NCBI RefSeq assembly: GCF_927312905.1
Contig: NZ_CAKMHQ010000022.1
Location: forward strand, 62,001-126,000
Direction of reading: 5' to 3'
DNA from: Candidatus Nitrotoga sp. 1052
Lineage (GTDB): Bacteria > Pseudomonadota > Gammaproteobacteria > Burkholderiales > Gallionellaceae
Length of the DNA: 64,000 nt
The notes under the pieces are model-generated. The model did not search any database and had not been told where the DNA came from. It saw only the letters and a program-made list of their open reading frames with translations. Shown here piece by piece: positions 1-64,000 of this stretch. The position numbers were made by a program, and so were the translations under genes. Numbering within the stretch: the first letter of the stretch is position 1; the number at the start of each line of letters is the position of its first letter.

Positions 1-226
1 TCTTGATAACATCGCGTTTGACCAGAAATGGATGCTTATATTCCGGATTAGCGCGCGACAAATGCGCTGCAACCTGACGAATTTTTTCCGCATAAGGGCG
101 AGCGGCACGCATGCGTTCCTGAGCCTTACGCATTTTGGAAGCTGCCACCATTTCCATGGCTCGCGTGATCTTGCGCGTATTTTCTACGCTCTTGATTTTA
201 GTACGTATTTCTTTGCTGCCAGCCAT
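1..226 (-). CDS. atpG: ATP synthase F1 gamma subunit, N-terminal part (cut by window edge)
   Basis: Gamma subunit, the central rotor shaft of the F1 ATPase, which couples proton flow through F0 to ATP synthesis at the inner membrane. Only about the first 75 codons are in the window; the rest lies beyond base 1. The reading frame begins at an ATG whose complement is at 224-226 and gives the typical gamma start, with [11 protein letters not shown] followed by [14 protein letters not shown], the N-terminal helix that sits in the alpha3beta3 core. It follows atpA by 15 bases in the same direction, as expected in an atpBEFHAGDC operon. Confidence 0.95.
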
Positions 227-241
227 TATCTTGCCCCCAGC

Positions 242-1783
242 TTAGTAAACTGCAGTGGACTTGAATTTATCAATTGCAGCAATCAAGATTTTTTCGTTGT
301 CGGCAGACAGATCCTTACTGGATTCGATTGCCTCCTCTAAGGTCTTGTATTGGGATTTTACGAACGCGTGCAGCCCGATTTCGAATGCCAGGACCTTGTT
401 CATAGGCACATCATCGAAGGAGCCCTTGTTGATCGCGAACAGCGTTATTGCCATTTCTGCTACTGATAATGGTGCATATTGCGGCTGCTTCATCAATTCC
501 ATTACCAGACGGCCACGTTCCAGTTGTTTGCGAGTAGCTTCGTCCAAATCAGAAGCGAATTGCGCGAAGGCGGCCAATTCACGGTACTGTGCCAATGCCA
601 AACGTACGCCACCTCCCAGTTTTTTGATGACTTTGGTTTGCGCCGCGCCGCCCACGCGAGACACTGAAATGCCGGCGTTGATCGCTGGACGGATACCCGC
701 ATTGAATAAATCTGTTTCCAGGAAAATCTGACCGTCGGTAATGGAAATTACGTTGGTGGGCACAAAAGCGGACACGTCACCTGCAGCAGTTTCAATCACC
801 GGCAGCGCAGTCAGCGAGCCAGTCTTGCCTTTGACTTCGCCATTTGTAAACTTTTCAACATATTCCTCATTCACTCGTGCACTGCGCTCCAGCAAACGGG
901 AGTGCAAGTAGAACACGTCTCCAGGGTAGGCTTCACGACCCGGTGGTCGGCGTAACAACAATGATATCTGGCGATAAGCCCAAGCTTGTTTGGTTAAGTC
1001 GTCGTAAACAATCAACGCGTCCTGGCCGCGATCGCGATAGTACTCGCCCATAGTGCAACCGGCGTATGGCGCCAGAAATTGCATTGCCGCAGAATCAGAG
1101 GCGGTTGCCACAACCACAATGGTGTATTCCATCGCGCCGTGCTCTTCCAGCTTGCGCACTACGTTGGCGACAGTAGATGCCTTTTGACCGATCGCAACGT
1201 AGATACAGGTCATGCTCTGACCCTTCTGGTTGATGATGGCATCTACCGCTACGGCAGTCTTTCCGGTCTGGCGATCACCAATGATCAGTTCGCGCTGTCC
1301 GCGACCAACCGGAACCATAGAATCAATGGCCTTGAGGCCGGTCTGCACTGGTTGTGACACCGACTTGCGGTCAATTACACCGGGCGCAACCTTCTCTATC
1401 TTGTCGGTCATCTTGGCGTTGACCGGACCCTTGCCGTCAATAGGTTGTCCTAGGGCATTCACTACGCGACCGATCAGTTCAGGGCCGACAGGTACTTCCA
1501 GAATCCGGCCAGTGCACTTGACAGTGTCCCCCTCGGTAATATGCTCATAGTCACCCAGTACCACTGAGCCAACGGAGTCGCGCTCTAGATTGAGAGCCAG
1601 ACCGAAGGTATTGCCGGGAAACTCTAGCATTTCGCCCTGCATCACGTCTGATAGGCCGTGAATACGTACGATACCATCGGTTACGCTAACCACCGTACCT
1701 TCCGTGCGCGCTTGGGATAACGCCTCGAAATTCTCGATGCGGCTATGAATCAAATTACTAATTTCAGAAGGGTTGAGCTTCAT
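242..1783 (-). CDS. atpA: ATP synthase F1 alpha subunit
   Basis: Alpha subunit (513 aa) of the F1 catalytic head; it alternates with beta in the hexamer and carries the non-catalytic nucleotide sites. The Walker A loop [13 protein letters not shown] lies near residue 170 and the family motif of the C-terminal third ([14 protein letters not shown]) is present. The length equals the usual bacterial 510-515 aa. The start chosen, [12 protein letters not shown], is the conserved one. It lies 31 bases after atpH and 15 before atpG in one transcription unit. Nothing unusual is seen. Confidence 0.98.
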
Positions 1784-1814
1784 CTACTTTTCCTTAATTT
1801 CAATATATCTGTCA

Positions 1815-2348
1815 TCAAGCCAAGGCGTTGGCTAACTCGGAAAGGTGGGTGCGCGCAGAACCATCTATCACCTTGTCACCGGCGCGGATAATTATTCCGC
1901 CTAATAATTTGCGGTCAGTTTCACAGCTAAGCCTGATCTCACGGCCCATGCGTTTTTTAAGCGCCACAGTAATTTTTTGCTTTTGCGCTTCGCTCAAATC
2001 AAAGGCGGAAGTCACCACAACGTCCACATTTTTTTCTGCTTCAGCTCGCATTACCTCGAACAACATTACGATTTCTGGCAACAGAGTGAGGCGCTGGCCT
2101 TCTATCAGCAACTTGATAAAGTTACGTTGAATTTCGCTTACCTTGCCGCCGGAAAGTGCCAGCATCAAATCGACTAGCTGGCTTTTGATTATTCGCGGAC
2201 TGGTAATAATTGCACGAACTTCTGGATTAATCACTGCTTGAGCTACAGATTGCAGTATGTCCGACCAACTCTTCAATTCGCCAAGCTCGCGCGCTTCTTC
2301 GAATGCAGCTTGGGCATAGGGGCGTGCGACAGTAATAGCTTCAGCCAT
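1815..2348 (-). CDS. atpH: ATP synthase F1 delta subunit
   Basis: Delta subunit (177 aa), the peripheral-stalk cap that ties F1 alpha to the b subunits. It has the OSCP/delta architecture: an N-terminal helical domain beginning AEAITVARPYAQAAFEEA and a C-terminal part ending with the conserved GGIIIRAGDKVIDGS. Length is normal. It starts 5 bases after atpF ends, suggesting translational coupling. Confidence 0.97.
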   Translation of the reverse strand: MAEAITVARPYAQAAFEEARELGELKSWSDILQSVAQAVINPEVRAIITSPRIIKSQLVDLMLALSGGKVSEIQRNFIKLLIEGQRLTLLPEIVMLFEVMRAEAEKNVDVVVTSAFDLSEAQKQKITVALKKRMGREIRLSCETDRKLLGGIIIRAGDKVIDGSARTHLSELANALA

Positions 2349-2353
2349 AATAT

Positions 2354-2824
2354 TTAAATTTCCGCGACTAGCTTATCAAGCAAGTCGTTATGTGCCTTGG
2401 CGTCTATTTCGCGGCCCAGAATTTTGCCTGCACCAGCCAATGCAACAGCGGACACCTGTGTACGCAAATGCTCCCTGGCGCGGAATACCTCTTGCTCGAT
2501 CTCAGCCTTAGCTGCCGTAACAATACGCTCGCCTTCTATCTTGGCTTGTGCTTTGGCTTCTTCCACGATTTCGCTTGCTCGCTTATCGCCTAGCGCAATG
2601 ATTTCAGCTACTTTTTCCTTTGCTTCGCGGAGAAGCTCAGCGGAGCGCTTGGCAGCCAACGCCAAGTCGTTCTTACCCCGCTCCGCCGCAGCCAAACCAT
2701 CTGCAATCCGCTTATTGCGTGCATCCAGCGCTGCCATGATGGGCGGCCACACAAACTTCATGCAAAACCATACGAACAATGCAAACATGATCGTTTGGCC
2801 GATAAGGGTCGCATTAATGTTCAT
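2354..2824 (-). CDS. atpF: ATP synthase F0 b subunit
   Basis: Subunit b (156 aa) of the peripheral stalk. One N-terminal membrane helix (about residues 5-27, [19 protein letters not shown]) is followed by a long charged, alanine-rich coiled coil that dimerises and reaches up to delta. The length matches E. coli AtpF, also 156 aa. Position between atpE and atpH is canonical. Confidence 0.97.
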
Positions 2825-2858
2825 GCAAAAACCTTTCCTTGATTAAACGCACGCAGGC

Positions 2859-3116
<258 letters not shown>

Positions 3117-3158
3117 TCAGTAAAAGTTAAGTGTTTAAGAAAATAAATTTATCATTTA

Positions 3159-4414
<1,256 letters not shown>

Positions 4415-4451
4415 TCTCGCTTGCTGGCGTCAACGATTTATTTTCAGGGAG

Positions 4452-5294
4452 TCATTTCCAACGTGCGATCAGCTCAGCCAAATGATCATGACTGGTGTAG
4501 TTGATAACCAGCTTGCCCGTGCCTTTTTTACCGGCCTTGATTTGTACGTTGGTGCCGAGATGCTGGGAAATATCTTCCTGCAATTGCAGGGTATCGCGAC
4601 TGGGTTTTACCTTTTTGTGTTGAGGTACGGGACTCAGCAAATTCTGCACCAGCTTTTCTGCCTCGCGTACCGACAGCCCGTCCGCTACAATTTTTGTGGC
4701 GGCAATGATCTGCTGTGCGCCATCCAGTGCCAGTAGCGCTCGGGCGTGTCCCATATCGAGGTCGCCTCCCATCAACATGGCCTGTACTGACTGAGGCAGC
4801 TTGAGCAGGCGCAACAGGTTGCTGGTCGCACTGCGCGAACGCCCTACCGCATCGGCGGCCGCCATGTGTGTCATCTGGAATTCATCAATCAGGCGCTGAA
4901 TACCGACCGCCTCTTCTAATGGATTGAGATCCTCACGTTGAATGTTTTCGATCAACGCCATGGCCAGTGCGGCGTTGTCCGCCACCTTGCGCACCAATAC
5001 CGGCACTTGGACCAGACCAGCCAACTGGGCGGCACGCCAGCGACGTTCCCCAGCAATAATTTCGTGGCTTCCATTGGGCAACAAACGCGCCAGGATCGGC
5101 TGCATAACGCCCTGCGCTTTGATCGAAGCGGCCAGTTCATTGAGTGAGGCCTCATCCATACGGCTACGCGGCTGATACTTGCCGGGTTTGAGTTCATCAA
5201 CTTTCATTTCACTCAAGACGTCGCCCTGCTCTTTGCCGTTGCCGGACAGCAACACATCCAAGCCGCGCCCCAATCCTTTGTTTGGTTTTGCCAA
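4452..5294 (-). CDS. parB: Chromosome-partitioning protein ParB
   Basis: ParB (280 aa), a CTP-dependent clamp that loads at parS and spreads to organise the origin region for ParA-driven segregation. The CTP-binding motif GERRWRA is in the N-terminal domain (about residues 80-90), followed by the helix-turn-helix parS reader (TATSNLLRLLKLP region is its end) and a C-terminal dimerisation domain. Length is normal. It follows parA by 16 bases. Its cognate parS is visible at 8755-8770. Confidence 0.96.
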   Translation of the reverse strand: MAKPNKGLGRGLDVLLSGNGKEQGDVLSEMKVDELKPGKYQPRSRMDEASLNELAASIKAQGVMQPILARLLPNGSHEIIAGERRWRAAQLAGLVQVPVLVRKVADNAALAMALIENIQREDLNPLEEAVGIQRLIDEFQMTHMAAADAVGRSRSATSNLLRLLKLPQSVQAMLMGGDLDMGHARALLALDGAQQIIAATKIVADGLSVREAEKLVQNLLSPVPQHKKVKPSRDTLQLQEDISQHLGTNVQIKAGKKGTGKLVINYTSHDHLAELIARWK

Positions 5295-5310
5295 GTCATC
5301 TCCTTCTAGG

Positions 5311-6090
5311 TTAAGCTGGTGCCGATTGCGCAGCCTTATTGAGCAATTCGCCTGCCAGAGCTAGATAAGCCTGAGCACCTTTGGAAGATTTGTCATGGTG
5401 AAGCACCGGTACGCCGTAGCTGGGCGCTTCCGCCAACCGCACATTTCGCGGGATGATAGTACGGTAAACTTTCTCGCCAAAGTGTTGTTGCAATTGTTCT
5501 GATACCTGCAAAGCCAATGTATTGCGTGGATCGAACATGGTGCGCAGCAAACCCTCGATTTCAAGATCCGGATTAAGGTGTACTCGCACCTTTCGGATGG
5601 TATTGACCAAATCGCTAAGCCCTTCCAGGGCATAATATTCGCATTGCACCGGAATCATGACTGACTTTGCTGCACACAGCCCGTTGAGGGTAAGCAGATT
5701 TAAAGCGGGAGGACAATCAATCAATGCATAATCATATTCAGCCGTCACGGCTTGCAGAACTTTCTTGAGCCGGGTTTCACGCTGTGGCAAATCAACCAGT
5801 TCAATTTCGGCACCAGCCAGATCACGGTTCGCCGGCAACACATCATATTTTCCGGCTTCCGAATGAAGGCGAACTTCATGCAGGGTTTTGCTTCCCAGCA
5901 ATACGTGGTAAATGGTTGCCGACAAATCACGCTTGTTAATACCACTGCCCATAGTGGCATTACCTTGGGGATCAAGATCAATCAACAATACGCGCTGCTT
6001 CACGGCCGCCAGACTCGCAGCCAGATTAATTGATGTGGTCGTTTTACCCACCCCCCCTTTTTGATTGGTAATCGCTAGTATCTTGGCCAT
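5311..6090 (-). CDS. parA: Chromosome-partitioning ATPase ParA (Soj)
   Basis: ParA/MinD-family ATPase (259 aa) that binds the nucleoid non-specifically and moves ParB-parS complexes. The deviant Walker A motif KGGVGKTT is at residues 11-18, with the Walker B-like LIDLDPQGN near residue 40. I chose the start MAKILAITNQKGG at 6090. The frame stays open to 6120, which would overlap the end of rsmG and add ten residues unlike the family. It precedes parB in the same operon. Confidence 0.96.
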   Translation of the reverse strand: MAKILAITNQKGGVGKTTTSINLAASLAAVKQRVLLIDLDPQGNATMGSGINKRDLSATIYHVLLGSKTLHEVRLHSEAGKYDVLPANRDLAGAEIELVDLPQRETRLKKVLQAVTAEYDYALIDCPPALNLLTLNGLCAAKSVMIPVQCEYYALEGLSDLVNTIRKVRVHLNPDLEIEGLLRTMFDPRNTLALQVSEQLQQHFGEKVYRTIIPRNVRLAEAPSYGVPVLHHDKSSKGAQAYLALAGELLNKAAQSAPA

Positions 6091-6092
6091 AT

Positions 6093-6713
6093 TCAAGTGA
6101 GTTTCAACATAATCAGACAACGCGCGGCGGCTAGCCCTGGCACCTGCAACGGAATAACTCGTTCCACTCTGACATCGTTCGGCAACCGTTCCAGCTCCTG
6201 CTGCGAAACTCCTTTCATGGCGACCCAGCGTCCTTCTTTATCCAGCAAATGACGCGTTAGCGTAACAAATTTTGCAGTCTCTGCGAAAGCTCGAGAAATG
6301 ATGCCATCGAATTTCTCCTCCGCCTGCCAGGTTTCCACACGTGCGCAGCAAATACTTACGTTGCGCAACCCCAGTTCGACTTTCACTTGCCGCACAAAAC
6401 TAGTTTTTTTGCTATTACTATCCAGAAGGACGAATGTCCATTCCGGACGCATTAGCGCCAGTATCAAACCGGGCAGACCCGCACCGCAACCCACGTCTAG
6501 CCAACGACCAGGCCATAAATGTGGCAACACGGCAAGGCTGTCGAGTAAATGACTCCTTACCATCTGCTCCGGCTGACGTATTGCCGTCAGGTTATAAACC
6601 CGGTTCCATTTTTGCAACAGCTCAAGATAACTTAACAGCTTGCACTGTACTTCTGGCACAACATCTAGCCCCAGTTGCGTGATACCAAGCGCCAACTCTT
6701 TGGCCTGATTCAC
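6093..6713 (-). CDS. rsmG: 16S rRNA (guanine-527-N7) methyltransferase RsmG (GidB)
   Basis: Methyltransferase (206 aa) that makes m7G527 in 16S rRNA using S-adenosylmethionine. The SAM-binding motif [16 protein letters not shown] sits near residues 71-86, and the N-terminal helical region [14 protein letters not shown] is a family signature. It overlaps the end of mnmG by four bases, so the two are translationally coupled, as in most proteobacteria. Confidence 0.97.
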
Positions 6714-8647
6714 GCGCTTTTCTGCACTTTCTCTCCTTCTGGCGGTTCTTTAACTTCTGGAGCCATTACTACACTCCGAAAACCACGTTTCAGGTGTACC
6801 AATAACAGGGAGACCGCCGCCGGAGTTATTCCGGAAATACGGGCTGCTTCTCCTACTGTCTCTGGCATGTGTTGATTGAGTTTTTGCTGCACCTCAATTG
6901 ACAGGCCAAGCACCGTACGATAATCCATTGCTTCAGGTAACCGCATGTTTTCATTATGTTCATTGCGCGCTATCTCATCGCGCTGCCGCTCGATGTAGCC
7001 GTGATATTTGGCTTGAATTTCCACCTGTTCTGCAACTTTTTCATCGGCCACCGGTTCACCCGCCCCAGGCAAAGTCATCAGGCTGGCATAGTTCACATCG
7101 GGACGGCGCAAAAGTTCATATAGCGCATATTCGCGCTCTATCCCTTTGCCAAGCACACGCTCCGCATCTTCCTGTGGTAACAACTTTGGGTTAACCCAAA
7201 GGGATTTCAGCCGTTCTTGTTCACGTGTAATTGCAGCGCGCTTCAACTCAAACGCCTGCCAATGGGCATCATCTACCACACCCAGACGGCGCCCGATTTC
7301 TGTTAAACGCAGGTCTGCATTATCTTCACGCAGTTGCAGGCGATACTCAGCCCGACTGGTAAACATACGATAGGGTTCAGACACGCCACGCGTAATCAGG
7401 TCGTCTACCAATACGCCCAGATAGGCCTCATCGCGACGCGGGCACCAACTTTCTTTGCCAAGCACGCGCAATGCGGCATTAATGCCCGCCAGTAAACCTT
7501 GAGCGGCCGCTTCCTCGTATCCCGTGGTGCCATTAATTTGCCCGGCAAAGAACAGGTCAGTTATAGCTTTGGTTTCCAATGAATGTTTCAAACCGCGCGG
7601 ATCAAAATAATCATATTCAATTGCGTAGCCAGGGCGTGTGATGTGCGCATTTTCCAGGCCTTTTATGGAACGCACTAGTGCCAGCTGTACATCGAAAGAC
7701 AAACTGGTGGAAATCCCGTTTGGATAGATTTCGTGAGTAGTCAACCCTTCCGGTTCCAGAAAAATCTGGTGCGACTCTTTGTCGGCAAAGCGCGTGATCT
7801 TGTCCTCGATAGATGGGCAATAGCGTGGCCCCACACCCTCGATTACCCCGGTGAACATCGGTGAACGATCTAACCCGCCGCGGATAATATCGTGCGTGCG
7901 TTGATTGGTATGGGTAATCCAGCAAGATAATTGTTGCGGATGCTGTTGCACCCGTCCCATGAATGAAAATACTGGCACCGGCATATCGCCAGGTTGCTCG
8001 GTCATCACGGAATAATCAATGCTGCGCCCATCAATGCGCGGTGGTGTGCCAGTCTTCAGTCGACCCATTGGTAAATTAAGTTCGCGCAAACATTGCGCTA
8101 AACTAAAAGATGGCGGATCGCCCGCCCGTCCTGCTTGGTAAGAGGTCTGCCCAATGTGAATCAGGCCAGAAAGGAAAGTCCCGGTTGTCAGCACAACGGT
8201 TTTTGCAGCAAAACGCAAGCCCAGCTGGGTAGAAACCCCACATACCTTATTATTTTCTACCAGTAAATCGTCCACCGCCTGCTGAAATAACCAAAGGTTA
8301 GGGGCGTTTTCTAATCGCTTGCGAATAGCCTGCTTGTATAGCACCCGGTCAGCTTGAGCGCGCGTAGCGCGTACTGCTGGACCTTTAGAGGAGTTGAGGA
8401 TGCGAAATTGGATGCCCGACTCATCAGCGGCCGCCGCCATAACACCACCCAAGGCGTCTATTTCCTTGACTAAATGCCCCTTGCCTATGCCACCAATGGA
8501 TGGATTGCACGACATTATCCCAAGCGTTTCTATGTTATGCGTGAGTAACAAAGTGGTACAACCCATGCGTGCACTAGCAAGCGCAGCCTCTGTCCCGGCG
8601 TGACCACCGCCCACAACAATTACATCGAATTTTTTCGGAAAATCCAT
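6710..8647 (-). CDS. mnmG: tRNA uridine 5-carboxymethylaminomethyl modification enzyme MnmG (GidA)
   Basis: FAD-dependent partner of MnmE (645 aa) that modifies wobble uridine 34 of several tRNAs with methylene-THF, glycine or ammonium and NADH. The FAD-binding motif [12 protein letters not shown] is at residues 11-22; the signatures [11 protein letters not shown] and [16 protein letters not shown] are present. Full length. The C-terminus has a short lysine/glutamate-rich tail. It is the first gene of the mnmG-rsmG-parA-parB run. The parS site lies about 110 bases upstream of its start. Confidence 0.98.
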
Positions 8648-8754
8648 CTTTGTGCTTTTTGGCTGTTAATTACAGAAACGGTAATTTTCTTGATGAAGCG
8701 AAGGCGCGCATCATACATCAAAATGATACGAACGCAGAAACCCCTCGCCATAGT

Positions 8755-8770
8755 TGTTTCACGTGAAACC
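8755..8770. promoter_or_regulatory. parS: parS centromere-like site
   Basis: TGTTTCACGTGAAACC matches the bacterial parS consensus TGTTTCACGTGAAACA at 15 of 16 positions and is a near-perfect palindrome around CACGTG. It lies between mnmG and tRNA-Arg, about 2.7 kb upstream of parA. This is the expected ParB loading site and suggests that the replication origin is in the same chromosomal neighbourhood. I saw no DnaA-box cluster in the window. Confidence 0.9.
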
Positions 8771-8826
8771 AATGTTACTTAATTTATAATATGCCACTGA
8801 ATTACTTTTAGGTCTATTTTATAAAT

Positions 8827-9034
8827 CATTTGTAATCAACTAGATAATGAGTTTAATCATGGGTACGACGAAACGGAAGAAGCCTGTGCCCAAGCGCTGG
8901 CGCAGCAACGTTGGTCGGAAGGTTTCGTTGTCCTTGAGGTAGACATGATTATGACTATGCCATCTCCACGAGCCACAGCTACGAATGCTCCGAGTGTCAT
9001 CACCAAGCCTCGCTCACGGCGGGGACGCAGCTAG
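8827..9034 (+). pseudogene. Possible 3' remnant of an unidentified gene
   Basis: An open frame without a credible start runs to a TAG at 9032-9034. It reads like a coding sequence in composition (for example GYDETEEACAQALAQQRW, then a proline/arginine-rich tail). I do not recognise the family. It lies between parS and tRNA-Arg, beside other decayed DNA, so a truncated gene is one explanation and chance the other. Confidence 0.2.
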
Positions 9035-9155
9035 CCACCTAAATTCAATTACAAAGTTGCACTTCAGAGTTGAATCTGCCTAAAAATACATCATTTCTTC
9101 AGTCTTATTATCACATTGGTAGGTGCTACAGCGTGCGTGGGAAGCATGGGTACGT

Positions 9156-9161
9156 TATACT
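9156..9161 (+). promoter_or_regulatory. Probable -10 element of tRNA-Arg promoter
   Basis: TATACT lies 12 bases before the first base of the tRNA, a suitable distance for a sigma-70 -10 element. No convincing -35 hexamer is visible 17 bases upstream. Confidence 0.4.
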
Positions 9162-9173
9162 GTGATTTTGAAA

Positions 9174-9250
9174 GCGCCCGTAGCTCAGCTGGATAGAGTA
9201 TTGGTTTCCGAAGCCAAGGGTCGTGGGTTCGACTCCCGCCGGGCGCACCA
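9174..9250 (+). tRNA. tRNA-Arg (anticodon CCG)
   Basis: Cloverleaf of 77 nt with encoded CCA. The acceptor arm GCGCCCG pairs with CGGGCGC. The anticodon stem TTGGT/GCCAA closes the loop TTCCGAA, giving anticodon CCG (reads CGG). The T arm contains GTGGGTTCGACTCCCGC. The opposite strand contains an open frame that should not be annotated as protein. Confidence 0.97.
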
Positions 9251-9714
9251 GTAATCAAGTTTATGACTGGTTCATTATCATTGCTATTTTTATAAATTAG
9301 TAAATATAATGCCTTGAGTAATATCAACATTTACTATTTAGCCTGAATTTTGCATAAACTCCCAACCAGGTATTTTCGTCGCCTCGGTTTTTTTAATTTT
9401 CGGACGATAGTCACCTACCCCAATAGTGGGGTTAAACATGAAGTGGTTATTAATAAGGATGGGCGGCACCGTCTCGCGGGCTAGGCGTGCCGGTTCATGG
9501 AGAAGCCAGCATGACGCGCATCTTGCTGTTTGCTGGATAGACGCTGACAGACCTGCGCCAGTAGCACCTTGACCAGACAGGTGCTGTGCAGCTGTACCAG
9601 ACCCGGTCTTTAATGCTGGGCGGATTTAAGAACCAACCACAACAGTTAATGTTTAGTAGCGGATTTAGTGAGTCCTATATTGAGTAGGAGCTCGTTTTAA
9701 ACTGCTACCGGTGA
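9251..9714. other. Non-coding stretch after tRNA-Arg
   Basis: No credible gene is visible. The DNA after the tRNA is AT-rich, then becomes GC-richer from about 9460, where it may be more eroded mobile-element sequence. I could not assign any reading frame there to a family. A GC-rich stretch before a run of T around 9380-9400 could form a weak terminator but the stem is short. Confidence 0.4.
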
Positions 9715-9822
9715 TCAAAATCCAAGCGATTTCCTCTGATGTGTATTCAAGCTCCAAGCAATTTCCTCCAACTGTTCTTGCATGTAGGTCGCCAGGTCTG
9801 CACCCTTGGGCGAATGCTGGCG
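9715..9822 (-). pseudogene. IS30-family transposase remnant (C-terminal part)
   Basis: On the minus strand one frame encodes about 34 residues ending at a TGA (9715-9717). They contain PKGADLATYMQEQLEEIAW, then SLNTHQRKSLGF. In IS30-family transposases the corresponding C-terminal region typically has a PKGTDL motif, a QEQLD(E/A)IA helix and LNxRPRKxLG. The catalytic core is absent, so this is a relic. It is fused directly to a second, different transposase fragment at 9835-9900. Confidence 0.65.
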
Positions 9823-9834
9823 CAGCCAGCGGCG

Positions 9835-9900
9835 CCCCTTCAGCGGCCAGCTTGAACAGCGGGTCGCGCACAAGGTACTGGCATCATTGACGTATTTGAG
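9835..9900 (-). pseudogene. IS1380-type transposase fragment
   Basis: Minus-strand codons give NDAST in one frame and RDPLFKLAAEG in the next, separated by a frameshift. IS1380-family transposases carry a DPLFKLA motif early in the protein after a short helix, which this resembles. About 20 residues remain. It adjoins the IS30-like relic, which suggests successive insertions and deletions beside the tRNA gene. Confidence 0.45.
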
Positions 9901-10145
9901 AAATGTCGATATAACTATACTTCCACAATTCCGCTGCTATGAAAAATCCGTTTATTGGACAGCTAAAACCAATGATACATCTCTAAAATCAATCAGAACA
10001 CCGGCTAAGCTTAGTAAGCTGCAACCCATTTGTGCAGTACATCAGTGATGTTATGAATAACCCGACATAAATATAACTATGAATGAAGCCATAACATATC
10101 CACTCGACCTTGAGTTCATGACATCATTCATAAAGCAGCTGATTC

Positions 10146-11507
10146 ATGCCATTTCTCAATCCGCTAGCAAATAGTCAAAACATGCCATACAGTCCCGTGC
10201 CTCCCGCCGAATTCGTTGCCTGGTTTCGTTCGGTTGCGCCTTACATCAACGCCTTCCGTGGACGCACTTTTGTGGTCGCGTTCGGCGGTGAAGTAGTAGC
10301 TGATGGTAAATTCGTCGAGCTGACCCACGACCTTAATCTGCTTTCCAGCTTGGGAGTGCGCCTCGTATTAGTGCATGGCGCTCGCCCGCAAATCGAACGT
10401 CATTTATCGCGCAACAATCTTGAAGATCACTATCACCATGGTATCCGCCTAACCAATTCAGAAACCATGCAATGTGTAAAAGAAGCGGTGGGGCGCGTGC
10501 GGGTAGAAATCGAGGCTCTGCTGTCGATGGGCTTGGCGAATTCACCCATGGCTAACGCTGATATCCGCGTCGCGGGCGGCAACTTCATCACCGCCCAGCC
10601 GATGGGCGTAATTCATGGGATGGATTTACTGCATACTGGCAGCGTGCGTAAAGTAGATGTTGTAGCAATTAAAGACCGGCTTGAGCACAATGAAGTAGTT
10701 TTACTTTCACCACTTGGTTATTCACCTACCGGCGAGGTGTTCAACCTTACCCTGGAAGAAGTTGCAACGCGCACCGCTATCGCTCTCGACGCAGATAAAC
10801 TGATTTTTCTGATGGAGATGGACGGAGTACAGGATAAGCACGGCAATTTACTGCGTGAATTAACCGTAGCCGATGTCAATACCATCTTGTCCGGGAAAGG
10901 CAAGTTGCCGGAAGATGTGTCGCTGTTCCTGCCCTGCGCGGTGCATGCCTGCGAGGCAGGCGTAGCACGCACGCACCTGATCAGCCGCCATATTGACGGA
11001 GCCATTTTACAAGAACTGTTCAGTGATATCGGTATCGGCAGCATGGTGGTGGAAAGCACACTCAATACTTTACGTGATGCCACTATTAATGATGTAGGCG
11101 GCATTTTGCAACTGTTGCAACCATTGGAAGCTGAAGGCATTCTGGTACGACGTGGCCGCGAGCGACTGGAACGTGAAATTGGGCGCTTCGTGGTGCTGGA
11201 ACATGACCACCGCATCATCGGTTGCGCCGCATTGTATCCATTTGTCGAAGATCGAGCCGCCGAGCTTGCTTGCCTCGCCGTGCAAACCAATTACCGCAAA
11301 CAAGGTTACGGCGACGCACTGCTTAAGCACATCCTTGCCGAGGCTCAAGCACAAGGCCTACACAAACTATTCGTGTTGACCACGCGCACTGCTCACTGGT
11401 TTATTGAACGGGGCTTCAAAGAAACGGATGTCGGGCAATTGCCTAAGCAGAAAAAAATGCTTTACAACTATCAGCGCCGCTCCAAAGTATTTCTGAAAAA
11501 TTTATGA
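10146..11507 (+). CDS. argA: N-acetylglutamate synthase (amino-acid N-acetyltransferase)
   Basis: Catalyses acetyl-CoA plus glutamate to N-acetylglutamate, the first step of arginine synthesis. It has 453 aa with two domains: an N-terminal amino-acid-kinase fold (about residues 35-290, with VVAFGGEVV and LVHGARPQI) that binds arginine for feedback inhibition, and a C-terminal GNAT domain (LAVQTNYRKQGYGDALL) that does the chemistry. The start is uncertain: an ATG at 10185 would give 440 aa, and neither has a strong Shine-Dalgarno. It is a monocistronic gene on the plus strand. Confidence 0.95.
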   Translation: MPFLNPLANSQNMPYSPVPPAEFVAWFRSVAPYINAFRGRTFVVAFGGEVVADGKFVELTHDLNLLSSLGVRLVLVHGARPQIERHLSRNNLEDHYHHGIRLTNSETMQCVKEAVGRVRVEIEALLSMGLANSPMANADIRVAGGNFITAQPMGVIHGMDLLHTGSVRKVDVVAIKDRLEHNEVVLLSPLGYSPTGEVFNLTLEEVATRTAIALDADKLIFLMEMDGVQDKHGNLLRELTVADVNTILSGKGKLPEDVSLFLPCAVHACEAGVARTHLISRHIDGAILQELFSDIGIGSMVVESTLNTLRDATINDVGGILQLLQPLEAEGILVRRGRERLEREIGRFVVLEHDHRIIGCAALYPFVEDRAAELACLAVQTNYRKQGYGDALLKHILAEAQAQGLHKLFVLTTRTAHWFIERGFKETDVGQLPKQKKMLYNYQRRSKVFLKNL

Positions 11508-11540
11508 TCAAATCGTACATGGAATGAAGTTGAGTCTTTA

Positions 11541-11680
11541 GGGCGCCTCTAAAAATTCAAGTTTCTAAGCAAGACAAGGCACGAGTAAAAAATTTGAGCG
11601 CGGCATATAGTTGATATGTAAGCGATAATTTTTTTCGAGTAACGCCGTATTGTGACGAAAATTGGATTTTTAGAGGTGCC
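11541..11680. mobile_element. MITE-like element with terminal inverted repeats
   Basis: A 140-base non-coding unit whose ends, GGCGCCTCTAAAAATTCAA and TTGGATTTTTAGAGGTGCC, are inverted repeats of 19 bases with two mismatches. TTTA occurs directly outside both ends and may be a target duplication. The interior has no open frame long enough for a transposase. It lies between argA and yggX, where it could also act as a hairpin in both transcripts. Confidence 0.7.
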
Positions 11681-11744
11681 TTTACGGGTGTTCGTGATTG
11701 ATGTCAGAATTAAAATGTTAAACTAAATTATCGGAGAACTAATA

Positions 11745-12017
11745 ATGACAAGAATGGTGCACTGTATCAAATTGGGCCACGAGGCAGAAGGACTGGAGCG
11801 CGCACCATATCCTGGCGAGTTGGGGCAACGCATTTTCGAGCAGGTTTCGAAAGAAGCTTGGGCCGCGTGGCTCAAACATCAGACCATGCTGGTCAATGAA
11901 AACCGCTTAAATCTCGCAGAGGCTCATGCTCGCAAGTATTTAGCCCAACAAATGGAAAATCATTTCTTTGGCGATGGCGCGGAAATGCCTTCCGGCTATA
12001 TGCCGCCGGGCAAATAA
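11745..12017 (+). CDS. yggX: Probable Fe(2+)-trafficking protein YggX
   Basis: Small cytosolic protein (90 aa) of the YggX family, implicated in iron trafficking and protection of Fe-S clusters from oxidative damage. It begins [18 protein letters not shown], with the conserved Cys7, and continues with [19 protein letters not shown], both hallmarks. A good Shine-Dalgarno (GGAG) lies 9 bases before the ATG. It is a single gene; its usual partner mutY is not adjacent. Confidence 0.96.
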
Positions 12018-12132
12018 AATAATCTATGTATTAACACGGCCACCAGATTAAAAAGCTCACATCACCCAGCCAGCCTTAGTCCTCGCTCTTCCCGCAAACG
12101 GAAGAAAAAGCAAGATCGCGCGGTAGAAGAAA

Positions 12133-13071
12133 TTACAGGTTAATGGAATAGCCAAAGTATTTCTGAAACAGAGTGGTGAGCTCGTCGCGTGTCGGATTGT
12201 GGTTCTGTCCGCCACGACTGGCGATTTTCAGAGAGCCTAGCAAAGAGGCAAGGCGTCCGGTGGTATCCCAATCCCAGCCCTGCTGAATGCCGTGCAACAA
12301 ACCGGCACGATAAGCATCACCACAGCCAGTGGGATCGAGCAATGTCTCGGCCATGGGCGTTGGGATGCGCACTTCCTTGCCATCCGCATAGATGAGAGAC
12401 CCTTCTCCACCGAGGGTAATGATGAAAGCACGTGTCATCTTGCTGAGTTCTTCAATCTTTTTGCCGGTTTTATCCTGCAATAGCTTGGCTTCGTAGTCAT
12501 TCACCGTCACATAATCCGCCTGCTTGACGAAGCTCAATAATTCATCACTACTAAACATCGGCATACCTTGGCCCGGATCGAACACGAAGGGAATGCCCGC
12601 CGCATGGAATTCCTGCGCGTGCTGCAACATGCCTGCACGCCCATCGGGTGATACGATGCCGAGCGTGACACCTTTGGCATCGAATACATGGTTCTGTTCA
12701 GAGAAACCCATCGCACCAGGATGGAAGGCAGTAATCTGATTGTCATCCAGATCGGTTGTGATAAAAGCTTGGCCTGTGAAACTGTCTGGTACATGGCGAA
12801 TGTATTGTTGCGATAAGCCTAACTTCTCCAGACGTGAAGTGTAAGGGCCGAAATCATCACCTACCGTCGCCATGATCAGCGGATTGCCACCGAGCAGTTT
12901 CAAATTATAGGCAATGTTACCTGCACAGCCGCCATACTCGCGACGCATCTCCGGCACCAGAAAGGAGACATTCAGGATGTGTATCTGCTCGGGCAAGATG
13001 TGATTTTTAAACTGGTCGTTAAACACCATGATGACGTCGTAGGCTAAGGAGCCACAAATGAGCGTATGCAT
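12133..13071 (-). CDS. PfkB-family carbohydrate/nucleoside kinase
   Basis: Kinase of the ribokinase/PfkB superfamily (312 aa). The N-terminal glycine-rich substrate region (REYGGCAGNIAYNLKLLGG, about residues 45-63) and the C-terminal ATP/anion-hole motif DPTGCGDAYRAG (about residue 245) with its catalytic Asp are intact. Betaproteobacterial relatives are often labelled adenosine kinase or ribokinase-like; the sequence alone does not tell me the substrate. It is downstream of dacB on the same strand but separated by about 160 bases. Confidence 0.88.
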   Translation of the reverse strand: MHTLICGSLAYDVIMVFNDQFKNHILPEQIHILNVSFLVPEMRREYGGCAGNIAYNLKLLGGNPLIMATVGDDFGPYTSRLEKLGLSQQYIRHVPDSFTGQAFITTDLDDNQITAFHPGAMGFSEQNHVFDAKGVTLGIVSPDGRAGMLQHAQEFHAAGIPFVFDPGQGMPMFSSDELLSFVKQADYVTVNDYEAKLLQDKTGKKIEELSKMTRAFIITLGGEGSLIYADGKEVRIPTPMAETLLDPTGCGDAYRAGLLHGIQQGWDWDTTGRLASLLGSLKIASRGGQNHNPTRDELTTLFQKYFGYSINL

Positions 13072-13229
13072 ATTGATCGCGAGAGTTGAATAATGGAGAC
13101 ATGGATTATAGCAGCCAGCATAACGTCAATTTGACATAGCCATCTTTGCTCTTCCTGATTTAACTATCTCGGCACCTCAAATATCAATGGGAGTCCAGTC
13201 AGAATTAAAAATGTTACATCGAGATTTCT

Positions 13230-14627
13230 TCAATATCGTCGTTGTATCCACTCGATTAGCGCGTTTTGTGCCTGCTGCCCTGCTGCGGCATTAGGATGAT
13301 TGATTAAAAAGACCAAAATCCATTGCTTTCCGCTACGGGATTGCACATAACCGGCAATGGCTTGCACGCCCTCCAGCGAGCCGGTTTTTAGATGAGCATG
13401 GTTGGCAGCTTCGCTGTCCGTGAGGCGTTTTTTAAAGGTGCCATCAACGCCGACGATAGGTAAGGAAGCCTCGAATTCCGTTGATAACGGGCTGCGCTGC
13501 GCGCTACGCAACAACAATGCCAGACTGCGCGGACTGATCCGTTCCCGACGCGAAAGTCCGGCACCGTTTTCCAGTATCAGTTCAGGGAAGTGCAATTTTT
13601 TTTGTGTCAGCCAATTACGTATGGTCTGTTCGCTGTGGGTGACGTTGGCGGGTGTCTCGGCTGTCCCGCCCAAACTTAGAAAAAGTTGACGCGCCATGAC
13701 ATTGTTGCTGAATTTGTTAATGTCGCGGATATGTTCGGCCAATGGCGCGGAATGGTGGGTGGCAAATAGAATGGCGCTATCTGGAACAGTACCCTCACGC
13801 AATGTACCCTGTATCAGGCCACCCATTTCCTGCCACAACGCACGAAACACGGCATACAGATAGCTTGGGTGGGACAGCAAACTGACATGTTGCTCACGCT
13901 CACCGCATTGGGCTGGGAAGAAACCTTGCACGAGCAGAGTATCGCCATGCAATTGCGTGGACAGCGCATCACTCCAGTTGCTGCAGTTTCCTTGTACGGT
14001 TGATGCCGTAACGCGGTTGTCCAGCCTGATGCCAGCTAGTTCCGGCATGCTGATAATCTTGATTTTTTCGCCCTCTGGAATAAAGCGCAGGCGCACAGAG
14101 TTAAAATTAAGCAACAGCGCGTCCGGTCCCGTGTTGTAGGGACGCATCGGCTCATTATCGAATTTCGCGGGATCGTGTGGGGCGAGCTGGAATGCACTAC
14201 GGTCCAGCACCAGATCGCCGCGGATCTCACGCAGACCGCGACTACGCAGCTCATGTAGCCACAGCCATAATTTCTCCACCGTCAGTTTGGGATCACCGTA
14301 ACCCTTCAGGATCAGGTCGCCGTGCAGTACATCTTGTTCCAGCTTGCCGTCAAGATAAGCCTCGGTCTTCCAGCTATACGAAGGGCCTAGCAATTCCAGC
14401 CCGGCGTAGGTGGTGAGCAGCTTCATGGTTGAGGCCGGACTCATCGACTGCTTCGCATTCACACTAATGAGCGGCGTGCGCGCATTCACCTCGCGTACCT
14501 CCACGCCAATACTGCCAAGCGGAATGCGCGCCAGCTGCAGCGCTTTCACCACTGGCGGCGGCAACGTGGCGGCGTGAGAACTGGGGATGAGGAAAAAGAT
14601 GAGTAGCAAGGTGTGAAGCAGCTTCAT
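13230..14627 (-). CDS. dacB: D-alanyl-D-alanine carboxypeptidase/endopeptidase (PBP4, DacB)
   Basis: Periplasmic penicillin-binding protein of the S13 family (465 aa) that trims and cuts peptidoglycan cross-bridges. The signal peptide is MKLLHTLLLIFFLIPSSHAA. The active-site triad motifs are SxxK (STMK, Ser66), SNN (in FSNNVMARQL) and KTG (LKTGSLEG). I chose the ATG at 14627 because AGAGGT stands 5-7 bases upstream and a signal peptide begins there; the frame extends 36 codons further without such features. Confidence 0.94.
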   Translation of the reverse strand: MKLLHTLLLIFFLIPSSHAATLPPPVVKALQLARIPLGSIGVEVREVNARTPLISVNAKQSMSPASTMKLLTTYAGLELLGPSYSWKTEAYLDGKLEQDVLHGDLILKGYGDPKLTVEKLWLWLHELRSRGLREIRGDLVLDRSAFQLAPHDPAKFDNEPMRPYNTGPDALLLNFNSVRLRFIPEGEKIKIISMPELAGIRLDNRVTASTVQGNCSNWSDALSTQLHGDTLLVQGFFPAQCGEREQHVSLLSHPSYLYAVFRALWQEMGGLIQGTLREGTVPDSAILFATHHSAPLAEHIRDINKFSNNVMARQLFLSLGGTAETPANVTHSEQTIRNWLTQKKLHFPELILENGAGLSRRERISPRSLALLLRSAQRSPLSTEFEASLPIVGVDGTFKKRLTDSEAANHAHLKTGSLEGVQAIAGYVQSRSGKQWILVFLINHPNAAAGQQAQNALIEWIQRRY

Positions 14628-14644
14628 GAATACCTCTATACATC

Positions 14645-14672
14645 TGTCATTCTCGCTTTTTCTGGAATGACA
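14645..14672. repeat. Short inverted repeat between bioA and dacB
   Basis: TGTCATTC and GAATGACA form perfect 8-base arms around a 12-base loop. It lies between the bioA stop and the dacB start. No T-run follows on the minus strand, so it is not a typical intrinsic terminator. The arms resemble those of the longer repeat at 40344-40431 (CGTCATTCC / GGAAATGACG), suggesting one dispersed repeat family. Confidence 0.5.
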
Positions 14673-14697
14673 AGTTTGAATTGCTCTTTTGGCCAAA

Positions 14698-16044
14698 TTA
14701 GATAATCGCCGCAATGGTTGCCAGTGTATGTTCAACCAGCATGTCCATTTCAGCTTCGCTGATGATATAGGGTGGCATGAAATATATCGTATTGCCCATT
14801 GGCCTCAGTAGTAGCTCTTTCTCCAGGGCGAGGCTGAAACAGCGTTGCGCGAAATCGTCGTGTAGGCTATCCACTTCAAATGCCCAGATCATGCCGGTGT
14901 TGCGGAAATTTTTTACGCGGGGGTGGTCACGTAAGGGTTCAGCAATGTGGTTAAAATAAACGGCTTTGTTGCGGTTGGTTGCGATGACATCATCTTGCTC
15001 AAAGATTTCCAAGGTAGCCAATGCCGCGCGGCAGGCCAGCGGATTGCCAGTATAGGAATGTGAATGTAAAAAACCACGCGTCTCCGTATCAGCATAAAAT
15101 GCCTGATAGATGGTATCCGTGGTCATCACCACGGATAACGGCAGATAGCCACCGCTGAGACCCTTGGACAAACACAGGAAATCCGGCGAAATACCCTCTT
15201 CTGCACTATCCCGGCTGAGGGATTTTTCTGCCTGCTCACAGGCAAACATCGTTCCCGTCCGTCCCATCCCCACTGCAATTTCATCGGCAATGAAATGCAC
15301 ATCGTATTGATCGCACAACTCGCGCGCACGAGTTAAATAAACCGGGTGATACATGACCATACCCGCAGCCCCCTGCACTAACGGTTCGATAATGAAAGCG
15401 GCAGTATTGTGATGATGCTGCTGCAAATGTGTTTCAAGCTGCGCAACACAGCGCACAGCATAGTCTCGTGCGCTCTCTCCTGGTTCTGCATTGCGCCAGT
15501 CAGGGCTTAATACCGTGGCATTCTGTTTGACCAGCGCACTATATGCACCCTTGAATAGGGCCACATCGGTCACTGACAATGCGCCCAGTGTTTCGCCGTG
15601 ATAGCTGTTTTGCAGGCTGATGAAATCGCTCTTGTGAGGCTGACCACTGTTGCGCCAATAATGTACGCTCATCTTTAGCGCAATTTCAATAGCCGATGCG
15701 CCGTCTGAGGCATAAAAACAATGGCCCAGCCCGACAGGGGCCAGTTGCGCCAGTCGCTCGGAAAGCTGTACTACTGGCACATGAGTAAAGCCAGCCAGCA
15801 TCACATGCTCCAGCTGCTCTAACTGTAGGGTAATGGCGGCATTAATGCGCGGGTTGCAATGCCCGAATAAATTCACCCACCACGAACTCACCGCATCCAA
15901 ATAGCGCTTGCCGTCGAAATCGTATAGCCACACACCTTGCCCACGCTGGATAGGTATTAACGGTAGAGTCTCATGGTGCTTCATCTGCGTGCAGGGGTGC
16001 CACACAGCGGAACGGGAACGGGCAAGCAAGTCAATGTTAGGCAT
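14698..16044 (-). CDS. bioA: Adenosylmethionine-8-amino-7-oxononanoate aminotransferase
   Basis: PLP enzyme (448 aa) making 7,8-diaminopelargonate in biotin synthesis with S-adenosylmethionine as amino donor. Signatures include the N-terminal VWHPCTQMK, YHGETLGALSV, the PLP-binding DEIAVGMGRTG and the lysine in LSKGLSGGYLPLSVV. I chose the ATG at 16044 (MPNIDLLARS); the frame opens at a TTG four codons earlier. No other biotin genes are adjacent. Confidence 0.95.
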   Translation of the reverse strand: MPNIDLLARSRSAVWHPCTQMKHHETLPLIPIQRGQGVWLYDFDGKRYLDAVSSWWVNLFGHCNPRINAAITLQLEQLEHVMLAGFTHVPVVQLSERLAQLAPVGLGHCFYASDGASAIEIALKMSVHYWRNSGQPHKSDFISLQNSYHGETLGALSVTDVALFKGAYSALVKQNATVLSPDWRNAEPGESARDYAVRCVAQLETHLQQHHHNTAAFIIEPLVQGAAGMVMYHPVYLTRARELCDQYDVHFIADEIAVGMGRTGTMFACEQAEKSLSRDSAEEGISPDFLCLSKGLSGGYLPLSVVMTTDTIYQAFYADTETRGFLHSHSYTGNPLACRAALATLEIFEQDDVIATNRNKAVYFNHIAEPLRDHPRVKNFRNTGMIWAFEVDSLHDDFAQRCFSLALEKELLLRPMGNTIYFMPPYIISEAEMDMLVEHTLATIAAII

Positions 16045-16324
16045 GGCAGGTCTCAAAGGTTTCCCAGCAGACTTGGTACGTCTTGTTGTTATGGGTTTAC
16101 ATCATCCTAGTTGCAACCGCAAATTGGTCGAGGAGCTTTTGTACTGGGTGAAAGCGTTTAATCCAGCATTTAAATGCCGAACCTGTGGGGATAATACTGT
16201 GCAGTGGTCAAGTTTTTTTCATGCACAACAGCACTTGCTGCTTCGCAGTGATGTGCATAATCTCGTTGCCAAACCCATTTTATGTTCAGATTAGAAGATC
16301 CTGTTGTCGTCTCAGAAAAGAAAT
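16045..16324. other. Intergenic region between multicopper oxidase and bioA
   Basis: About 280 bases containing no recognisable gene on either strand. It must hold the bioA promoter. It also marks the junction between native-looking DNA and the multicopper oxidase gene, whose codon use differs. Confidence 0.5.
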
Positions 16325-17833
16325 TTATTTGACTATATCCCATACCGCCATCATTCCCAAGTCCCCGTGTTCAATGATATGACAGTGAAATACGGTCTTC
16401 CCTGAAAAGTCCCTGACAGGAACGAGCATGGTCACAGATCCGCCTTTGGGTACGTTTATGGTGTCCTTCCATGCAGGGATACTGGAATATAAAGATGCAT
16501 ACCCCTTCTCTCCACCTTTCATGGAAATTATCTGAGCCGGGTTTACATGCTGGTGAAACGGATGATCCATGCCGCTGAAATTTTGAATCTCCCATAACTC
16601 AAAGGTCCCGACTTTCGATGTGTGAACAAAAGGATCGTCTCCGAAGCTTTTGTTGTTTATTAACCCCTTATTAACTCCCATGGAAAGAACTATCTGTGCC
16701 TTGCGAAGAGACGCTGTATCCATATTCAGTTTTTTTGCATTGGGATTGACTGAGGCAGGGATTTCGTCCTTTACAGAGTTTTCGCTATAAGAAGCAGTCA
16801 TGATCGTTATGGTCTGAGGCACATTCCCTCCTCTGTCATAGGGCATGGAGAGAAATCTATAATTTCCAGATCCCTGATCAGCCTTGATCAAAAGATCTAC
16901 CCTCTCGCCCGGCGTGAGGAGAATATCTGATAATGGATAAGGTTTATCGAGAAGCCCGCCATCGGTTCCTATCAGATACATGGTGTGTTTCTCAAGGCTT
17001 AGTTTGTAATACCTTGCAGTGCTGGCGTTCACCACTCTCCATCTCTGAACCTGTCCAGGTCTTATCGGCAGGAGAGGGTTTATCTGGCCGTTGACCATGA
17101 CAATATCTCCTTCCTTTCCATTCATATAGTCCTCATGGGTGTGCGGCGCTGGGTTAGTCCCCACAAGGCTCATGTCATTTAATGACATTATGTGAGTCTC
17201 AAAACCTGAGAGTCCATCGACCTCATCCGCAACAACCAGCGCGCATCCGGCAATACCCCCCCACATCTGCTCAGTAATCAGGCCATGGCCATGAGAGTGC
17301 AGGAAATTCAATGTCCCCGCCTCCTGTTTAGACGTATCGTATTCATATAAGAATTCTTCGCCTGGATTGATATGTCGAAATACGTTATCCGATTTCCCGG
17401 ATGGCGACACATGCCACCCATGAGTGTGGATGTTGGTGATGTTTTTCGTATAACCAAGAATATTCTTTTCGGTCGTCAATGGAAGGGAGTTTTTGAAGTT
17501 AACGATTAAATTGTCACCTCTTCTTACCCTTATGGTTTGTTGCGGAAAATAGCCGTTGTATGTCATAAGGTCTGCATTTACCCCCTTGATCTTTACCTTT
17601 GCCGTCTTTGCCTCTAATGCAATTTCCACAACCCCCGCGTTAGCGCTCAAATTTGGCATTTCAGGAGGGTCTTTAAAAACCTCCCCTGTTGGCGGGTCGA
17701 TCACCGCGGCTTTTACATTTTCTGAAGTGCTTAATGAACTATCACTTTTAGTGCATGCGCTGATCCCATAAATTGCAGCAAGCCCTGTTGCGCCTGTTAT
17801 TATGAATTGTCTTCTGGTAACCATCTTTTCCAT
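16325..17833 (-). CDS. Tat-exported multicopper oxidase, probable lipoprotein
   Basis: Three-cupredoxin-domain multicopper oxidase (502 aa), oxidising a substrate such as a metal ion or phenol and reducing O2 to water. All four copper-ligand motifs are visible: HTHGWH, HSHGHG, HPFHQH and HCHIIEHGDLGMM. The N-terminus has a twin-arginine signal (TRRQFI, Arg7-Arg8) and a lipobox ISAC with Cys27, so a Tat-translocated, lipid-anchored periplasmic protein is inferred. A strong AAGGGG lies before the ATG. The codons are richer in A/T and in AGA/ATA than neighbouring genes, suggesting transfer. The substrate (iron, copper or manganese) cannot be told. Confidence 0.93.
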   Translation of the reverse strand: MEKMVTRRQFIITGATGLAAIYGISACTKSDSSLSTSENVKAAVIDPPTGEVFKDPPEMPNLSANAGVVEIALEAKTAKVKIKGVNADLMTYNGYFPQQTIRVRRGDNLIVNFKNSLPLTTEKNILGYTKNITNIHTHGWHVSPSGKSDNVFRHINPGEEFLYEYDTSKQEAGTLNFLHSHGHGLITEQMWGGIAGCALVVADEVDGLSGFETHIMSLNDMSLVGTNPAPHTHEDYMNGKEGDIVMVNGQINPLLPIRPGQVQRWRVVNASTARYYKLSLEKHTMYLIGTDGGLLDKPYPLSDILLTPGERVDLLIKADQGSGNYRFLSMPYDRGGNVPQTITIMTASYSENSVKDEIPASVNPNAKKLNMDTASLRKAQIVLSMGVNKGLINNKSFGDDPFVHTSKVGTFELWEIQNFSGMDHPFHQHVNPAQIISMKGGEKGYASLYSSIPAWKDTINVPKGGSVTMLVPVRDFSGKTVFHCHIIEHGDLGMMAVWDIVK

Positions 17834-18123
17834 ATTAAATCCCCTTGTGGCGATAGAATTTGGCGAGCTTTGCGACTATAGCAGGTGTTATTCTCGTTAC
17901 AATGTCAATAAATAAGAAGGATACAAAAGCAAAGGTTAAAAACAGGTTCTCGCCTGCCCTCACTCATCAAGCCGCACATGCAGTTTTGCATGTTGTCGCC
18001 CATCAGCTAAATCCCTGCCAACACCAATTTTCGCATAATGCTTTCCCATTTTTTTCACGCCAAAAACGCTGAGTGCCGGCCCGCTACTTGGGAACTTTGC
18101 ATAGCCCATGGCACCGGTACAGA
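17834..18123. other. Intergenic region upstream of multicopper oxidase
   Basis: About 290 bases with no gene I can support. It would contain the promoter of the multicopper oxidase; no clear copper- or iron-regulator operator was recognised. Confidence 0.4.
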
Positions 18124-18354
18124 TCAATATTCGGGAAACGGCCTTTGCGGATTCATTTTTTTATCACATTGTGACGCTTCAGCAAGTTTGTTCGCTATCG
18201 CTTCCATATGAGGCATGATTTTTCTTGGACAAAAATCCATATGAGCACAGCGCCAAATATCGAGCAGGCACTCGGCAATGGCAGCTAAATTAATTTTTGA
18301 TTGTTGAGCAAGTACGATAAAGATACCAGGATTTTGTCCGCTAGAAATTAGCAC
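18124..18354 (-). CDS. Hypothetical short protein or remnant
   Basis: Frame of 76 codons with a GTG start, encoding a Cys-containing helical segment (LAAIAECLLDIWRCAHMDFC). I do not recognise a family and there is no clear ribosome-binding site. It could be a genuine small protein, the remains of a longer one, or chance. Confidence 0.25.
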   Translation of the reverse strand: MLISSGQNPGIFIVLAQQSKINLAAIAECLLDIWRCAHMDFCPRKIMPHMEAIANKLAEASQCDKKMNPQRPFPEY

Positions 18355-18528
18355 ATATAGAGGGTAGCATCTCTTTATTCAATAAGTCGGAGTTGCTGCA
18401 CGCAGATGAGATTAGTCTTTTTGTTAATTCAAAAGAAAGGCAATTAGAAAAAAAATAGAGAGCGTGTGAAAAATATCTAGTTATTCATTGGGTTGATCGA
18501 GCTTCATCATTAAAATTTTTCCTTCAGC

Positions 18529-18557
18529 AAAACGAGGCCTTCAAAGGCCCCGTTTTT
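18529..18557 (-). terminator. Intrinsic terminator downstream of pstS
   Basis: Hairpin with 13-base arms (AAAACGAGGCCTT and AAGGCCCCGTTTT, one A-C mismatch) and a 2-3 base loop. A T-run follows in the plus direction and TTTTGC in the minus direction, so it could work both ways. It lies about 145 bases beyond the pstS stop codon, after the duplicated pstS tail. Confidence 0.8.
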
Positions 18558-18634
18558 CCATCCACCTTACCCCCTATCTTCGTACGTCATCAAATTTTTC
18601 TCCTATACGCATAGTCACGCGCAAATGAAATATC

Positions 18635-18748
18635 ATGGGAAAATCTGACTTTCACGCTTCATTAGCACTTCATCGTGATGCATCCATGCCAATTATAGAA
18701 TTATGGAGATGGGAAAACCCTACCTTCACGTTTCATTAGCACTTCATC
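18635..18748 (-). repeat. Direct repeat: duplicated 3' end of pstS
   Basis: Two 40-base copies, 18635-18674 and 18709-18748, offset by 74 bases. They share ATGGGAAAA at one end and TTCATTAGCACTTCATC at the other, with about eight differences in between. On the minus strand the inner copy encodes the pstS C-terminus DEVLMKREGRVFPSP and the outer copy encodes DEVLMKRESQIFP followed by a stop. The Lys codon differs synonymously between the copies, so the outer one looks like the tail of a lost paralogous pstS. Confidence 0.8.
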
Positions 18749-19753
18749 TGTCACACCTACCTCCGCTATACCGCTGAAATCAATATCGACATGGGACTTA
18801 CCACCGAAACCGGAACCGGTTTTACCCTTGGTAAAATTATTCAGTGCCAGCTTGTAGGCGGCATCTGGCAGCGGTATGTATTTAACTTCCTCTACCAAAT
18901 TCGGTGCTTGCTTGAGATAGAACTCGATAAACTCCTTGACCTCAGGTTTTTGTGCGGCTTTGGCGCTAACGTAGATGAAGATTGGGCGCGAAAGAGGCCG
19001 ATAGGTACTGTTTTTAACCGTTTCCAAGCTAGGCAGAACGTGCGGCTTACTTTCTTCTGTTCTAATCGGTACAGCTTTCAATTTCTTGGTGTTTTCGGCG
19101 TAATAGCCATAGCCGAAGTAGCCAATGGCATTCTTGTCACCAGAGACACCCTGCACCAGTAATTTGTCGTCGTCAGATGCAGTGAAGTCGAGACGACTGG
19201 ACTTGGCCTTGCCAACAATAACTTCAGTGAAAAAATCGAATGTGCCTGAGTCAGAATCCGGGCCAAATAATTTCAGGGAAGCATTTGGCCAGGCAGGATT
19301 GATCTGATTCCAATTAGTAATTTTGCCTTGCGCTATTGGCTCCCACATTTTCTTGAGCTCAGCCACTGTCATGCTATTCACCCAATTGTTTTGGGGATTG
19401 ATCACCACGGTCAGCGCATCATAAGCCACAGGCAGTTCAATAAATTTGGTTCCGTGCTTGTTGCATTCCTTCATTTCCTCATTCAGGATCGGGCGGGAGG
19501 CATTCGCGATATCGATCTCTCCGCGACAGAGTTTCTTGAATCCGCCACTGGTTCCGGAAATGCCGACGGTCACTTTAATGGCGTCTTTTTTGCTTTTCTG
19601 GAACTCTTCGGCCACCGCTTCGGTGACAGGATAGACGGTGCTTGAGCCATCAATCTTGATGATCGCGACAGCGCCAGCAACGTTTGTGGCGCTAATTAAC
19701 ATACTTAATGCAGCGGTCACACCAAGTACTTTAAGATTGTGCGATTTCAACAT
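18701..19753 (-). CDS. pstS: Phosphate ABC transporter substrate-binding protein PstS
   Basis: Periplasmic phosphate-binding protein (350 aa) of the high-affinity Pst system, of the longer type. A signal peptide (VLGVTAALSMLISATNVAGA) precedes the mature start. The phosphate-contact motifs IDGSSTVYPVTEA and GISGTSGGF are present. Shine-Dalgarno GGAGAG stands before the ATG. pstC, pstA and pstB are not in the window, so this copy acts with a transporter encoded elsewhere. It is preceded by a Pho box and -10 element (19802-19835). Confidence 0.95.
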   Translation of the reverse strand: MLKSHNLKVLGVTAALSMLISATNVAGAVAIIKIDGSSTVYPVTEAVAEEFQKSKKDAIKVTVGISGTSGGFKKLCRGEIDIANASRPILNEEMKECNKHGTKFIELPVAYDALTVVINPQNNWVNSMTVAELKKMWEPIAQGKITNWNQINPAWPNASLKLFGPDSDSGTFDFFTEVIVGKAKSSRLDFTASDDDKLLVQGVSGDKNAIGYFGYGYYAENTKKLKAVPIRTEESKPHVLPSLETVKNSTYRPLSRPIFIYVSAKAAQKPEVKEFIEFYLKQAPNLVEEVKYIPLPDAAYKLALNNFTKGKTGSGFGGKSHVDIDFSGIAEVGVTDEVLMKREGRVFPSP

Positions 19754-19801
19754 TTTCTCTCCATTCGGTTAATTGGGTCACCACCACATGGCAGCGTCAC
19801 C

Positions 19802-19835
19802 ATATTAAGCTCCCAATGTTGCAGAATTGTGACAT
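19802..19835 (-). promoter_or_regulatory. Pho box and -10 element of pstS promoter
   Basis: On the minus strand ATGTCACAATTCTGCAAC (19835-19818) matches the PhoB consensus CTGTCATAWAWCTGTMAY at 14 of 18 positions. Ten bases later comes TAATAT (19807-19802), the -10 element. The Pho box in place of a -35 element and the 10-base gap are the usual PhoB-activated arrangement, about 50 bases ahead of the pstS start. Confidence 0.75.
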
Positions 19836-20072
19836 CTATGATTCACCAAATACAAATTATCTATGAACTTGAGGTTCATGCAATGTTGCATATTAAATAT
19901 TTACTGAATTTTCTATTCATTACTTTCTCCCGGCTGCCTATTAAAAAAGTGCACCTTCTTGCACCTTCTGTTTGATATTTCAACAACCTGCTCTTCAATC
20001 ACAAAAAGCCGATAAGGCGTGACTCGCACGCAATACAGAGCATTAAATTAAATATCTACACAAGTTTTAGCC

Positions 20073-20106
20073 ATGTCATAAAACTGTCATGTTCATTCTC
20101 TAGAAT
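20073..20106 (+). promoter_or_regulatory. Pho box and -10 element of phosphate porin promoter
   Basis: ATGTCATAAAACTGTCAT (20073-20090) matches the PhoB consensus almost perfectly, both TGTCA direct repeats being intact. Ten bases later comes TAGAAT (20101-20106) as -10 element, 62 bases ahead of the porin ATG. This is a strong indication of phosphate-starvation control through PhoBR. Confidence 0.88.
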
Positions 20107-20168
20107 GCTTGCACGACTCAAGAATGACCTTGAGCTGGTGAAGTTTTTATTTTTTCCTGGAGAAAAGA

Positions 20169-21641
20169 ATGCAAGCATCCAAAAGCCCTGTAGTTAAGCC
20201 AAACCTTGGTAGCAGATTGAGACCAACCACATTATCAGTCGCCTTGCTGGCTTTGCTGGGCGGTGCTGCGCTTCCGGCACAGGCGGTCCAGCTGTATGTG
20301 GACACACAGACTCAACAAGTATTTACTTCACCGGGCATAAACAGAGTCAAACTCAGCGAATTTGAAGAAGTAAATGAAGCAGTGGGCAAGGTCCCCCCTG
20401 AAGAACTTAAAACACTGGAAACCAGGCTTCGTCAACAGAAAAAGAAGGAGGAGCTTAAAGCAGCTGAAGAACTGACAGCAGCCCTGACGCCCAAGGAAAA
20501 CTGGTCCGACAGGATCAGCCTGCGTGGCTATGCACAATTGCGTTATAACCAACCTATATCTGGAGATAGTGTCAATCTAGCATCTCCCGGTGACAAATTT
20601 ATCTCGGATAATCAGAATTTTGGACTTCGACGCGCCCGCGTAGTTTTATCGGGCCAAGTTACCGACCATCTATATGTCTACATTCAACCGGAATTCAATT
20701 CCGGCCCAGACGCAGGAGATTTGCAGGGTGGAAAGGTTCAGATTCGAGATTTCTACTCCGATATTTCTTTCGACGATAGGAGAGAATACCGCGTCCGTGC
20801 CGGCGTCTCCAAAGTTCCTTACGGCTTCGAAATCCTGCAGTCGAGCCAGAACCGCTTAGCTATGGATCGTGCCGATGCCGTCAACATCGCATCCCGTGAC
20901 GAACGCGATATGGGCTTGATGTTCTACTGGGCGCCAGCGCACATCCGCGATCGCTTCAGGGATCTGGTGCGCAGTGGTCTCAAAGGCTCGGGCGATTACG
21001 GCGTATTAGGCTTGGGCATTTACAACGGCCAGGGTCTGAACCGTGTCGAACTCAATGATAACCTCCATACAGTGGCCCGCCTGACCTATCCGTTCAAATT
21101 CGACAACGGCCAGTTTTTCGAGGCGGGTATCTCCGCACTTACCGGCAAATATGTACCAAAATCCAGCCAGATTTCAGTTGGTGGTATCAACGTCACCCCT
21201 ACGTTTGATAACAGGGGCGTACAGGACGAGCGCATGGGCGTACATGCTGTGCTGTATCCCCAGCCATTTGGCCTACAAGGTGAGTGGAACTGGGGCAATT
21301 CACCCATGCTAAGCGTTGACCGCAAGCGGATCGAGTCCACCAGTCTCAATGGCGGTTACGTCCAAGCCATGTACAAATTGGATAATGCCCTTGGTAGCTG
21401 GATTCCCTACATTAAATGGCAGCGATACGATGGCTCTGAAAAGTTCTCAACAAACGCACCTCGCTCCCATCTGCGGGAAACAGAGGTCGGCGTTGAGTGG
21501 CAACCTATGCCTGAACTGGAGTTGGTTTTAGCCTACGCGAACATGGATAGAACCAATGTAAACACGTTCGTTCCATCTTTGAATGGCTACAGACAAGTTA
21601 AAGCCGATATGCTTCGCGCGCAGTTGCAGTGGAATTTCTGA
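20169..21641 (+). CDS. OprP/OprO-type phosphate-selective porin
   Basis: Outer-membrane porin (490 aa) of the OprO/OprP family, predicted to let phosphate or polyphosphate across the outer membrane. A signal peptide ends near ALPAQA (about residue 40). A charged, Lys/Glu-rich helical stretch (residues 70-110) resembling a periplasmic coiled coil precedes a beta-barrel beginning around ISLRGYAQLRYN and ending in the outer-membrane signature with terminal Phe (LQWNF). Good Shine-Dalgarno (GGAG). It diverges from pstS and is under its own Pho box. Confidence 0.88.
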   Translation: MQASKSPVVKPNLGSRLRPTTLSVALLALLGGAALPAQAVQLYVDTQTQQVFTSPGINRVKLSEFEEVNEAVGKVPPEELKTLETRLRQQKKKEELKAAEELTAALTPKENWSDRISLRGYAQLRYNQPISGDSVNLASPGDKFISDNQNFGLRRARVVLSGQVTDHLYVYIQPEFNSGPDAGDLQGGKVQIRDFYSDISFDDRREYRVRAGVSKVPYGFEILQSSQNRLAMDRADAVNIASRDERDMGLMFYWAPAHIRDRFRDLVRSGLKGSGDYGVLGLGIYNGQGLNRVELNDNLHTVARLTYPFKFDNGQFFEAGISALTGKYVPKSSQISVGGINVTPTFDNRGVQDERMGVHAVLYPQPFGLQGEWNWGNSPMLSVDRKRIESTSLNGGYVQAMYKLDNALGSWIPYIKWQRYDGSEKFSTNAPRSHLRETEVGVEWQPMPELELVLAYANMDRTNVNTFVPSLNGYRQVKADMLRAQLQWNF

Positions 21642-21867
21642 TTCACGTTATGGGGCTCTATCACCATTGGAAAGCATGGATAGGGCTACATTTTGTGTGC
21701 GGCCTCGTAATATGAGGTCGGTTGGCAATCGTGGAGTCCAATGGGTTAAGGAGCGCGCTGATTTTCATAATATTGCTGCATTTGAACGCCAGTTCTACTA
21801 AAAGAGACTATGCGTGAATCATTGGTGTTCATTATTGATAACCTACCTCAAATCCACTGGTATGAAA
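21642..21867. other. Intergenic region between converging genes
   Basis: About 225 bases between the ends of the porin and the glycosyltransferase. A stem of about seven bases (CGGCCTC/GAGGTCG near 21702-21722) has no T-run, so no terminator can be called with confidence. Confidence 0.3.
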
Positions 21868-23538
21868 CTATGGCTGTGGGATTACTGGCTTTTGTGTAAT
21901 TGGTCCGATGCGTTGATACAAACGGAAAGGTTCCGATTTAACCCCCTTGCGGTTACCTTCCCATAGCTTGGCCCAAGTTGATTCTTCTTCCACTAACCTA
22001 GCGGCACGTTCTCCATGCACAAGCAGCAGATCGCAAACGAGTTGTGCTTGAGTGTGCGTGGTGATATTTCCCAAGTATTGCAACATGGCGCGCTGTGTAT
22101 CGCCTACATCCAGGCTCGCAATGCAGCCATGGTGTTTGGGCATGGCCTGCTTAAGAGAAGCGACCATGCCGCGATAGCTCTTGCCGTTGTCCAACCATGG
22201 AAGCCATAGTGTCATGGCAAGTACCCACAATAGAGTCACGCCGCTGGCCCAGTTAAGCACGGCGCGGCGCATGGAGCGTCCAACCCTCCACACCAGCAGC
22301 ACCCACAGCACGGTGAAGGTCAGTGCAATCCAGAATGTTGTAGCATGGAACACTGGTTCGAAACCAGGCTGATAGTCTTTCAGCCAAAGCGTGATCTTGG
22401 CATGATTATCCCGTAGCAGCCCAGCCCAGCCCCACCACATCAAGATGGCGACAAAACCGAAAGTCATGATGCCGAACCAATCTAGCGCATTGGCTGCTCC
22501 CCGGCGCAGGGTGGGAAGAGCTGCAGTAGCAAGCAAAGCTAGCGGCAGTAGTATGGGCAACGCGAACACTTCCTTGATATTGGGCACTGCACTCAGCGTA
22601 AGCAACATCACAAAAAAGCTCGCTAGCAACAGCTGGAATTCTGCTTCATGCAGCACTCTTCTCCGCGCCTCCCACACTGCCCAAGCAGCCAACGGCAAAG
22701 CAGGCCAGGCGAACCAAGGCAATATCTTTACGTAATATAACGCCTCTGCATAATTGCCACCTTGAATATAGTCAAACCAATGGCCGATGTTAAGCGTCCA
22801 AAACCATTCCATAAACAGGTCTGGCGAACGTTGGTACAACAAGAAAGGCCAGACAGTTAACCAAGGCAACGCAAACAGCAGTGCGATGGCCAAGCTGGAA
22901 AGAAAGGAACGCATGCGCCATGTGCGGAACAGCAGCAGCGCGGCACTGATAAGTACGAACAGCGTGGGGGCGATAAACCCCTTGGACATAAAGCCAATGC
23001 CGATGCCATTGCCAATGAGCATGCCTGCCAATAAAGTACGGCGCATGCTTAAAGTGTAGCCGTATAACATCATGGCGCAGCCAGTGAGCAAAGCAAGATC
23101 GGTTATGAGCTCATGTGAGCGTACCAGCATGCCGAGGCAACCAATCAGAATGATCGCCGCAGTCCAACCGCGGCCCCTCCCGAATAGTTCGCGCCCTGAC
23201 AGCCCTATGAACAAAAGCGTAAGAGCAGTGAAAAAACCGCTTGCTAGGCGCGCGCCGTCATGTAGCTCAAGCAAGGGGGAGAATAGTTTGGCAAAAAGCG
23301 CAGCTGTCATGTAGAACAGCGGCGGCTTGTCCATGTGGGGTACGCCAGCCAAGGTGGGAACTAGCCAATCGCCGCTTTGCAGGATGTGATAGACCAACCC
23401 GAAACTATAAGCATCGTCTGACTGCCACGGGTCATGCCCTACCAACCCTGTGCCTAACCACACCGCACACAGTAGTGCCAGCAGCCAGGCTTTGGCTGTC
23501 GTGATAGGGTGCTCTTGTGTCGGGGGATAGGAAAACAT
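21868..23538 (-). CDS. ArnT-like membrane glycosyltransferase (GT83/PMT superfamily)
   Basis: Polytopic GT-C glycosyltransferase (556 aa) that probably moves a sugar from an undecaprenyl-phosphate donor to lipid A or another envelope acceptor on the periplasmic face. The first periplasmic loop holds the catalytic acidic motif (HDPWQSDDAYSFGLVY) and the conserved MDKPPLFY. About ten further membrane helices follow. ArnT itself adds aminoarabinose to lipid A, but no other arn genes are nearby, so substrate and acceptor are unknown. Confidence 0.85.
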   Translation of the reverse strand: MFSYPPTQEHPITTAKAWLLALLCAVWLGTGLVGHDPWQSDDAYSFGLVYHILQSGDWLVPTLAGVPHMDKPPLFYMTAALFAKLFSPLLELHDGARLASGFFTALTLLFIGLSGRELFGRGRGWTAAIILIGCLGMLVRSHELITDLALLTGCAMMLYGYTLSMRRTLLAGMLIGNGIGIGFMSKGFIAPTLFVLISAALLLFRTWRMRSFLSSLAIALLFALPWLTVWPFLLYQRSPDLFMEWFWTLNIGHWFDYIQGGNYAEALYYVKILPWFAWPALPLAAWAVWEARRRVLHEAEFQLLLASFFVMLLTLSAVPNIKEVFALPILLPLALLATAALPTLRRGAANALDWFGIMTFGFVAILMWWGWAGLLRDNHAKITLWLKDYQPGFEPVFHATTFWIALTFTVLWVLLVWRVGRSMRRAVLNWASGVTLLWVLAMTLWLPWLDNGKSYRGMVASLKQAMPKHHGCIASLDVGDTQRAMLQYLGNITTHTQAQLVCDLLLVHGERAARLVEEESTWAKLWEGNRKGVKSEPFRLYQRIGPITQKPVIPQP

Positions 23539-23625
23539 GAACTTGCGCGCTTATTCCAAGACCTTGATGCACTGTCCGGGTGTGGGTTTATGGAACATTC
23601 GGGTAGCCACCACCCTGCTTGAAAT

Positions 23626-23657
23626 TAAAAACAAAAAAGGCAGCGTCCGCTGCCTTT
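23626..23657 (-). terminator. Intrinsic terminator of rpmE
   Basis: On the minus strand a perfect stem AAAGGCAGCG / CGCTGCCTTT with a 2-base loop is followed by TTTGTTTTTAA. It ends the rpmE transcript 27 bases after the stop codon. Confidence 0.93.
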
Positions 23658-23683
23658 CAATTGTTGCTTATCGTTCAGTTTCA

Positions 23684-23905
23684 TTATGGTGCAGGTTTTG
23701 CACCTGGCTTGCTATATTTTTGGCGGAACCTTTCCACTCGACCAGCCGTATCCACGATTTTTTGCGTGCCGGTATAGAACGGGTGACAGTCCGAGCAGAC
23801 TTCTACATGCAGCGGTTTACCCATTGTGGACTTGGTTTTGAAAGTATTGCCACAACTGCAAGTAACTGCAATTTCATCGTATTGCGGATGAATGTCGGTT
23901 TTCAT
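23684..23905 (-). CDS. rpmE: 50S ribosomal protein L31, zinc-binding type
   Basis: Ribosomal protein L31 (73 aa). The start MKTDIHPQY at 23905 is preceded by GGAAG at a good distance; a Met six codons upstream is less likely. The zinc-type cysteines CSCGNTF and [11 protein letters not shown] are present, marking the C+ paralogue used under zinc sufficiency. No C- paralogue (rpmE2/ykgM) is in the window. Confidence 0.96.
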
Positions 23906-24089
23906 TTTGGCTTCCTTAAACATGAAAAAAAACTTATTGAGAGCTTAAATAAATTAAAGCAGCATGCGCTAACGCACGTATAAGGGCATAGATTATCCCT
24001 GAAATGAAACTCCTGCGCAAATTTATGTACATCGTTTGCCGTCCACCCCCTTATTCCGGTATAGTTCTACCTGCCGTTTAAACCAATGG

Positions 24090-24264
24090 AAGAACATGCT
24101 GCCTGGTAAGTAGTAGATACAGGCGCATTGCCGAAGGCGCAACACCCGTAACCGCTCAGGCTCAAGAACTGTTGGCACAGGCAAATCTGGAGAGTGCTGT
24201 TTACACAGCCACCGAAGGGGCACACGGATTTATTCGTAATCTCTCAGGTAAAGAGGACAGATGG
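24090..24264 (+). ncRNA. Tandem glycine riboswitch
   Basis: The second aptamer is textbook: CTGGAGAG, then ACCGAAGGGGCA, then CTCTCAGGTAAAGAGGACAG, with a short ATCT/AGAT closing stem. Upstream, GCCGAAGGCGCAAC, CCGCTCAGG and AAGAAC match the core of a first, more divergent aptamer, joined by the usual short linker. The 5' edge is approximate. The RNA binds glycine cooperatively; with the terminator that follows at 24265 it should let gcvT-gcvH-gcvP be transcribed when glycine is abundant. Confidence 0.92.
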
Positions 24265-24300
24265 GGCGAGGCAGAATATTTCTGCCTCGCCTTTTTTATT
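24265..24300 (+). terminator. Intrinsic terminator serving as riboswitch expression platform
   Basis: GGCGAGGCAGA and TCTGCCTCGCC form an 11-base stem with a 5-base loop, followed by TTTTTTATTTTTT. The stem starts 3-4 bases after the glycine aptamer's last conserved block and ends shortly before the gcvT ATG, so glycine binding can plausibly decide whether it forms. Confidence 0.93.
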
Positions 24301-24316
24301 TTTTGAAAGATTACTC

Positions 24317-25399
24317 ATGACACTCAAACAAACTCCTCTGAATGCAGCGCACCGCGCAATGGGCGCGAAGATGGTCGATTTCGGCGGCTGGGATATGCCG
24401 TTGCATTACGGTTCACAACTTGACGAACACCATCAAGTACGTCGCGATGCCGGCATGTTTGATGTCTCGCATATGCGAGTGGTCGATATGAGAGGCGAAG
24501 GGGTGCGCGACTTCTTGCGCTATCTGTTGGCAAACAACGTGGACAAACTGCAATCTTCCGGAAAGGCGCTGTATTCCTGCCTGTTGCGTCCGGATGGTGG
24601 TGTGATCGACGACCTTATCGTGTACTTTATGAATGAAATGTGGTTTCGCATCGTTGTGAATGCGGGGACAGCCGATAAGGATATTGCATGGATGATCGAA
24701 CAGGCTAACGTCCGCGCGCCACAATTGCAGATCACATCACGCAATGATCTGGCGATGATCGCCGTGCAAGGACCAAATGCAGCGGCAAAGCTATGGCTGG
24801 CCTTGCCCGGATCACAGAAATTGGCGGAAGGACTCAAGCCCTTCAATGCCGTGGAGTGGAATTCGATGTTTATCGCCCGGACTGGCTATACCGGCGAAGA
24901 TGGCTTCGAGATCATACTGCCGGCCACGGCTGCCCCCTCCGTCTGGCAATCACTGAATGACGCGGGGGTGAAGCCTATCGGGCTAGGCGCACGAGACACG
25001 TTGCGTCTGGAAGCAGGCATGAACCTGTACGGACATGACATGGATGAGACCATAAACCCGCTGGAAGCAGGGCTGGCGTGGACGGTAGACTTGGTGAGTG
25101 AACGCGACTTCATCGGTAAAGCTGCACTCGTCACCAAGCCCAGAACTCGAAAGTTAGTCGGCCTTGTCTTGCAGGATCGCGGGGTGCTGCGTGATCACCA
25201 AGTGGTGCACAGCAGCCATGGCGATGGCGAAATTACTAGCGGCAGTTTTTCGCCCACGCTGAATCAGTCAATCGCCTTGGCACGCATGCCCTCCGCAGTA
25301 CAAGTTGGCGATATAGTGCAGGTGGCGATTCGCGATAAGATGCTGGCGGCTAAGGTGGTGAAATACCCGTTCGTGCGTAACGGCAAGGGCTTAATCTAA
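24317..25399 (+). CDS. gcvT: Glycine cleavage system T protein (aminomethyltransferase)
   Basis: T protein (360 aa) of the glycine cleavage complex; moves the methylene of lipoyl-bound aminomethyl to tetrahydrofolate, releasing ammonia. Typical start [33 protein letters not shown] is seen, and the C-terminal ARMP signature is present. I chose the ATG at 24317; the frame extends 41 codons upstream through the riboswitch terminator, which rules out that longer form. Codon use is like the native genes. Confidence 0.96.
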
Positions 25400-25423
25400 T
25401 TTTTATTTTTTAAGGATATAACC

Positions 25424-25825
25424 ATGAGCAATTCAAACAATCTGCCAGGTAACCTGAAGTACACCGCCTCCCATGAGTGGGTCAAAAAAGAGACCGATGG
25501 CACTATCACTATCGGCATTACCCAACACGCACAAGAGCTGCTGGGCGACATGGTATTCGTGGAAAATCCAGCGGTTGGCCGCCAACTGAAAGCCAAGGAA
25601 GAATGTGCAGTAGCAGAGTCGGTGAAGGCTGCGGCTGACATTTATGCGCCTGTTACCGGTGTAGTGGTAGCGGTTAATCCTGAACTCGATAATGCGCCAG
25701 AAAAGATCAATACTGAACCTTATTCCGCATGGATGTTCAAAATGAAGCCAGATAATGCCGCCGACGTAGACGCGTTAATGGATGCTGCAGCGTATAAGAC
25801 GCTAGTCGATAGTGAAGCACATTAA
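25424..25825 (+). CDS. gcvH: Glycine cleavage system H protein
   Basis: Lipoyl carrier (133 aa) that shuttles the aminomethyl group between P, T and L proteins. The lipoylation lysine is Lys68 in [13 protein letters not shown]. Conserved HEWV and [14 protein letters not shown] are present. Shine-Dalgarno AAGGAT precedes the ATG. It lies 24 bases after gcvT; codon use is native. Confidence 0.97.
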
Positions 25826-25896
25826 GACGCTGTAATGGATGACATAATTCCCGCTTCTAATGCCTATTTACACTCCTTTAAAAAATAAAACCAGCA

Positions 25897-28767
25897 ATGA
25901 TTACAACCGATAAATTTGTAAACCGTCATAACGGTCCGCGCGAAAATGATGTTATGGCAATGCTTGAGATAATTGGTGCAGGTTCTGTGGATGAATTAAT
26001 TGATCAAACAATTCCTGCTGCAATCCGCTTAAAAAAACCTTTGAACTTGCCATCTGGGATGACTGAATATCAATACCACAAGCATTTACGTGGTGTTGCT
26101 GCAAAAAATAAGGTTTTTAAAACCTATATTGGTTTAGGTTATTACAACACGATAGTTCCTCCTGTTGTCCAGCGAAATGTTTTAGAAAATCCAGGTTGGT
26201 ATACCGCTTACACTCCTTATCAGGCTGAGATTTCACAAGGTCGTTTAGAGGCATTGTTGAATTTCCAAACGATGATTATGGATTTAACAGGAATGGGGAT
26301 TGCAAATGCATCATTGCTGGATGAATCCACTGCAGCAGCAGAAGCAATGGCAATGTTGTTCAATAATCGCACGCATGAAGCAATTGAAAATGGAGCGGAC
26401 AAGTTTTTCGTTTCCAACGAATGTTATCCGCAAACGATCGATTTATTAAAAACACGTTCAACTCCAATGGGAATTGAATTAGTGATTGGTGACTTTAAAA
26501 CCGGAACGTTAGATAGCAGTATTTACGGTGCATTGCTTCAATATCCAACCGCTGATGGCAAAATTCACGATTACGCTGACTTTGTAAAAAGAGCAAAAGC
26601 AAATGGAACCTCCATTGCTGTAGCAGCCGATATACTGAGTTTGGTATTACTAACCCCTCCAGGCGAATGGGGAGCGGATGTTGTTGTTGGTTCCACTCAA
26701 CGCTTTGGAGTCCCGATGGGTTATGGCGGCCCGCACGCTGCATATTTTGCTTGCCGTGAAGAATATAAACGATCCATTCCTGGCCGCATCATTGGTGTTT
26801 CGATTGACGCAGACGGAAATCAAGCATTACGTATGGCGTTACAAACACGCGAGCAACATATACGCAGAGATAAAGCCACCTCCAACATATGTACTGCACA
26901 AGCGTTATTGGCCATTATGGCAGGCATGTATGCGTCATACCACGGACCAGAAGGTCTCAAAGGAATTGCACAGCAAGTACATTGTAGTGCTATAGCATTG
27001 GCAACTGCGTTAGAAAAGTTAGGCTATCTTATTGAAGATGGAATTTATTTTGATACCATAAAAATCAAGGGAACAGACAATGCGAAAATTAAACAATTAG
27101 CGGAAGCAGCACAAATTAATTTCCGTTATATAGATGATGCGATTACTATTTCTATTGACCAAACTACCGATGCCGATGACTTGAATGCACTTATTAATGT
27201 ATTCGCACAAGCAGTTGGCAAAACCACTTCTGAAATTACTGAAGAACAGATTTTCAATACAAAATCTTTAATCAAAAATCGCCAGTCTTTAATCCTTCAA
27301 CATCCTATATTTAATATGTATCACTCTGAATCTGAGATGATGCGTTATATTAAACGATTGGAAAACAAGGATTTATCTTTGACGCATTCAATGATTTCAT
27401 TAGGTTCTTGCACTATGAAATTAAATGCCGCATCCGAATTAATTCCTATTACGTGGCCCGAATTTGCGCATATCCACCCCTTTGTACCCGTTGAACAAGC
27501 GGCGGGTTACCATGAAATAATTAATGATCTGGATAAATCATTAAGTGAAATTACCGGTTTCGAAAAAATGAGTTTTCAGCCCAACAGCGGCGCTCAGGGC
27601 GAATATGCCGGATTATTAGTCATTCAGGCATACCATCAATCACGTGGCGATGCGCACAGAAATATTGCGTTGATTCCCACATCGGCACATGGCACCAATC
27701 CTGCCAGTGCTGCAATGTGTGGCTTAAAGATAGTCTTGGTGAAATGCGACAAAATAGGAAATATTGATGTAGCCGAATTGCGTGAAAAAGCGGTTCAGCA
27801 TAAAGATAATCTGGCGTGTTTAATGGTGACTTACCCCAGCACACATGGTGTTTATGAAGAAAGTATTATCGAAATTACCAACATCATTCATGAGAATGGC
27901 GGACAAGTTTATATGGATGGCGCCAACATGAATGCGCAGGTGGGCTTAACCAGCCCCGGAAATATTGGCGCTGATGTTTGCCACTTGAATTTACATAAAA
28001 CTTTTGCCATTCCTCACGGTGGTGGCGGTCCAGGTATGGGACCAATTGGCGTTGCAAAACACCTGGCTCCATTTTTGCCTTCGCATTCATTAGTAAAAAC
28101 TGGGGGAGGAAACGGCATACACGCAGTATCAGCAGCGCCTTACGGTAGTGCTTTAATTTTATTGGTATCTTATGGATATATAAAAATGTTAGGCGGAGAT
28201 GGGGTTACAGAAGCAACGCGCATCGCAATTTTAAATGCCAACTATATTAAGGATTCATTAAAAAATCATTTCCTTACCTTATATAGTGGTGCAAATGGAC
28301 GTTGCGCGCACGAAATGATTTTAGCTTGCGTTGCGTTTAAACGAGATGCTGGAATAGAAGTAGGTGATATTGCAAAGCGATTAATGGATTATGGATATCA
28401 TGCACCGACAGTTTCATTCCCGGTACCCGATACATTAATGATTGAACCAACAGAAAGTGAATCAAAGGAAGAATTGGATCGTTTTTGCTCCGCTATGATT
28501 TCTATTCGTAAAGAAATTGATGAAATAATTTCAGGTGAAGCGGATAAAGAAGATAACGTCATTAAAAATGCACCGCATACAGCAAAATCAGTTCTCACAA
28601 GCAATTGGAAACACAGCTATTCGCGCGAAAAAGCTGTTTATCCATTAAAGTGGGTACAAGACAACAAATTCTGGCCAAGTGTTGCCCGTATAGACAATGT
28701 CCGTGGCGACAAAAACCTGATTTGTTCTTGTCCGCCAATAAAAGCGTATGCAGACGATACGCTGTAA
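25897..28767 (+). CDS. gcvP: Glycine dehydrogenase (decarboxylating), fused P protein
   Basis: PLP-dependent P protein (956 aa, both halves fused) that decarboxylates glycine and loads the residue onto GcvH. The PLP lysine is in [20 protein letters not shown]. The DNA is clearly richer in A/T at third positions (frequent TTA, AAT, GCA, ATT) than gcvT, gcvH and tpx around it. The protein wording ([12 protein letters not shown] at the start, [19 protein letters not shown]) is like Bacteroidetes GcvP as I recall it. I infer a horizontally acquired replacement in the native operon. No strong Shine-Dalgarno is seen; the 71-base gap after gcvH is the largest in the operon. Confidence 0.96.
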
Positions 28768-28791
28768 CCGCTTAACAAGAAAAAAGAAATC

Positions 28792-29319
28792 ATGACCAAA
28801 GAAACCTCAAATAAACCTGCTGTTACCTTGAATGGTGCGCCCATTACGTTATTCGGCACCTTTCCGACCGTTGGTCAAACTGCCCCTGAATTCACGCTAG
28901 TGGACAAGGACCTGAAAGATGTGGCGTTAAAAGACTTTGCCGGCAAGCGCAAGGTTCTTAACATTGTGCCTAGTTTGGATACCGCCGTGTGCGCTACTTC
29001 TACGCGCAAGTTCAACGAAGCGGCAAGCAAGCTCGACAACACAGTGGTGCTGGTGATTTCCGCCGATTTACCATTTGCCATGAGTCGCTTTTGTGTGGCT
29101 GAAGGATTGGACAATGTCACCACGCTGTCCCTGATGCGCGGGCGAGATTTCATGCGGAACTACGGCGTAAAAATTGCTGATTCTATATTACGTGGCTTAA
29201 CCGCACGCGCTGTGCTGGTACTGGATGAAAATAACCACGTGTTGCACGCAGAGCTAGTGGACGACATCACGCATGAACCTGACTACCAAGCAGCAATAAG
29301 TGCACTAACACAGCACTAA
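28792..29319 (+). CDS. tpx: Thiol peroxidase (atypical 2-Cys peroxiredoxin)
   Basis: Reduces hydrogen and alkyl peroxides with thioredoxin as donor (175 aa). The peroxidatic Cys67 is in [12 protein letters not shown] and the resolving Cys101 in SRFCVAEGL, the Tpx signature. It starts 24 bases after gcvP in the same direction, so it is probably co-transcribed with the gcv genes, although codon use returns to the native pattern here. Confidence 0.96.
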
Positions 29320-29338
29320 TTCAACAAGGATAAAATAA

Positions 29339-29530
29339 TCAAGCAACCTTCCCCTCTTCCAAGCCGGGATGGGGGAGGGCTGTGCATGAAAACCCCCGCT
29401 TCCCAGCCATTCTTTTCTCGTCCGCAGCAATCTGGCGCATGTTCCGCTCGGTGCTGTGCAAGCGATCCGTATTACGATACACCTGTTGCGCCGCGACCAA
29501 CTTATATTGAGCGCGCCTGGCTAAATGGAA
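29339..29530 (-). pseudogene. Possible gene remnant in the tpx-MOSC intergenic region
   Basis: A minus-strand frame of about 63 codons without an ATG start encodes charged helical sequence (YRNTDRLHSTERNMRQIA). I recognise no family and call it only a possible remnant; the 250 bases here otherwise contain nothing I can support. Confidence 0.18.
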
Positions 29531-29570
29531 TTAGGCATTCATTGAGAATTACGCGCTGAAGTGTCGGCTG

Positions 29571-30248
29571 CTACTTTTCAGTAGCGGTAGTCCGGGACAG
29601 GGTTGCCTTCCAGCTGCCGGAGAGCGCCGGGCACTCAGCCAGAGCTTGTGCAGCCACATAATTCTCCTTGCGATGGAGCATTATGTTGTTCGCGACCGCG
29701 ACTGTCCATTCAGGATAAGGACGTTCCACCAATACCAGTGCCGCTCCGGCTTGAACGTTTCCCTCGTGCAGAACACGGAAATACCAGCCTGTCTTGCCCG
29801 TGCGCACGACCCGCGCCACTAAGTCCTGAACCCTCCATCGGCGGGAAAGCTTCCAGCATGGCTGGCGAGGTTGAGAAATCTGTACCAATGCGTCACCCAG
29901 CTCGAAAATATCACCGATGCAGGCCTTCGTTTCCAGTATTCCCGCCACGGTAAAGTTTTCTCCGAACGCGCCATTTGGCAACTCTTTAAAATCAAGGTCG
30001 GCGAGCCAAAATGCGTAGTGTTCGAAAGGATAGACGTTGATTGCTTTATCGGGTCCACCATGGACGCGAAGATCAGCTTGCCCGTCGCCAGCCAAGTTAG
30101 TTGTTCCGGCCCAAACTGGACCAGACACAGGCTCCTTGAAAAAACCGGTCGTCCACTCCTGGTCCATGGTGTCTGAGGCGTCAGGTGTACCCAGTGTTTT
30201 AGGCAGGCCGACCTGAATGGAGAGAAGTTTTATGCCTGTATTATTCAT
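29571..30248 (-). CDS. MOSC domain-containing protein (YiiM type)
   Basis: Protein of 225 aa with a MOSC domain, a beta-barrel fold related to the C-terminal domain of molybdenum-cofactor sulfurases. YiiM-type members take part in detoxifying N-hydroxylated compounds in E. coli. Visible family features are the DLRVHGGPDKAINVYPFEHY stretch with the conserved HGG, and GAFGENFTVAG. The putative cofactor-binding Cys is in QPRQPCWKLSRR. Good Shine-Dalgarno (AGGAT). The gene is followed by no related enzyme. Confidence 0.88.
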   Translation of the reverse strand: MNNTGIKLLSIQVGLPKTLGTPDASDTMDQEWTTGFFKEPVSGPVWAGTTNLAGDGQADLRVHGGPDKAINVYPFEHYAFWLADLDFKELPNGAFGENFTVAGILETKACIGDIFELGDALVQISQPRQPCWKLSRRWRVQDLVARVVRTGKTGWYFRVLHEGNVQAGAALVLVERPYPEWTVAVANNIMLHRKENYVAAQALAECPALSGSWKATLSRTTATEK

Positions 30249-30308
30249 TGAGAATATCCTTGTGTGAAAATTAATTGCCGGACTCGGCTTTATCGCAACA
30301 ATTCGAAG

Positions 30309-31589
30309 TTATATCAACCACGTTACCGCCATGGCAAGCACTGCGAGTGCCATCACGGCCGTCGCAAGCCAACCTGTAATTCGAAGACGAGGCGAGATCA
30401 AGAATTGTCCCATGACATCAGGTCTTGCCACCATTAGCATTATCACTACCATGATGGGCACCGCAATGACGCCATTGATGACTGCGCTCCAGAATAGTGC
30501 CTTGATAGGATCAATGGGTGTGAAGTTAAGCGCTACGCCCAAGAGAGTCGCGATGATCAGGATCATATAAAAACCTCGCGCCTCCAGGAGCTTGCGGCCC
30601 AACCCGATGCGCCAATCGAATGACTCTGCTATGGCGTAAGCGGCCGAACCTGCCAGGACAGGCACAGCGAGCAATCCCGTACCAACAATTCCGGCGGAAA
30701 ATAATAGGAACGCGAATTCGCCGGCTAAGGGGCGCAAAGCCTCCGCTGCCTGTGCAGAGGTTTGAATGTCAGTAATGCCGTGCACGTGCAAAGTCACAGC
30801 TGCCGTCAATATTATAAAAAAAGCGATCAGGTTGGAAAATCCCATCCCGATATAAGTATCGATCTTGATACGCTGCAGGTGACTGTGGGCTTGTTCTGGC
30901 GCCTCTCTAAGCGGCGCATCGCCTTCAGTCGCTCGCAGTTCCTCAACTTCCTGAGAGGCTTGCCAAAAGAACAAGTACGGACTGATAGTGGTGCCAAATA
31001 CGGCAACCACCGCCATCACGTAATCCGCTTTGAATGATATGGACGGCATGATTGTGCGATAGAACACCTCGCCCCACGGCACATTGACGACGAACACAGT
31101 AGCTACATAAGCGAAGAGCGATAATGTCAGCATTTTCAGAATGGGTGCATAACGTGGAAAAGGTATGAAGATTTGCAGAACCAGCGATACCATGGCAAAG
31201 GCTATTGCATACCAGTGAGCTGGCCCACCGATGAGAAGTTTAAGCGCTGCAGCCATTGCGCCGATATCTGCAGCGATGTTAATCGTATTTGCAATCAGAA
31301 GCAGTCCAACGAGTACGTAGAGCAGCGCTGGAGAGTAGTGCAGACGGATATTGGCGGCAAGGCCGTGCCCAGTCACCCGGCCAATACGGGCACTTACCAT
31401 CTGGATGCCGACCATAAGGGGGAAAGTTAAGAATGCCGTCCACAGCATTGCATAGCCGAATCCGGCCCCAGCTTGTGAATAGGTGGCAATGCCGCTCGGG
31501 TCATCATCCGCAGCTCCCGTTATAAGACCGGGCCCCAGCTTTTTCCAGAATAAACTGGTTTGCGGCAGGAGGGCTTTATATTTGTTCAT
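30309..31589 (-). CDS. NRAMP-family divalent metal transporter, divergent type
   Basis: Polytopic inner-membrane protein (426 aa, about 11 helices) of the Nramp/SLC11 family. The TM1 metal-site motif, usually DPGN, reads DPSG here (Asp30-Gly33, in ADDDPSGIATY), and the TM6 motif, usually MPHN, reads SPYLFFW. So the Asn and the Met of the manganese/iron site are missing. A different substrate from MntH is therefore likely; which one cannot be told from sequence. It lies upstream of the MOSC gene on the same strand, 60 bases apart. Confidence 0.88.
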   Translation of the reverse strand: MNKYKALLPQTSLFWKKLGPGLITGAADDDPSGIATYSQAGAGFGYAMLWTAFLTFPLMVGIQMVSARIGRVTGHGLAANIRLHYSPALLYVLVGLLLIANTINIAADIGAMAAALKLLIGGPAHWYAIAFAMVSLVLQIFIPFPRYAPILKMLTLSLFAYVATVFVVNVPWGEVFYRTIMPSISFKADYVMAVVAVFGTTISPYLFFWQASQEVEELRATEGDAPLREAPEQAHSHLQRIKIDTYIGMGFSNLIAFFIILTAAVTLHVHGITDIQTSAQAAEALRPLAGEFAFLLFSAGIVGTGLLAVPVLAGSAAYAIAESFDWRIGLGRKLLEARGFYMILIIATLLGVALNFTPIDPIKALFWSAVINGVIAVPIMVVIMLMVARPDVMGQFLISPRLRITGWLATAVMALAVLAMAVTWLI

Positions 31590-31689
31590 GAATGCCTATA
31601 ATCAGGTGTCAAGCATGGGGGATAATGCTCTAATAATGCATCATAAATCAAATCCAATTTTTCTCCTGCGACATGGTCGGCTTGTTTGT

Positions 31690-31915
31690 GATGGCGGCAC
31701 GAGGTTAGATATTTCCGAGTTGTTATCGGCATGGAAATCCGGGACGTTGACGTAATACAACACTTTCACCCCGTCTCGGTCGCCTTCATGCACGCTGTCG
31801 ATGCGAATGAAGCCCGGCTCTCAATTCGGTTGCGGTGTGCGCGGCGCTGCCCGGTGGATGCACTGATTGGCCGCGTCCTGATCCAGTGCCGCCGCTTGTT
31901 TGGGTACTGTTTACC
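31690..31915 (-). pseudogene. Decayed integrase-core transposase fragment
   Basis: The minus strand encodes EPGFIRIDSVHEGDRDGVKV followed by LYYVN (31741-31820). DDE/integrase-core transposases of a group with FxRxDTVHQGD and GVYxINAVD have this as the segment with the first catalytic Asp. The flanking frames carry stops and a frameshift, and no complete gene remains. It lies just ahead of hicA. Confidence 0.5.
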
Positions 31916-31971
31916 GCTCCCGCGGGTTGTTAGAGTTTGACCACCAGGAGTATTTCTGTTAAATTTAACAA

Positions 31972-32148
31972 ATGGATAGCAATGAATTTAAACAATGGCT
32001 TGCTAAGCAAGGTGCTGAATTTCAGCCAGGCCAGGGAACTCACATCAAGGTGTTTCTTAATGGCCGCCAATCGGTTCTGCCGATGCATGGCACGGAACTG
32101 AAAATCGATACTATCGAATACATTAAAAAACAGCTAGGGTTGAATTAG
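31972..32148 (+). CDS. hicA: HicA-family mRNA interferase toxin
   Basis: Toxin of a type II toxin-antitoxin pair (58 aa), a dsRBD-like ribonuclease that cuts translated mRNAs. It begins MDSNEFKQWLAKQGAEF. The catalytic histidine is in GQGTHIKVFLNG and a conserved LPMHG follows. Full-length for HicA. The ATG lacks a close Shine-Dalgarno. The partner hicB starts 10 bases downstream and is damaged. Confidence 0.88.
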   Translation: MDSNEFKQWLAKQGAEFQPGQGTHIKVFLNGRQSVLPMHGTELKIDTIEYIKKQLGLN

Positions 32149-32158
32149 GGGGCTTGTG

Positions 32159-32480
32159 ATGTTTGAGTATCCAGTGGAATTGATATCTGCCAAGGGAGGG
32201 GGGTTTGTTGTGACTTTTCCCGACGTACCGGAAGCCATTACCCAAGGTGATGATAAGGACGAAGCACTGCAGTATGCCAGTGAGGCGCTGGAAACCGCGC
32301 TTGGTTTCTATATCGGAGATCGTCGTCAGCTGCCCTTGCCCTCCATTGCGGCGGGGCGCCCCACTGTTACGCCCGATGCAATAGTAATTGCCAAGATGAT
32401 TTCGAACTGGCTCTCTATAAAGAAATAACCGAGGGTGGCGTTAAGAAACAGAATAGGCATTTCGCTTAATGCCTTATGCA
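32159..32480 (+). pseudogene. hicB: HicB-family antitoxin, frameshifted
   Basis: The N-terminal partial RNase-H-like domain that binds HicA is intact (MFEYPVELISAKGGGFVVTF, then DVPEAITQGDDKDEAL). The open frame stops at 32428 after 89 residues, short of the usual 130 or so. From about 32400 the next frame continues the family sequence (FELALYKEITEGGVKKQ) and a further shift gives RIGISLNALCKKLLDLTN, which resembles the lost DNA-binding helix-turn-helix. At least two frameshifts have thus removed the C-terminal operator-binding domain. The truncated product might still neutralise HicA. Confidence 0.8.
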
Positions 32481-32610
32481 AAAAGTTATTGGATTTGACG
32501 AATTAGATTCAACGATCCCGTTTCACTGTTTCGCATAGTCCTACTTCTCTGTTGGAATATTTAATAGCCTCCCTCAGTTTTCTGACATAACTTCAATCAC
32601 AAACCTCAAT

Positions 32611-33798
32611 TTAACCTGCCACGCGCAATACAAGCCCCTTGAGATATGCGCCTTCCGGGAAATTCAATAATATCGGGTGATCCGGCGCGGCGTACAGTTT
32701 GTGTATGATGTGCGCAGTCACTCCGGCGTCCAAGGCGGCACCGGCAATAATTTTCTGGAACAGGTCATCGTTTATGCCGCCAGAACAAGAATAGGTGGCG
32801 AGCATTCCTCCCGGCCTGAGCAGCTTGAAGCCTAGCAGGTTAATATCCTTGTAGCCGCGCGCGGCTTTTTCGGCGAAGGCGGCAGTAGGCGCAAATTTGG
32901 GTGGATCGAGGATGATCAGGTTAAATTTGCGGTTCTGGTCGCGCAGCTTGCGCAGTGCCTGGAATACATCGATGCATTGCCATTCAGCGCGACTGGCATC
33001 GAGTCCATTAAGTTCCACATTGCGCTGTGCCAGTTGCAGCGCTTCATTCGAAGAATCAATTGAGAGCACTGATTTCGCGCCGCCGCGCAGTGCATACAGC
33101 GAGAAACCGCCGCTGTAGCAAAAGCAATTCAGAACATCCTTGTCTTGCGCCAGAGTTCCAATCAGTTCGCGGTTGTCACGCTGGTCGAGATAAAAGCCCG
33201 TCTTCTGCCCGTGTGCTACATCCACGGCAAAGTGCAACTTGTGTTCAACAATAGTTAACGATTCGGGTAAGTTGCCACGTAGTATATTATTACGTTCCGG
33301 CAAACCTTCTAAGGCACGTGAGTCAGAATCAGAACGCTCGTAAATACAAACCGGTTTGCACATCTCTTGCAGTATGTCGGCGCAAGTGTCGCGCCAGCAT
33401 TCCGCTCCCGCACTACCAATCTGCATAACCAGCACATCACCATATTGATCTACTACCAACCCGGGCAAGCCATCAGATTCACCATGAATCAGGCGCAGGC
33501 CAGTGCTGTGTTGCACCAATTTGAGATCTTTGCGCAATGCCAGTGCATGGGTGATTTTCTTGCGGAAAAAATCTGCATCGATGCTTTGCTCCACGTGCCA
33601 TGACCATACTCGCGCAGCAATTTGTGAATGTGCATTGTATGCGGCATGAGCGAGAAAAGTGCCTTGTGTTGAGTATATCTGTACCGTATCACCATCAGCA
33701 GGTGAGCCTTCCACCCGTTTAATCGCCCCCGAGAATACCCAAGGGTGACGGCGCAGAAGGGATTTTTCCCTCCCCTCCTTGAGAATAATTTTATTCAT
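32611..33798 (-). CDS. rlmI: 23S rRNA (cytosine-1962-C5) methyltransferase RlmI-like
   Basis: SAM-dependent class I methyltransferase (395 aa). An N-terminal PUA domain (RRHPWVFSGAIKRVEG) is followed by a catalytic Rossmann domain with QRDNRE, NCFCYSGGFSLYAL and the LDPPKFAP motif. RlmI makes m5C1962 in E. coli; I infer the same specificity from overall similarity. Its start overlaps the xerC stop by four bases. Confidence 0.9.
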   Translation of the reverse strand: MNKIILKEGREKSLLRRHPWVFSGAIKRVEGSPADGDTVQIYSTQGTFLAHAAYNAHSQIAARVWSWHVEQSIDADFFRKKITHALALRKDLKLVQHSTGLRLIHGESDGLPGLVVDQYGDVLVMQIGSAGAECWRDTCADILQEMCKPVCIYERSDSDSRALEGLPERNNILRGNLPESLTIVEHKLHFAVDVAHGQKTGFYLDQRDNRELIGTLAQDKDVLNCFCYSGGFSLYALRGGAKSVLSIDSSNEALQLAQRNVELNGLDASRAEWQCIDVFQALRKLRDQNRKFNLIILDPPKFAPTAAFAEKAARGYKDINLLGFKLLRPGGMLATYSCSGGINDDLFQKIIAGAALDAGVTAHIIHKLYAAPDHPILLNFPEGAYLKGLVLRVAG

Positions 33799-34715
33799 AA
33801 GGTTTTCTTTTTAGCCCGCGGATGCGCGGCATCGTAAATTTTACTGAGGTATTGGAAATCAAGATGAGTGTATACCTGCGTAGTAGAAATGCTGGTATGG
33901 CCGAGCATTTCTTGAACTGCCCGTAAATCTCCGCTGGATTGCAACACGTGTGAGGCGAACGAATGGCGCAACAAGTGTGGATGAACACCGCTGGTGATGC
34001 CCTGTTTGATACCCCAACCTGACATGCGTAATTGCACCGCACGCGAACCAATGCGGCGACCATTACGGCTAACGAACAATGCCGTTTCATCCTGTTTGGC
34101 CAACTGTCCGCGCAGCGCCAGCCAAGCTTGCAACGCGGAGATCGCATAGCTACCCAGCGGTACAATGCGGGTCTTGGCGCCTTTACCAATAACACGTACC
34201 GCTGCATCGGCAAAATCAAGCGCAGGAGGATCGAGACTGACCAGCTCTGCCAAGCGCAGGCCGGAAGAATAAAATAACTCAAACATCGCTTTGTCGCGCA
34301 CCGCCAGAATGTCGCCTGCTGTGGGTAATTCCATCATGCGCACAGCTTCGTCCGGGGAAAGCGCATGCGGCAGATTACGCGCCGATTTGGGCGCACGCAA
34401 CCCGATGCACGGATTGTCTTTGAACTGGTGATCGCGTATTAGATAAAAATAAAAACCACGCCATGCCGACAGCATGCGTGCCAAACTCTTGCCGCCCAAA
34501 CCGCTACCGTGCAATTGTGCTACGAAACGGCGAATTTGATGATTTTTAAGTTCGTTTAGGGGTGTAACACCAGCAAGCTTAAACAAACGGCAAATATCAC
34601 GAGAATAATTTTCCACAGTCAGTGGAGAGTAACGGCGCTCGTTACGCAGATGGTCGAGAAATCCGTGCAGTGCAACTTGGTTAAAAGCAGTAACCTGCGC
34701 GGTGCTGTTTATCAT
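33795..34715 (-). CDS. xerC: Site-specific tyrosine recombinase XerC
   Basis: Recombinase (306 aa) that with XerD resolves chromosome dimers at dif. An N-terminal SAM-like core-binding domain (FLDHLRNERRYSPLTVENYSRD) precedes the catalytic domain with the arginine in SSGLRLAELVSL, the HLLRHSFASH box, LGHTSISTTQVYTH and its nucleophilic Tyr. Context dapF-DUF484-xerC is the conserved proteobacterial order, which separates XerC from XerD. Confidence 0.95.
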   Translation of the reverse strand: MINSTAQVTAFNQVALHGFLDHLRNERRYSPLTVENYSRDICRLFKLAGVTPLNELKNHQIRRFVAQLHGSGLGGKSLARMLSAWRGFYFYLIRDHQFKDNPCIGLRAPKSARNLPHALSPDEAVRMMELPTAGDILAVRDKAMFELFYSSGLRLAELVSLDPPALDFADAAVRVIGKGAKTRIVPLGSYAISALQAWLALRGQLAKQDETALFVSRNGRRIGSRAVQLRMSGWGIKQGITSGVHPHLLRHSFASHVLQSSGDLRAVQEMLGHTSISTTQVYTHLDFQYLSKIYDAAHPRAKKKTL

Positions 34716-34719
34716 CGTT

Positions 34720-35340
34720 TTATAGTGAGGGGCGTAGCGCGCTGCTCACAATTTCCGCAATACGTTGCAGAAACAACGTACCCATACCGGGATAGAAGCG
34801 CTGCGCATCTTCACTAGCCAATATTAAAAGGCCGATGGATTGTTCATTCGCCCGCAGTGGTAAATAAGCAAACGAATGCAAATGAGCCGCGCTTTCGCCA
34901 AACCAGGCCAAAGTGTCATGAAGAGCGTGATGAACACAGACGGGATGCAGTTGCTGATCCACAAAGGCAAGCACTTCCAAGCTGGGCGGTAATCCTTTCC
35001 AGATGTGCAGTACCACATGTGGCACGGCAAAAATTTCACGCAAATTCTGCGTAATGACATTCTGCAAATTCATCAGGTCACGCACGCCAAATAACGCAAG
35101 GGTAAATTGATGTACTTTTTGCTGTAACGAGTCGTTGTCCTGAGCAAGCATTACCATCTCGTGCAGTTTTTTTTCCAGGTTTTTGTTCTGCTCACGCAAA
35201 GTTAGTAACTGCCGCTCATTTAATGAAATGGTGCGTCCGCTATACGGATGGGGAATAGTAACTTCCGCTAACATATCAGCATGATCTTCAAAGAACTGTG
35301 GATTATTTTGTAAATATAGTGCGATGTCTGCAGATTTCAT
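34720..35340 (-). CDS. DUF484 family protein
   Basis: Protein of 206 aa of the DUF484 (YigA) family, with a coiled-coil segment (about residues 45-75) followed by a GAF-like domain. Members are almost always encoded between dapF and xerC, as here. The biochemical role is unknown. It ends 5 bases before the xerC start. Confidence 0.9.
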   Translation of the reverse strand: MKSADIALYLQNNPQFFEDHADMLAEVTIPHPYSGRTISLNERQLLTLREQNKNLEKKLHEMVMLAQDNDSLQQKVHQFTLALFGVRDLMNLQNVITQNLREIFAVPHVVLHIWKGLPPSLEVLAFVDQQLHPVCVHHALHDTLAWFGESAAHLHSFAYLPLRANEQSIGLLILASEDAQRFYPGMGTLFLQRIAEIVSSALRPSL

Positions 35341-35349
35341 GTCGTCCTC

Positions 35350-36180
35350 TTATAAATTTATTTCGCCTTCAAATACAGCAATCGCGGGTCCGGTCATAAA
35401 TACCGGTGTACCGTTTCCGGCCCAAGCTATATTCAGCACCCCGCCGCGCGTGGCAACATTCACGCGTGCGTCCAACAGGCCGCGACGGATACCGGTTACC
35501 ACTGCGGCGCATGCGCCAGTGCCGCAAGACAGTGTTTCACCAGCGCCGCGTTCATACACGCGTAATTTGATGTGTTTATGATCCACTATCTGCATGAAGC
35601 CTGCATTCACTCGTTGCGAAAAACGTGGGTGTTGTTCAATAAGCGCTCCCTGTATGGCGACTGGTGCATGTTCCACATCAGTCACCACCTGTACTGCATG
35701 TGGATTGCCCATCGATAGTGCTGTAATCTGTACTGTCTCGCCCGCGACTTCTAGCGTTTGAATAACGGCATCACTACTGCCAAGAAACGGAATACGTGCA
35801 GCCTCAAAAATCGGTGCGCCCATGTTTACGGTAACTTGACCATTGTCCTCAAGGCGCGGTGTAATCAAACCATTTTTTGTTTCTACCACGATCTCACGCT
35901 TATGTGTCAATTTGTGATCGTGTACAAAGCGCATAAAGCAGCGCGCGCCATTACCGCATTGTTCCACCTCGCCACCATCCGCATTGAAGATACGATAACG
36001 AAAATCTGCATCAGGGTGCTGAGCAATTTCCACTAACAGGATTTGATCACAGCCCACGCCAAAGTGCCGGTCAGCTAACAGGCGCAGCTGCTCTGATGTA
36101 AGCTGAATACGCTGGCGCACCCCATTAAGGACTACGAAATCATTACCGGCACCGTGCATTTTGGTAAATTTTAGTCTCAT
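35350..36180 (-). CDS. dapF: Diaminopimelate epimerase
   Basis: Converts LL- to meso-diaminopimelate for lysine and peptidoglycan (276 aa). The two catalytic cysteines are in EQCGNGARC and LSCGTGACA. It begins with the conserved [14 protein letters not shown]. Full-length. First gene of dapF-DUF484-xerC-rlmI. Confidence 0.97.
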
Positions 36181-36303
36181 CTCTTCATCTCAGTTAATTG
36201 CAATACATAAAGCACCACATTTAAAAAATTTTATCTGAACCAGGGTTGGTAAAACCCTACTTGAATTACAAATTACCCCATAGGTTTTGCGTACTTTTTA
36301 ATG

Positions 36304-37095
36304 CTAAATAAATTTTATTAGCAAATGTGTCCCCAGTACCAGCATCAGTATTGCAAAAAGTTTACGCAATAGCCCAATCTTCATGCGATGTACAGCTTTG
36401 GCGCCAAGCGGCGCGGTAATAACGCTGGCAAATGCGATCCACAACACCGACGGGAGATACACGAAACCCAGATTAGGAGAGGGTAAGGGGGAACTAAGGC
36501 CAGTAATAATATAGCCAGTTGTACCACCTATGGCGACCGGAAAACCGATCGCTGCAGAAGTACCAATTGCATTGCGTATTGGCACATTGCACCAAATTAG
36601 AAACGGAACTACAACCGTACCGCCGCCGATAGATACTAGACTACTGATCCAGCCAGTGAACATACCCGTCAGCGTCATACCAGTCATACCGGGTAATTGA
36701 CGTGAGGCTTGCGGACGCAATTCAAACAAAATTTGAATTGCTGCACAATATACAAATAAAGCAAAAAATATTCCTAGTCCACGCGGCGAAACAGATGCGG
36801 CGCATAGCGCACCCAGCGCTGTTCCGAACAAAATGCCGGGAGTCATGGTACGGACCACAACCCAGTTCACCGCACCATGCTGGTGGTGTTTGCGCATGCT
36901 AGCGAGGGACGTGAACACAATGGTTGCCATAGAGGTACCAAGCACCAAATGCATGATATAGGGAGCAGGGAAGTGCTGCATTTTGAACAGTATCAGCAAT
37001 ACGGGTACTAGAATGGTTCCGCCACCAATGCCGAACATTCCACTAAATAACCCAACCAATGCCCCCAGCGCGACATAGGCGAAAGCCCATTCCAT
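36304..37095 (-). CDS. TauE/SafE-type (DUF81) membrane permease
   Basis: Membrane protein of 263 aa with about eight helices. The repeated glycine-rich motif GLFSGMFGIGGGTILVPVL at the start and GWISSLVSIGGGTVVVPFL near the middle mark the two halves of the TauE/SafE fold. The family exports sulfite, sulfoacetate or other small organosulfur anions; substrate is not determinable. It starts one base after the EVE-protein gene ends on the opposite side of the codon boundary, so the two are adjacent on one transcript. Confidence 0.88.
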   Translation of the reverse strand: MEWAFAYVALGALVGLFSGMFGIGGGTILVPVLLILFKMQHFPAPYIMHLVLGTSMATIVFTSLASMRKHHQHGAVNWVVVRTMTPGILFGTALGALCAASVSPRGLGIFFALFVYCAAIQILFELRPQASRQLPGMTGMTLTGMFTGWISSLVSIGGGTVVVPFLIWCNVPIRNAIGTSAAIGFPVAIGGTTGYIITGLSSPLPSPNLGFVYLPSVLWIAFASVITAPLGAKAVHRMKIGLLRKLFAILMLVLGTHLLIKFI

Positions 37096-37096
37096 A

Positions 37097-37561
37097 TTAA
37101 TCGCGTACCAGATGCTTCAGAATGAATCTCCACTCGGCGGGATCAACCGGTGTGATGGACAATCGATTGCCCCGTTGCAAAACGCGCATGCCTTCCAATT
37201 GTGGATGGCGGCGCAGCTCTGCCAATGAAATGAGTTCAATTTTCTTTACCCATTGCACATCTACATTAAACCACCGCGGCGTTTCCTGCGTGGACTTGGG
37301 ATCGAAATATTTACTATTACGTTTGAACTGAGTTGCATCGGGGTAGGCAGTACTGGAAACGCGCGCGATGCCTGCAATGCCTGGTACAGCACAATTGGAA
37401 TGATAGAAAAGCACCGCATCGCCTTTGCACATCTGATCGCGCATGAAGTTACGTGCCTGATAGTTACGGACACCGTACCATGCCACGGTCTGGTCAGGCA
37501 GGTTAGCGAGGCCATCGATGCTAACGTCGCTCGGTTCAGATTTCATTAGCCAATAACGCAC
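37097..37561 (-). CDS. EVE domain-containing protein
   Basis: Single EVE-domain protein (154 aa), a PUA-like fold that binds modified bases in RNA or DNA. Family features are the start YWLMKSEPSDVSIDGL, the WYGVRNYQARNFMRDQM segment and DAVLFYHSNC. Related to human THYN1. In bacteria standalone EVE proteins occur widely as housekeeping genes; no modification-dependent restriction gene is adjacent. Confidence 0.92.
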   Translation of the reverse strand: MRYWLMKSEPSDVSIDGLANLPDQTVAWYGVRNYQARNFMRDQMCKGDAVLFYHSNCAVPGIAGIARVSSTAYPDATQFKRNSKYFDPKSTQETPRWFNVDVQWVKKIELISLAELRRHPQLEGMRVLQRGNRLSITPVDPAEWRFILKHLVRD

Positions 37562-37802
37562 GTTATTCCATTTAAAATTTTAATAAAGTGAATCGATCTG
37601 TGAGAGTACTCTTGAGGAAACGATAGCTTGATAGAAGTCTAGAGGCGGCTCTCACCATTACGTCATTCTATTCTGGAGATTGGAGTCGTTGATGTAATGC
37701 GCGCGACCTTCTTGCTTATGCCTGTCGGATCTACGTCGTAGCATTTTCAGTGCAAGCACTAGGCTTTACAGATCTCAGCCTGCTCGCCACGCTTGGCGCA
37801 CC
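37562..37802. other. Intergenic region between 6S RNA terminator and EVE gene
   Basis: About 240 bases with no gene or RNA I can support. It must hold the promoter for the EVE and TauE-type genes. Confidence 0.4.
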
Positions 37803-37832
37803 AATAAAAAATAATGCGGCGTAAGCCGCATT
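37803..37832 (-). terminator. Intrinsic terminator of 6S RNA
   Basis: On the minus strand AATGCGGC, a four-base loop and GCCGCATT form a perfect 8-base stem followed by ATTTTTTATT. It lies just after the 3' end of the 6S RNA gene. Confidence 0.88.
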
Positions 37833-37842
37833 TTAAATAAAG

Positions 37843-38015
37843 ACCCCCGCCTGTGCCGTTGACCCAACATCTTGAACCTGGGTTCAAGAGAGCCGGTTCC
37901 CAGTTACATCAGGTACATCCACAAGGGATGCGCACAACAGTAACATTAAGGGTCGCGACCTAAGCAGAGCTTATTGGTCCAAAGAATTATGAGCCTGACG
38001 AACACCGCAGGGGAA
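37843..38015 (-). ncRNA. ssrS: 6S RNA
   Basis: About 172-nt RNA that mimics an open promoter and sequesters sigma-70 RNA polymerase in stationary phase. The closing stem pairs 5' CCCCTGCGGTGTTCG with 3' CGGCACAGGCGGGG. The 3' half contains CTTGAACCCAGGTTCAAG, like the E. coli hairpin CUUGAACCAAGGGUUCAAG, and the 5' half contains GTTCGTCAGG. Its place right after zapA is the conserved location. Ends are estimated from the closing stem. Confidence 0.88.
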
Positions 38016-38017
38016 AC

Positions 38018-38332
38018 CTAAAACAACTCATCTTGTTCTGCAAGTAATGCGTCGATGGTTGCCTCCATGGAATTCATTCTACGCTTAAATTCACTCATGT
38101 CAAAACCAGTGCCGAGACGTGTGGTTAGTAGTTCATGAGCAATATTCAAGGCAGACATGATTGCAATGCGCTCGATCGTGACAACCTTGCCGATATCGCG
38201 AATCTCGTGCATTTTCTTATCAAGATAAGCGACCGCATCAAGCAATTCTGGGCGTTCCACTTCCGAACAGACGACGCGGAATTCCCGGTCGAGGATTGTG
38301 ACATTAAGCGTTCTTGCACTTTCTCTGCTCAT
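38018..38332 (-). CDS. zapA: Cell division protein ZapA
   Basis: Small FtsZ-ring associated protein (104 aa) that cross-links FtsZ filaments. It has the N-terminal NVTILDREFRVVCSEVE strand region, then a helical segment EIRDIGKVVTIERIAIMSALNIAHELL and a C-terminal coiled coil. It is followed by 6S RNA within three bases and preceded by a ZapB-like coiled-coil gene. Confidence 0.93.
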   Translation of the reverse strand: MSRESARTLNVTILDREFRVVCSEVERPELLDAVAYLDKKMHEIRDIGKVVTIERIAIMSALNIAHELLTTRLGTGFDMSEFKRRMNSMEATIDALLAEQDELF

Positions 38333-38334
38333 GT

Positions 38335-38529
38335 TTATTCTTCAGGTAATTGCGCCAGCAGTCGTTCCAAACGCGACTTGACAGAGTCAATCTTGTCGTG
38401 GCATTGACGACCTTGACTCAGCGCTTGAGCCAATTCTTGACGCAGGTGATGGTTTTCTTCGCGCAGATGTTTAGCCAATTGCACCAATTGAGCCAACTTG
38501 CTTTCCAATGCGTCCAATTCTGCTTGCAT
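38335..38529 (-). CDS. ZapB-like small coiled-coil protein (TIGR02449 type)
   Basis: Protein of 64 aa, almost entirely a coiled coil (AELDALESKLAQLVQLAKHL, then REENHHLRQELAQ). Betaproteobacteria carry such a gene directly before zapA, usually named TIGR02449 family or ZapB-like, and a role with ZapA at the septum is presumed. It ends two bases before the zapA start. Confidence 0.82.
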   Translation of the reverse strand: MQAELDALESKLAQLVQLAKHLREENHHLRQELAQALSQGRQCHDKIDSVKSRLERLLAQLPEE

Positions 38530-38796
38530 GAAGCGAACTATAGTTTAAAAAAACCTGACCAGTCAAATGAGTAACCAAAAATAATTTTAAGTTGTACCGC
38601 CAACGGCCTGTTTAACGTGCGCGCTCCATGGAAGCAATCCGGAGCTTGAGTCAGTTTGGCGGGTCAGGTTAGATTGCAGGGTTGAACCATCAAAAATTTG
38701 CGCGACCTCTATCGCTACCTTCCAACTTGTAGCTTCTTTCATCATCAGGGGTGGCTGCAAGCGCAGTAGTTGTGCTTCGGTCCTCGGTACAACCTA
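38530..38796. other. Intergenic region upstream of zapB-like gene
   Basis: About 265 bases between ubiX (ending at 38797) and the zapB-like start. A minus-strand frame from 39109 to 38690 crosses the end of ubiX in another phase and is not credible. No RNA gene or terminator was recognised. Confidence 0.4.
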
Positions 38797-39399
38797 TTAT
38801 ACTTCCCCCCACCGCTTCACTAACATATGCTCCACGCCCAAATGATCGAGTATCTTTGCCACCACAAAATCTACCAAGTCTTGCACACTTTGCGGGTGAT
38901 AGTAAAAGCCCGGATTGGGCGGCAGGATGACTGCACCGGCATGGCTCAGCTTGAGCATATTTTCCAGATGGATGGCGGAAAACGGAGTTTCGCGCGGCAC
39001 TAAAATCAATAGGCGCTTCTCCTTGAGCATGACATCGGCTGCACGGGTGATAAGGTCGTCGCTTAACCCCACCGCCACCGCCGCCAGTGTACCCATAGTG
39101 CAGGGGCAAATTACCATCGCGTCGCCAGGATTAGAGCCTGAGGCCATGGGTGCGAACCAGTCATCACGCCCGAACACGCGCAATTCGCCGCTCACTTTGC
39201 CGAGTCGTTCCGCCAAGATTTTTTCCGCATCTTGCGGACGGTTGGGTAATACAAAATCCAATTCTTGTTTGGCGACTATTTGTGCCGCTTGCGAGTAAAC
39301 CAGGTGCACGCGCTGACCGCCTTGGAGCAGGCACTCAAGCAGTCGCATGGCGTAGGGTAAGCCGGATGCGCCGGTTAGGGCGAGTACGATAGTTTTCAT
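38797..39399 (-). CDS. ubiX: Flavin prenyltransferase UbiX
   Basis: Makes prenylated FMN, the cofactor of UbiD decarboxylases, from FMN and dimethylallyl phosphate (200 aa). The flavin-binding start TIVLALTGASGLPYAMRLLE, the CPCTMGTLAAVAVG loop and the RRLLILVPRETP-like segment (KRLLILVPRETPFSAIH) are all present. Its partner ubiD begins at 63074 in this window. Confidence 0.96.
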   Translation of the reverse strand: MKTIVLALTGASGLPYAMRLLECLLQGGQRVHLVYSQAAQIVAKQELDFVLPNRPQDAEKILAERLGKVSGELRVFGRDDWFAPMASGSNPGDAMVICPCTMGTLAAVAVGLSDDLITRAADVMLKEKRLLILVPRETPFSAIHLENMLKLSHAGAVILPPNPGFYYHPQSVQDLVDFVVAKILDHLGVEHMLVKRWGEV

Positions 39400-39406
39400 G
39401 TGCTTT

Positions 39407-39952
39407 TCAACCAGTCAATTTTGGTGCTTCGAGCTCAGTGTTTGGTGCATTCAGGTAGTGTGCCGCGATCAGGCCATTTACTGTACCAAACAGCAGTGCT
39501 GCCGTGGCAAAGATAGGAATCAGATAAGCCAGCCCGGTGTGCGGAATAAGCCATAAATACACCAATAATAACTGGCCAGCAATGTGTGCAAATGCGCCGA
39601 AGATGCTGTGGGTGACCGGGCCGAACCAGCGCGCCGGCAAATGCTGGCTGATGGCCAGTATGGCGATGCTGCATAGTGCACCGCTTAGGCTGAGAAAAAA
39701 TCCAGGCGTAAGAAAACTTCCCATAAGCAAGCTGCCCGCCAGCACTCGCAACAGCGATACCCATGCCGCCATGCGCCAGCCGTAGCGTGTAAGTACGATG
39801 AGAGTGACAATGTTAGCCAAACCGGGTTTTACGCCAGGTAATGGCGAGGGGATGGCCGCTTCCAGCATTGACAGGCCCATCGCCAATGCCGCCATGCGCG
39901 CGATGTGGTGATCCGCTGCGGTAGTTGCGAGTTTAATAGTTAAGGCTGTCAT
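39407..39952 (-). CDS. Gx transporter family membrane protein
   Basis: Hydrophobic protein of 181 aa with five to six helices and the pattern LEAAIPSPLPGVKPGLANIV, typical of the Gx transporter family (formerly heptaprenyl diphosphate synthase component I-like). Function is uncertain. In many genomes it neighbours a NusG-II protein and an ApbE flavin transferase, suggesting a redox-membrane role. I chose the Met at 39952, which overlaps the upstream gene by 20 bases; a Met six codons earlier is possible. Confidence 0.82.
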   Translation of the reverse strand: MTALTIKLATTAADHHIARMAALAMGLSMLEAAIPSPLPGVKPGLANIVTLIVLTRYGWRMAAWVSLLRVLAGSLLMGSFLTPGFFLSLSGALCSIAILAISQHLPARWFGPVTHSIFGAFAHIAGQLLLVYLWLIPHTGLAYLIPIFATAALLFGTVNGLIAAHYLNAPNTELEAPKLTG

Positions 39953-40307
39953 AACGCTTGCCCCTGCCACTCATTTCAACGCTGACCTGGTTGGGCAGGC
40001 AGATGGCAATTTCGCCTGCCTGCTTCAGCCAGCCCTGATGCACGCAATATTGGCGCGGGCTGGGATCGGCGGCGATGCGTACCTGCCGGTTGTGTATGGC
40101 AATCCGGCTAATACCGAGCGGGCCGGGCACAGAAATAATTTGGTTGCGAGATAGCGGCACTTCACTGAATATTTTGCCGCTGCTGCGAATGATAGCCTTG
40201 TCCGCTACGCCGCCTTGCCATAGTGTGACGGTGGTCCATGTAATGCAGAGCACACCGAGTAACAGCACCATCCAATCGCCTATCTTTATGGGCGCTAATG
40301 GCAACAT
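39933..40307 (-). CDS. NusG domain II-containing membrane-anchored protein
   Basis: Protein of 124 aa with one N-terminal membrane helix (MVLLLGVLCITWTTVTLW) and an extracytoplasmic NusG-domain-II barrel with GISRIAIHNRQVRIAADPSP and a conserved CVHQGW, then ICLPNQVSVEM. The role is unknown; it is not the transcription factor NusG. It overlaps the Gx transporter gene, so the pair is translationally linked and precedes ubiX. Confidence 0.85.
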   Translation of the reverse strand: MLPLAPIKIGDWMVLLLGVLCITWTTVTLWQGGVADKAIIRSSGKIFSEVPLSRNQIISVPGPLGISRIAIHNRQVRIAADPSPRQYCVHQGWLKQAGEIAICLPNQVSVEMSGRGKRYDSLNY

Positions 40308-40343
40308 GATTATTGATCGTGAATAGCAACGCTAAGCAACATT

Positions 40344-40431
40344 CCGTCATTCCCGCACTGAAAGACATTCAGTGGATTTAAATCCAAGTTGCTCTGAGAA
40401 GCCTGGATTTGCTCCTGTACGGAAATGACGG
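40344..40431. repeat. Inverted-repeat element between rapZ and NusG-II gene
   Basis: The ends CCGTCATTCC and GGAAATGACGG are inverted, with one extra A in the right arm, around about 67 bases. The inner part also carries TGGATTTAAATCCA, a perfect palindrome. The arms resemble the small hairpin at 14645-14672. It could be a dispersed extragenic palindrome or a transcript-end hairpin. Confidence 0.5.
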
Positions 40432-40467
40432 TTGCTGTAATGAAATTTGTCATAAATTACACAAAAA

Positions 40468-41337
40468 TCAATAAGTGTTACCGAGTTCGCGGTGACGCAG
40501 CAGTACTTGCTGTTGCAACTTAAAACAACTCGCAAGCTTTTCCACCAAGTACACCGAGCGATGTTGACCACCTGTGCAACCGAGGGCGATGGTGAGATAG
40601 CTGCGGTTATCAGCGATGAAGCAGGGCAGCCACCTCTCGACAAAACTGCGGATGTCTTCGCACATTTTTTGTACATTTTGGTTGCGTTCGAGAAACTCAA
40701 TCACCGCAGCATCGCGTCCGGTTAGTGGCCGAAGCACGGGATCGTAATGTGGGTTGGGTAGGCAGCGCACGTCGAACACAAAGTCGGCATCAAACGGAAT
40801 GCCATTCTTAAAACCGAACGATTGGAACAGCAAGGTAATGCGTGCGCGGTCAACCCCCTTAAAATCTTTGACCCAGGCACGCAAGGCATTGGCGCCGAGC
40901 TCGCTGGTATCAATACGATGGCCGATGTTACTGATCTCGGCAAGCATTTCGCGCTCGAGTTGCACGCATTCAGGCAAGGTAAGCCCTTCATTGGTCTGCC
41001 CCGGAGGTAGAGCATTACGCAGCGGATGGCGGCGACGCGTTTCAGAAAAGCGTTTCACCAGCGTGTCGGTCTGCGCGTCTAGAAAGAGCAAGTGCACATC
41101 GATACCCTGCTGCTTAAGTTGTTCAATATAGTGCGGCAGTTGTTTCACGCTGTCGCCGCTACGCACGTCTATGCTGACAGCAATGCGCATGTTACCGGTC
41201 TGATGCAGATTTTCCATGAGGACGGGCAACAATGCAGCAGGCAGATTGTCCACACAATAGTAGCCGCTGTCTTCCAGCGCCTTGAGCGCCACGCTTTTTC
41301 CTGAGCCGGAGAGGCCGCTGATCAGAAATAATTGCAT
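40468..41337 (-). CDS. rapZ: RNase adapter protein RapZ
   Basis: Nucleotide-binding adapter (289 aa). In enterobacteria it delivers the sRNA GlmZ to RNase E and senses glucosamine-6-phosphate. The Walker A is [11 protein letters not shown], and the C-terminal RNA-binding domain has [16 protein letters not shown]. It follows hprK by three bases. GlmZ is not known in betaproteobacteria, so the RNA partner here is open. Confidence 0.95.
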
Positions 41338-41340
41338 GAT

Positions 41341-42279
41341 TTATTGCTCCTGCATTTGCTGCTCGTGACGACTGAGAAATTCTTGCATGCTATCGATACC
41401 GCGTTGCTGCAGTACAAAATTGCGCGCTGCCGCTTCTACCAGCACCGCAAGGTTGCGCCCGGCCATGACCGGGATGCTCACCGTGCTAATCTTCACGCCA
41501 AGGATTTCCTGATGACTAGCCGCTAGCGGCAGGCGTTCCAGATGGGAAAGGTCGCCGCGAAGAGGGCGATGCAGATGCACAATGAGCTTTAAACTTTTTT
41601 TGCGCCGCACCGCGGTCTCGCCAAACATGGTTCGAATATTCAGCACACCCAGCCCCCGTACTTCGAGGAAGTCACGCAACAGTTCCGGGCAGCGCCCTTC
41701 CAGCGTTTCCGGAGAAATACGGTACAGCTCGGTGATATCGTCCGCCACTAAACCATTGCCGCGTGTGATAAGTTCCAGTCCCAGCTCACTCTTGCCTATT
41801 CCGCTATCACCCGTGACCAGCACCCCCACCCCCAGCACGTCAAGAAACACGCCGTGGCGCGTGGTCGATTCCGCCAGCGCTTTGACAATGTAATGACGCA
41901 CCAGCCACATCAAATGTACGCTGGGCAGAGGAGAACGGAACAGCGGTGTATGTGTGCGGTTAGCGTAAATGATCAACTCCTGCGGGATCTTCTCCGTGCC
42001 GGCCACGATCAGGCATAGCGTACCGCCGCGTTCAAGTTGCGTCAGCGCCTCTGTGAACGCGGCGGACGAAAGCCCTTGAAGATGGTCGACTTCGGTTTCA
42101 CTCAATACCTGCACCCAATTCGGATGGATCAAATTGAGGTGACCAATTAAACCCTTGTTAGAGGCACTGACTAAATCACTATCAAGTATCTTCGCAGCAC
42201 CATTCGCTCCGGCTACCCAGCTTAATTCCAGCTGCTCCTGCTTGTCCTCGAACAGCTGTTGGATATTGACCTGTGCCAT
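41341..42279 (-). CDS. hprK: HPr kinase/phosphorylase
   Basis: Bifunctional enzyme (312 aa) that phosphorylates and dephosphorylates HPr on a serine. The Walker A is GDSGIGKSELGLELITRG and the HprK signature LEVRGLGVLNIRTMFGE is intact. Typical of betaproteobacteria, next to ptsN and rapZ. The usual ptsH and ptsI do not follow rapZ within this window. Confidence 0.96.
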   Translation of the reverse strand: MAQVNIQQLFEDKQEQLELSWVAGANGAAKILDSDLVSASNKGLIGHLNLIHPNWVQVLSETEVDHLQGLSSAAFTEALTQLERGGTLCLIVAGTEKIPQELIIYANRTHTPLFRSPLPSVHLMWLVRHYIVKALAESTTRHGVFLDVLGVGVLVTGDSGIGKSELGLELITRGNGLVADDITELYRISPETLEGRCPELLRDFLEVRGLGVLNIRTMFGETAVRRKKSLKLIVHLHRPLRGDLSHLERLPLAASHQEILGVKISTVSIPVMAGRNLAVLVEAAARNFVLQQRGIDSMQEFLSRHEQQMQEQ

Positions 42280-42284
42280 TACTG

Positions 42285-42740
42285 TTACATCGCCCAGTTA
42301 GTAAATAATTGATGAATTACCGCTACATCATTGCTATTCTGTATTTGTTCGCGGAAGGTTTTATCACTGAACATTTGCGCCAGTTCGCCGAGTAGTTGCA
42401 GGTGCAAGTCGGTGGCCCGTTCCGGCACCAATAAAACGAAAATCAGGTTAACCGGTTGACCATCTGGTGCGTCGAACGGAATCAATGCTTGGGTCTTGAC
42501 GAAAGCAGCAATCGCATCACGCAGACCCTTGATGCGACCATGCGGGATAGCCACGCTGTGTCCCAGGCCAGTCGAGCCGAGCTTCTCGCGCGCAAACAGG
42601 CTATCGAATACTTGGCTACGTGCGATTTTCTGAGTGTTTTCAAATAACACCCCCACTCTTTCGAAAACCCGTTTTTTACTGGTGGAATCGGCGTCCAATA
42701 TGACGTTCTCAAGGGGCAGGACTTTGCTGATCAGGTTCAT
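42285..42740 (-). CDS. ptsN: Nitrogen-PTS EIIA component PtsN
   Basis: EIIA-Ntr (151 aa from the Met at 42740; a GTG four codons earlier is possible). A regulatory phosphoprotein controlling potassium uptake and stress pathways. The phosphorylated histidine is in GHSVAIPHGRIKGL. It follows hpf but is separated by an intrinsic terminator (42755-42787), and is followed by hprK within six bases. Confidence 0.94.
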   Translation of the reverse strand: MNLISKVLPLENVILDADSTSKKRVFERVGVLFENTQKIARSQVFDSLFAREKLGSTGLGHSVAIPHGRIKGLRDAIAAFVKTQALIPFDAPDGQPVNLIFVLLVPERATDLHLQLLGELAQMFSDKTFREQIQNSNDVAVIHQLFTNWAM

Positions 42741-42754
42741 AATTTCAAGCACAT

Positions 42755-42787
42755 CAAAAAAAGGAAGGGGCGGCCATAAGCCGCCCC
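42755..42787 (-). terminator. Intrinsic terminator between hpf and ptsN
   Basis: On the minus strand GGGGCGGC, a five-base loop TTATG and GCCGCCCC form a perfect 8-base GC stem followed by TTCCTTTTTTT. It lies in the 51 bases between hpf and the ptsN start, so it should cut or attenuate transcription from rpoN-hpf into ptsN-hprK-rapZ. Confidence 0.88.
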
Positions 42788-42791
42788 ACTA

Positions 42792-43121
42792 TCATTCTTG
42801 CCCTAGTGCAGGGGGATTGCCGGATTCATCATGGCGACGAGCGGCATGTTTTTCTTTATGCTTGATAATTTGGCGATCGAGTTTTTCGATCAGATTATCA
42901 ATCGCGACATATAAGTTCGTATCATCAGATTCTACAAAAATCGTCTTGCCACTCAGGTGGACGTTGGCCTCGGCCTTTTGTTTCAGTTTTTCCACCGAAA
43001 GGACGACATTGACATCAATCATGTTGTCGAAGTGACGTTCGATTTTGTCGAGTTTGCTTATCACGTGCTCGCGAATGGCGGGGGTAATTTCCAAATGATG
43101 TCCGCTGAGATTGAGGTTCAT
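42792..43121 (-). CDS. hpf: Ribosome hibernation promoting factor, short form
   Basis: HPF/YhbH (109 aa) that inactivates 70S ribosomes by dimerisation in stationary phase. It begins MNLNLSGHHLEITPAIREHV and has the conserved IDVNVVLSVEKLKQKAEANVH-like strand. The short form with no C-terminal dimerisation domain, so it works as in gammaproteobacteria. Shine-Dalgarno AAGGAG. Follows rpoN by 16 bases, as usual. Confidence 0.94.
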   Translation of the reverse strand: MNLNLSGHHLEITPAIREHVISKLDKIERHFDNMIDVNVVLSVEKLKQKAEANVHLSGKTIFVESDDTNLYVAIDNLIEKLDRQIIKHKEKHAARRHDESGNPPALGQE

Positions 43122-43137
43122 GGCCTGCTCCTTATAG

Positions 43138-44577
43138 TTAGAGTGATTTACGAAGATTAACTGGGAGGATGTTCAGTAATTCCCGGTATTTTGCCACGGT
43201 ACGCCGGGCAACCAATATGCCCTGCTGTGCCAGGATTCCAGACATGCGGCTGTCGGTTAGGGGGTGACGCGCATCTTCCTGGTTAACAAGCTGCTTGATG
43301 AGTGCGCGGATCGCCGTGGAGGAACACGTACCGCCACTTTCAGTCGCGATTCCGCTACCGAAAAAATACTTAAGTTCATAGATGCCACGCGGGGTGAGCA
43401 TAAATTTTTGCGTAGTCACGCGGGAGATGGTGGATTCATGCAGATCAAGCTGTTCTGCGATTTCGCGCAGTACCAGCGGGCGCATAGCGGTTTCGCCGTG
43501 CTCGAAAAAATTGCGTTGGCGATCCACAATTGTCTGCGATACACGCAAAATAGTATCAAAACGCTGTTGCAAATTTTTGATAAACCAGCGCGCTTCCTGC
43601 AATTGGCCGGCCAGATGCTGTGTGCTTTTTTCGTTGCCCTGTTGCAAAATATTGGCATACATTTGGTTAACGCGCAGGCGAGGCATGGCACCCTGATTCA
43701 GTCGTACATGCCAGCTACCGTGATGGCATTCTACTACCACGTCAGGTACTACATAGTCTGCAGCTCGCTGTTCAAATTCAGCGCCAGGTCTTGGTTGCAG
43801 ATGGGTGATGAGCGATTGCACGGTGCGCAATGCGTCATCGTCACAGCGAAGAACTTTCTTCAGCTTGGTAAAATCGTGCGCCCCCAGCAGGTTGAGGTGC
43901 TGCGTCACCAAGCGCAGTGCCAGATCACGGCATGGGGTATCTTCCGGGAGTGCTTTGAGTTGTAGAGCCAGGCATTCGCTTAAGGTACGTGCGGCTATGC
44001 CTGGCTGATCCAGGTGCTGCAATTGCACCAGTGCAGTTTCCAAGTCATCCAAGGTAATGTCGAGTTGTTCCGGCAGCATTTCGACAATTTCTTCCAGCGG
44101 CTGTGCCAGATAACCGTTGGCATCCAATGCGTCGATCAACAGACCGATAATTTTTCGGTCGCGCACATCATGCTGGCTCATATTTAGTTGCCAGATGAGA
44201 TGTTCACGCAGGCTGGGGGTATCTGCTGCAACTTCGGCACGAGCTTCTTTTTCATCATCCGGCCCGTTTGCTGCGGAAAAAGAAGATTCATTCCAGTCTT
44301 CTTTTACCCATTCTTCATCGGCCTGTTGCGGCATTTCATCTTTTACTTCGGTATTATCTACAGCATTATCTACAACGGAGGTAGAGGCAGCATCTCCATG
44401 AGCATAGGGCTGCATAGCGTCTTCATCTTCACGTTCGAGTAATGGATTTTCGTCCAGCAAGCGTGCCACCTCCTGATTGACTTCCAACGTGGAGAGTTGC
44501 AACAGGCGTATGGCTTGCTGTAGCTGGGGGGTAAGCGTCAGTTGCTGGGATTGCTTAAGTTGTAATGTGGGTTTCAT
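43138..44577 (-). CDS. rpoN: RNA polymerase sigma-54 factor
   Basis: Sigma-54 (479 aa). The glutamine/leucine-rich activator-interacting region I (LQLKQSQQLTLTPQLQQAI) is followed by an acidic region II, the core-binding domain and the C-terminal RpoN box ARRTVAKYRE that reads the -24 element. Full-length. Order lptB-rpoN-hpf-ptsN is conserved. Confidence 0.97.
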   Translation of the reverse strand: MKPTLQLKQSQQLTLTPQLQQAIRLLQLSTLEVNQEVARLLDENPLLEREDEDAMQPYAHGDAASTSVVDNAVDNTEVKDEMPQQADEEWVKEDWNESSFSAANGPDDEKEARAEVAADTPSLREHLIWQLNMSQHDVRDRKIIGLLIDALDANGYLAQPLEEIVEMLPEQLDITLDDLETALVQLQHLDQPGIAARTLSECLALQLKALPEDTPCRDLALRLVTQHLNLLGAHDFTKLKKVLRCDDDALRTVQSLITHLQPRPGAEFEQRAADYVVPDVVVECHHGSWHVRLNQGAMPRLRVNQMYANILQQGNEKSTQHLAGQLQEARWFIKNLQQRFDTILRVSQTIVDRQRNFFEHGETAMRPLVLREIAEQLDLHESTISRVTTQKFMLTPRGIYELKYFFGSGIATESGGTCSSTAIRALIKQLVNQEDARHPLTDSRMSGILAQQGILVARRTVAKYRELLNILPVNLRKSL

Positions 44578-44615
44578 TACGCAATTTACGGATAAGAGCG
44601 GCGCATAGTGTGCAT

Positions 44616-45338
44616 TTATAGTTTGAAATGCTCGCCAAGATATACTTTTCTCACACCTTCATTATAAATGATTTCCTCGGGTTTGCCTTCTGCCATTACC
44701 GACCCGGCATTAATAATATAGGCGCGGTCACAGATTCCCAATGTTTCGCGAACATTGTGGTCGGTAATCAGCACGCCAATGTCACGTTCTTTAAGAAAAC
44801 GAATGATTTTCTGAATGTCCAGCACGGCAATCGGATCTACCCCTGCAAATGGTTCATCCAGCAGAATGAAGCGTGGATTGGTGGCCAGCGCACGAGCGAT
44901 TTCGACACGTCGTCGCTCGCCCCCGGACAGGCTGATAGCTGGATTGTTACGTATATGAGTAATATGCAAATCTTCCATCAATTCATCCTGCCGTGCTTGA
45001 ATTTCATCGTTATCGTAATCTTGTAATTCCAGCACAGCCTGAATATTTTGCGCGACCGTTAGACGGCGAAAAATAGATGCTTCCTGTGGCAGATAGCCCA
45101 ACCCCAAACGTGCACGGCGATGGATGGGGAGATGAGTAATGTTCTGTCCATTGATGAAAATATCGCCTCCGTCCGCAGCTACCAGCCCGACAATCATGTA
45201 AAAGCAAGTGGTCTTTCCAGCACCGTTAGGACCAAGCAGTCCGACTACCTCGCCGCTCTGTACCGACAGGGAAACATCATGCACTACGGTGCGGGAACGA
45301 TAGCGCTTATTCAGTGCAACGGCGCGCAGCTCGCTCAT
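44616..45338 (-). CDS. lptB: LPS export ABC transporter ATPase LptB
   Basis: Cytosolic ATPase (240 aa) of LptB2FG, which pulls LPS from the inner membrane onto the LptC-LptA bridge. Walker [13 protein letters not shown], signature [16 protein letters not shown] and Walker [14 protein letters not shown] are intact. It overlaps lptA by four bases. Confidence 0.97.
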
Positions 45339-45907
45339 TGATGTTCGTTAGGCTTGGTTAGTGTCGTTGTCGGCTTGATTGACAGGGGTTCGCCGACTGA
45401 AGAGCGCTTGTTTTTAGGTTGGATGATAGCGCGCACGCGCCCCTTGTTGGAGGTAGCGTTTACCTGAAATATCTCAGTTTTGGAGTTATAGGTGATATGT
45501 TCACCACGCACTTCATCCTGATCCTGTTTTATGCGCGCCTGACCGAAGAAGTCTATGATTGCGGTCTTGGTGTTATATTCAATGCGCTCACCATACCCTT
45601 CCACATATCCGTCAATATTATCGCGCTTCTGGCGAAAACTGGCGGGTTGTCCGGTTGCCGTACCATGCTTGAATCCTTCCTTGTCCTGTACCACGACAAC
45701 TTTGTCTGCGTTAACGATCATCGTGCCCTGAGTGAGCTGCACCTTGCCTTCAAAAACGCTGATTTGTTTGACGTCGTCAATACTGAGCTGATTTGCTTCC
45801 AAATGCATCGGTTTGTCACGGTCGGCAAGTTCCGCTTGGCTGATTGGCATATGGCAGATAAGCTCTATGCAGAGCAGAGTGGCGTATTTAATTTTTGTCG
45901 GGCGCAT
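45335..45907 (-). CDS. lptA: LPS transport periplasmic bridge protein LptA
   Basis: OstA-like beta-jellyroll protein (190 aa) that forms the periplasmic LPS bridge. A signal peptide ([17 protein letters not shown]) is followed by repeated strand motifs such as [20 protein letters not shown] and [20 protein letters not shown] chose the Met at 45907, which overlaps lptC by 20 bases; a Met seven codons earlier is possible. The C-terminus is lysine/threonine-rich. Confidence 0.92.
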
Positions 45908-46487
45908 ATTCGCTTTTAACTTGCGCAAGTAGTTTTACTATGCGCGCTTTATTATCAAATTTCATACCTACTGCGTGAACAGTGTTGCGTCCATCAATCA
46001 TCGTTACAGGTTGGTCTGTTTCAGCTAAACCACGGTCAGGGATAACATGCAGATAAGTAGTGGTAAATGTCATTTCTCTTTGCGTGGCACTAGCGGTACG
46101 TACGATTTTTACATCGTCGCGCAAAAATATTTCTTCGCCCTTCCCTGACACCATTCCATTATGTGCATAAATATGCATGGGAGGATGGTCTGAATCAAAG
46201 CTGGTAAGTTCGGGGGATTCCAGGTAAGTGCTATCATTATCTGGGTAATGCAGCATTTTTTTTGCAGCCATCACGAAACGCGGCTTGCCCTGTTCATTCA
46301 GCGTGGTAGCGACAAATTTACTAACTATAAAATCTGGGTCGTGGCGCTTGCTGCTGTCGGGAGTGAACGGCAGCGGCTGTACTTGCTGATTCAGCCAATA
46401 AGCCGCTGCCAGCAGCAGCAACAACAACAACAGCGGCAATCCAGCGAGCCAAGCGCGCAAACGATCAATGACGATTGAATAATTCAT
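45888..46487 (-). CDS. lptC: LPS export inner-membrane protein LptC
   Basis: Single-span inner-membrane protein (199 aa) that receives LPS from LptB2FG and passes it to LptA. A membrane helix rich in leucine (residues 13-32) precedes the OstA-like periplasmic domain. The ATG at 46487 overlaps the kdsC stop by four bases; the frame continues 20 codons upstream into kdsC, which I consider spurious. Confidence 0.92.
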   Translation of the reverse strand: MNYSIVIDRLRAWLAGLPLLLLLLLLAAAYWLNQQVQPLPFTPDSSKRHDPDFIVSKFVATTLNEQGKPRFVMAAKKMLHYPDNDSTYLESPELTSFDSDHPPMHIYAHNGMVSGKGEEIFLRDDVKIVRTASATQREMTFTTTYLHVIPDRGLAETDQPVTMIDGRNTVHAVGMKFDNKARIVKLLAQVKSEYAPDKN

Positions 46488-47005
46488 GCCAAATAAGGCG
46501 CGAGTTGCGCATCTAACGTGCCTTGCGCCGACATCAGCAATTCGCATGCTTCACGTACCGCGCCATGCCCGCCGTCACGCTCGGTGATATAGTGAGCGCG
46601 GTCGCGCACTGCTTGTGGCGCATTCGGCACGCTGATAGCCAACCCGACACGAAGCATCACCGGCAGATCCATCACGTCGTCGCCCATAAAGGCGACGGCA
46701 TTCAATGGCAATTTAAGTTGAGCAAGCATTTTTTGCATGCTGGCGAGCTTGTCGTGAACGCCTTGATGCAGGTGCGAGATGCCGAGATGGTGCGCGCGGA
46801 GCTCTACACACCGGGAGGTCCGACCAGTAATGATGGCCAGTTCCACACCGGATGCTTTAAGCATTTTTAAGCCATGTCCGTCAAGCGAATTGAAGCGCTT
46901 AAATTCTTCACCCGAGTCGGTTAAATAGAGACCACCATCCGTCATGATGCCGTCCACATCAAAGGCGATGAGGCGAATGGATTGTGCTTGATTTAATGAC
47001 ATCAA
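46484..47005 (-). CDS. kdsC: 3-deoxy-D-manno-octulosonate-8-phosphate phosphatase KdsC
   Basis: HAD-superfamily phosphatase (173 aa) that frees Kdo from Kdo-8-phosphate. The nucleophile motif FDVDGIMTDGG is at residues 15-25 and the late motif MGDDVMDLPVM binds magnesium. Small C0-type HAD with no cap, which forms tetramers in the family. Overlaps kdsD by four bases. Confidence 0.95.
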   Translation of the reverse strand: MMSLNQAQSIRLIAFDVDGIMTDGGLYLTDSGEEFKRFNSLDGHGLKMLKASGVELAIITGRTSRCVELRAHHLGISHLHQGVHDKLASMQKMLAQLKLPLNAVAFMGDDVMDLPVMLRVGLAISVPNAPQAVRDRAHYITERDGGHGAVREACELLMSAQGTLDAQLAPYLA

Positions 47006-47988
47006 ATCACTTTTGCACGCAGCAGATCATGCATATTCAGAGCGCCTACCAGCTTGTTGTTGGAATCTATCACCAGCATCTGGCTAATGTTATATTGCTC
47101 CATAATCTGCACCGCTTCGGCTGCCAGTGCATCCGGCATAATACTGCGCGGATTGCGCGACATGACGGAGCTGATTGAAGTGGTGGTGAAATCAACTCGC
47201 TTTTCCAATGTGCGGCGTAAATCCCCATCAGTATAGATGCCCAGCACCTGCCGAGCATCATCTACTACGGCGGTCATGCCTAACCCTTTGCGCGAGATTT
47301 CCAGCACTGCCTCGGCCAGCGTTGCATTTTGATGCACAGCAGGAATCCCCTTGTCGGAATGCATAATGTCGCGCACATGGGTAAGCAAACGGCGACCCAA
47401 GCTTCCGCCAGGGTGTGAACGAGCAAAATCTTCCTCCCCGAACCCCTTGGCATCCAGCAGTGCCACGGCCAGAGCATCGCCCAATGCTAGCGCTGCCGTG
47501 GTGCTGGCGGTAGGAGCAAGCCCCAGCGGGCAAGCCTCCTTGTCCACCGCAGCATCGAGATGCGCGTCCGATGCCTCTGCCAAGCCTGATCGCGGATTGC
47601 CTGTCAGGCTAATCAGCCGTGCCCCCTGCCGTTTGATGACTGGCACTATAGTAAGTAATTCCTGATTTTCTCCGGAATACGACAATGCAATAAACACATC
47701 GTTAGCGGTGATCATGCCTAAATCGCCGTGGCTAGCTTCGGCGGGATGTACAAAGTACGCTGGAGTACCAGTGCTAGACAGAGTAGCGGCGATCTTGCGT
47801 GCAATATGGCCAGATTTACCCATGCCGCTTACAATCACACGGCCTTCACAGGCTAAAATGATGTTTAACGCCTGCAGAAAATTTTCATCAATGCGTTGCG
47901 TAAGTGCCAATACAGCTGCAGCTTCAATGTGTAATACCTCGCGAGCTAAATCAAGTGCGCGCGAGGTGGCGAAGATGGCTTTGTTCAT
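47002..47988 (-). CDS. kdsD: D-arabinose-5-phosphate isomerase KdsD
   Basis: Isomerase (328 aa) making arabinose-5-phosphate from ribulose-5-phosphate for Kdo synthesis. The N-terminal SIS domain (VIVSGMGKSGHIARKIAATL) is followed by two CBS domains in the C-terminal third. First gene of the kdsD-kdsC-lptCAB-rpoN run. The promoter should lie in the 220 bases upstream, where I saw no clear elements. Confidence 0.95.
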   Translation of the reverse strand: MNKAIFATSRALDLAREVLHIEAAAVLALTQRIDENFLQALNIILACEGRVIVSGMGKSGHIARKIAATLSSTGTPAYFVHPAEASHGDLGMITANDVFIALSYSGENQELLTIVPVIKRQGARLISLTGNPRSGLAEASDAHLDAAVDKEACPLGLAPTASTTAALALGDALAVALLDAKGFGEEDFARSHPGGSLGRRLLTHVRDIMHSDKGIPAVHQNATLAEAVLEISRKGLGMTAVVDDARQVLGIYTDGDLRRTLEKRVDFTTTSISSVMSRNPRSIMPDALAAEAVQIMEQYNISQMLVIDSNNKLVGALNMHDLLRAKVI

Positions 47989-48212
47989 GGTGACGAATTA
48001 TAACAGTGCCATTCGGGTGTGGTGCAATTTTGAAAGAATGGTACGGACGCGAATGATTTCTCCCATACTCCAACGCAATCAGAAAGGCGTTGTATTTGAA
48101 ATATCCACTTCCCATCTTGTCATAATGTGAGAGATTTCAATATTTTGAACTTCTATTTTGTCCGCCTTACAGGATCTTTCTATTGTCATTGGCACTCTTA
48201 CTTTCAAAGAGT

Positions 48213-49511
48213 TTACGACCCCATTCTGAACAGGGCGGACTGCGCATGCGCATGCAAGCCCTCACCAAGGGCCAGCACTGCTGCAATTTCGCCCAGCATC
48301 CCTGCACCCTGCGCGGATACTTGGATCAAGCTGCTGCGTTTCTGAAAGTCATACACCCCCAGCGGGGAAGAAAAACGTGCCGTGCCGGAGGTTGGCAGGA
48401 CGTGATTGGGACCGGCACAATAATCACCGAGCGACTCGGAAGTATAACGACCCAAGAAAATTGCCCCGGCATGCTTGATTTTTGGCAGCCATTGCTGAGG
48501 ATTGTCCACTGAAAGCTCAAGATGCTCAGGTGCTATACGGTTACTGATAACACAAGCCTCGTCCAAATCAGCCACTTCAATCAAAGCACCGCGGTTCTCT
48601 AATGCAGTGCGTATGATGTCACAGCGCGGCATCTGTGCCAGCAGACGATCTGCACTTTGCGCCACGGCTGTAGCAAAAGCAGCATCCGGTGTCAGCAGGA
48701 TGGCCTGCGCTAATTCATCATGCTCTGCTTGAGAAAATAGATCCATCGCAATCCAGTCCGGATCGGTTTGCCCATCGCAGATCACCAGAATCTCTGATGG
48801 CCCTGCCACCATATCAATACCAACTACGCCGAATACGCGGCGCTTGGCGGCGGCCACGTAAGCGTTACCGGGACCGACGATTTTATCTACCCGCGGCACG
48901 GTTGCCGTGCCATAAGCCAGTGCAGCAATCGCTTGCGCCCCGCCAATGGTGAACACCCGATCCACCTCAGCCAGATGGGCTGCTGCCAGCACCAGCGCGT
49001 TTCGCATTCCGTCCGGGGTCGGTACTACCATAATGAGTTCGCCCACCCCGGCCACTTTCGCTGGTAGCGCATTCATCAGCACTGAAGATGGGTAGGCAGC
49101 CTTGCCGCCCGGTACATACAGACCAACCCGATCCAATGGCGTAATCTGCTGACCCAGCAGGGTGCCGTCCGTCTCGGTATAACTCCATGAAACTTGCAAC
49201 TGCTTTTGATGGTAAGCGGTAACGCGTTGTGCGGCCTGCTCCAGAGCGGCACGCTGTGCGGCGGGCAACCCCTCGAAGGCGGCACGCAAGGCAGCAGGAG
49301 GCAGTTCCAGTGCGGCGCTATCATGCACCTCCATGCGATCGAAACGCCGAGTGTATTCGAGTAGAGCTACATCGCCGCGGGTGCGCACATCCGCCAGAAT
49401 AGCCGCTACAGTCGCGTCCAGCTGGTGATCTTGAGTCGCCTCGAAAGCCAGCAGCCTATCCAGTTGCGTATTGAAATCTAGCTGCCGCGTGGAAAGTCGT
49501 CTGATATTCAT
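48213..49511 (-). CDS. hisD: Histidinol dehydrogenase
   Basis: Zinc enzyme (432 aa) doing the last two oxidations of histidine synthesis with NAD. Signatures are [18 protein letters not shown], the [14 protein letters not shown] segment, and a histidine pair in [10 protein letters not shown]. Starts within the last codons of hisG. Other his genes, usually following here, are absent downstream in this window. Confidence 0.97.
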
Positions 49512-50146
49512 TGAACTACCGCCAAGGAAAACGCGTCCAGCATGGGCTGAATAGCCGCATGTTTGAGTTTAAGTGAGGCCTGATTCACCACCAGACGCGA
49601 AGAAATCGCAGAGACCTCTTCTACCGCCTTGAGGTGATTGGCCTTCAGTGTGTTGCCGCTGCTGACCAAATCCACGATTGCATCCGACAAGCCGACCAGT
49701 GGAGCCAGCTCCATCGAACCATACAATTTTATCAAATCCACATGCACACCTTTAGCCGCAAAATGCTCACGTGCAGTCTGCACGTATTTGGTCGCCACAC
49801 GCAGGCGCGCGCCCTGACGCACTGCCGATTCATAATCAAAATCATTCCTTACTGCCACCATCATGCGGCAACGCGCAATATTCAAATCCAGCGGCTGATA
49901 CAAGCCGGTGCCGCCATGCTCGTCGAGGACATCCTTGCCCGCGATCCCCAAATCAGCAGCCCCGTATTGCACATAGGTCGGCACATCGGAAGCACGCACG
50001 ATGATAAGACGCACGTCGGCACGATTGGTGGATAAAATCAACTTGCGCGTAGGTTCCGGGGCTTCCAGCGGCGTGATACCCGCCGCCTGCAACAACGGCA
50101 AGGTCTCTTCAAAGATGCGCCCTTTGGATAAGGCGATGGTAATCAT
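49508..50146 (-). CDS. hisG: ATP phosphoribosyltransferase, short form HisG
   Basis: First enzyme of histidine synthesis (212 aa). The short HisG-S form lacks the C-terminal regulatory ACT-like domain and needs HisZ to work; hisZ is not in this window. The substrate loop [10 protein letters not shown] and [14 protein letters not shown] are conserved. Overlaps hisD by four bases. Confidence 0.96.
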
Positions 50147-50160
50147 GCGGTATCTTTCAT

Positions 50161-51441
<1,281 letters not shown>

Positions 51442-51471
51442 TTAATGTATTCTTGCCATACCTTCGTTGTG

Positions 51472-52236
51472 TCAGTATCGCAATTTATATCCGGACTTTA
51501 ACAACCCCAAAGACAACAGCGTCAGACCAAGCATACACCCGCCCGCCACCATAAAACTCACCCAAGGAGAAATGTCCGACACGCCGAAAAATCCATAACG
51601 AAAACCATCTATCATATAAAAAAATGGGTTAAAACGCGACAACGCCTGCCAAAAAGGCGGCAGCGAGTGAATGGAATAGAATACGCCGGACAAAAAGGTC
51701 AACGGCATGATAATGAAATTTTGGAATCCCGCGAGTTGATCGAATTTTTCTGCCCACATCCCGGCCACCACCCCCAGTGAGCCAAGCATCGCGCTACCCA
51801 GAACGGCGAACAATATAATCCAGATTGGAAACATTAACGGCGGCTGGGCAAACCACAGTGCGGCCAAATATACGCCTATGCCGACCACCAAGCCGCGCAG
51901 CATGGAAGCGAGCACATATGCCGCAAAGAATTCCCAATAGGCAATCGGCGCCAGCAGCACGAACACGATATTGCCAGTAATCTTGGACTGAATCAGGCTG
52001 GAAGAACTGTTGGCAAAAGCGTTCTGCAACATTGCCATCATCATCAGTCCCGGAATAAGGAAGGCAGTGTAATGTACCCCCGGATATACCTCGACATGCT
52101 GTGCCAGCACATGCGAAAAAATTAGCAGATAGAGCAATGCGGTCAACACTGGAGCCAGCACGGTCTGGAAGCCCACCTTCCACACCCGGAATACCTCCTT
52201 GTAGAGCAGACTGTAAAAACTCAACGCCCGCCTCAC
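51472..52236 (-). CDS. ABC-2 type transporter permease (YadH-like)
   Basis: Six-helix inner-membrane protein (254 aa) of the ABC-2 exporter class, paired with the ATPase just upstream. Conserved FLIPGLMMMAMLQNAFANSS and the PLTFLSGVFYSIHSLPP loop identify it. Substrate unknown; the pair regularly adjoins the mla operon in betaproteobacteria. Overlaps the ATPase gene by four bases. Confidence 0.9.
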   Translation of the reverse strand: MRRALSFYSLLYKEVFRVWKVGFQTVLAPVLTALLYLLIFSHVLAQHVEVYPGVHYTAFLIPGLMMMAMLQNAFANSSSSLIQSKITGNIVFVLLAPIAYWEFFAAYVLASMLRGLVVGIGVYLAALWFAQPPLMFPIWIILFAVLGSAMLGSLGVVAGMWAEKFDQLAGFQNFIIMPLTFLSGVFYSIHSLPPFWQALSRFNPFFYMIDGFRYGFFGVSDISPWVSFMVAGGCMLGLTLLSLGLLKSGYKLRY

Positions 52237-53135
52237 TGCACGGCCCGCCCCACCAAACGCAGGAAGACTTCTTCCAAATCGGGCTGCTGCAAGGTCATCT
52301 CCTGCACCGCAACCCCTGCCACACGCAGTTCCGCCAGCATTGACTCCAATGCTTGATAGGATGGCAATGACAGCAGGTAATCACCGTCCGTCTGTTCGAC
52401 CACCTGCGGTAGCAATGTGGCCGGTAAACAACCCGCGAGCTTCAGCCTGACGCGACAACCGGCCAGGCTACTAAGTAGATTTTGTGTGCTATCCAGCGCT
52501 ACAATCCGGCCATGCTTGAGCATGGCAATTCGTGTGCATAAAGCTTCCGCTTCTTCCAGATAATGGGTAGTTAACAGAACGGTGTGCCCATCGCGGTTAA
52601 GCTGCTGAATGAAGCGCCATAACGATTGACGCAGTTCCACGTCCACCCCGGCAGTCGGCTCATCCAACACAATAACGGGCGGCTTATGCACCAGGGCCTG
52701 CGCCACCAACACACGGCGCTTCATACCACCGGACAGGCGGCGCATATTGGTATCGGCCTTACCGGTCAAATCCAGGTGGTGCATCACCTCATCGATCCAG
52801 GTGTCGTTACGACGCAATCCAAAAAAGCCGGACTGCAAACGCAACGTTTCGCGCACTGTGAAAAAAGGATCAAACGCCAGTTCTTGCGGCACCACACCCA
52901 ACAGGCGGCGGCTGGCACGATATTGCTTGACTACATCGTGCCCCAGCACAGATAGCTGCCCATCATCTGGCAATGCAAGTCCGGCCAGCAGGTTAATCAG
53001 AGTGGTTTTGCCCGCACCGTTGGGGCCAAGCAAACCGAAAAACTCACCCTGCTCGATACGCAAATCCACGCCGTCCAATGCTTGTAATTGGCCATAGCGC
53101 TTGCGTGCTTGACGCACATCAATGGCAGGTGGCAT
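52233..53135 (-). CDS. ABC transporter ATP-binding protein (YadG-like)
   Basis: ATPase of 300 aa, with Walker [15 protein letters not shown], signature RLSGGMKRRVLVAQAL and Walker B VIVLDEPTAGVD. The C-terminal part after the nucleotide domain (residues 220-300) is a family-typical extension. I chose MPPAIDVRQARKRYG at 53135, after the mlaB stop; starts at 53168 or 53201 would overlap mlaB. Works with the permease encoded next. Confidence 0.9.
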   Translation of the reverse strand: MPPAIDVRQARKRYGQLQALDGVDLRIEQGEFFGLLGPNGAGKTTLINLLAGLALPDDGQLSVLGHDVVKQYRASRRLLGVVPQELAFDPFFTVRETLRLQSGFFGLRRNDTWIDEVMHHLDLTGKADTNMRRLSGGMKRRVLVAQALVHKPPVIVLDEPTAGVDVELRQSLWRFIQQLNRDGHTVLLTTHYLEEAEALCTRIAMLKHGRIVALDSTQNLLSSLAGCRVRLKLAGCLPATLLPQVVEQTDGDYLLSLPSYQALESMLAELRVAGVAVQEMTLQQPDLEEVFLRLVGRAVQ

Positions 53136-53148
53136 CAAATTGAATAGT

Positions 53149-53451
53149 TCAAGGCTGAGCGGAATCATTGCCGCATAGCGGCAGCATGTCCACCACGCCA
53201 TACAAACGGGCCAAGCTTAACAAATTCTCTGGAACATGATCGAAACACAGTTTCACACTGCTACGCTGCGCTTCGCGTAGCCAAGCCAGCAGCAAACTGA
53301 CCGCGGCAGAATCCACCGTCTCTACCTGAGCCAAGTCAACCACCAGCGGTGTTTCACCAGCGGTCTGCAAACCATTTTTGAACAGGGGTATAACCGTTTC
53401 AATGGTCAGATGGCTCGGTACTTGTACACGGCCTCCATCACGGCTGATCAC
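53149..53451 (-). CDS. mlaB: STAS-domain protein MlaB
   Basis: Cytosolic STAS-domain subunit (100 aa) that stabilises the MlaFE complex. The conserved VVDLAQVETVDSAAVSLLL with its STAS threonine/serine loop is present. Overlaps the mlaC stop by four bases. Confidence 0.88.
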   Translation of the reverse strand: MISRDGGRVQVPSHLTIETVIPLFKNGLQTAGETPLVVDLAQVETVDSAAVSLLLAWLREAQRSSVKLCFDHVPENLLSLARLYGVVDMLPLCGNDSAQP

Positions 53452-54086
53452 TTGGACGCCGCCTTAGGCAGCACTGTGCCGGTCTGCGCCTGGTTTTTTT
53501 CCACTAACGTTTTAATCAATCCATCAATTCCGCTCTTCTGAATCTGCTCAGCGAAGGTACCGCGATAGTTGGTTACCAAACTCACACCGTCGATCGACAG
53601 GTCATACACCTTCCAGCCACTAGCCGTTTTTTCCATATCATAATTTACGGGCAGAGGTTGTTGGCCTTTGTTAAGAATAAAGGTTTTCATAGTCACCTCG
53701 GTGGCATCATTTGCCATTTTGAGTGGCTTCACCTCCACCTCCTGATCCTGGTAGGTAGTGAATGCGGTGGTGTAAGTACGCACCAGCAAATTGCGAAACT
53801 CGATTTCCAAGTTTTTCTTCTGCTCCGGCGTAGCATTGCGCCAGTTCTTGCCTACGGCAAGTTTGGTCATATGTGTAAAATTAAAATGTGGCAGCACCTT
53901 TGCATCCACTAATTCAGTAACTTTCTTCTTATTTCCGGCCTGAATATCCTTGTCCCGCTTAACGATGGCCAAGACTTCATCTACGGTATTTCTGATTAGC
54001 GCTTCCGGTTCTGGCATGTCCGCACGCACGCTCAGTGACACACACGCCAGCAATACTCCCACCCACAATGCAGTTATTTTTTTCAT
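53448..54086 (-). CDS. mlaC: Phospholipid-binding protein MlaC
   Basis: Periplasmic carrier (212 aa) that ferries phospholipid between the outer membrane (MlaA) and MlaFEDB. A signal peptide (ALWVGVLLACVSLSVRA) is followed by the Ttg2D/MlaC fold with YTTAFTTYQDQEVEVKPL and VYDLSIDGVSLVTNYR. The mlaA partner is not in the window. Confidence 0.95.
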   Translation of the reverse strand: MKKITALWVGVLLACVSLSVRADMPEPEALIRNTVDEVLAIVKRDKDIQAGNKKKVTELVDAKVLPHFNFTHMTKLAVGKNWRNATPEQKKNLEIEFRNLLVRTYTTAFTTYQDQEVEVKPLKMANDATEVTMKTFILNKGQQPLPVNYDMEKTASGWKVYDLSIDGVSLVTNYRGTFAEQIQKSGIDGLIKTLVEKNQAQTGTVLPKAASK

Positions 54087-54103
54087 ATATATATTTTTGT
54101 AAG

Positions 54104-54577
54104 TTATTTATTAAGCTGTTTGGAATCTTCAGCCTTGCTATACAAGAACCTGCTGATTAAATCCTCCAGCACCACGGCAGACTGTGTTTTTTTGATTTCG
54201 TCGCCAGCCTTCAGAAATTCTTCATCACCACCCGGAATCAGGCCGATGTACTGTTCACCTAACAATCCTGAAGTCAGGATATTGGCGAATGTATCTTTGG
54301 GGAACTGATAACGTTTGTCAATATTCATTGTCACTTTGGCCTCATAGCGCTCCGGATCCAGGCTGATCTGAGCCACCCGTCCAATGAGTACTCCAGAACT
54401 TTTGATGGATGCCTGGGACTTGAGGCCACCGATGTTAGAAAAATGAGCCTGCAACTGATATGTTTCGGACATGCTGTAAGTACTCAGATTTCCCACCTTC
54501 AGCGCCAGCACTGCCAATGCAGCTAAACCTGCCACGACAAATATGCCGACCCATAAATCCAGCGTGGTGCGTTTCAT
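54104..54577 (-). CDS. mlaD: MCE-domain protein MlaD
   Basis: Inner-membrane-anchored MCE protein (157 aa) forming the hexameric phospholipid funnel of the Mla transporter. One N-terminal helix (LWVGIFVVAGLAALAVLAL) precedes the MCE domain (IGGLKSQASIKSSGVLIGRV) with the conserved LLGEQYIGL pore loop. Confidence 0.95.
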   Translation of the reverse strand: MKRTTLDLWVGIFVVAGLAALAVLALKVGNLSTYSMSETYQLQAHFSNIGGLKSQASIKSSGVLIGRVAQISLDPERYEAKVTMNIDKRYQFPKDTFANILTSGLLGEQYIGLIPGGDEEFLKAGDEIKKTQSAVVLEDLISRFLYSKAEDSKQLNK

Positions 54578-54578
54578 A

Positions 54579-55373
54579 CTACTCCCCTTGAAACATGAAT
54601 GCGGTCAAAATAAAATCCAAAAACAAAATTGTCAGCGACGACTCGACTACTGTGCGCGTGGTTGCACCGGACACCCCTTCTGCGGTGGGTGGTGCATCAT
54701 AGCCTTCGAACAGTGCTATGGCAGTTACTGCCACTCCAAACACGAAGCTCTTAATTATCCCGTTCACTATGTCGTGCTGAAAATCAACCCCGGCCTGCAT
54801 TTGCGACCAGAACGAACCTTGATCTACGCCGATCAGCACAACCCCCACCACATATCCACCAAATACACCCATGGCAGAAAATAACGCCGACAGTAGCGGC
54901 ACAGATATAACCCCAGCCCAAAAACGAGGTGCAACCACGCGTGCTATCGGGTTGATCGCCATCATTTCCATCGCGGAAATCTGTTCGGTGGCTTTCATCA
55001 AACCAATCTCCGCAGTCATGGCCGAACCAGCACGACTCGCAAACAGCAGGGCAGCCAGCACCGGCCCCAATTCGCGCACCAGGCTCAGCGCTACGAGTGA
55101 CCCCAGTGCAGATTCAGCGCCATAGCGTTTAAGCGTCTCATAGCCCTGTAACCCCAATACCATGCCGACAAATAAGCCGGCCACCAAAATTATAATAAGC
55201 GACATCACCCCACTAGAGAACAGCTCCTTGATGGTCAAGTGGAAACGCCGAAAACTAATTCCGGAATAAAGCAGGATTAGCAGGAAGAAGCGGGAGGTAT
55301 ATCCGATACGCCATACCGCATTCACAATACGATGTCCTAGTGACCTCAGATGTTCAACGATCGTCATCGCCAA
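54579..55373 (-). CDS. mlaE: Mla transporter permease MlaE
   Basis: Permease (264 aa, five to six helices) of the MlaFEDB phospholipid ABC transporter. The family signature ELGPVLAALLFASRAGSAMT with the following TAEIGLMKATEQISAMEMM is intact. Overlaps mlaF by ten bases and adjoins mlaD. Confidence 0.95.
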   Translation of the reverse strand: MAMTIVEHLRSLGHRIVNAVWRIGYTSRFFLLILLYSGISFRRFHLTIKELFSSGVMSLIIILVAGLFVGMVLGLQGYETLKRYGAESALGSLVALSLVRELGPVLAALLFASRAGSAMTAEIGLMKATEQISAMEMMAINPIARVVAPRFWAGVISVPLLSALFSAMGVFGGYVVGVVLIGVDQGSFWSQMQAGVDFQHDIVNGIIKSFVFGVAVTAIALFEGYDAPPTAEGVSGATTRTVVESSLTILFLDFILTAFMFQGE

Positions 55374-56173
55374 GGCCGCAAATTCAAATCTTGCCAGTAA
55401 TCGCCGCAGGGATAATGGAATGGAACCGGACCGTCCATTTCGCCATGCACGAATTGATGCACGAACGGCTTATCGGAAGAGCTGATTTCAGCTGGAGTTC
55501 CTTCTGCAACAACCACCCCATCGGCAATAAAATAAATATAGTCAACGATCTTAAGCGATTCCTGCACGTCATGCGTGACCACTACCGAAGTCGCACCCAG
55601 CGCATCGTTCAGACGACGAATGAGATTACCCACCACGGTAAGTGAGATGGGATCCAGTCCGGCAAATGGCTCGTCGTACATGATCAACATCGGATCCAGC
55701 GCCACCGTTCGCGCCAGCGCCACGCGTCGCGCCATGCCGCCTGAAAGCTCAGCAGGCATCAGATGATGTGAGCCGCGCAAACCCACCGCATTCAGCTTCA
55801 TCAGCACTAAATCCCGGATGATCTCTTCCGGCAGATCAGTATGCTCGCGCATCTGAAACGCAACATTGTCATACACTGACATATCCGTGAACAGCGCTCC
55901 AAACTGGAACAGCATACCCATCCGGCGACGCATGAGATATAAACCTTTATGGTCAAGCTCATGTATCACCTGCCCATCAACCTTCACATAGCCGCTGCTT
56001 GGCCTGAGCGCACCGCCGATAAGCTGTAGCAATGTAGTCTTGCCGCAGCCGCTGCCGCCCATAACAGCGATCACCTTGCCCTTGGGGAAAGTGAGATTGA
56101 CGCCTTTTAGTATGGGGCGGCTGTCATAGGCAAAATTGACGTCGCGAATTTCGACCAGCGCTTGAGATGACAC
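55364..56173 (-). CDS. mlaF: Mla transporter ATPase MlaF
   Basis: ATPase (269 aa) that powers MlaE. Walker A MGGSGCGKTTLLQLI, signature ELSGGMARRVALART and Walker B IMYDEPFAGLDPIS are intact. First gene of mlaFEDCB. Start MSSQALVEIRDVNFAYDSR is the family start. Confidence 0.95.
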   Translation of the reverse strand: MSSQALVEIRDVNFAYDSRPILKGVNLTFPKGKVIAVMGGSGCGKTTLLQLIGGALRPSSGYVKVDGQVIHELDHKGLYLMRRRMGMLFQFGALFTDMSVYDNVAFQMREHTDLPEEIIRDLVLMKLNAVGLRGSHHLMPAELSGGMARRVALARTVALDPMLIMYDEPFAGLDPISLTVVGNLIRRLNDALGATSVVVTHDVQESLKIVDYIYFIADGVVVAEGTPAEISSSDKPFVHQFVHGEMDGPVPFHYPCGDYWQDLNLRPWR

Positions 56174-56459
56174 GTATCAACACCTTGATTGTCCGGTAGT
56201 CGGGCATTCTAAACCATGCTCTCGCTTAATCGCAACATTAGCCACTACCGGTGTAGCGCGCAAAGAAGCGGTCTGGACTTGTGACACATGATTTGTCCGG
56301 TCTAACCCAAATTGCCCATTTATGTATTCTTGCAGCGTGTCGCGCTTGCTGTTAAGGCGAACAACAATTCCCCGATATTGGCGAAAAGGCTTGACTGCAT
56401 TTTCATAAAGTAGCGGTACAGGTTCTCAGAAACAGTCATTACCGTTGGAAATCATCCCG
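56174..56459. other. Intergenic region upstream of mlaF
   Basis: About 285 bases with no gene I can support. It should contain the mlaF promoter; the part from about 56250 on may be further eroded mobile DNA continuous with the relic at 56460. Confidence 0.35.
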
Positions 56460-56560
56460 CCACTATGAACATTCGCTTCAGGTTCCATGCCAGCGCTGCC
56501 AGATTCATCACGCCTTTTGAATTGGACTTCCTCCGCACCTGCCTCACGATGACGCACTTG
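56460..56560 (-). pseudogene. Transposase C-terminal remnant (IS5/IS1182-like)
   Basis: The minus strand encodes KSNSKGVMNLAALAWNLKRM and then FIV before a stop. Many IS5- and IS1182-group transposases end with a segment of the form (L/V)xxLAxNLKRM. The catalytic part is absent. It lies directly after the attC-like site of the cassette, whose right half may have been damaged by this insertion. Confidence 0.45.
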
Positions 56561-56635
56561 TCCTTCTCTTATCCTTTAGCTCTGCAAATACATGGCCACA
56601 GGACTTTCACCTGCGAAGTAACGTGCCATGCACGG

Positions 56636-56699
56636 CATACCGCTTAAGGTTAAGTGGAGCACCGCTTTTAGCGCGCTCCACTCGAATGCAAAGTTAGAC
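56636..56699 (-). repeat. Putative attC recombination site at the end of the HEPN gene cassette
   Basis: On the minus strand the 7-base R'' core GTCTAAC (RYYYAAC) starts 10 bases after the HEPN gene's stop codon. It is followed by TTTGCATTCGAGTGGAGC, a small loop, and GCTCCACTTAACCTTAAGC, so GTGGAGC and GCTCCAC pair. This layout (R'', imperfect palindrome, TTAAnnTTAAGC, then R') is like aadA-type attC sites. The R' core expected as GTTRRRY reads GGTATGC, so that half appears degenerate. Confidence 0.55.
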
Positions 56700-56709
56700 C
56701 GCTTGTGCT

Positions 56710-57627
56710 TCATGGTTTGCCTAAGGTGACTGCTCGAAACTCACAGAGGCTCAATATATCCGGGAAGAGCGACGCAGCCAACGAGAGATGAGTGTTGATT
56801 CTTTGCATTTCTTTCTCGGGCGTAGAAGGCGCAAGATTTTCCCGAAGTCGTTTGTCCAGGTGATTGAAGGCGGACTCGAAGATTTCGGCCTGCTCGGTTG
56901 GAGGGATGGCTCGTAGGTGAAGGCTGTGCACGAGCAGGTTCCTTCGCGAGAGCAGCCACTGTAGACCATCTTCTCGTTCTGATTTTTTGTAGGCCCAGAC
57001 TGCAATCCAAGCATCTGTGGTCTGAAGTTCCGGCTGCATCCGGAGAACATTTGCTCGAATGCGATCAGCAACTGCAACGAAGCCATCGCGCTCGTATAGA
57101 CGAATGGAGAAAAACACGAAGTCAAGGACTTGACCGATTCGGTCCCAGAAGCCAGCCAAACGAATGAAACACGTTTCAGCGTGTTCCCAAAATACACTGT
57201 CAGTGTTCGAGGTGATAAGCTGCTGGAGCTTCAAGTCTCCCGGCAGCTTTAGCAGGTCGGGTTTGGATCGCAACAGATGCGCACCGATCATGAAGGTTTG
57301 GGCGCGATAGACTGAGCGCCGAGTGCGATAGAATACGGCGATTGCCTCCTGTAGCGCGGCCGACAAATAGGTGTCGTATTTTGGCTTTGGCTCCTCGAGT
57401 CCACGAATGATCAATCTAGGCGGACCGCCAAAGGCATCGACCAGTTTGTCTACTCGGTCTTGTAATTGCCTTTGTGCTTCGCCTGTTTCGAAGAGAGTAG
57501 CTGGCTTTGGGGAAAAATATTCTTCGAGACGGGCGAGGATCAAGCTCTCGTTTGCTGCGTGAGCCAATGCGTCACCGAGAACATCGGCATACCGATCGTA
57601 ATCTTGGTCGTCAGGCGAGTCTGTCAT
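56710..57627 (-). CDS. HEPN-motif protein of unknown function in a gene cassette
   Basis: Mostly helical protein of 305 aa, start chosen at 57627 because AGGAA lies 5 bases upstream (the frame stays open to 57675). It contains Arg229-Asn-Leu-Leu-Val-His234 (RRNLLVH), the Rx4-6H motif of HEPN ribonucleases, after a helix WDRIGQVLDFVFF. The nearest family I recall is the Cthe_2314-like HEPN group, unverified. HEPN proteins are commonly RNases in toxin-antitoxin and phage-defence systems. No antitoxin gene is adjacent. It is flanked by two attC-like sites. Confidence 0.75.
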   Translation of the reverse strand: MTDSPDDQDYDRYADVLGDALAHAANESLILARLEEYFSPKPATLFETGEAQRQLQDRVDKLVDAFGGPPRLIIRGLEEPKPKYDTYLSAALQEAIAVFYRTRRSVYRAQTFMIGAHLLRSKPDLLKLPGDLKLQQLITSNTDSVFWEHAETCFIRLAGFWDRIGQVLDFVFFSIRLYERDGFVAVADRIRANVLRMQPELQTTDAWIAVWAYKKSEREDGLQWLLSRRNLLVHSLHLRAIPPTEQAEIFESAFNHLDKRLRENLAPSTPEKEMQRINTHLSLAASLFPDILSLCEFRAVTLGKP

Positions 57628-57639
57628 AGGTTCCTGAGG

Positions 57640-57722
57640 GTCTAACGAATAGCGTTTATCTGCCGCCCTCCCCAAACTTGTTAAAACCGTAACCTATCGG
57701 CGACGGATAAACCTTGTTGAAC
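57640..57722 (-). repeat. Putative attC site preceding the HEPN gene cassette
   Basis: On the minus strand GTTCAAC (R'', 57722-57716) and GTTAGAC (R', 57646-57640) bracket an imperfect palindrome: GTTTATC pairs with GATAAAC, and TCGCC with GGCGG further in. The 83-base length is in the attC range. GTTAGAC lies 12 bases before the HEPN start codon, as at the 5' end of integron cassettes. R'' and R' are not fully complementary and the spacers (3 and 7) are uneven, so this is a candidate. Confidence 0.5.
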
Positions 57723-58094
57723 TGAATCACCGGAGAGGTACCTATGAAGATTGTAAGGTTTTGAAGCGTGGCGTCAACCAAATGCCATGAAGGTGCAGCA
57801 ATTGGCGAAGAAGAAACGGATGTCCTGGAGAAACTTTGTGTCCTTATCCCGGCACCAGAATGCCGCACAAACCGGCCAATCAAACCTCCATCCAGGACGC
57901 ATGGGCGAACGCATCCCGGGCTGGTGCGAACGCTCAACTGTTGGACGAAACGAGCAACGAAAAACATTTCGTCCGGGCAAACGGCTCAATTCAGCGAACA
58001 TTAGGTCGGTAAGCAAATTTATTAACGTTCGGGTTGATGAGTCAATAGAACAAGCTATAATAACTTTTTCTTAGTATCTAACGACGACATACCC
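57723..58094. other. Possible decayed gene cassette
   Basis: Two minus-strand frames overlap here, one ending at 57774 and one ending at 57656 inside the putative attC, the latter being where cassette genes often end. Neither has a recognisable family or a clear ribosome-binding site. GTTAGAT on the minus strand at 58082-58076 could mark a cassette boundary. I regard the stretch as a broken or non-coding cassette at most. It also holds the promoter region of the plus-strand gene at 58095. Confidence 0.3.
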
Positions 58095-59429
58095 ATGCCA
58101 AACGACGACAAACTCACACCTAGTACCGACAACCCTATGCCTGTTGTCGGCAAGCCATTGTCTAAAAAAGACATACCCATGATTCCGATGAGTGACTGGG
58201 ATATTGATGACAATCCTCCCCTGGTTCCCGCTTATCCCGATGTTCCCAAGGCTCTCAACGAGAACCCCAATCTGGTTGCCGACCCCAGAAACTATCCAAA
58301 GAAAAAACCGGTCAAGCGTGAATCCAGCCCTTCCGGGTGGACAGATATGTCACATATTCTGCCGCCGGAAATACATCCCTTGTATAGAAAAGGATGGCTC
58401 GGCGCGCTTGAGTTGAATAACCGCGTTGTTATGGCGCCAATGACCCGCAGTCGGGCTGGGCTTGGCAACGTGCCGAATGAGATGAATGCAATGTACTACT
58501 CTCAACGCAGCTGTGCTGGCCTGATGATTTCCGAACCCACTCAAGTTTCTGCTCAAGGCATTGGTTATCCGGGCACACCGGGCATATCCACCCGCGAACA
58601 AATAGAAGGCTGGAAAAAAGTGACTGCCCACGTTGCCAGAACGGGGGGCAAGCTTTTTATGAACCTATCACATGTTGGCCGAATCTCACATCCATCGCTG
58701 CAGCCATTCCAAAGTTTGCCAGTCGCACCCTCTGCTATTCAACCGGCGGGGGAGGTTTTCACACCAAATGGAATGATGCCGTACGTTGCACCCCGTGCGC
58801 TTGAAATTGCTGAGATGGCGGGTATCGCCGAGCAATATAGGCAAGCTGCGCTTAATGCCGAAGAAGCATGGCTGGACGGCATAGAAATAGATGCCGCGAA
58901 TGGCTATCTGCTCGACCAGTTTTTGCGGGATAGCACGAATCAACGGACGGACGAGTACGGTGGCTCAATTGAGAATCGCAGCCGCTTGCTGTTTGAAGTA
59001 ATTCAGGCGGTATGCAGTGTGTATCCATCGCAAAAAGTCGGCGTTCGTCTTTCCCCGGTCAATCCGTTAAACGACATTTTCGACTCAACACCGCAAGAAA
59101 CCTTCGAGTACGTCGCCGAACAGTTGAATCGTTTCAATCTGGCTTATATACATGTAGTTGAGGAACATCCTTCAACATTCAATTTTAAGCGCTTACGAAG
59201 CTTATTTAGAGGCCAGTACATAGCAAATGGCGGTTACGATGCAGCACGTGCCGAGGCAGCGATTGTTGAAAAGACCGCTGACTTCGTATCATTCGGCGCT
59301 CTCTTTATTGCTAACCCAGATTTACTATTGCGGTTGCGGGAGCGCAGAGATTACAACCCACCAGATACGGCAACGTTCTATGGCGGCGACGCCGCTGGCT
59401 ACATCGATTATCCATCGTTGCCATTTTAA
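58095..59429 (+). CDS. Old Yellow Enzyme-family NADH:flavin oxidoreductase with altered active site
   Basis: FMN-dependent ene-reductase homologue (444 aa) with a TIM barrel from about residue 85. Conserved parts are NNRVVMAPMTRSRAG, SHVGRISHP, NGYLLDQFLRDSTNQRTDEY and IENRSRLL. In OYE the substrate carbonyl is held by a His and a His/Asn pair (HxxN). Here the sequence is Asp266-Ala-Ala-Asn269, so the His is replaced by Asp; Tyr271 is kept. An extra 84 residues rich in Pro, Asp and Lys precede the barrel. A later Met at 58347 would give a normal-length protein. Confidence 0.88.
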   Translation: MPNDDKLTPSTDNPMPVVGKPLSKKDIPMIPMSDWDIDDNPPLVPAYPDVPKALNENPNLVADPRNYPKKKPVKRESSPSGWTDMSHILPPEIHPLYRKGWLGALELNNRVVMAPMTRSRAGLGNVPNEMNAMYYSQRSCAGLMISEPTQVSAQGIGYPGTPGISTREQIEGWKKVTAHVARTGGKLFMNLSHVGRISHPSLQPFQSLPVAPSAIQPAGEVFTPNGMMPYVAPRALEIAEMAGIAEQYRQAALNAEEAWLDGIEIDAANGYLLDQFLRDSTNQRTDEYGGSIENRSRLLFEVIQAVCSVYPSQKVGVRLSPVNPLNDIFDSTPQETFEYVAEQLNRFNLAYIHVVEEHPSTFNFKRLRSLFRGQYIANGGYDAARAEAAIVEKTADFVSFGALFIANPDLLLRLRERRDYNPPDTATFYGGDAAGYIDYPSLPF

Positions 59430-59627
59430 TGGCGCGGCAATAAGGGAAATTGTGTTTAGCAGTGACAAGCAATTATTCAACATCAAATGGGGAATTTTAG
59501 ATGTTGCATTCTTATGGTCTAAACGTCTCTGATGACGGCGGAACGCACAGGATAGCTGGAAGCAAGTGAATAAAAAGGTGGTTTTAAGGCTCCAGCTCAG
59601 CCTGTCAATCTACAATTTCACAAACTC
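59430..59627. other. Intergenic region upstream of small membrane protein
   Basis: Just under 200 bases with no recognised gene. No terminator hairpin with a T-run was found. Confidence 0.3.
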
Positions 59628-60008
59628 ATGAGTTCGATAACGACAAAAGCAAATTTGATTAAAAATATTGCCATCGTGGCGGCAGCATTATTCGCTCTTT
59701 GCGCTGTTTATCTGTGGTTTGCTTTTACCTGGAGCTATTCAACTGGTGAACGAGCTGGATATGTTCAAAAATTTTCAAAAAAAGGATGGATATGTAAAAC
59801 ATGGGAAGGTGAATTAAGTATGATGTCTCTTCCTAGTCAAGTACCTGAAAAATTTTTTTTCACTGTTCGAAATAATATCGTTGCTGAAAAGATCAATCGA
59901 AGTCTCGGTAAAAAAGTGGCTCTCAATTACGATCAATACAAAATGCTTCCAACAAGTTGCTTTGGTGATACGGAGTTTTTTGTTTCCGATATTAAAATTA
60001 TTGAATAA
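59628..60008 (+). CDS. Small single-span membrane protein, function unknown
   Basis: Protein of 126 aa. One membrane helix (about residues 12-33, IAIVAAALFALCAVYLWFAF) is followed by a conserved-looking extracytoplasmic part with YSTGERAGYVQKFSKKGW and two cysteines (CKTW, SCFG) that could form a disulfide. Similar short proteins occur widely as uncharacterised genes. It is richer in A/T than its neighbours and no Shine-Dalgarno is evident. Confidence 0.6.
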   Translation: MSSITTKANLIKNIAIVAAALFALCAVYLWFAFTWSYSTGERAGYVQKFSKKGWICKTWEGELSMMSLPSQVPEKFFFTVRNNIVAEKINRSLGKKVALNYDQYKMLPTSCFGDTEFFVSDIKIIE

Positions 60009-60091
60009 TACATTTTGAACCAGTCGTGATTCTGCTTGCCGAAACCATTCGTAATCAATTAGTAATATGCCTCTAAACCATTTGCAGAGAT

Positions 60092-61255
60092 TTATAACCC
60101 GGCGTCAGCGCGCAGAGCAGATGCCTTGTCTGTTGCCTCCCAGGTAAACCCTGGTTCTTCGCGGCCAAAGTGGCCGTAGGCAGCAGTGTTGGTATAAATT
60201 GGGCGCAATAGTTCAAGCATTTGCACAATGCCTTTTGGCCGCAGGTCGAAATGTTTTTTTACCAACTCCGCAATCTTTTCATCGGAAATTTTTCCAGTAC
60301 CATAACTGGTGACCCAAACACTGGTGGGCAGAGCCACGCCAATCGCGTAGGAAATCTGGATCAGGCACTTGCTGGCCAGGCCAGCAGCTACGATGTTCTT
60401 GGCGATATAACGGCCAGCGTAGGCTGCGGAACGATCTACCTTGGATGGATCTTTGCCGGAAAATGCCCCACCTCCATGCGGAGCAGAACCACCGTAGGTG
60501 TCCACAATGATCTTGCGCCCTGTCAGGCCGCAGTCGCCTTGTGGGCCACCGATAACAAAACGGCCAGTGGGATTTACCAAATACTTAATGTCGCCTTTGA
60601 TTAGTTCCTGTGGTAGCACGGGCTTGATAATATCTTCAATTACGGCTTCACGAATGGTCTCTAGCGATATCTCGGGGGAGTGCTGAGTAGATAGCAATAC
60701 CGTGTCGATGGAGTGTGGCTTGCCATCCACATAACGGATGGTGACTTGCGCTTTGGCATCCGGACGCAGCCAATTAAGGCGACCATCGCGGCGCAGTTGC
60801 GACTGGCGCTCGACCACGCGGTGCGCCAGATAAATCGGCAGCGGCATCAACGTAGGGGTTTCATCGCAAGCATAACCGAACATCAGGCCTTGATCGCCTG
60901 CTCCCTGATCCATGTACTCATGAGATGCGCGATCAACGCCTTGAGCGATGTCCGGACTTTGCTTGTCATAAGCAACAAGCACGGCACAACCTTTATAGTC
61001 TATGCCATATTCAGTATTATCATAGCCGATGCGCTTGATGCAATCGCGCGCCACTTTGATATAGTCCACATTAGCGCTGGTGGTTATTTCACCGGCAAGC
61101 ACCACGAGGCCAGTGTTGACTAATGTCTCAGCTGCTACTCGCGCATAGGGGTCTTGCGCTAGAATAGCATCCAGAATGGAATCAGAAATTTGATCCGCAA
61201 CTTTGTCGGGATGACCTTCAGATACTGATTCGGATGTAAACAAAAATTCACTCAT
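60092..61255 (-). CDS. metK: S-adenosylmethionine synthetase
   Basis: Makes SAM from methionine and ATP (387 aa). The ATP-binding start [14 protein letters not shown], the [12 protein letters not shown] loop and the signature [16 protein letters not shown] are all present. No SAM or SAH riboswitch was seen upstream. Its 5' region diverges from the acyltransferase gene at 61324. Confidence 0.98.
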
Positions 61256-61291
61256 GGCGCTCCGCGATAGGGTTGGTTGAGAAAGTAATTC

Positions 61292-61300
61292 ATTATAGCA
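61292..61300 (-). promoter_or_regulatory. Extended -10 promoter element of metK
   Basis: TGCTATAAT on the minus strand is a perfect extended -10 sequence, 36 bases ahead of the metK start. No good -35 hexamer is visible, which is common with the extended form. Confidence 0.6.
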
Positions 61301-61323
61301 ATAACTCGGTTGTAATTACCTCC

Positions 61324-62208
61324 ATGATATCCTCCCTTGTAGACTGGTTGTTCAATTTGGCAGCGCGCTTGCCGTTGAGTGTGTTACACCGTCTTGGCGC
61401 CGTACTGGGCAAATTGACTTATAGTCTGTCCGGTAAGTATGCCGAACGGATGCGCGAAAATCTCAGCAATGCATTGAAAGGGCGTCCCGAAGCGGATTTT
61501 CGCAGGGTATTAAACGCCAGCATAGTTGAAGCAGGCAAGGGGGCGGCCGAGTTGCTGTGGGTTTGGTGTCGGCCTCTAGCAGAGGTGACCGCTAGCGTCA
61601 AAGCATGCTATGGCTGGGAGCATATCGAGGCGGCACGTGCGCGTGGCAAGGGGGTAATTTTTTTAACGCCGCACTTGGGATGTTTCGATGTGTCAGCCTT
61701 ATATGTCGCTGAACACATGCCACTCACCGTGCTTTATCGCCCACCTAAGTTAATGTGGCTAGAACGTGTAATGCGCAGCGGTCGCGAGCGAGCCCAAGTG
61801 CGGCTAGCGCGTACCGATGTGAGCGGGGTGCGCCAGTTGTATAAAGCACTCAAGCGGGCTGAAGCAATAGGGCTTTTGCCAGATCAGGTGCCCGGCAATG
61901 GAGAGGGGGAATGGGCAGATTTCTTCGGGCGGCCAGCTTACACCATGACGCTGATTGGGCGCTTGGTGAAATCCAGCGGCGCATCGGTAGTGATGACATC
62001 CGTCGAACGATTGACGCATGGGTCGGGATATATCCTACGCTTCACGCCGCTTGAATTCGTTGTTGATTTGCCCATAAGCAGGCAGATCAATGCGGCGCTT
62101 GAAAAATTGGTGCTCATAAATCCTGCGCAATATCTGTGGAGTTACAATCGTTACAAGATTCCAGCAGGCATTAAGCCCGCTACGAAGCAAGAAGTACACC
62201 CAATATGA
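61324..62208 (+). CDS. Lysophospholipid/lipid A acyltransferase (LpxL/HtrB family), first copy
   Basis: Membrane-anchored acyltransferase (294 aa) adding a secondary acyl chain to a lipid A-type or lipid acceptor from acyl-ACP. The catalytic HX4D is HLGCFD in FLTPHLGCFDV. An N-terminal helix anchors it. I chose the ATG at 61324; a GTG at 61273 would add 17 residues. It overlaps the next acyltransferase by four bases. Confidence 0.9.
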   Translation: MISSLVDWLFNLAARLPLSVLHRLGAVLGKLTYSLSGKYAERMRENLSNALKGRPEADFRRVLNASIVEAGKGAAELLWVWCRPLAEVTASVKACYGWEHIEAARARGKGVIFLTPHLGCFDVSALYVAEHMPLTVLYRPPKLMWLERVMRSGRERAQVRLARTDVSGVRQLYKALKRAEAIGLLPDQVPGNGEGEWADFFGRPAYTMTLIGRLVKSSGASVVMTSVERLTHGSGYILRFTPLEFVVDLPISRQINAALEKLVLINPAQYLWSYNRYKIPAGIKPATKQEVHPI

Positions 62209-63077
62209 TGGTGCGTTTTGGAATTTTTCTGCTGTGGCTGCTGCATTTCCTTCCATACCGACTGCAAGCGTGGATTGGTAATGTCCTGGGAACGCTGCTT
62301 TATCTGTTTTCAGCCAGGCGTCGTCGCGTGGCAAGCATCAATTTGCGTTTATGTTTCCCCGAATTGAACGAAGCACAGCGGTCGCAGCTAGTGCGACAAA
62401 ATTTTATCGCCTTCGCTCGCAGCATTGTTGAACGGGGGATTTTATGGTGGTCCAGCCGCGAGCGCATCCAGAAGTTGATAAGGGTTGAAGGAGTAGAGCA
62501 TTTTCAAAACGCACTTGGTAATCCACTAATTTTGCTTACGGCACATTTTGTCGCTCTGGATGTCGGTGGATCCTGGATTACCCAGCATACGGATGGGGTT
62601 AGCGTGTACTCCAAACAAAAGAATACTTACATGCAAAACTTGGTGTTGCAGAAACGCGCGCGTTTCGGCAAGCAATTTTTATATTCGCGACAAGCGGGGA
62701 TGCGCCCGGTAATAAAATCATTACGCGAATGTCGGCCATTTTATTATTTTACGGATCAAGATTGGACCACCAAGGATGGTGTGTTCGTTCCATTCTTTGG
62801 CATACCCGCAGCTACGTTGGCGACTTTACCTCGCCTGGTAACAATGACTAACGCAAAGGTGGTACCGTGTATCACGCGTGTATTGCCGGAATACAAGGGG
62901 TATGAGGTACGCTTCTATCCAGCGTGGGAAAACTATCCTACCCATGATTTGATAGCTGACACCCGCCGCATCAACGAATTCATCGAACAGCGGGTGCGGG
63001 AAATGCCGGAACAATATTTCTGGCTGCACAGACGATTTAAAACTCGACCCGAGGGCGAAGAAAGTTTTTACAAATGA
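62205..63077 (+). CDS. Lipid A biosynthesis acyltransferase (LpxL/LpxM family), second copy
   Basis: Acyltransferase of 290 aa with a hydrophobic anchor ([20 protein letters not shown]) and the HX4D motif HFVALD. Conserved [19 protein letters not shown] is typical of LpxL/LpxP. Tandem with a shorter relative; the two presumably acylate different positions. It overlaps ubiD by four bases. Confidence 0.92.
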
Positions 63078-64000
63078 AATATCGTGACCTGCGCGATTTT
63101 ATCGCGCAACTAGAAAAACTGGGTGAGCTCAAGCGCGTGATTACGTCAGTTTCTCCCTATTTGGAGATGACGGAAATCTGCGATCGCGTGTTGCATGCAC
63201 AAGGCCCTGCCGTGCTGTTTGAAAATCCTGCAGAACACAATATGCCGGTTTTGGCGAACTTGTTTGGCACGCCGCACCGCGTGGCGCTGGGCATGGGCGA
63301 GGAAAACGTAACGGCATTACGCGAAGTGGGCAAATTGCTGGCTTTCCTGAAGGAACCCGAGCCGCCCAAAGGTTTAAGGGATGCCTGGGATAAATGGCCG
63401 GTATTGAAGCAGGTGTTGAATATGGCGCCCAAGGTAGTTTCGAGCGCTGCCTGTCAGGAAGTCGTATGGGAAGGCAGCGAAGTAGACTTGAGCAGACTGC
63501 CCATACAAACTTGCTGGCCAGGAGATGTGGCACCACTGATTAGTTGGGGGCTGGTGGTTACGCGTGGCCCCAACAAGCCGCGCCAAAATCTGGGCATTTA
63601 CCGCCAGCAGGTGATCGCGCCCAACAAAGTCATTATGCGCTGGCTGGCGCATCGCGGAGGAGCGCTGGATTATCAGGAGTGGTGCAAAGCTTATCCGGGC
63701 CAGCCGTTCCCACTGGCAGTGGTGATCGGTGCTGACCCGGCTACCATTTTGGGCGCGGTCACGCCGGTGCCGGACAGCCTGTCTGAATATCAATTTGCCG
63801 GCTTGTTGCGAGGATCGAAAACCGAACTGGTTAAATGTATTGGTAGCAATTTGCAAGTGCCTGCCAGCGCCGAGATCGTGCTGGAGGGAATGATTCACCC
63901 AAATGAAATCGCGTTGGAAGGCCCGTTTGGTGACCATACCGGTTATTACAATGAACAGGAAAAATTCCCGGTTTTCACCATTGAGCGCATCACCATGCGT
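63074..64000 (+). CDS. ubiD: 4-hydroxy-3-polyprenylbenzoate decarboxylase UbiD (N-terminal 309 codons)
   Basis: Prenyl-FMN-dependent decarboxylase of ubiquinone synthesis; cut by the window end. The start [20 protein letters not shown] and the motifs [20 protein letters not shown] and [15 protein letters not shown] are characteristic. Its cofactor is made by UbiX (38797-39399). Codes in the same direction as the two acyltransferases and overlaps the second. Confidence 0.96.

Follow-up and report, generated by a model that had tools for sequence, protein, structure and literature searches.

Integron cassettes are generally promoterless, and the target of IS91 is GTTC or CTTG, next to the ori end. 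Cassettes lying outside integrons at genomic sites, through attG insertion, have reportedly been described by Loot et al. in 2024. An 'Integron cassette HEPN' family (PDB 3jrt) is set out in the available excerpts of Anantharaman et al. 2013 (PMC3710099), where the authors propose a stress or dormancy RNase role for it. For ISCR28 in sul4 modules, the accessible part of a further study (PMC12772301) states that HattCI calls an attC at or just past the end of the IS91-like element; the data behind that call are given there as not shown, and the authors weigh the element's own mobility against passive shuffling with cassettes.

Within the 64-kb window, the whole stretch of Candidatus Nitrotoga DNA analysed here, the original prediction had placed a HEPN-motif protein on an integron-type cassette flanked by two attC-like palindromes. 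Read along the minus strand, the locus runs from an old-yellow-enzyme-like gene (58095..59429, plus strand) through an element copy, a core site, an ORF, an attC and an IS remnant to an mlaF-like ABC ATPase gene (55364..56173, minus strand), both flanking genes being named by eye. The core site GTTAGAC (57640..57646), in which the 5' boundary of the cassette falls between the leading G and TTAGAC as judged from the sequence and from comparison with 106 junctions, is followed after exactly 12 nt by the start codon at 57627, and the ORF (56710..57627, 305 aa) ends exactly 10 nt before GTCTAAC (56699-56693), as had been predicted. The palindrome expected behind GTCTAAC, with GTGGAGC/GCTCCAC and TTAACCTTAAGCG, is present on the same strand. 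The resulting attC (56635..56699, minus strand) has a proper R'' box (GTCTAAC) and stem, but its last core box, R', reads GGTATGC (56641-56635) instead of GTTRRRY, and because of this degenerate box the right border of the cassette is altered. The whole unit, TTAGAC ... AAGCG, spans 1005 bp by its sequence boundaries (56641..57645, minus strand). Core site, ORF and attC position together support the proposed single-gene cassette, and with one gene between core site and attC and old-yellow-enzyme-like and mlaF-like genes on the flanks, there is indeed no adjacent antitoxin. Between the attC and the old flank, a C-terminal piece of an IS transposase recognised by eye (56452..56634, minus strand) is probably the remnant of another insertion. 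Rfam gave no match at the locus, either at the gathering threshold or at E<=1, and an automated repeat search reported zero inverted repeats. Elsewhere, the window holds a tandem glycine riboswitch and a 6S RNA (24077-24270 and 37840-38016), both ordinary. The locus is a real one-gene integron cassette, ordinary in kind; judged from its sequence it would be mobile, with excision and integration by IntI as candidate reactions.

An attC covariance model was built from 17 other attC sites, nine found by script and eight by eye, and its pairing was checked. Over the 64 kb of the window the 3' site (56699-56635, minus strand) was the only match at E<=10, scoring 12.3 bits (E 1.2 over 64 kb; 0.032 over 1.7 kb with filters off), and BLAST of this site against plasmids gave no match. 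The second attC-like palindrome of the prediction (57640-57722) does exist as a palindrome, but the model did not call it, giving 3.6 bits or less and those in pieces, and it proved to be the terminus of an IS91-family element.

This identification came from the 173 bases that precede the cassette start codon, which have nine matches in the window's own genome and are matched in 16 of 60 family genomes. Fourteen of the 17 matches that were followed end on the same base, at the boundary between GCTATTC and GTT, and then diverge. Thirty-one element copies were traced to the core site. Left extents differ among copies, and in full-length relatives, which measure about 2.5 kb, genes for an IS91 transposase and a tyrosine recombinase are present as well; upstream on the same strand, the longest copies encode Phage_int_SAM_4 and Phage_integrase as well as Zn_Tnp_IS91 and Y2_Tnp domains (Pfam; L084 for the transposase domains). 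The transposase lies upstream in 24 of the 62 copies with more than 1500 bases of upstream sequence and has been lost from the window copy; its end and the junction are 327-432 bases apart in 27 of the 28 listed matches. By eye, the consensus right end reads GTCCAAC-AAG-GTTTATCTGCCGC-(33-35 nt)-GCGGCAGATAAAC-GCTATTC, and full-length elements begin with GTTGAACTAAA... on the left. In the window copy (57647..57995, minus strand), whose right end is the cassette junction, the terminal hairpin (57654..57722, minus strand) consists of GTTCAAC (57722-57716), AAG and two arms (57712-57700 and 57666-57654), and is followed by GCTATTC (57653-57647). A reading of this copy as 5'-truncated was rejected, since its left end was located at 57995 (GCTGAATTGAGCCG), in the same place as in G433, G430 and G427; the copy is therefore internally deleted, and its left end is mutated. 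BLAST of the element end against plasmids gave no match. In two other loci, L062 (G427:C4) and L095 (G437:C61), an element end, genes, a second element end and a further gene stand in tandem, and the middle segment of that arrangement may be excisable as a unit.

A promoter-like site, TTGACG-16-TACAAT, was found by pattern match inside the window's element copy, directed outward toward the cassette (57750..57777, minus strand). In 38 of 84 copies the 200 bases that precede the end pattern contain TTGAC-N-(15-18)-TANNWT, in 34 of them at -133 to -136, compared with 41 of 4200 control windows; a promoter at this place would read into the cassette. The site also bears on a reading of the locus as a relic, in which the cassette is no longer excisable and the arrangement has no present function. 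Such decay is suggested by the GGTATGC box of the attC, by the internal deletion and mutated left end of the element and by the IS remnant, recognised by eye, that follows, but all 305 codons of the reading frame are uninterrupted, and neither the promoter-like site nor the core site is missing; we regard this outcome as improbable.

The junction seen in the window recurs. An exact 20-base pattern of the element end, picked without GTT, was found in 105 stretches of genome contigs and three stretches of viral contigs; the records include Nitrotoga, Gallionella, Accumulibacter, Rhodoferax, Ramlibacter, Polaromonas and Ideonella and are mainly from Betaproteobacteria. Of the 106 distinct junctions, 96 continue with GTT, 72 with GTTRR and 41 with a full GTTRRRY, against a chance expectation for GTTRRRY of about 6 of 96 (1/16); the remaining 65 of 106 lack the full box, and the fourth base is A in 78, G in 15, C in 7 and T in 6. 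In 73 of 95 cases the first 150 nt past the junction contain an ORF start, versus 266 of 512 random GTTRRRY sites, a modest excess. When the attC model was run on 100 of the 108 element-end loci it gave 59 matches at E<=1, of which the 50 at E<=0.036, all distinct and four of them training sites, were counted and nine weaker ones (E 0.11-0.84) omitted. The element's own strand carries 49 of these 50 hits, 37 downstream and 12 upstream, while the remaining one is downstream on the opposite strand. A same-strand hit follows downstream in 27 of the 100 loci, at a distance of 270-1247 bases in 24 of them. None of the 50 hits falls on an element end, where the model gives 6.6 bits or less (6.6 in L107).

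Left ends of the element were also inspected for neighbouring integron sites. Five of 16 clearly abut an attI or attC, seven counting weaker calls, and nine of 16 showed no recognised att site. An attI lies at the left flank in L187 and L172 (86% and 72% over 134 nt, against the attI region of the window's own genome), and attC-like flanks are clear in L108 and L169 (both found by script) and L143 (found by the model), all three of which helped train the attC model, and weaker in L094 (found by script) and L161 (by eye), neither of which the model called. The set of 16 omits the window-locus copies L037 and L041, the variant L012 (an attC-model hit on the opposite strand) and motif matches inside right ends or elsewhere (L056, the second match of L109, L126, L133, L142, L149, L165 and L173).

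In all 13 elements having both ends, of 20 tried, the first 16 left-end bases pair with the right inner segment, scored as the best of five offsets, through 11-15 pairs with a 3-base spacer; controls averaged 7.9 pairs, and one of 2600 reached 13 or more. Position 12 of this pairing is C:G in ten elements and G:C in three; these last are Accumulibacter elements related to one another and may reflect a single event. Given this pairing, joined ends would fold into an attC-like two-stem figure. The element end resembles an attC in plan, without membership by the attC model, and since the model makes no call there, recognition of the element end by IntI is putative.

An association of this kind raises the question of whether element or cassette came first. 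The IS91-family element could insert at cassette boundaries, attI or attC, so that the cassette was there before it and the element merely lies beside; this reading requires a rolling-circle nickase with a GTTR-type target. It draws on G433:C93, where the element sits between an attI and the next gene with intI past the attI, on L108 and L169, where the element follows a cassette's attC, on the attC model's silence at the element end, and on the GTCCAAC box beside the hairpin, which is complementary to GTTRRRY. Guide/target pairing of that sort is known in some HUH transposases. A short sequence target alone, however, would not yield 49 of 50 attC hits on one strand, and comparison of genomes points the other way. 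At its cassette locus the window's genome has the left end of the element in common with G433, G430 and G427; the sequence that follows differs, and of these four genomes only the window's own has this cassette there. A further comparison took in 20 pairs of copies, in several of which only the element sequence is related, and in two pairs both flanks are common and different genes stand behind the retained element. In the first, G430:C9/G422:C23, an attC lies behind the genes of both members, called by the model in G430:C9 and by script in G422:C23; in the second, G430:C15/G310:C3b, the script found no attC behind the genes, and the element end of G310:C3b is degenerate. No exchange was seen in G422:C47/G310:C8 (identical throughout), in G427:C28/G000:C14 (common over the first 512 nt) or in G422:C32/G430:C17, which differ by a deletion within the second gene, and the remaining pairs lay beyond judgement within the sequence covered. 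These cases, few as they are, appear to favour a resident element with changing cassettes, and we consider prior presence of the cassette unlikely. In G430:C23 (L037), the stretch from the mlaF-like gene to the element left end holds glyoxalase and GFA family genes, named by eye, in antisense orientation to the element.

The cassette had been described as lacking a visible integrase, which holds within the window but not for the genome: a genome profile search found an intact integron integrase gene on another contig (C67:555-1496; 488 bits versus the TIGR02249 cut-off of 265), adjoined by an attI-like region, one cassette and one attC. A second integron integrase gene (G000:C85:26872-27813; L016) is broken by four stop codons; its contig also bears attC sites, and genes for a tyrosine recombinase and an IS91-type transposase were recognised there by eye. 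Across the genome the attC model matches 27 sites at E<=1, five each on C73 and C85, a count that covers 150 scored candidates of 606 from a first look and includes four training sites. The five on C73 (G000:C73:255-3337) all lie on a single strand and are probably a cassette array. Among 19 genomes of Candidatus Nitrotoga, the genus to which G422, G427, G430, G437 and G453 belong, intI exceeds the cut-off in 12; G416, G422 and G441 have element copies present, yet gave no intI match at E<=1e-60.

The identity of the cassette protein was approached through its motif. The predicted Rx4H motif is present as RNLLVH (Arg229-His234), the only Rx4H in the protein, and RRNLLVH forms an overlapping Rx5H. 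Since shuffles of the protein contain Rx4H in 47% of cases (R[NDH]x3H in 6.6%), the motif alone is weak evidence. Its form is the right one, with N after R where HEPN motifs have a polar residue such as N, according to the available excerpts of PMC3710099. The sole Pfam match at E<=1 is likewise a HEPN family, HEPN_Cthe2314 (PF18730, residues 149-180), but at E 0.089 and 13.2 bits it falls below the cut-off of 27.1. NCBIfam gave one weak match, to a sigma D regulator (E 0.095; 12.6 bits versus a cut-off of 139), and PADLOC gave none for this protein. No convincing relatives were found among genome contigs, plasmids, 399 genomes of the order, viral contigs, phages or PDB sequences, and 369 genomes of the class yielded, besides the protein itself, three short matches, all of them marginal (E 0.001 to 0.0095) and none convincing. 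A single-sequence AlphaFold model of very low confidence (pLDDT 37) is helical and places the motif near a predicted helix end.

The protein may be an orphan helical protein that is no HEPN RNase and carries RNLLVH by chance, for which the frequency of the motif in shuffles, the want of relatives and of any family above threshold, and the poor structure model all speak; against it stand the HEPN family as only Pfam match, the N after R and the predicted position of the motif near a helix end, and we put its chances not far short of even. We rate the protein as a candidate and its HEPN identity as plausible, with odds somewhat above even. Seven cassette proteins behind other element copies, chosen by eye and hence a biased sample, include two TIR proteins, Abi_alpha, an AAA_21 ATPase, DUF4062 and GIY-YIG, six having a Pfam family and one none, and with defence-type proteins at other junctions a defence role for the protein studied here is reasonable. 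The first ORF past the element end in L192 (likewise L059, G416:C12) encodes a 165-aa protein with a HEPN-type motif, QRNELSHSL, and no Pfam match at E<=0.001.

Taken whole, the best explanation joins capture of a cassette at a resident element end to a HEPN-type RNase as its product, and we give this combination about an even chance. The one-gene cassette would have been taken up by a resident copy of the IS91-family element, at its right end; in full-length form this element also encodes an IntI/XerC-type tyrosine recombinase. The element end offers a hairpin beside a box that complements the core site of integrons, and the outward promoter would drive the captured gene. The agent of capture would most likely be the integron integrase whose gene lies on another contig and, less likely, the element's own recombinase. 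The product would most likely be a metal-independent RNase of HEPN type and abortive-infection kind, with no adjoining antitoxin gene.

A cassette-borne HEPN protein had been singled out as noteworthy, but such proteins are already known from the 'Integron cassette HEPN' family in the available text of PMC3710099. Newer than the HEPN cassette itself is the junction at which integron cassettes meet an IS91-family element that carries a tyrosine recombinase, a junction both exact and recurrent. From it we draw a tentative proposal, which we would not expect to hold in full: that in one lineage of IS91-family elements carrying a tyrosine recombinase the ends imitate an integron site and can fold into an attC-like double stem when they meet, that copies scattered over the chromosome, each with a promoter, act as landing sites where single cassettes, some of them of defence type, are captured, exchanged and expressed with no intI beside them, and that the element could itself travel as a cassette. 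If this were true, scattered single cassettes whose intI is far away or absent would be accounted for by an element that provides docking site and promoter together, the origin of attC-like sites would become testable, and the HEPN cassette would be one example among several defence-type genes found at such junctions.

In the literature, searched by listings, no account was found in which IS91-family elements sit at integron core sites and the cassettes there have been exchanged. The 'Integron cassette HEPN' family, as it appears in the available excerpts of PMC3710099, resembles the present case in being a single HEPN-motif protein on an integron cassette; the protein here has no sequence similarity to 3jrt or to any PDB HEPN chain, and phmmer against PDB chains at E<=10 returned only an unrelated dynein chain (E 0.81). 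The accessible part of the ISCR28 account (PMC12772301) describes neither promoter-bearing dispersed copies nor cassette exchange, unlike what is seen for the element here. With the IS91 family and ISCR the element shares Zn_Tnp_IS91 and Y2_Tnp, a fixed hairpin right end and copies with shortened left parts; it differs in its extra tyrosine-recombinase gene, in a core-like left end (GTTGAAC) and in a flank that reads GTT followed mostly by A or G, in contrast to the GTTC/CTTG target of IS91. As in attG insertion, cassettes are found outside integrons, but the site used here is the repeated end of a mobile element.
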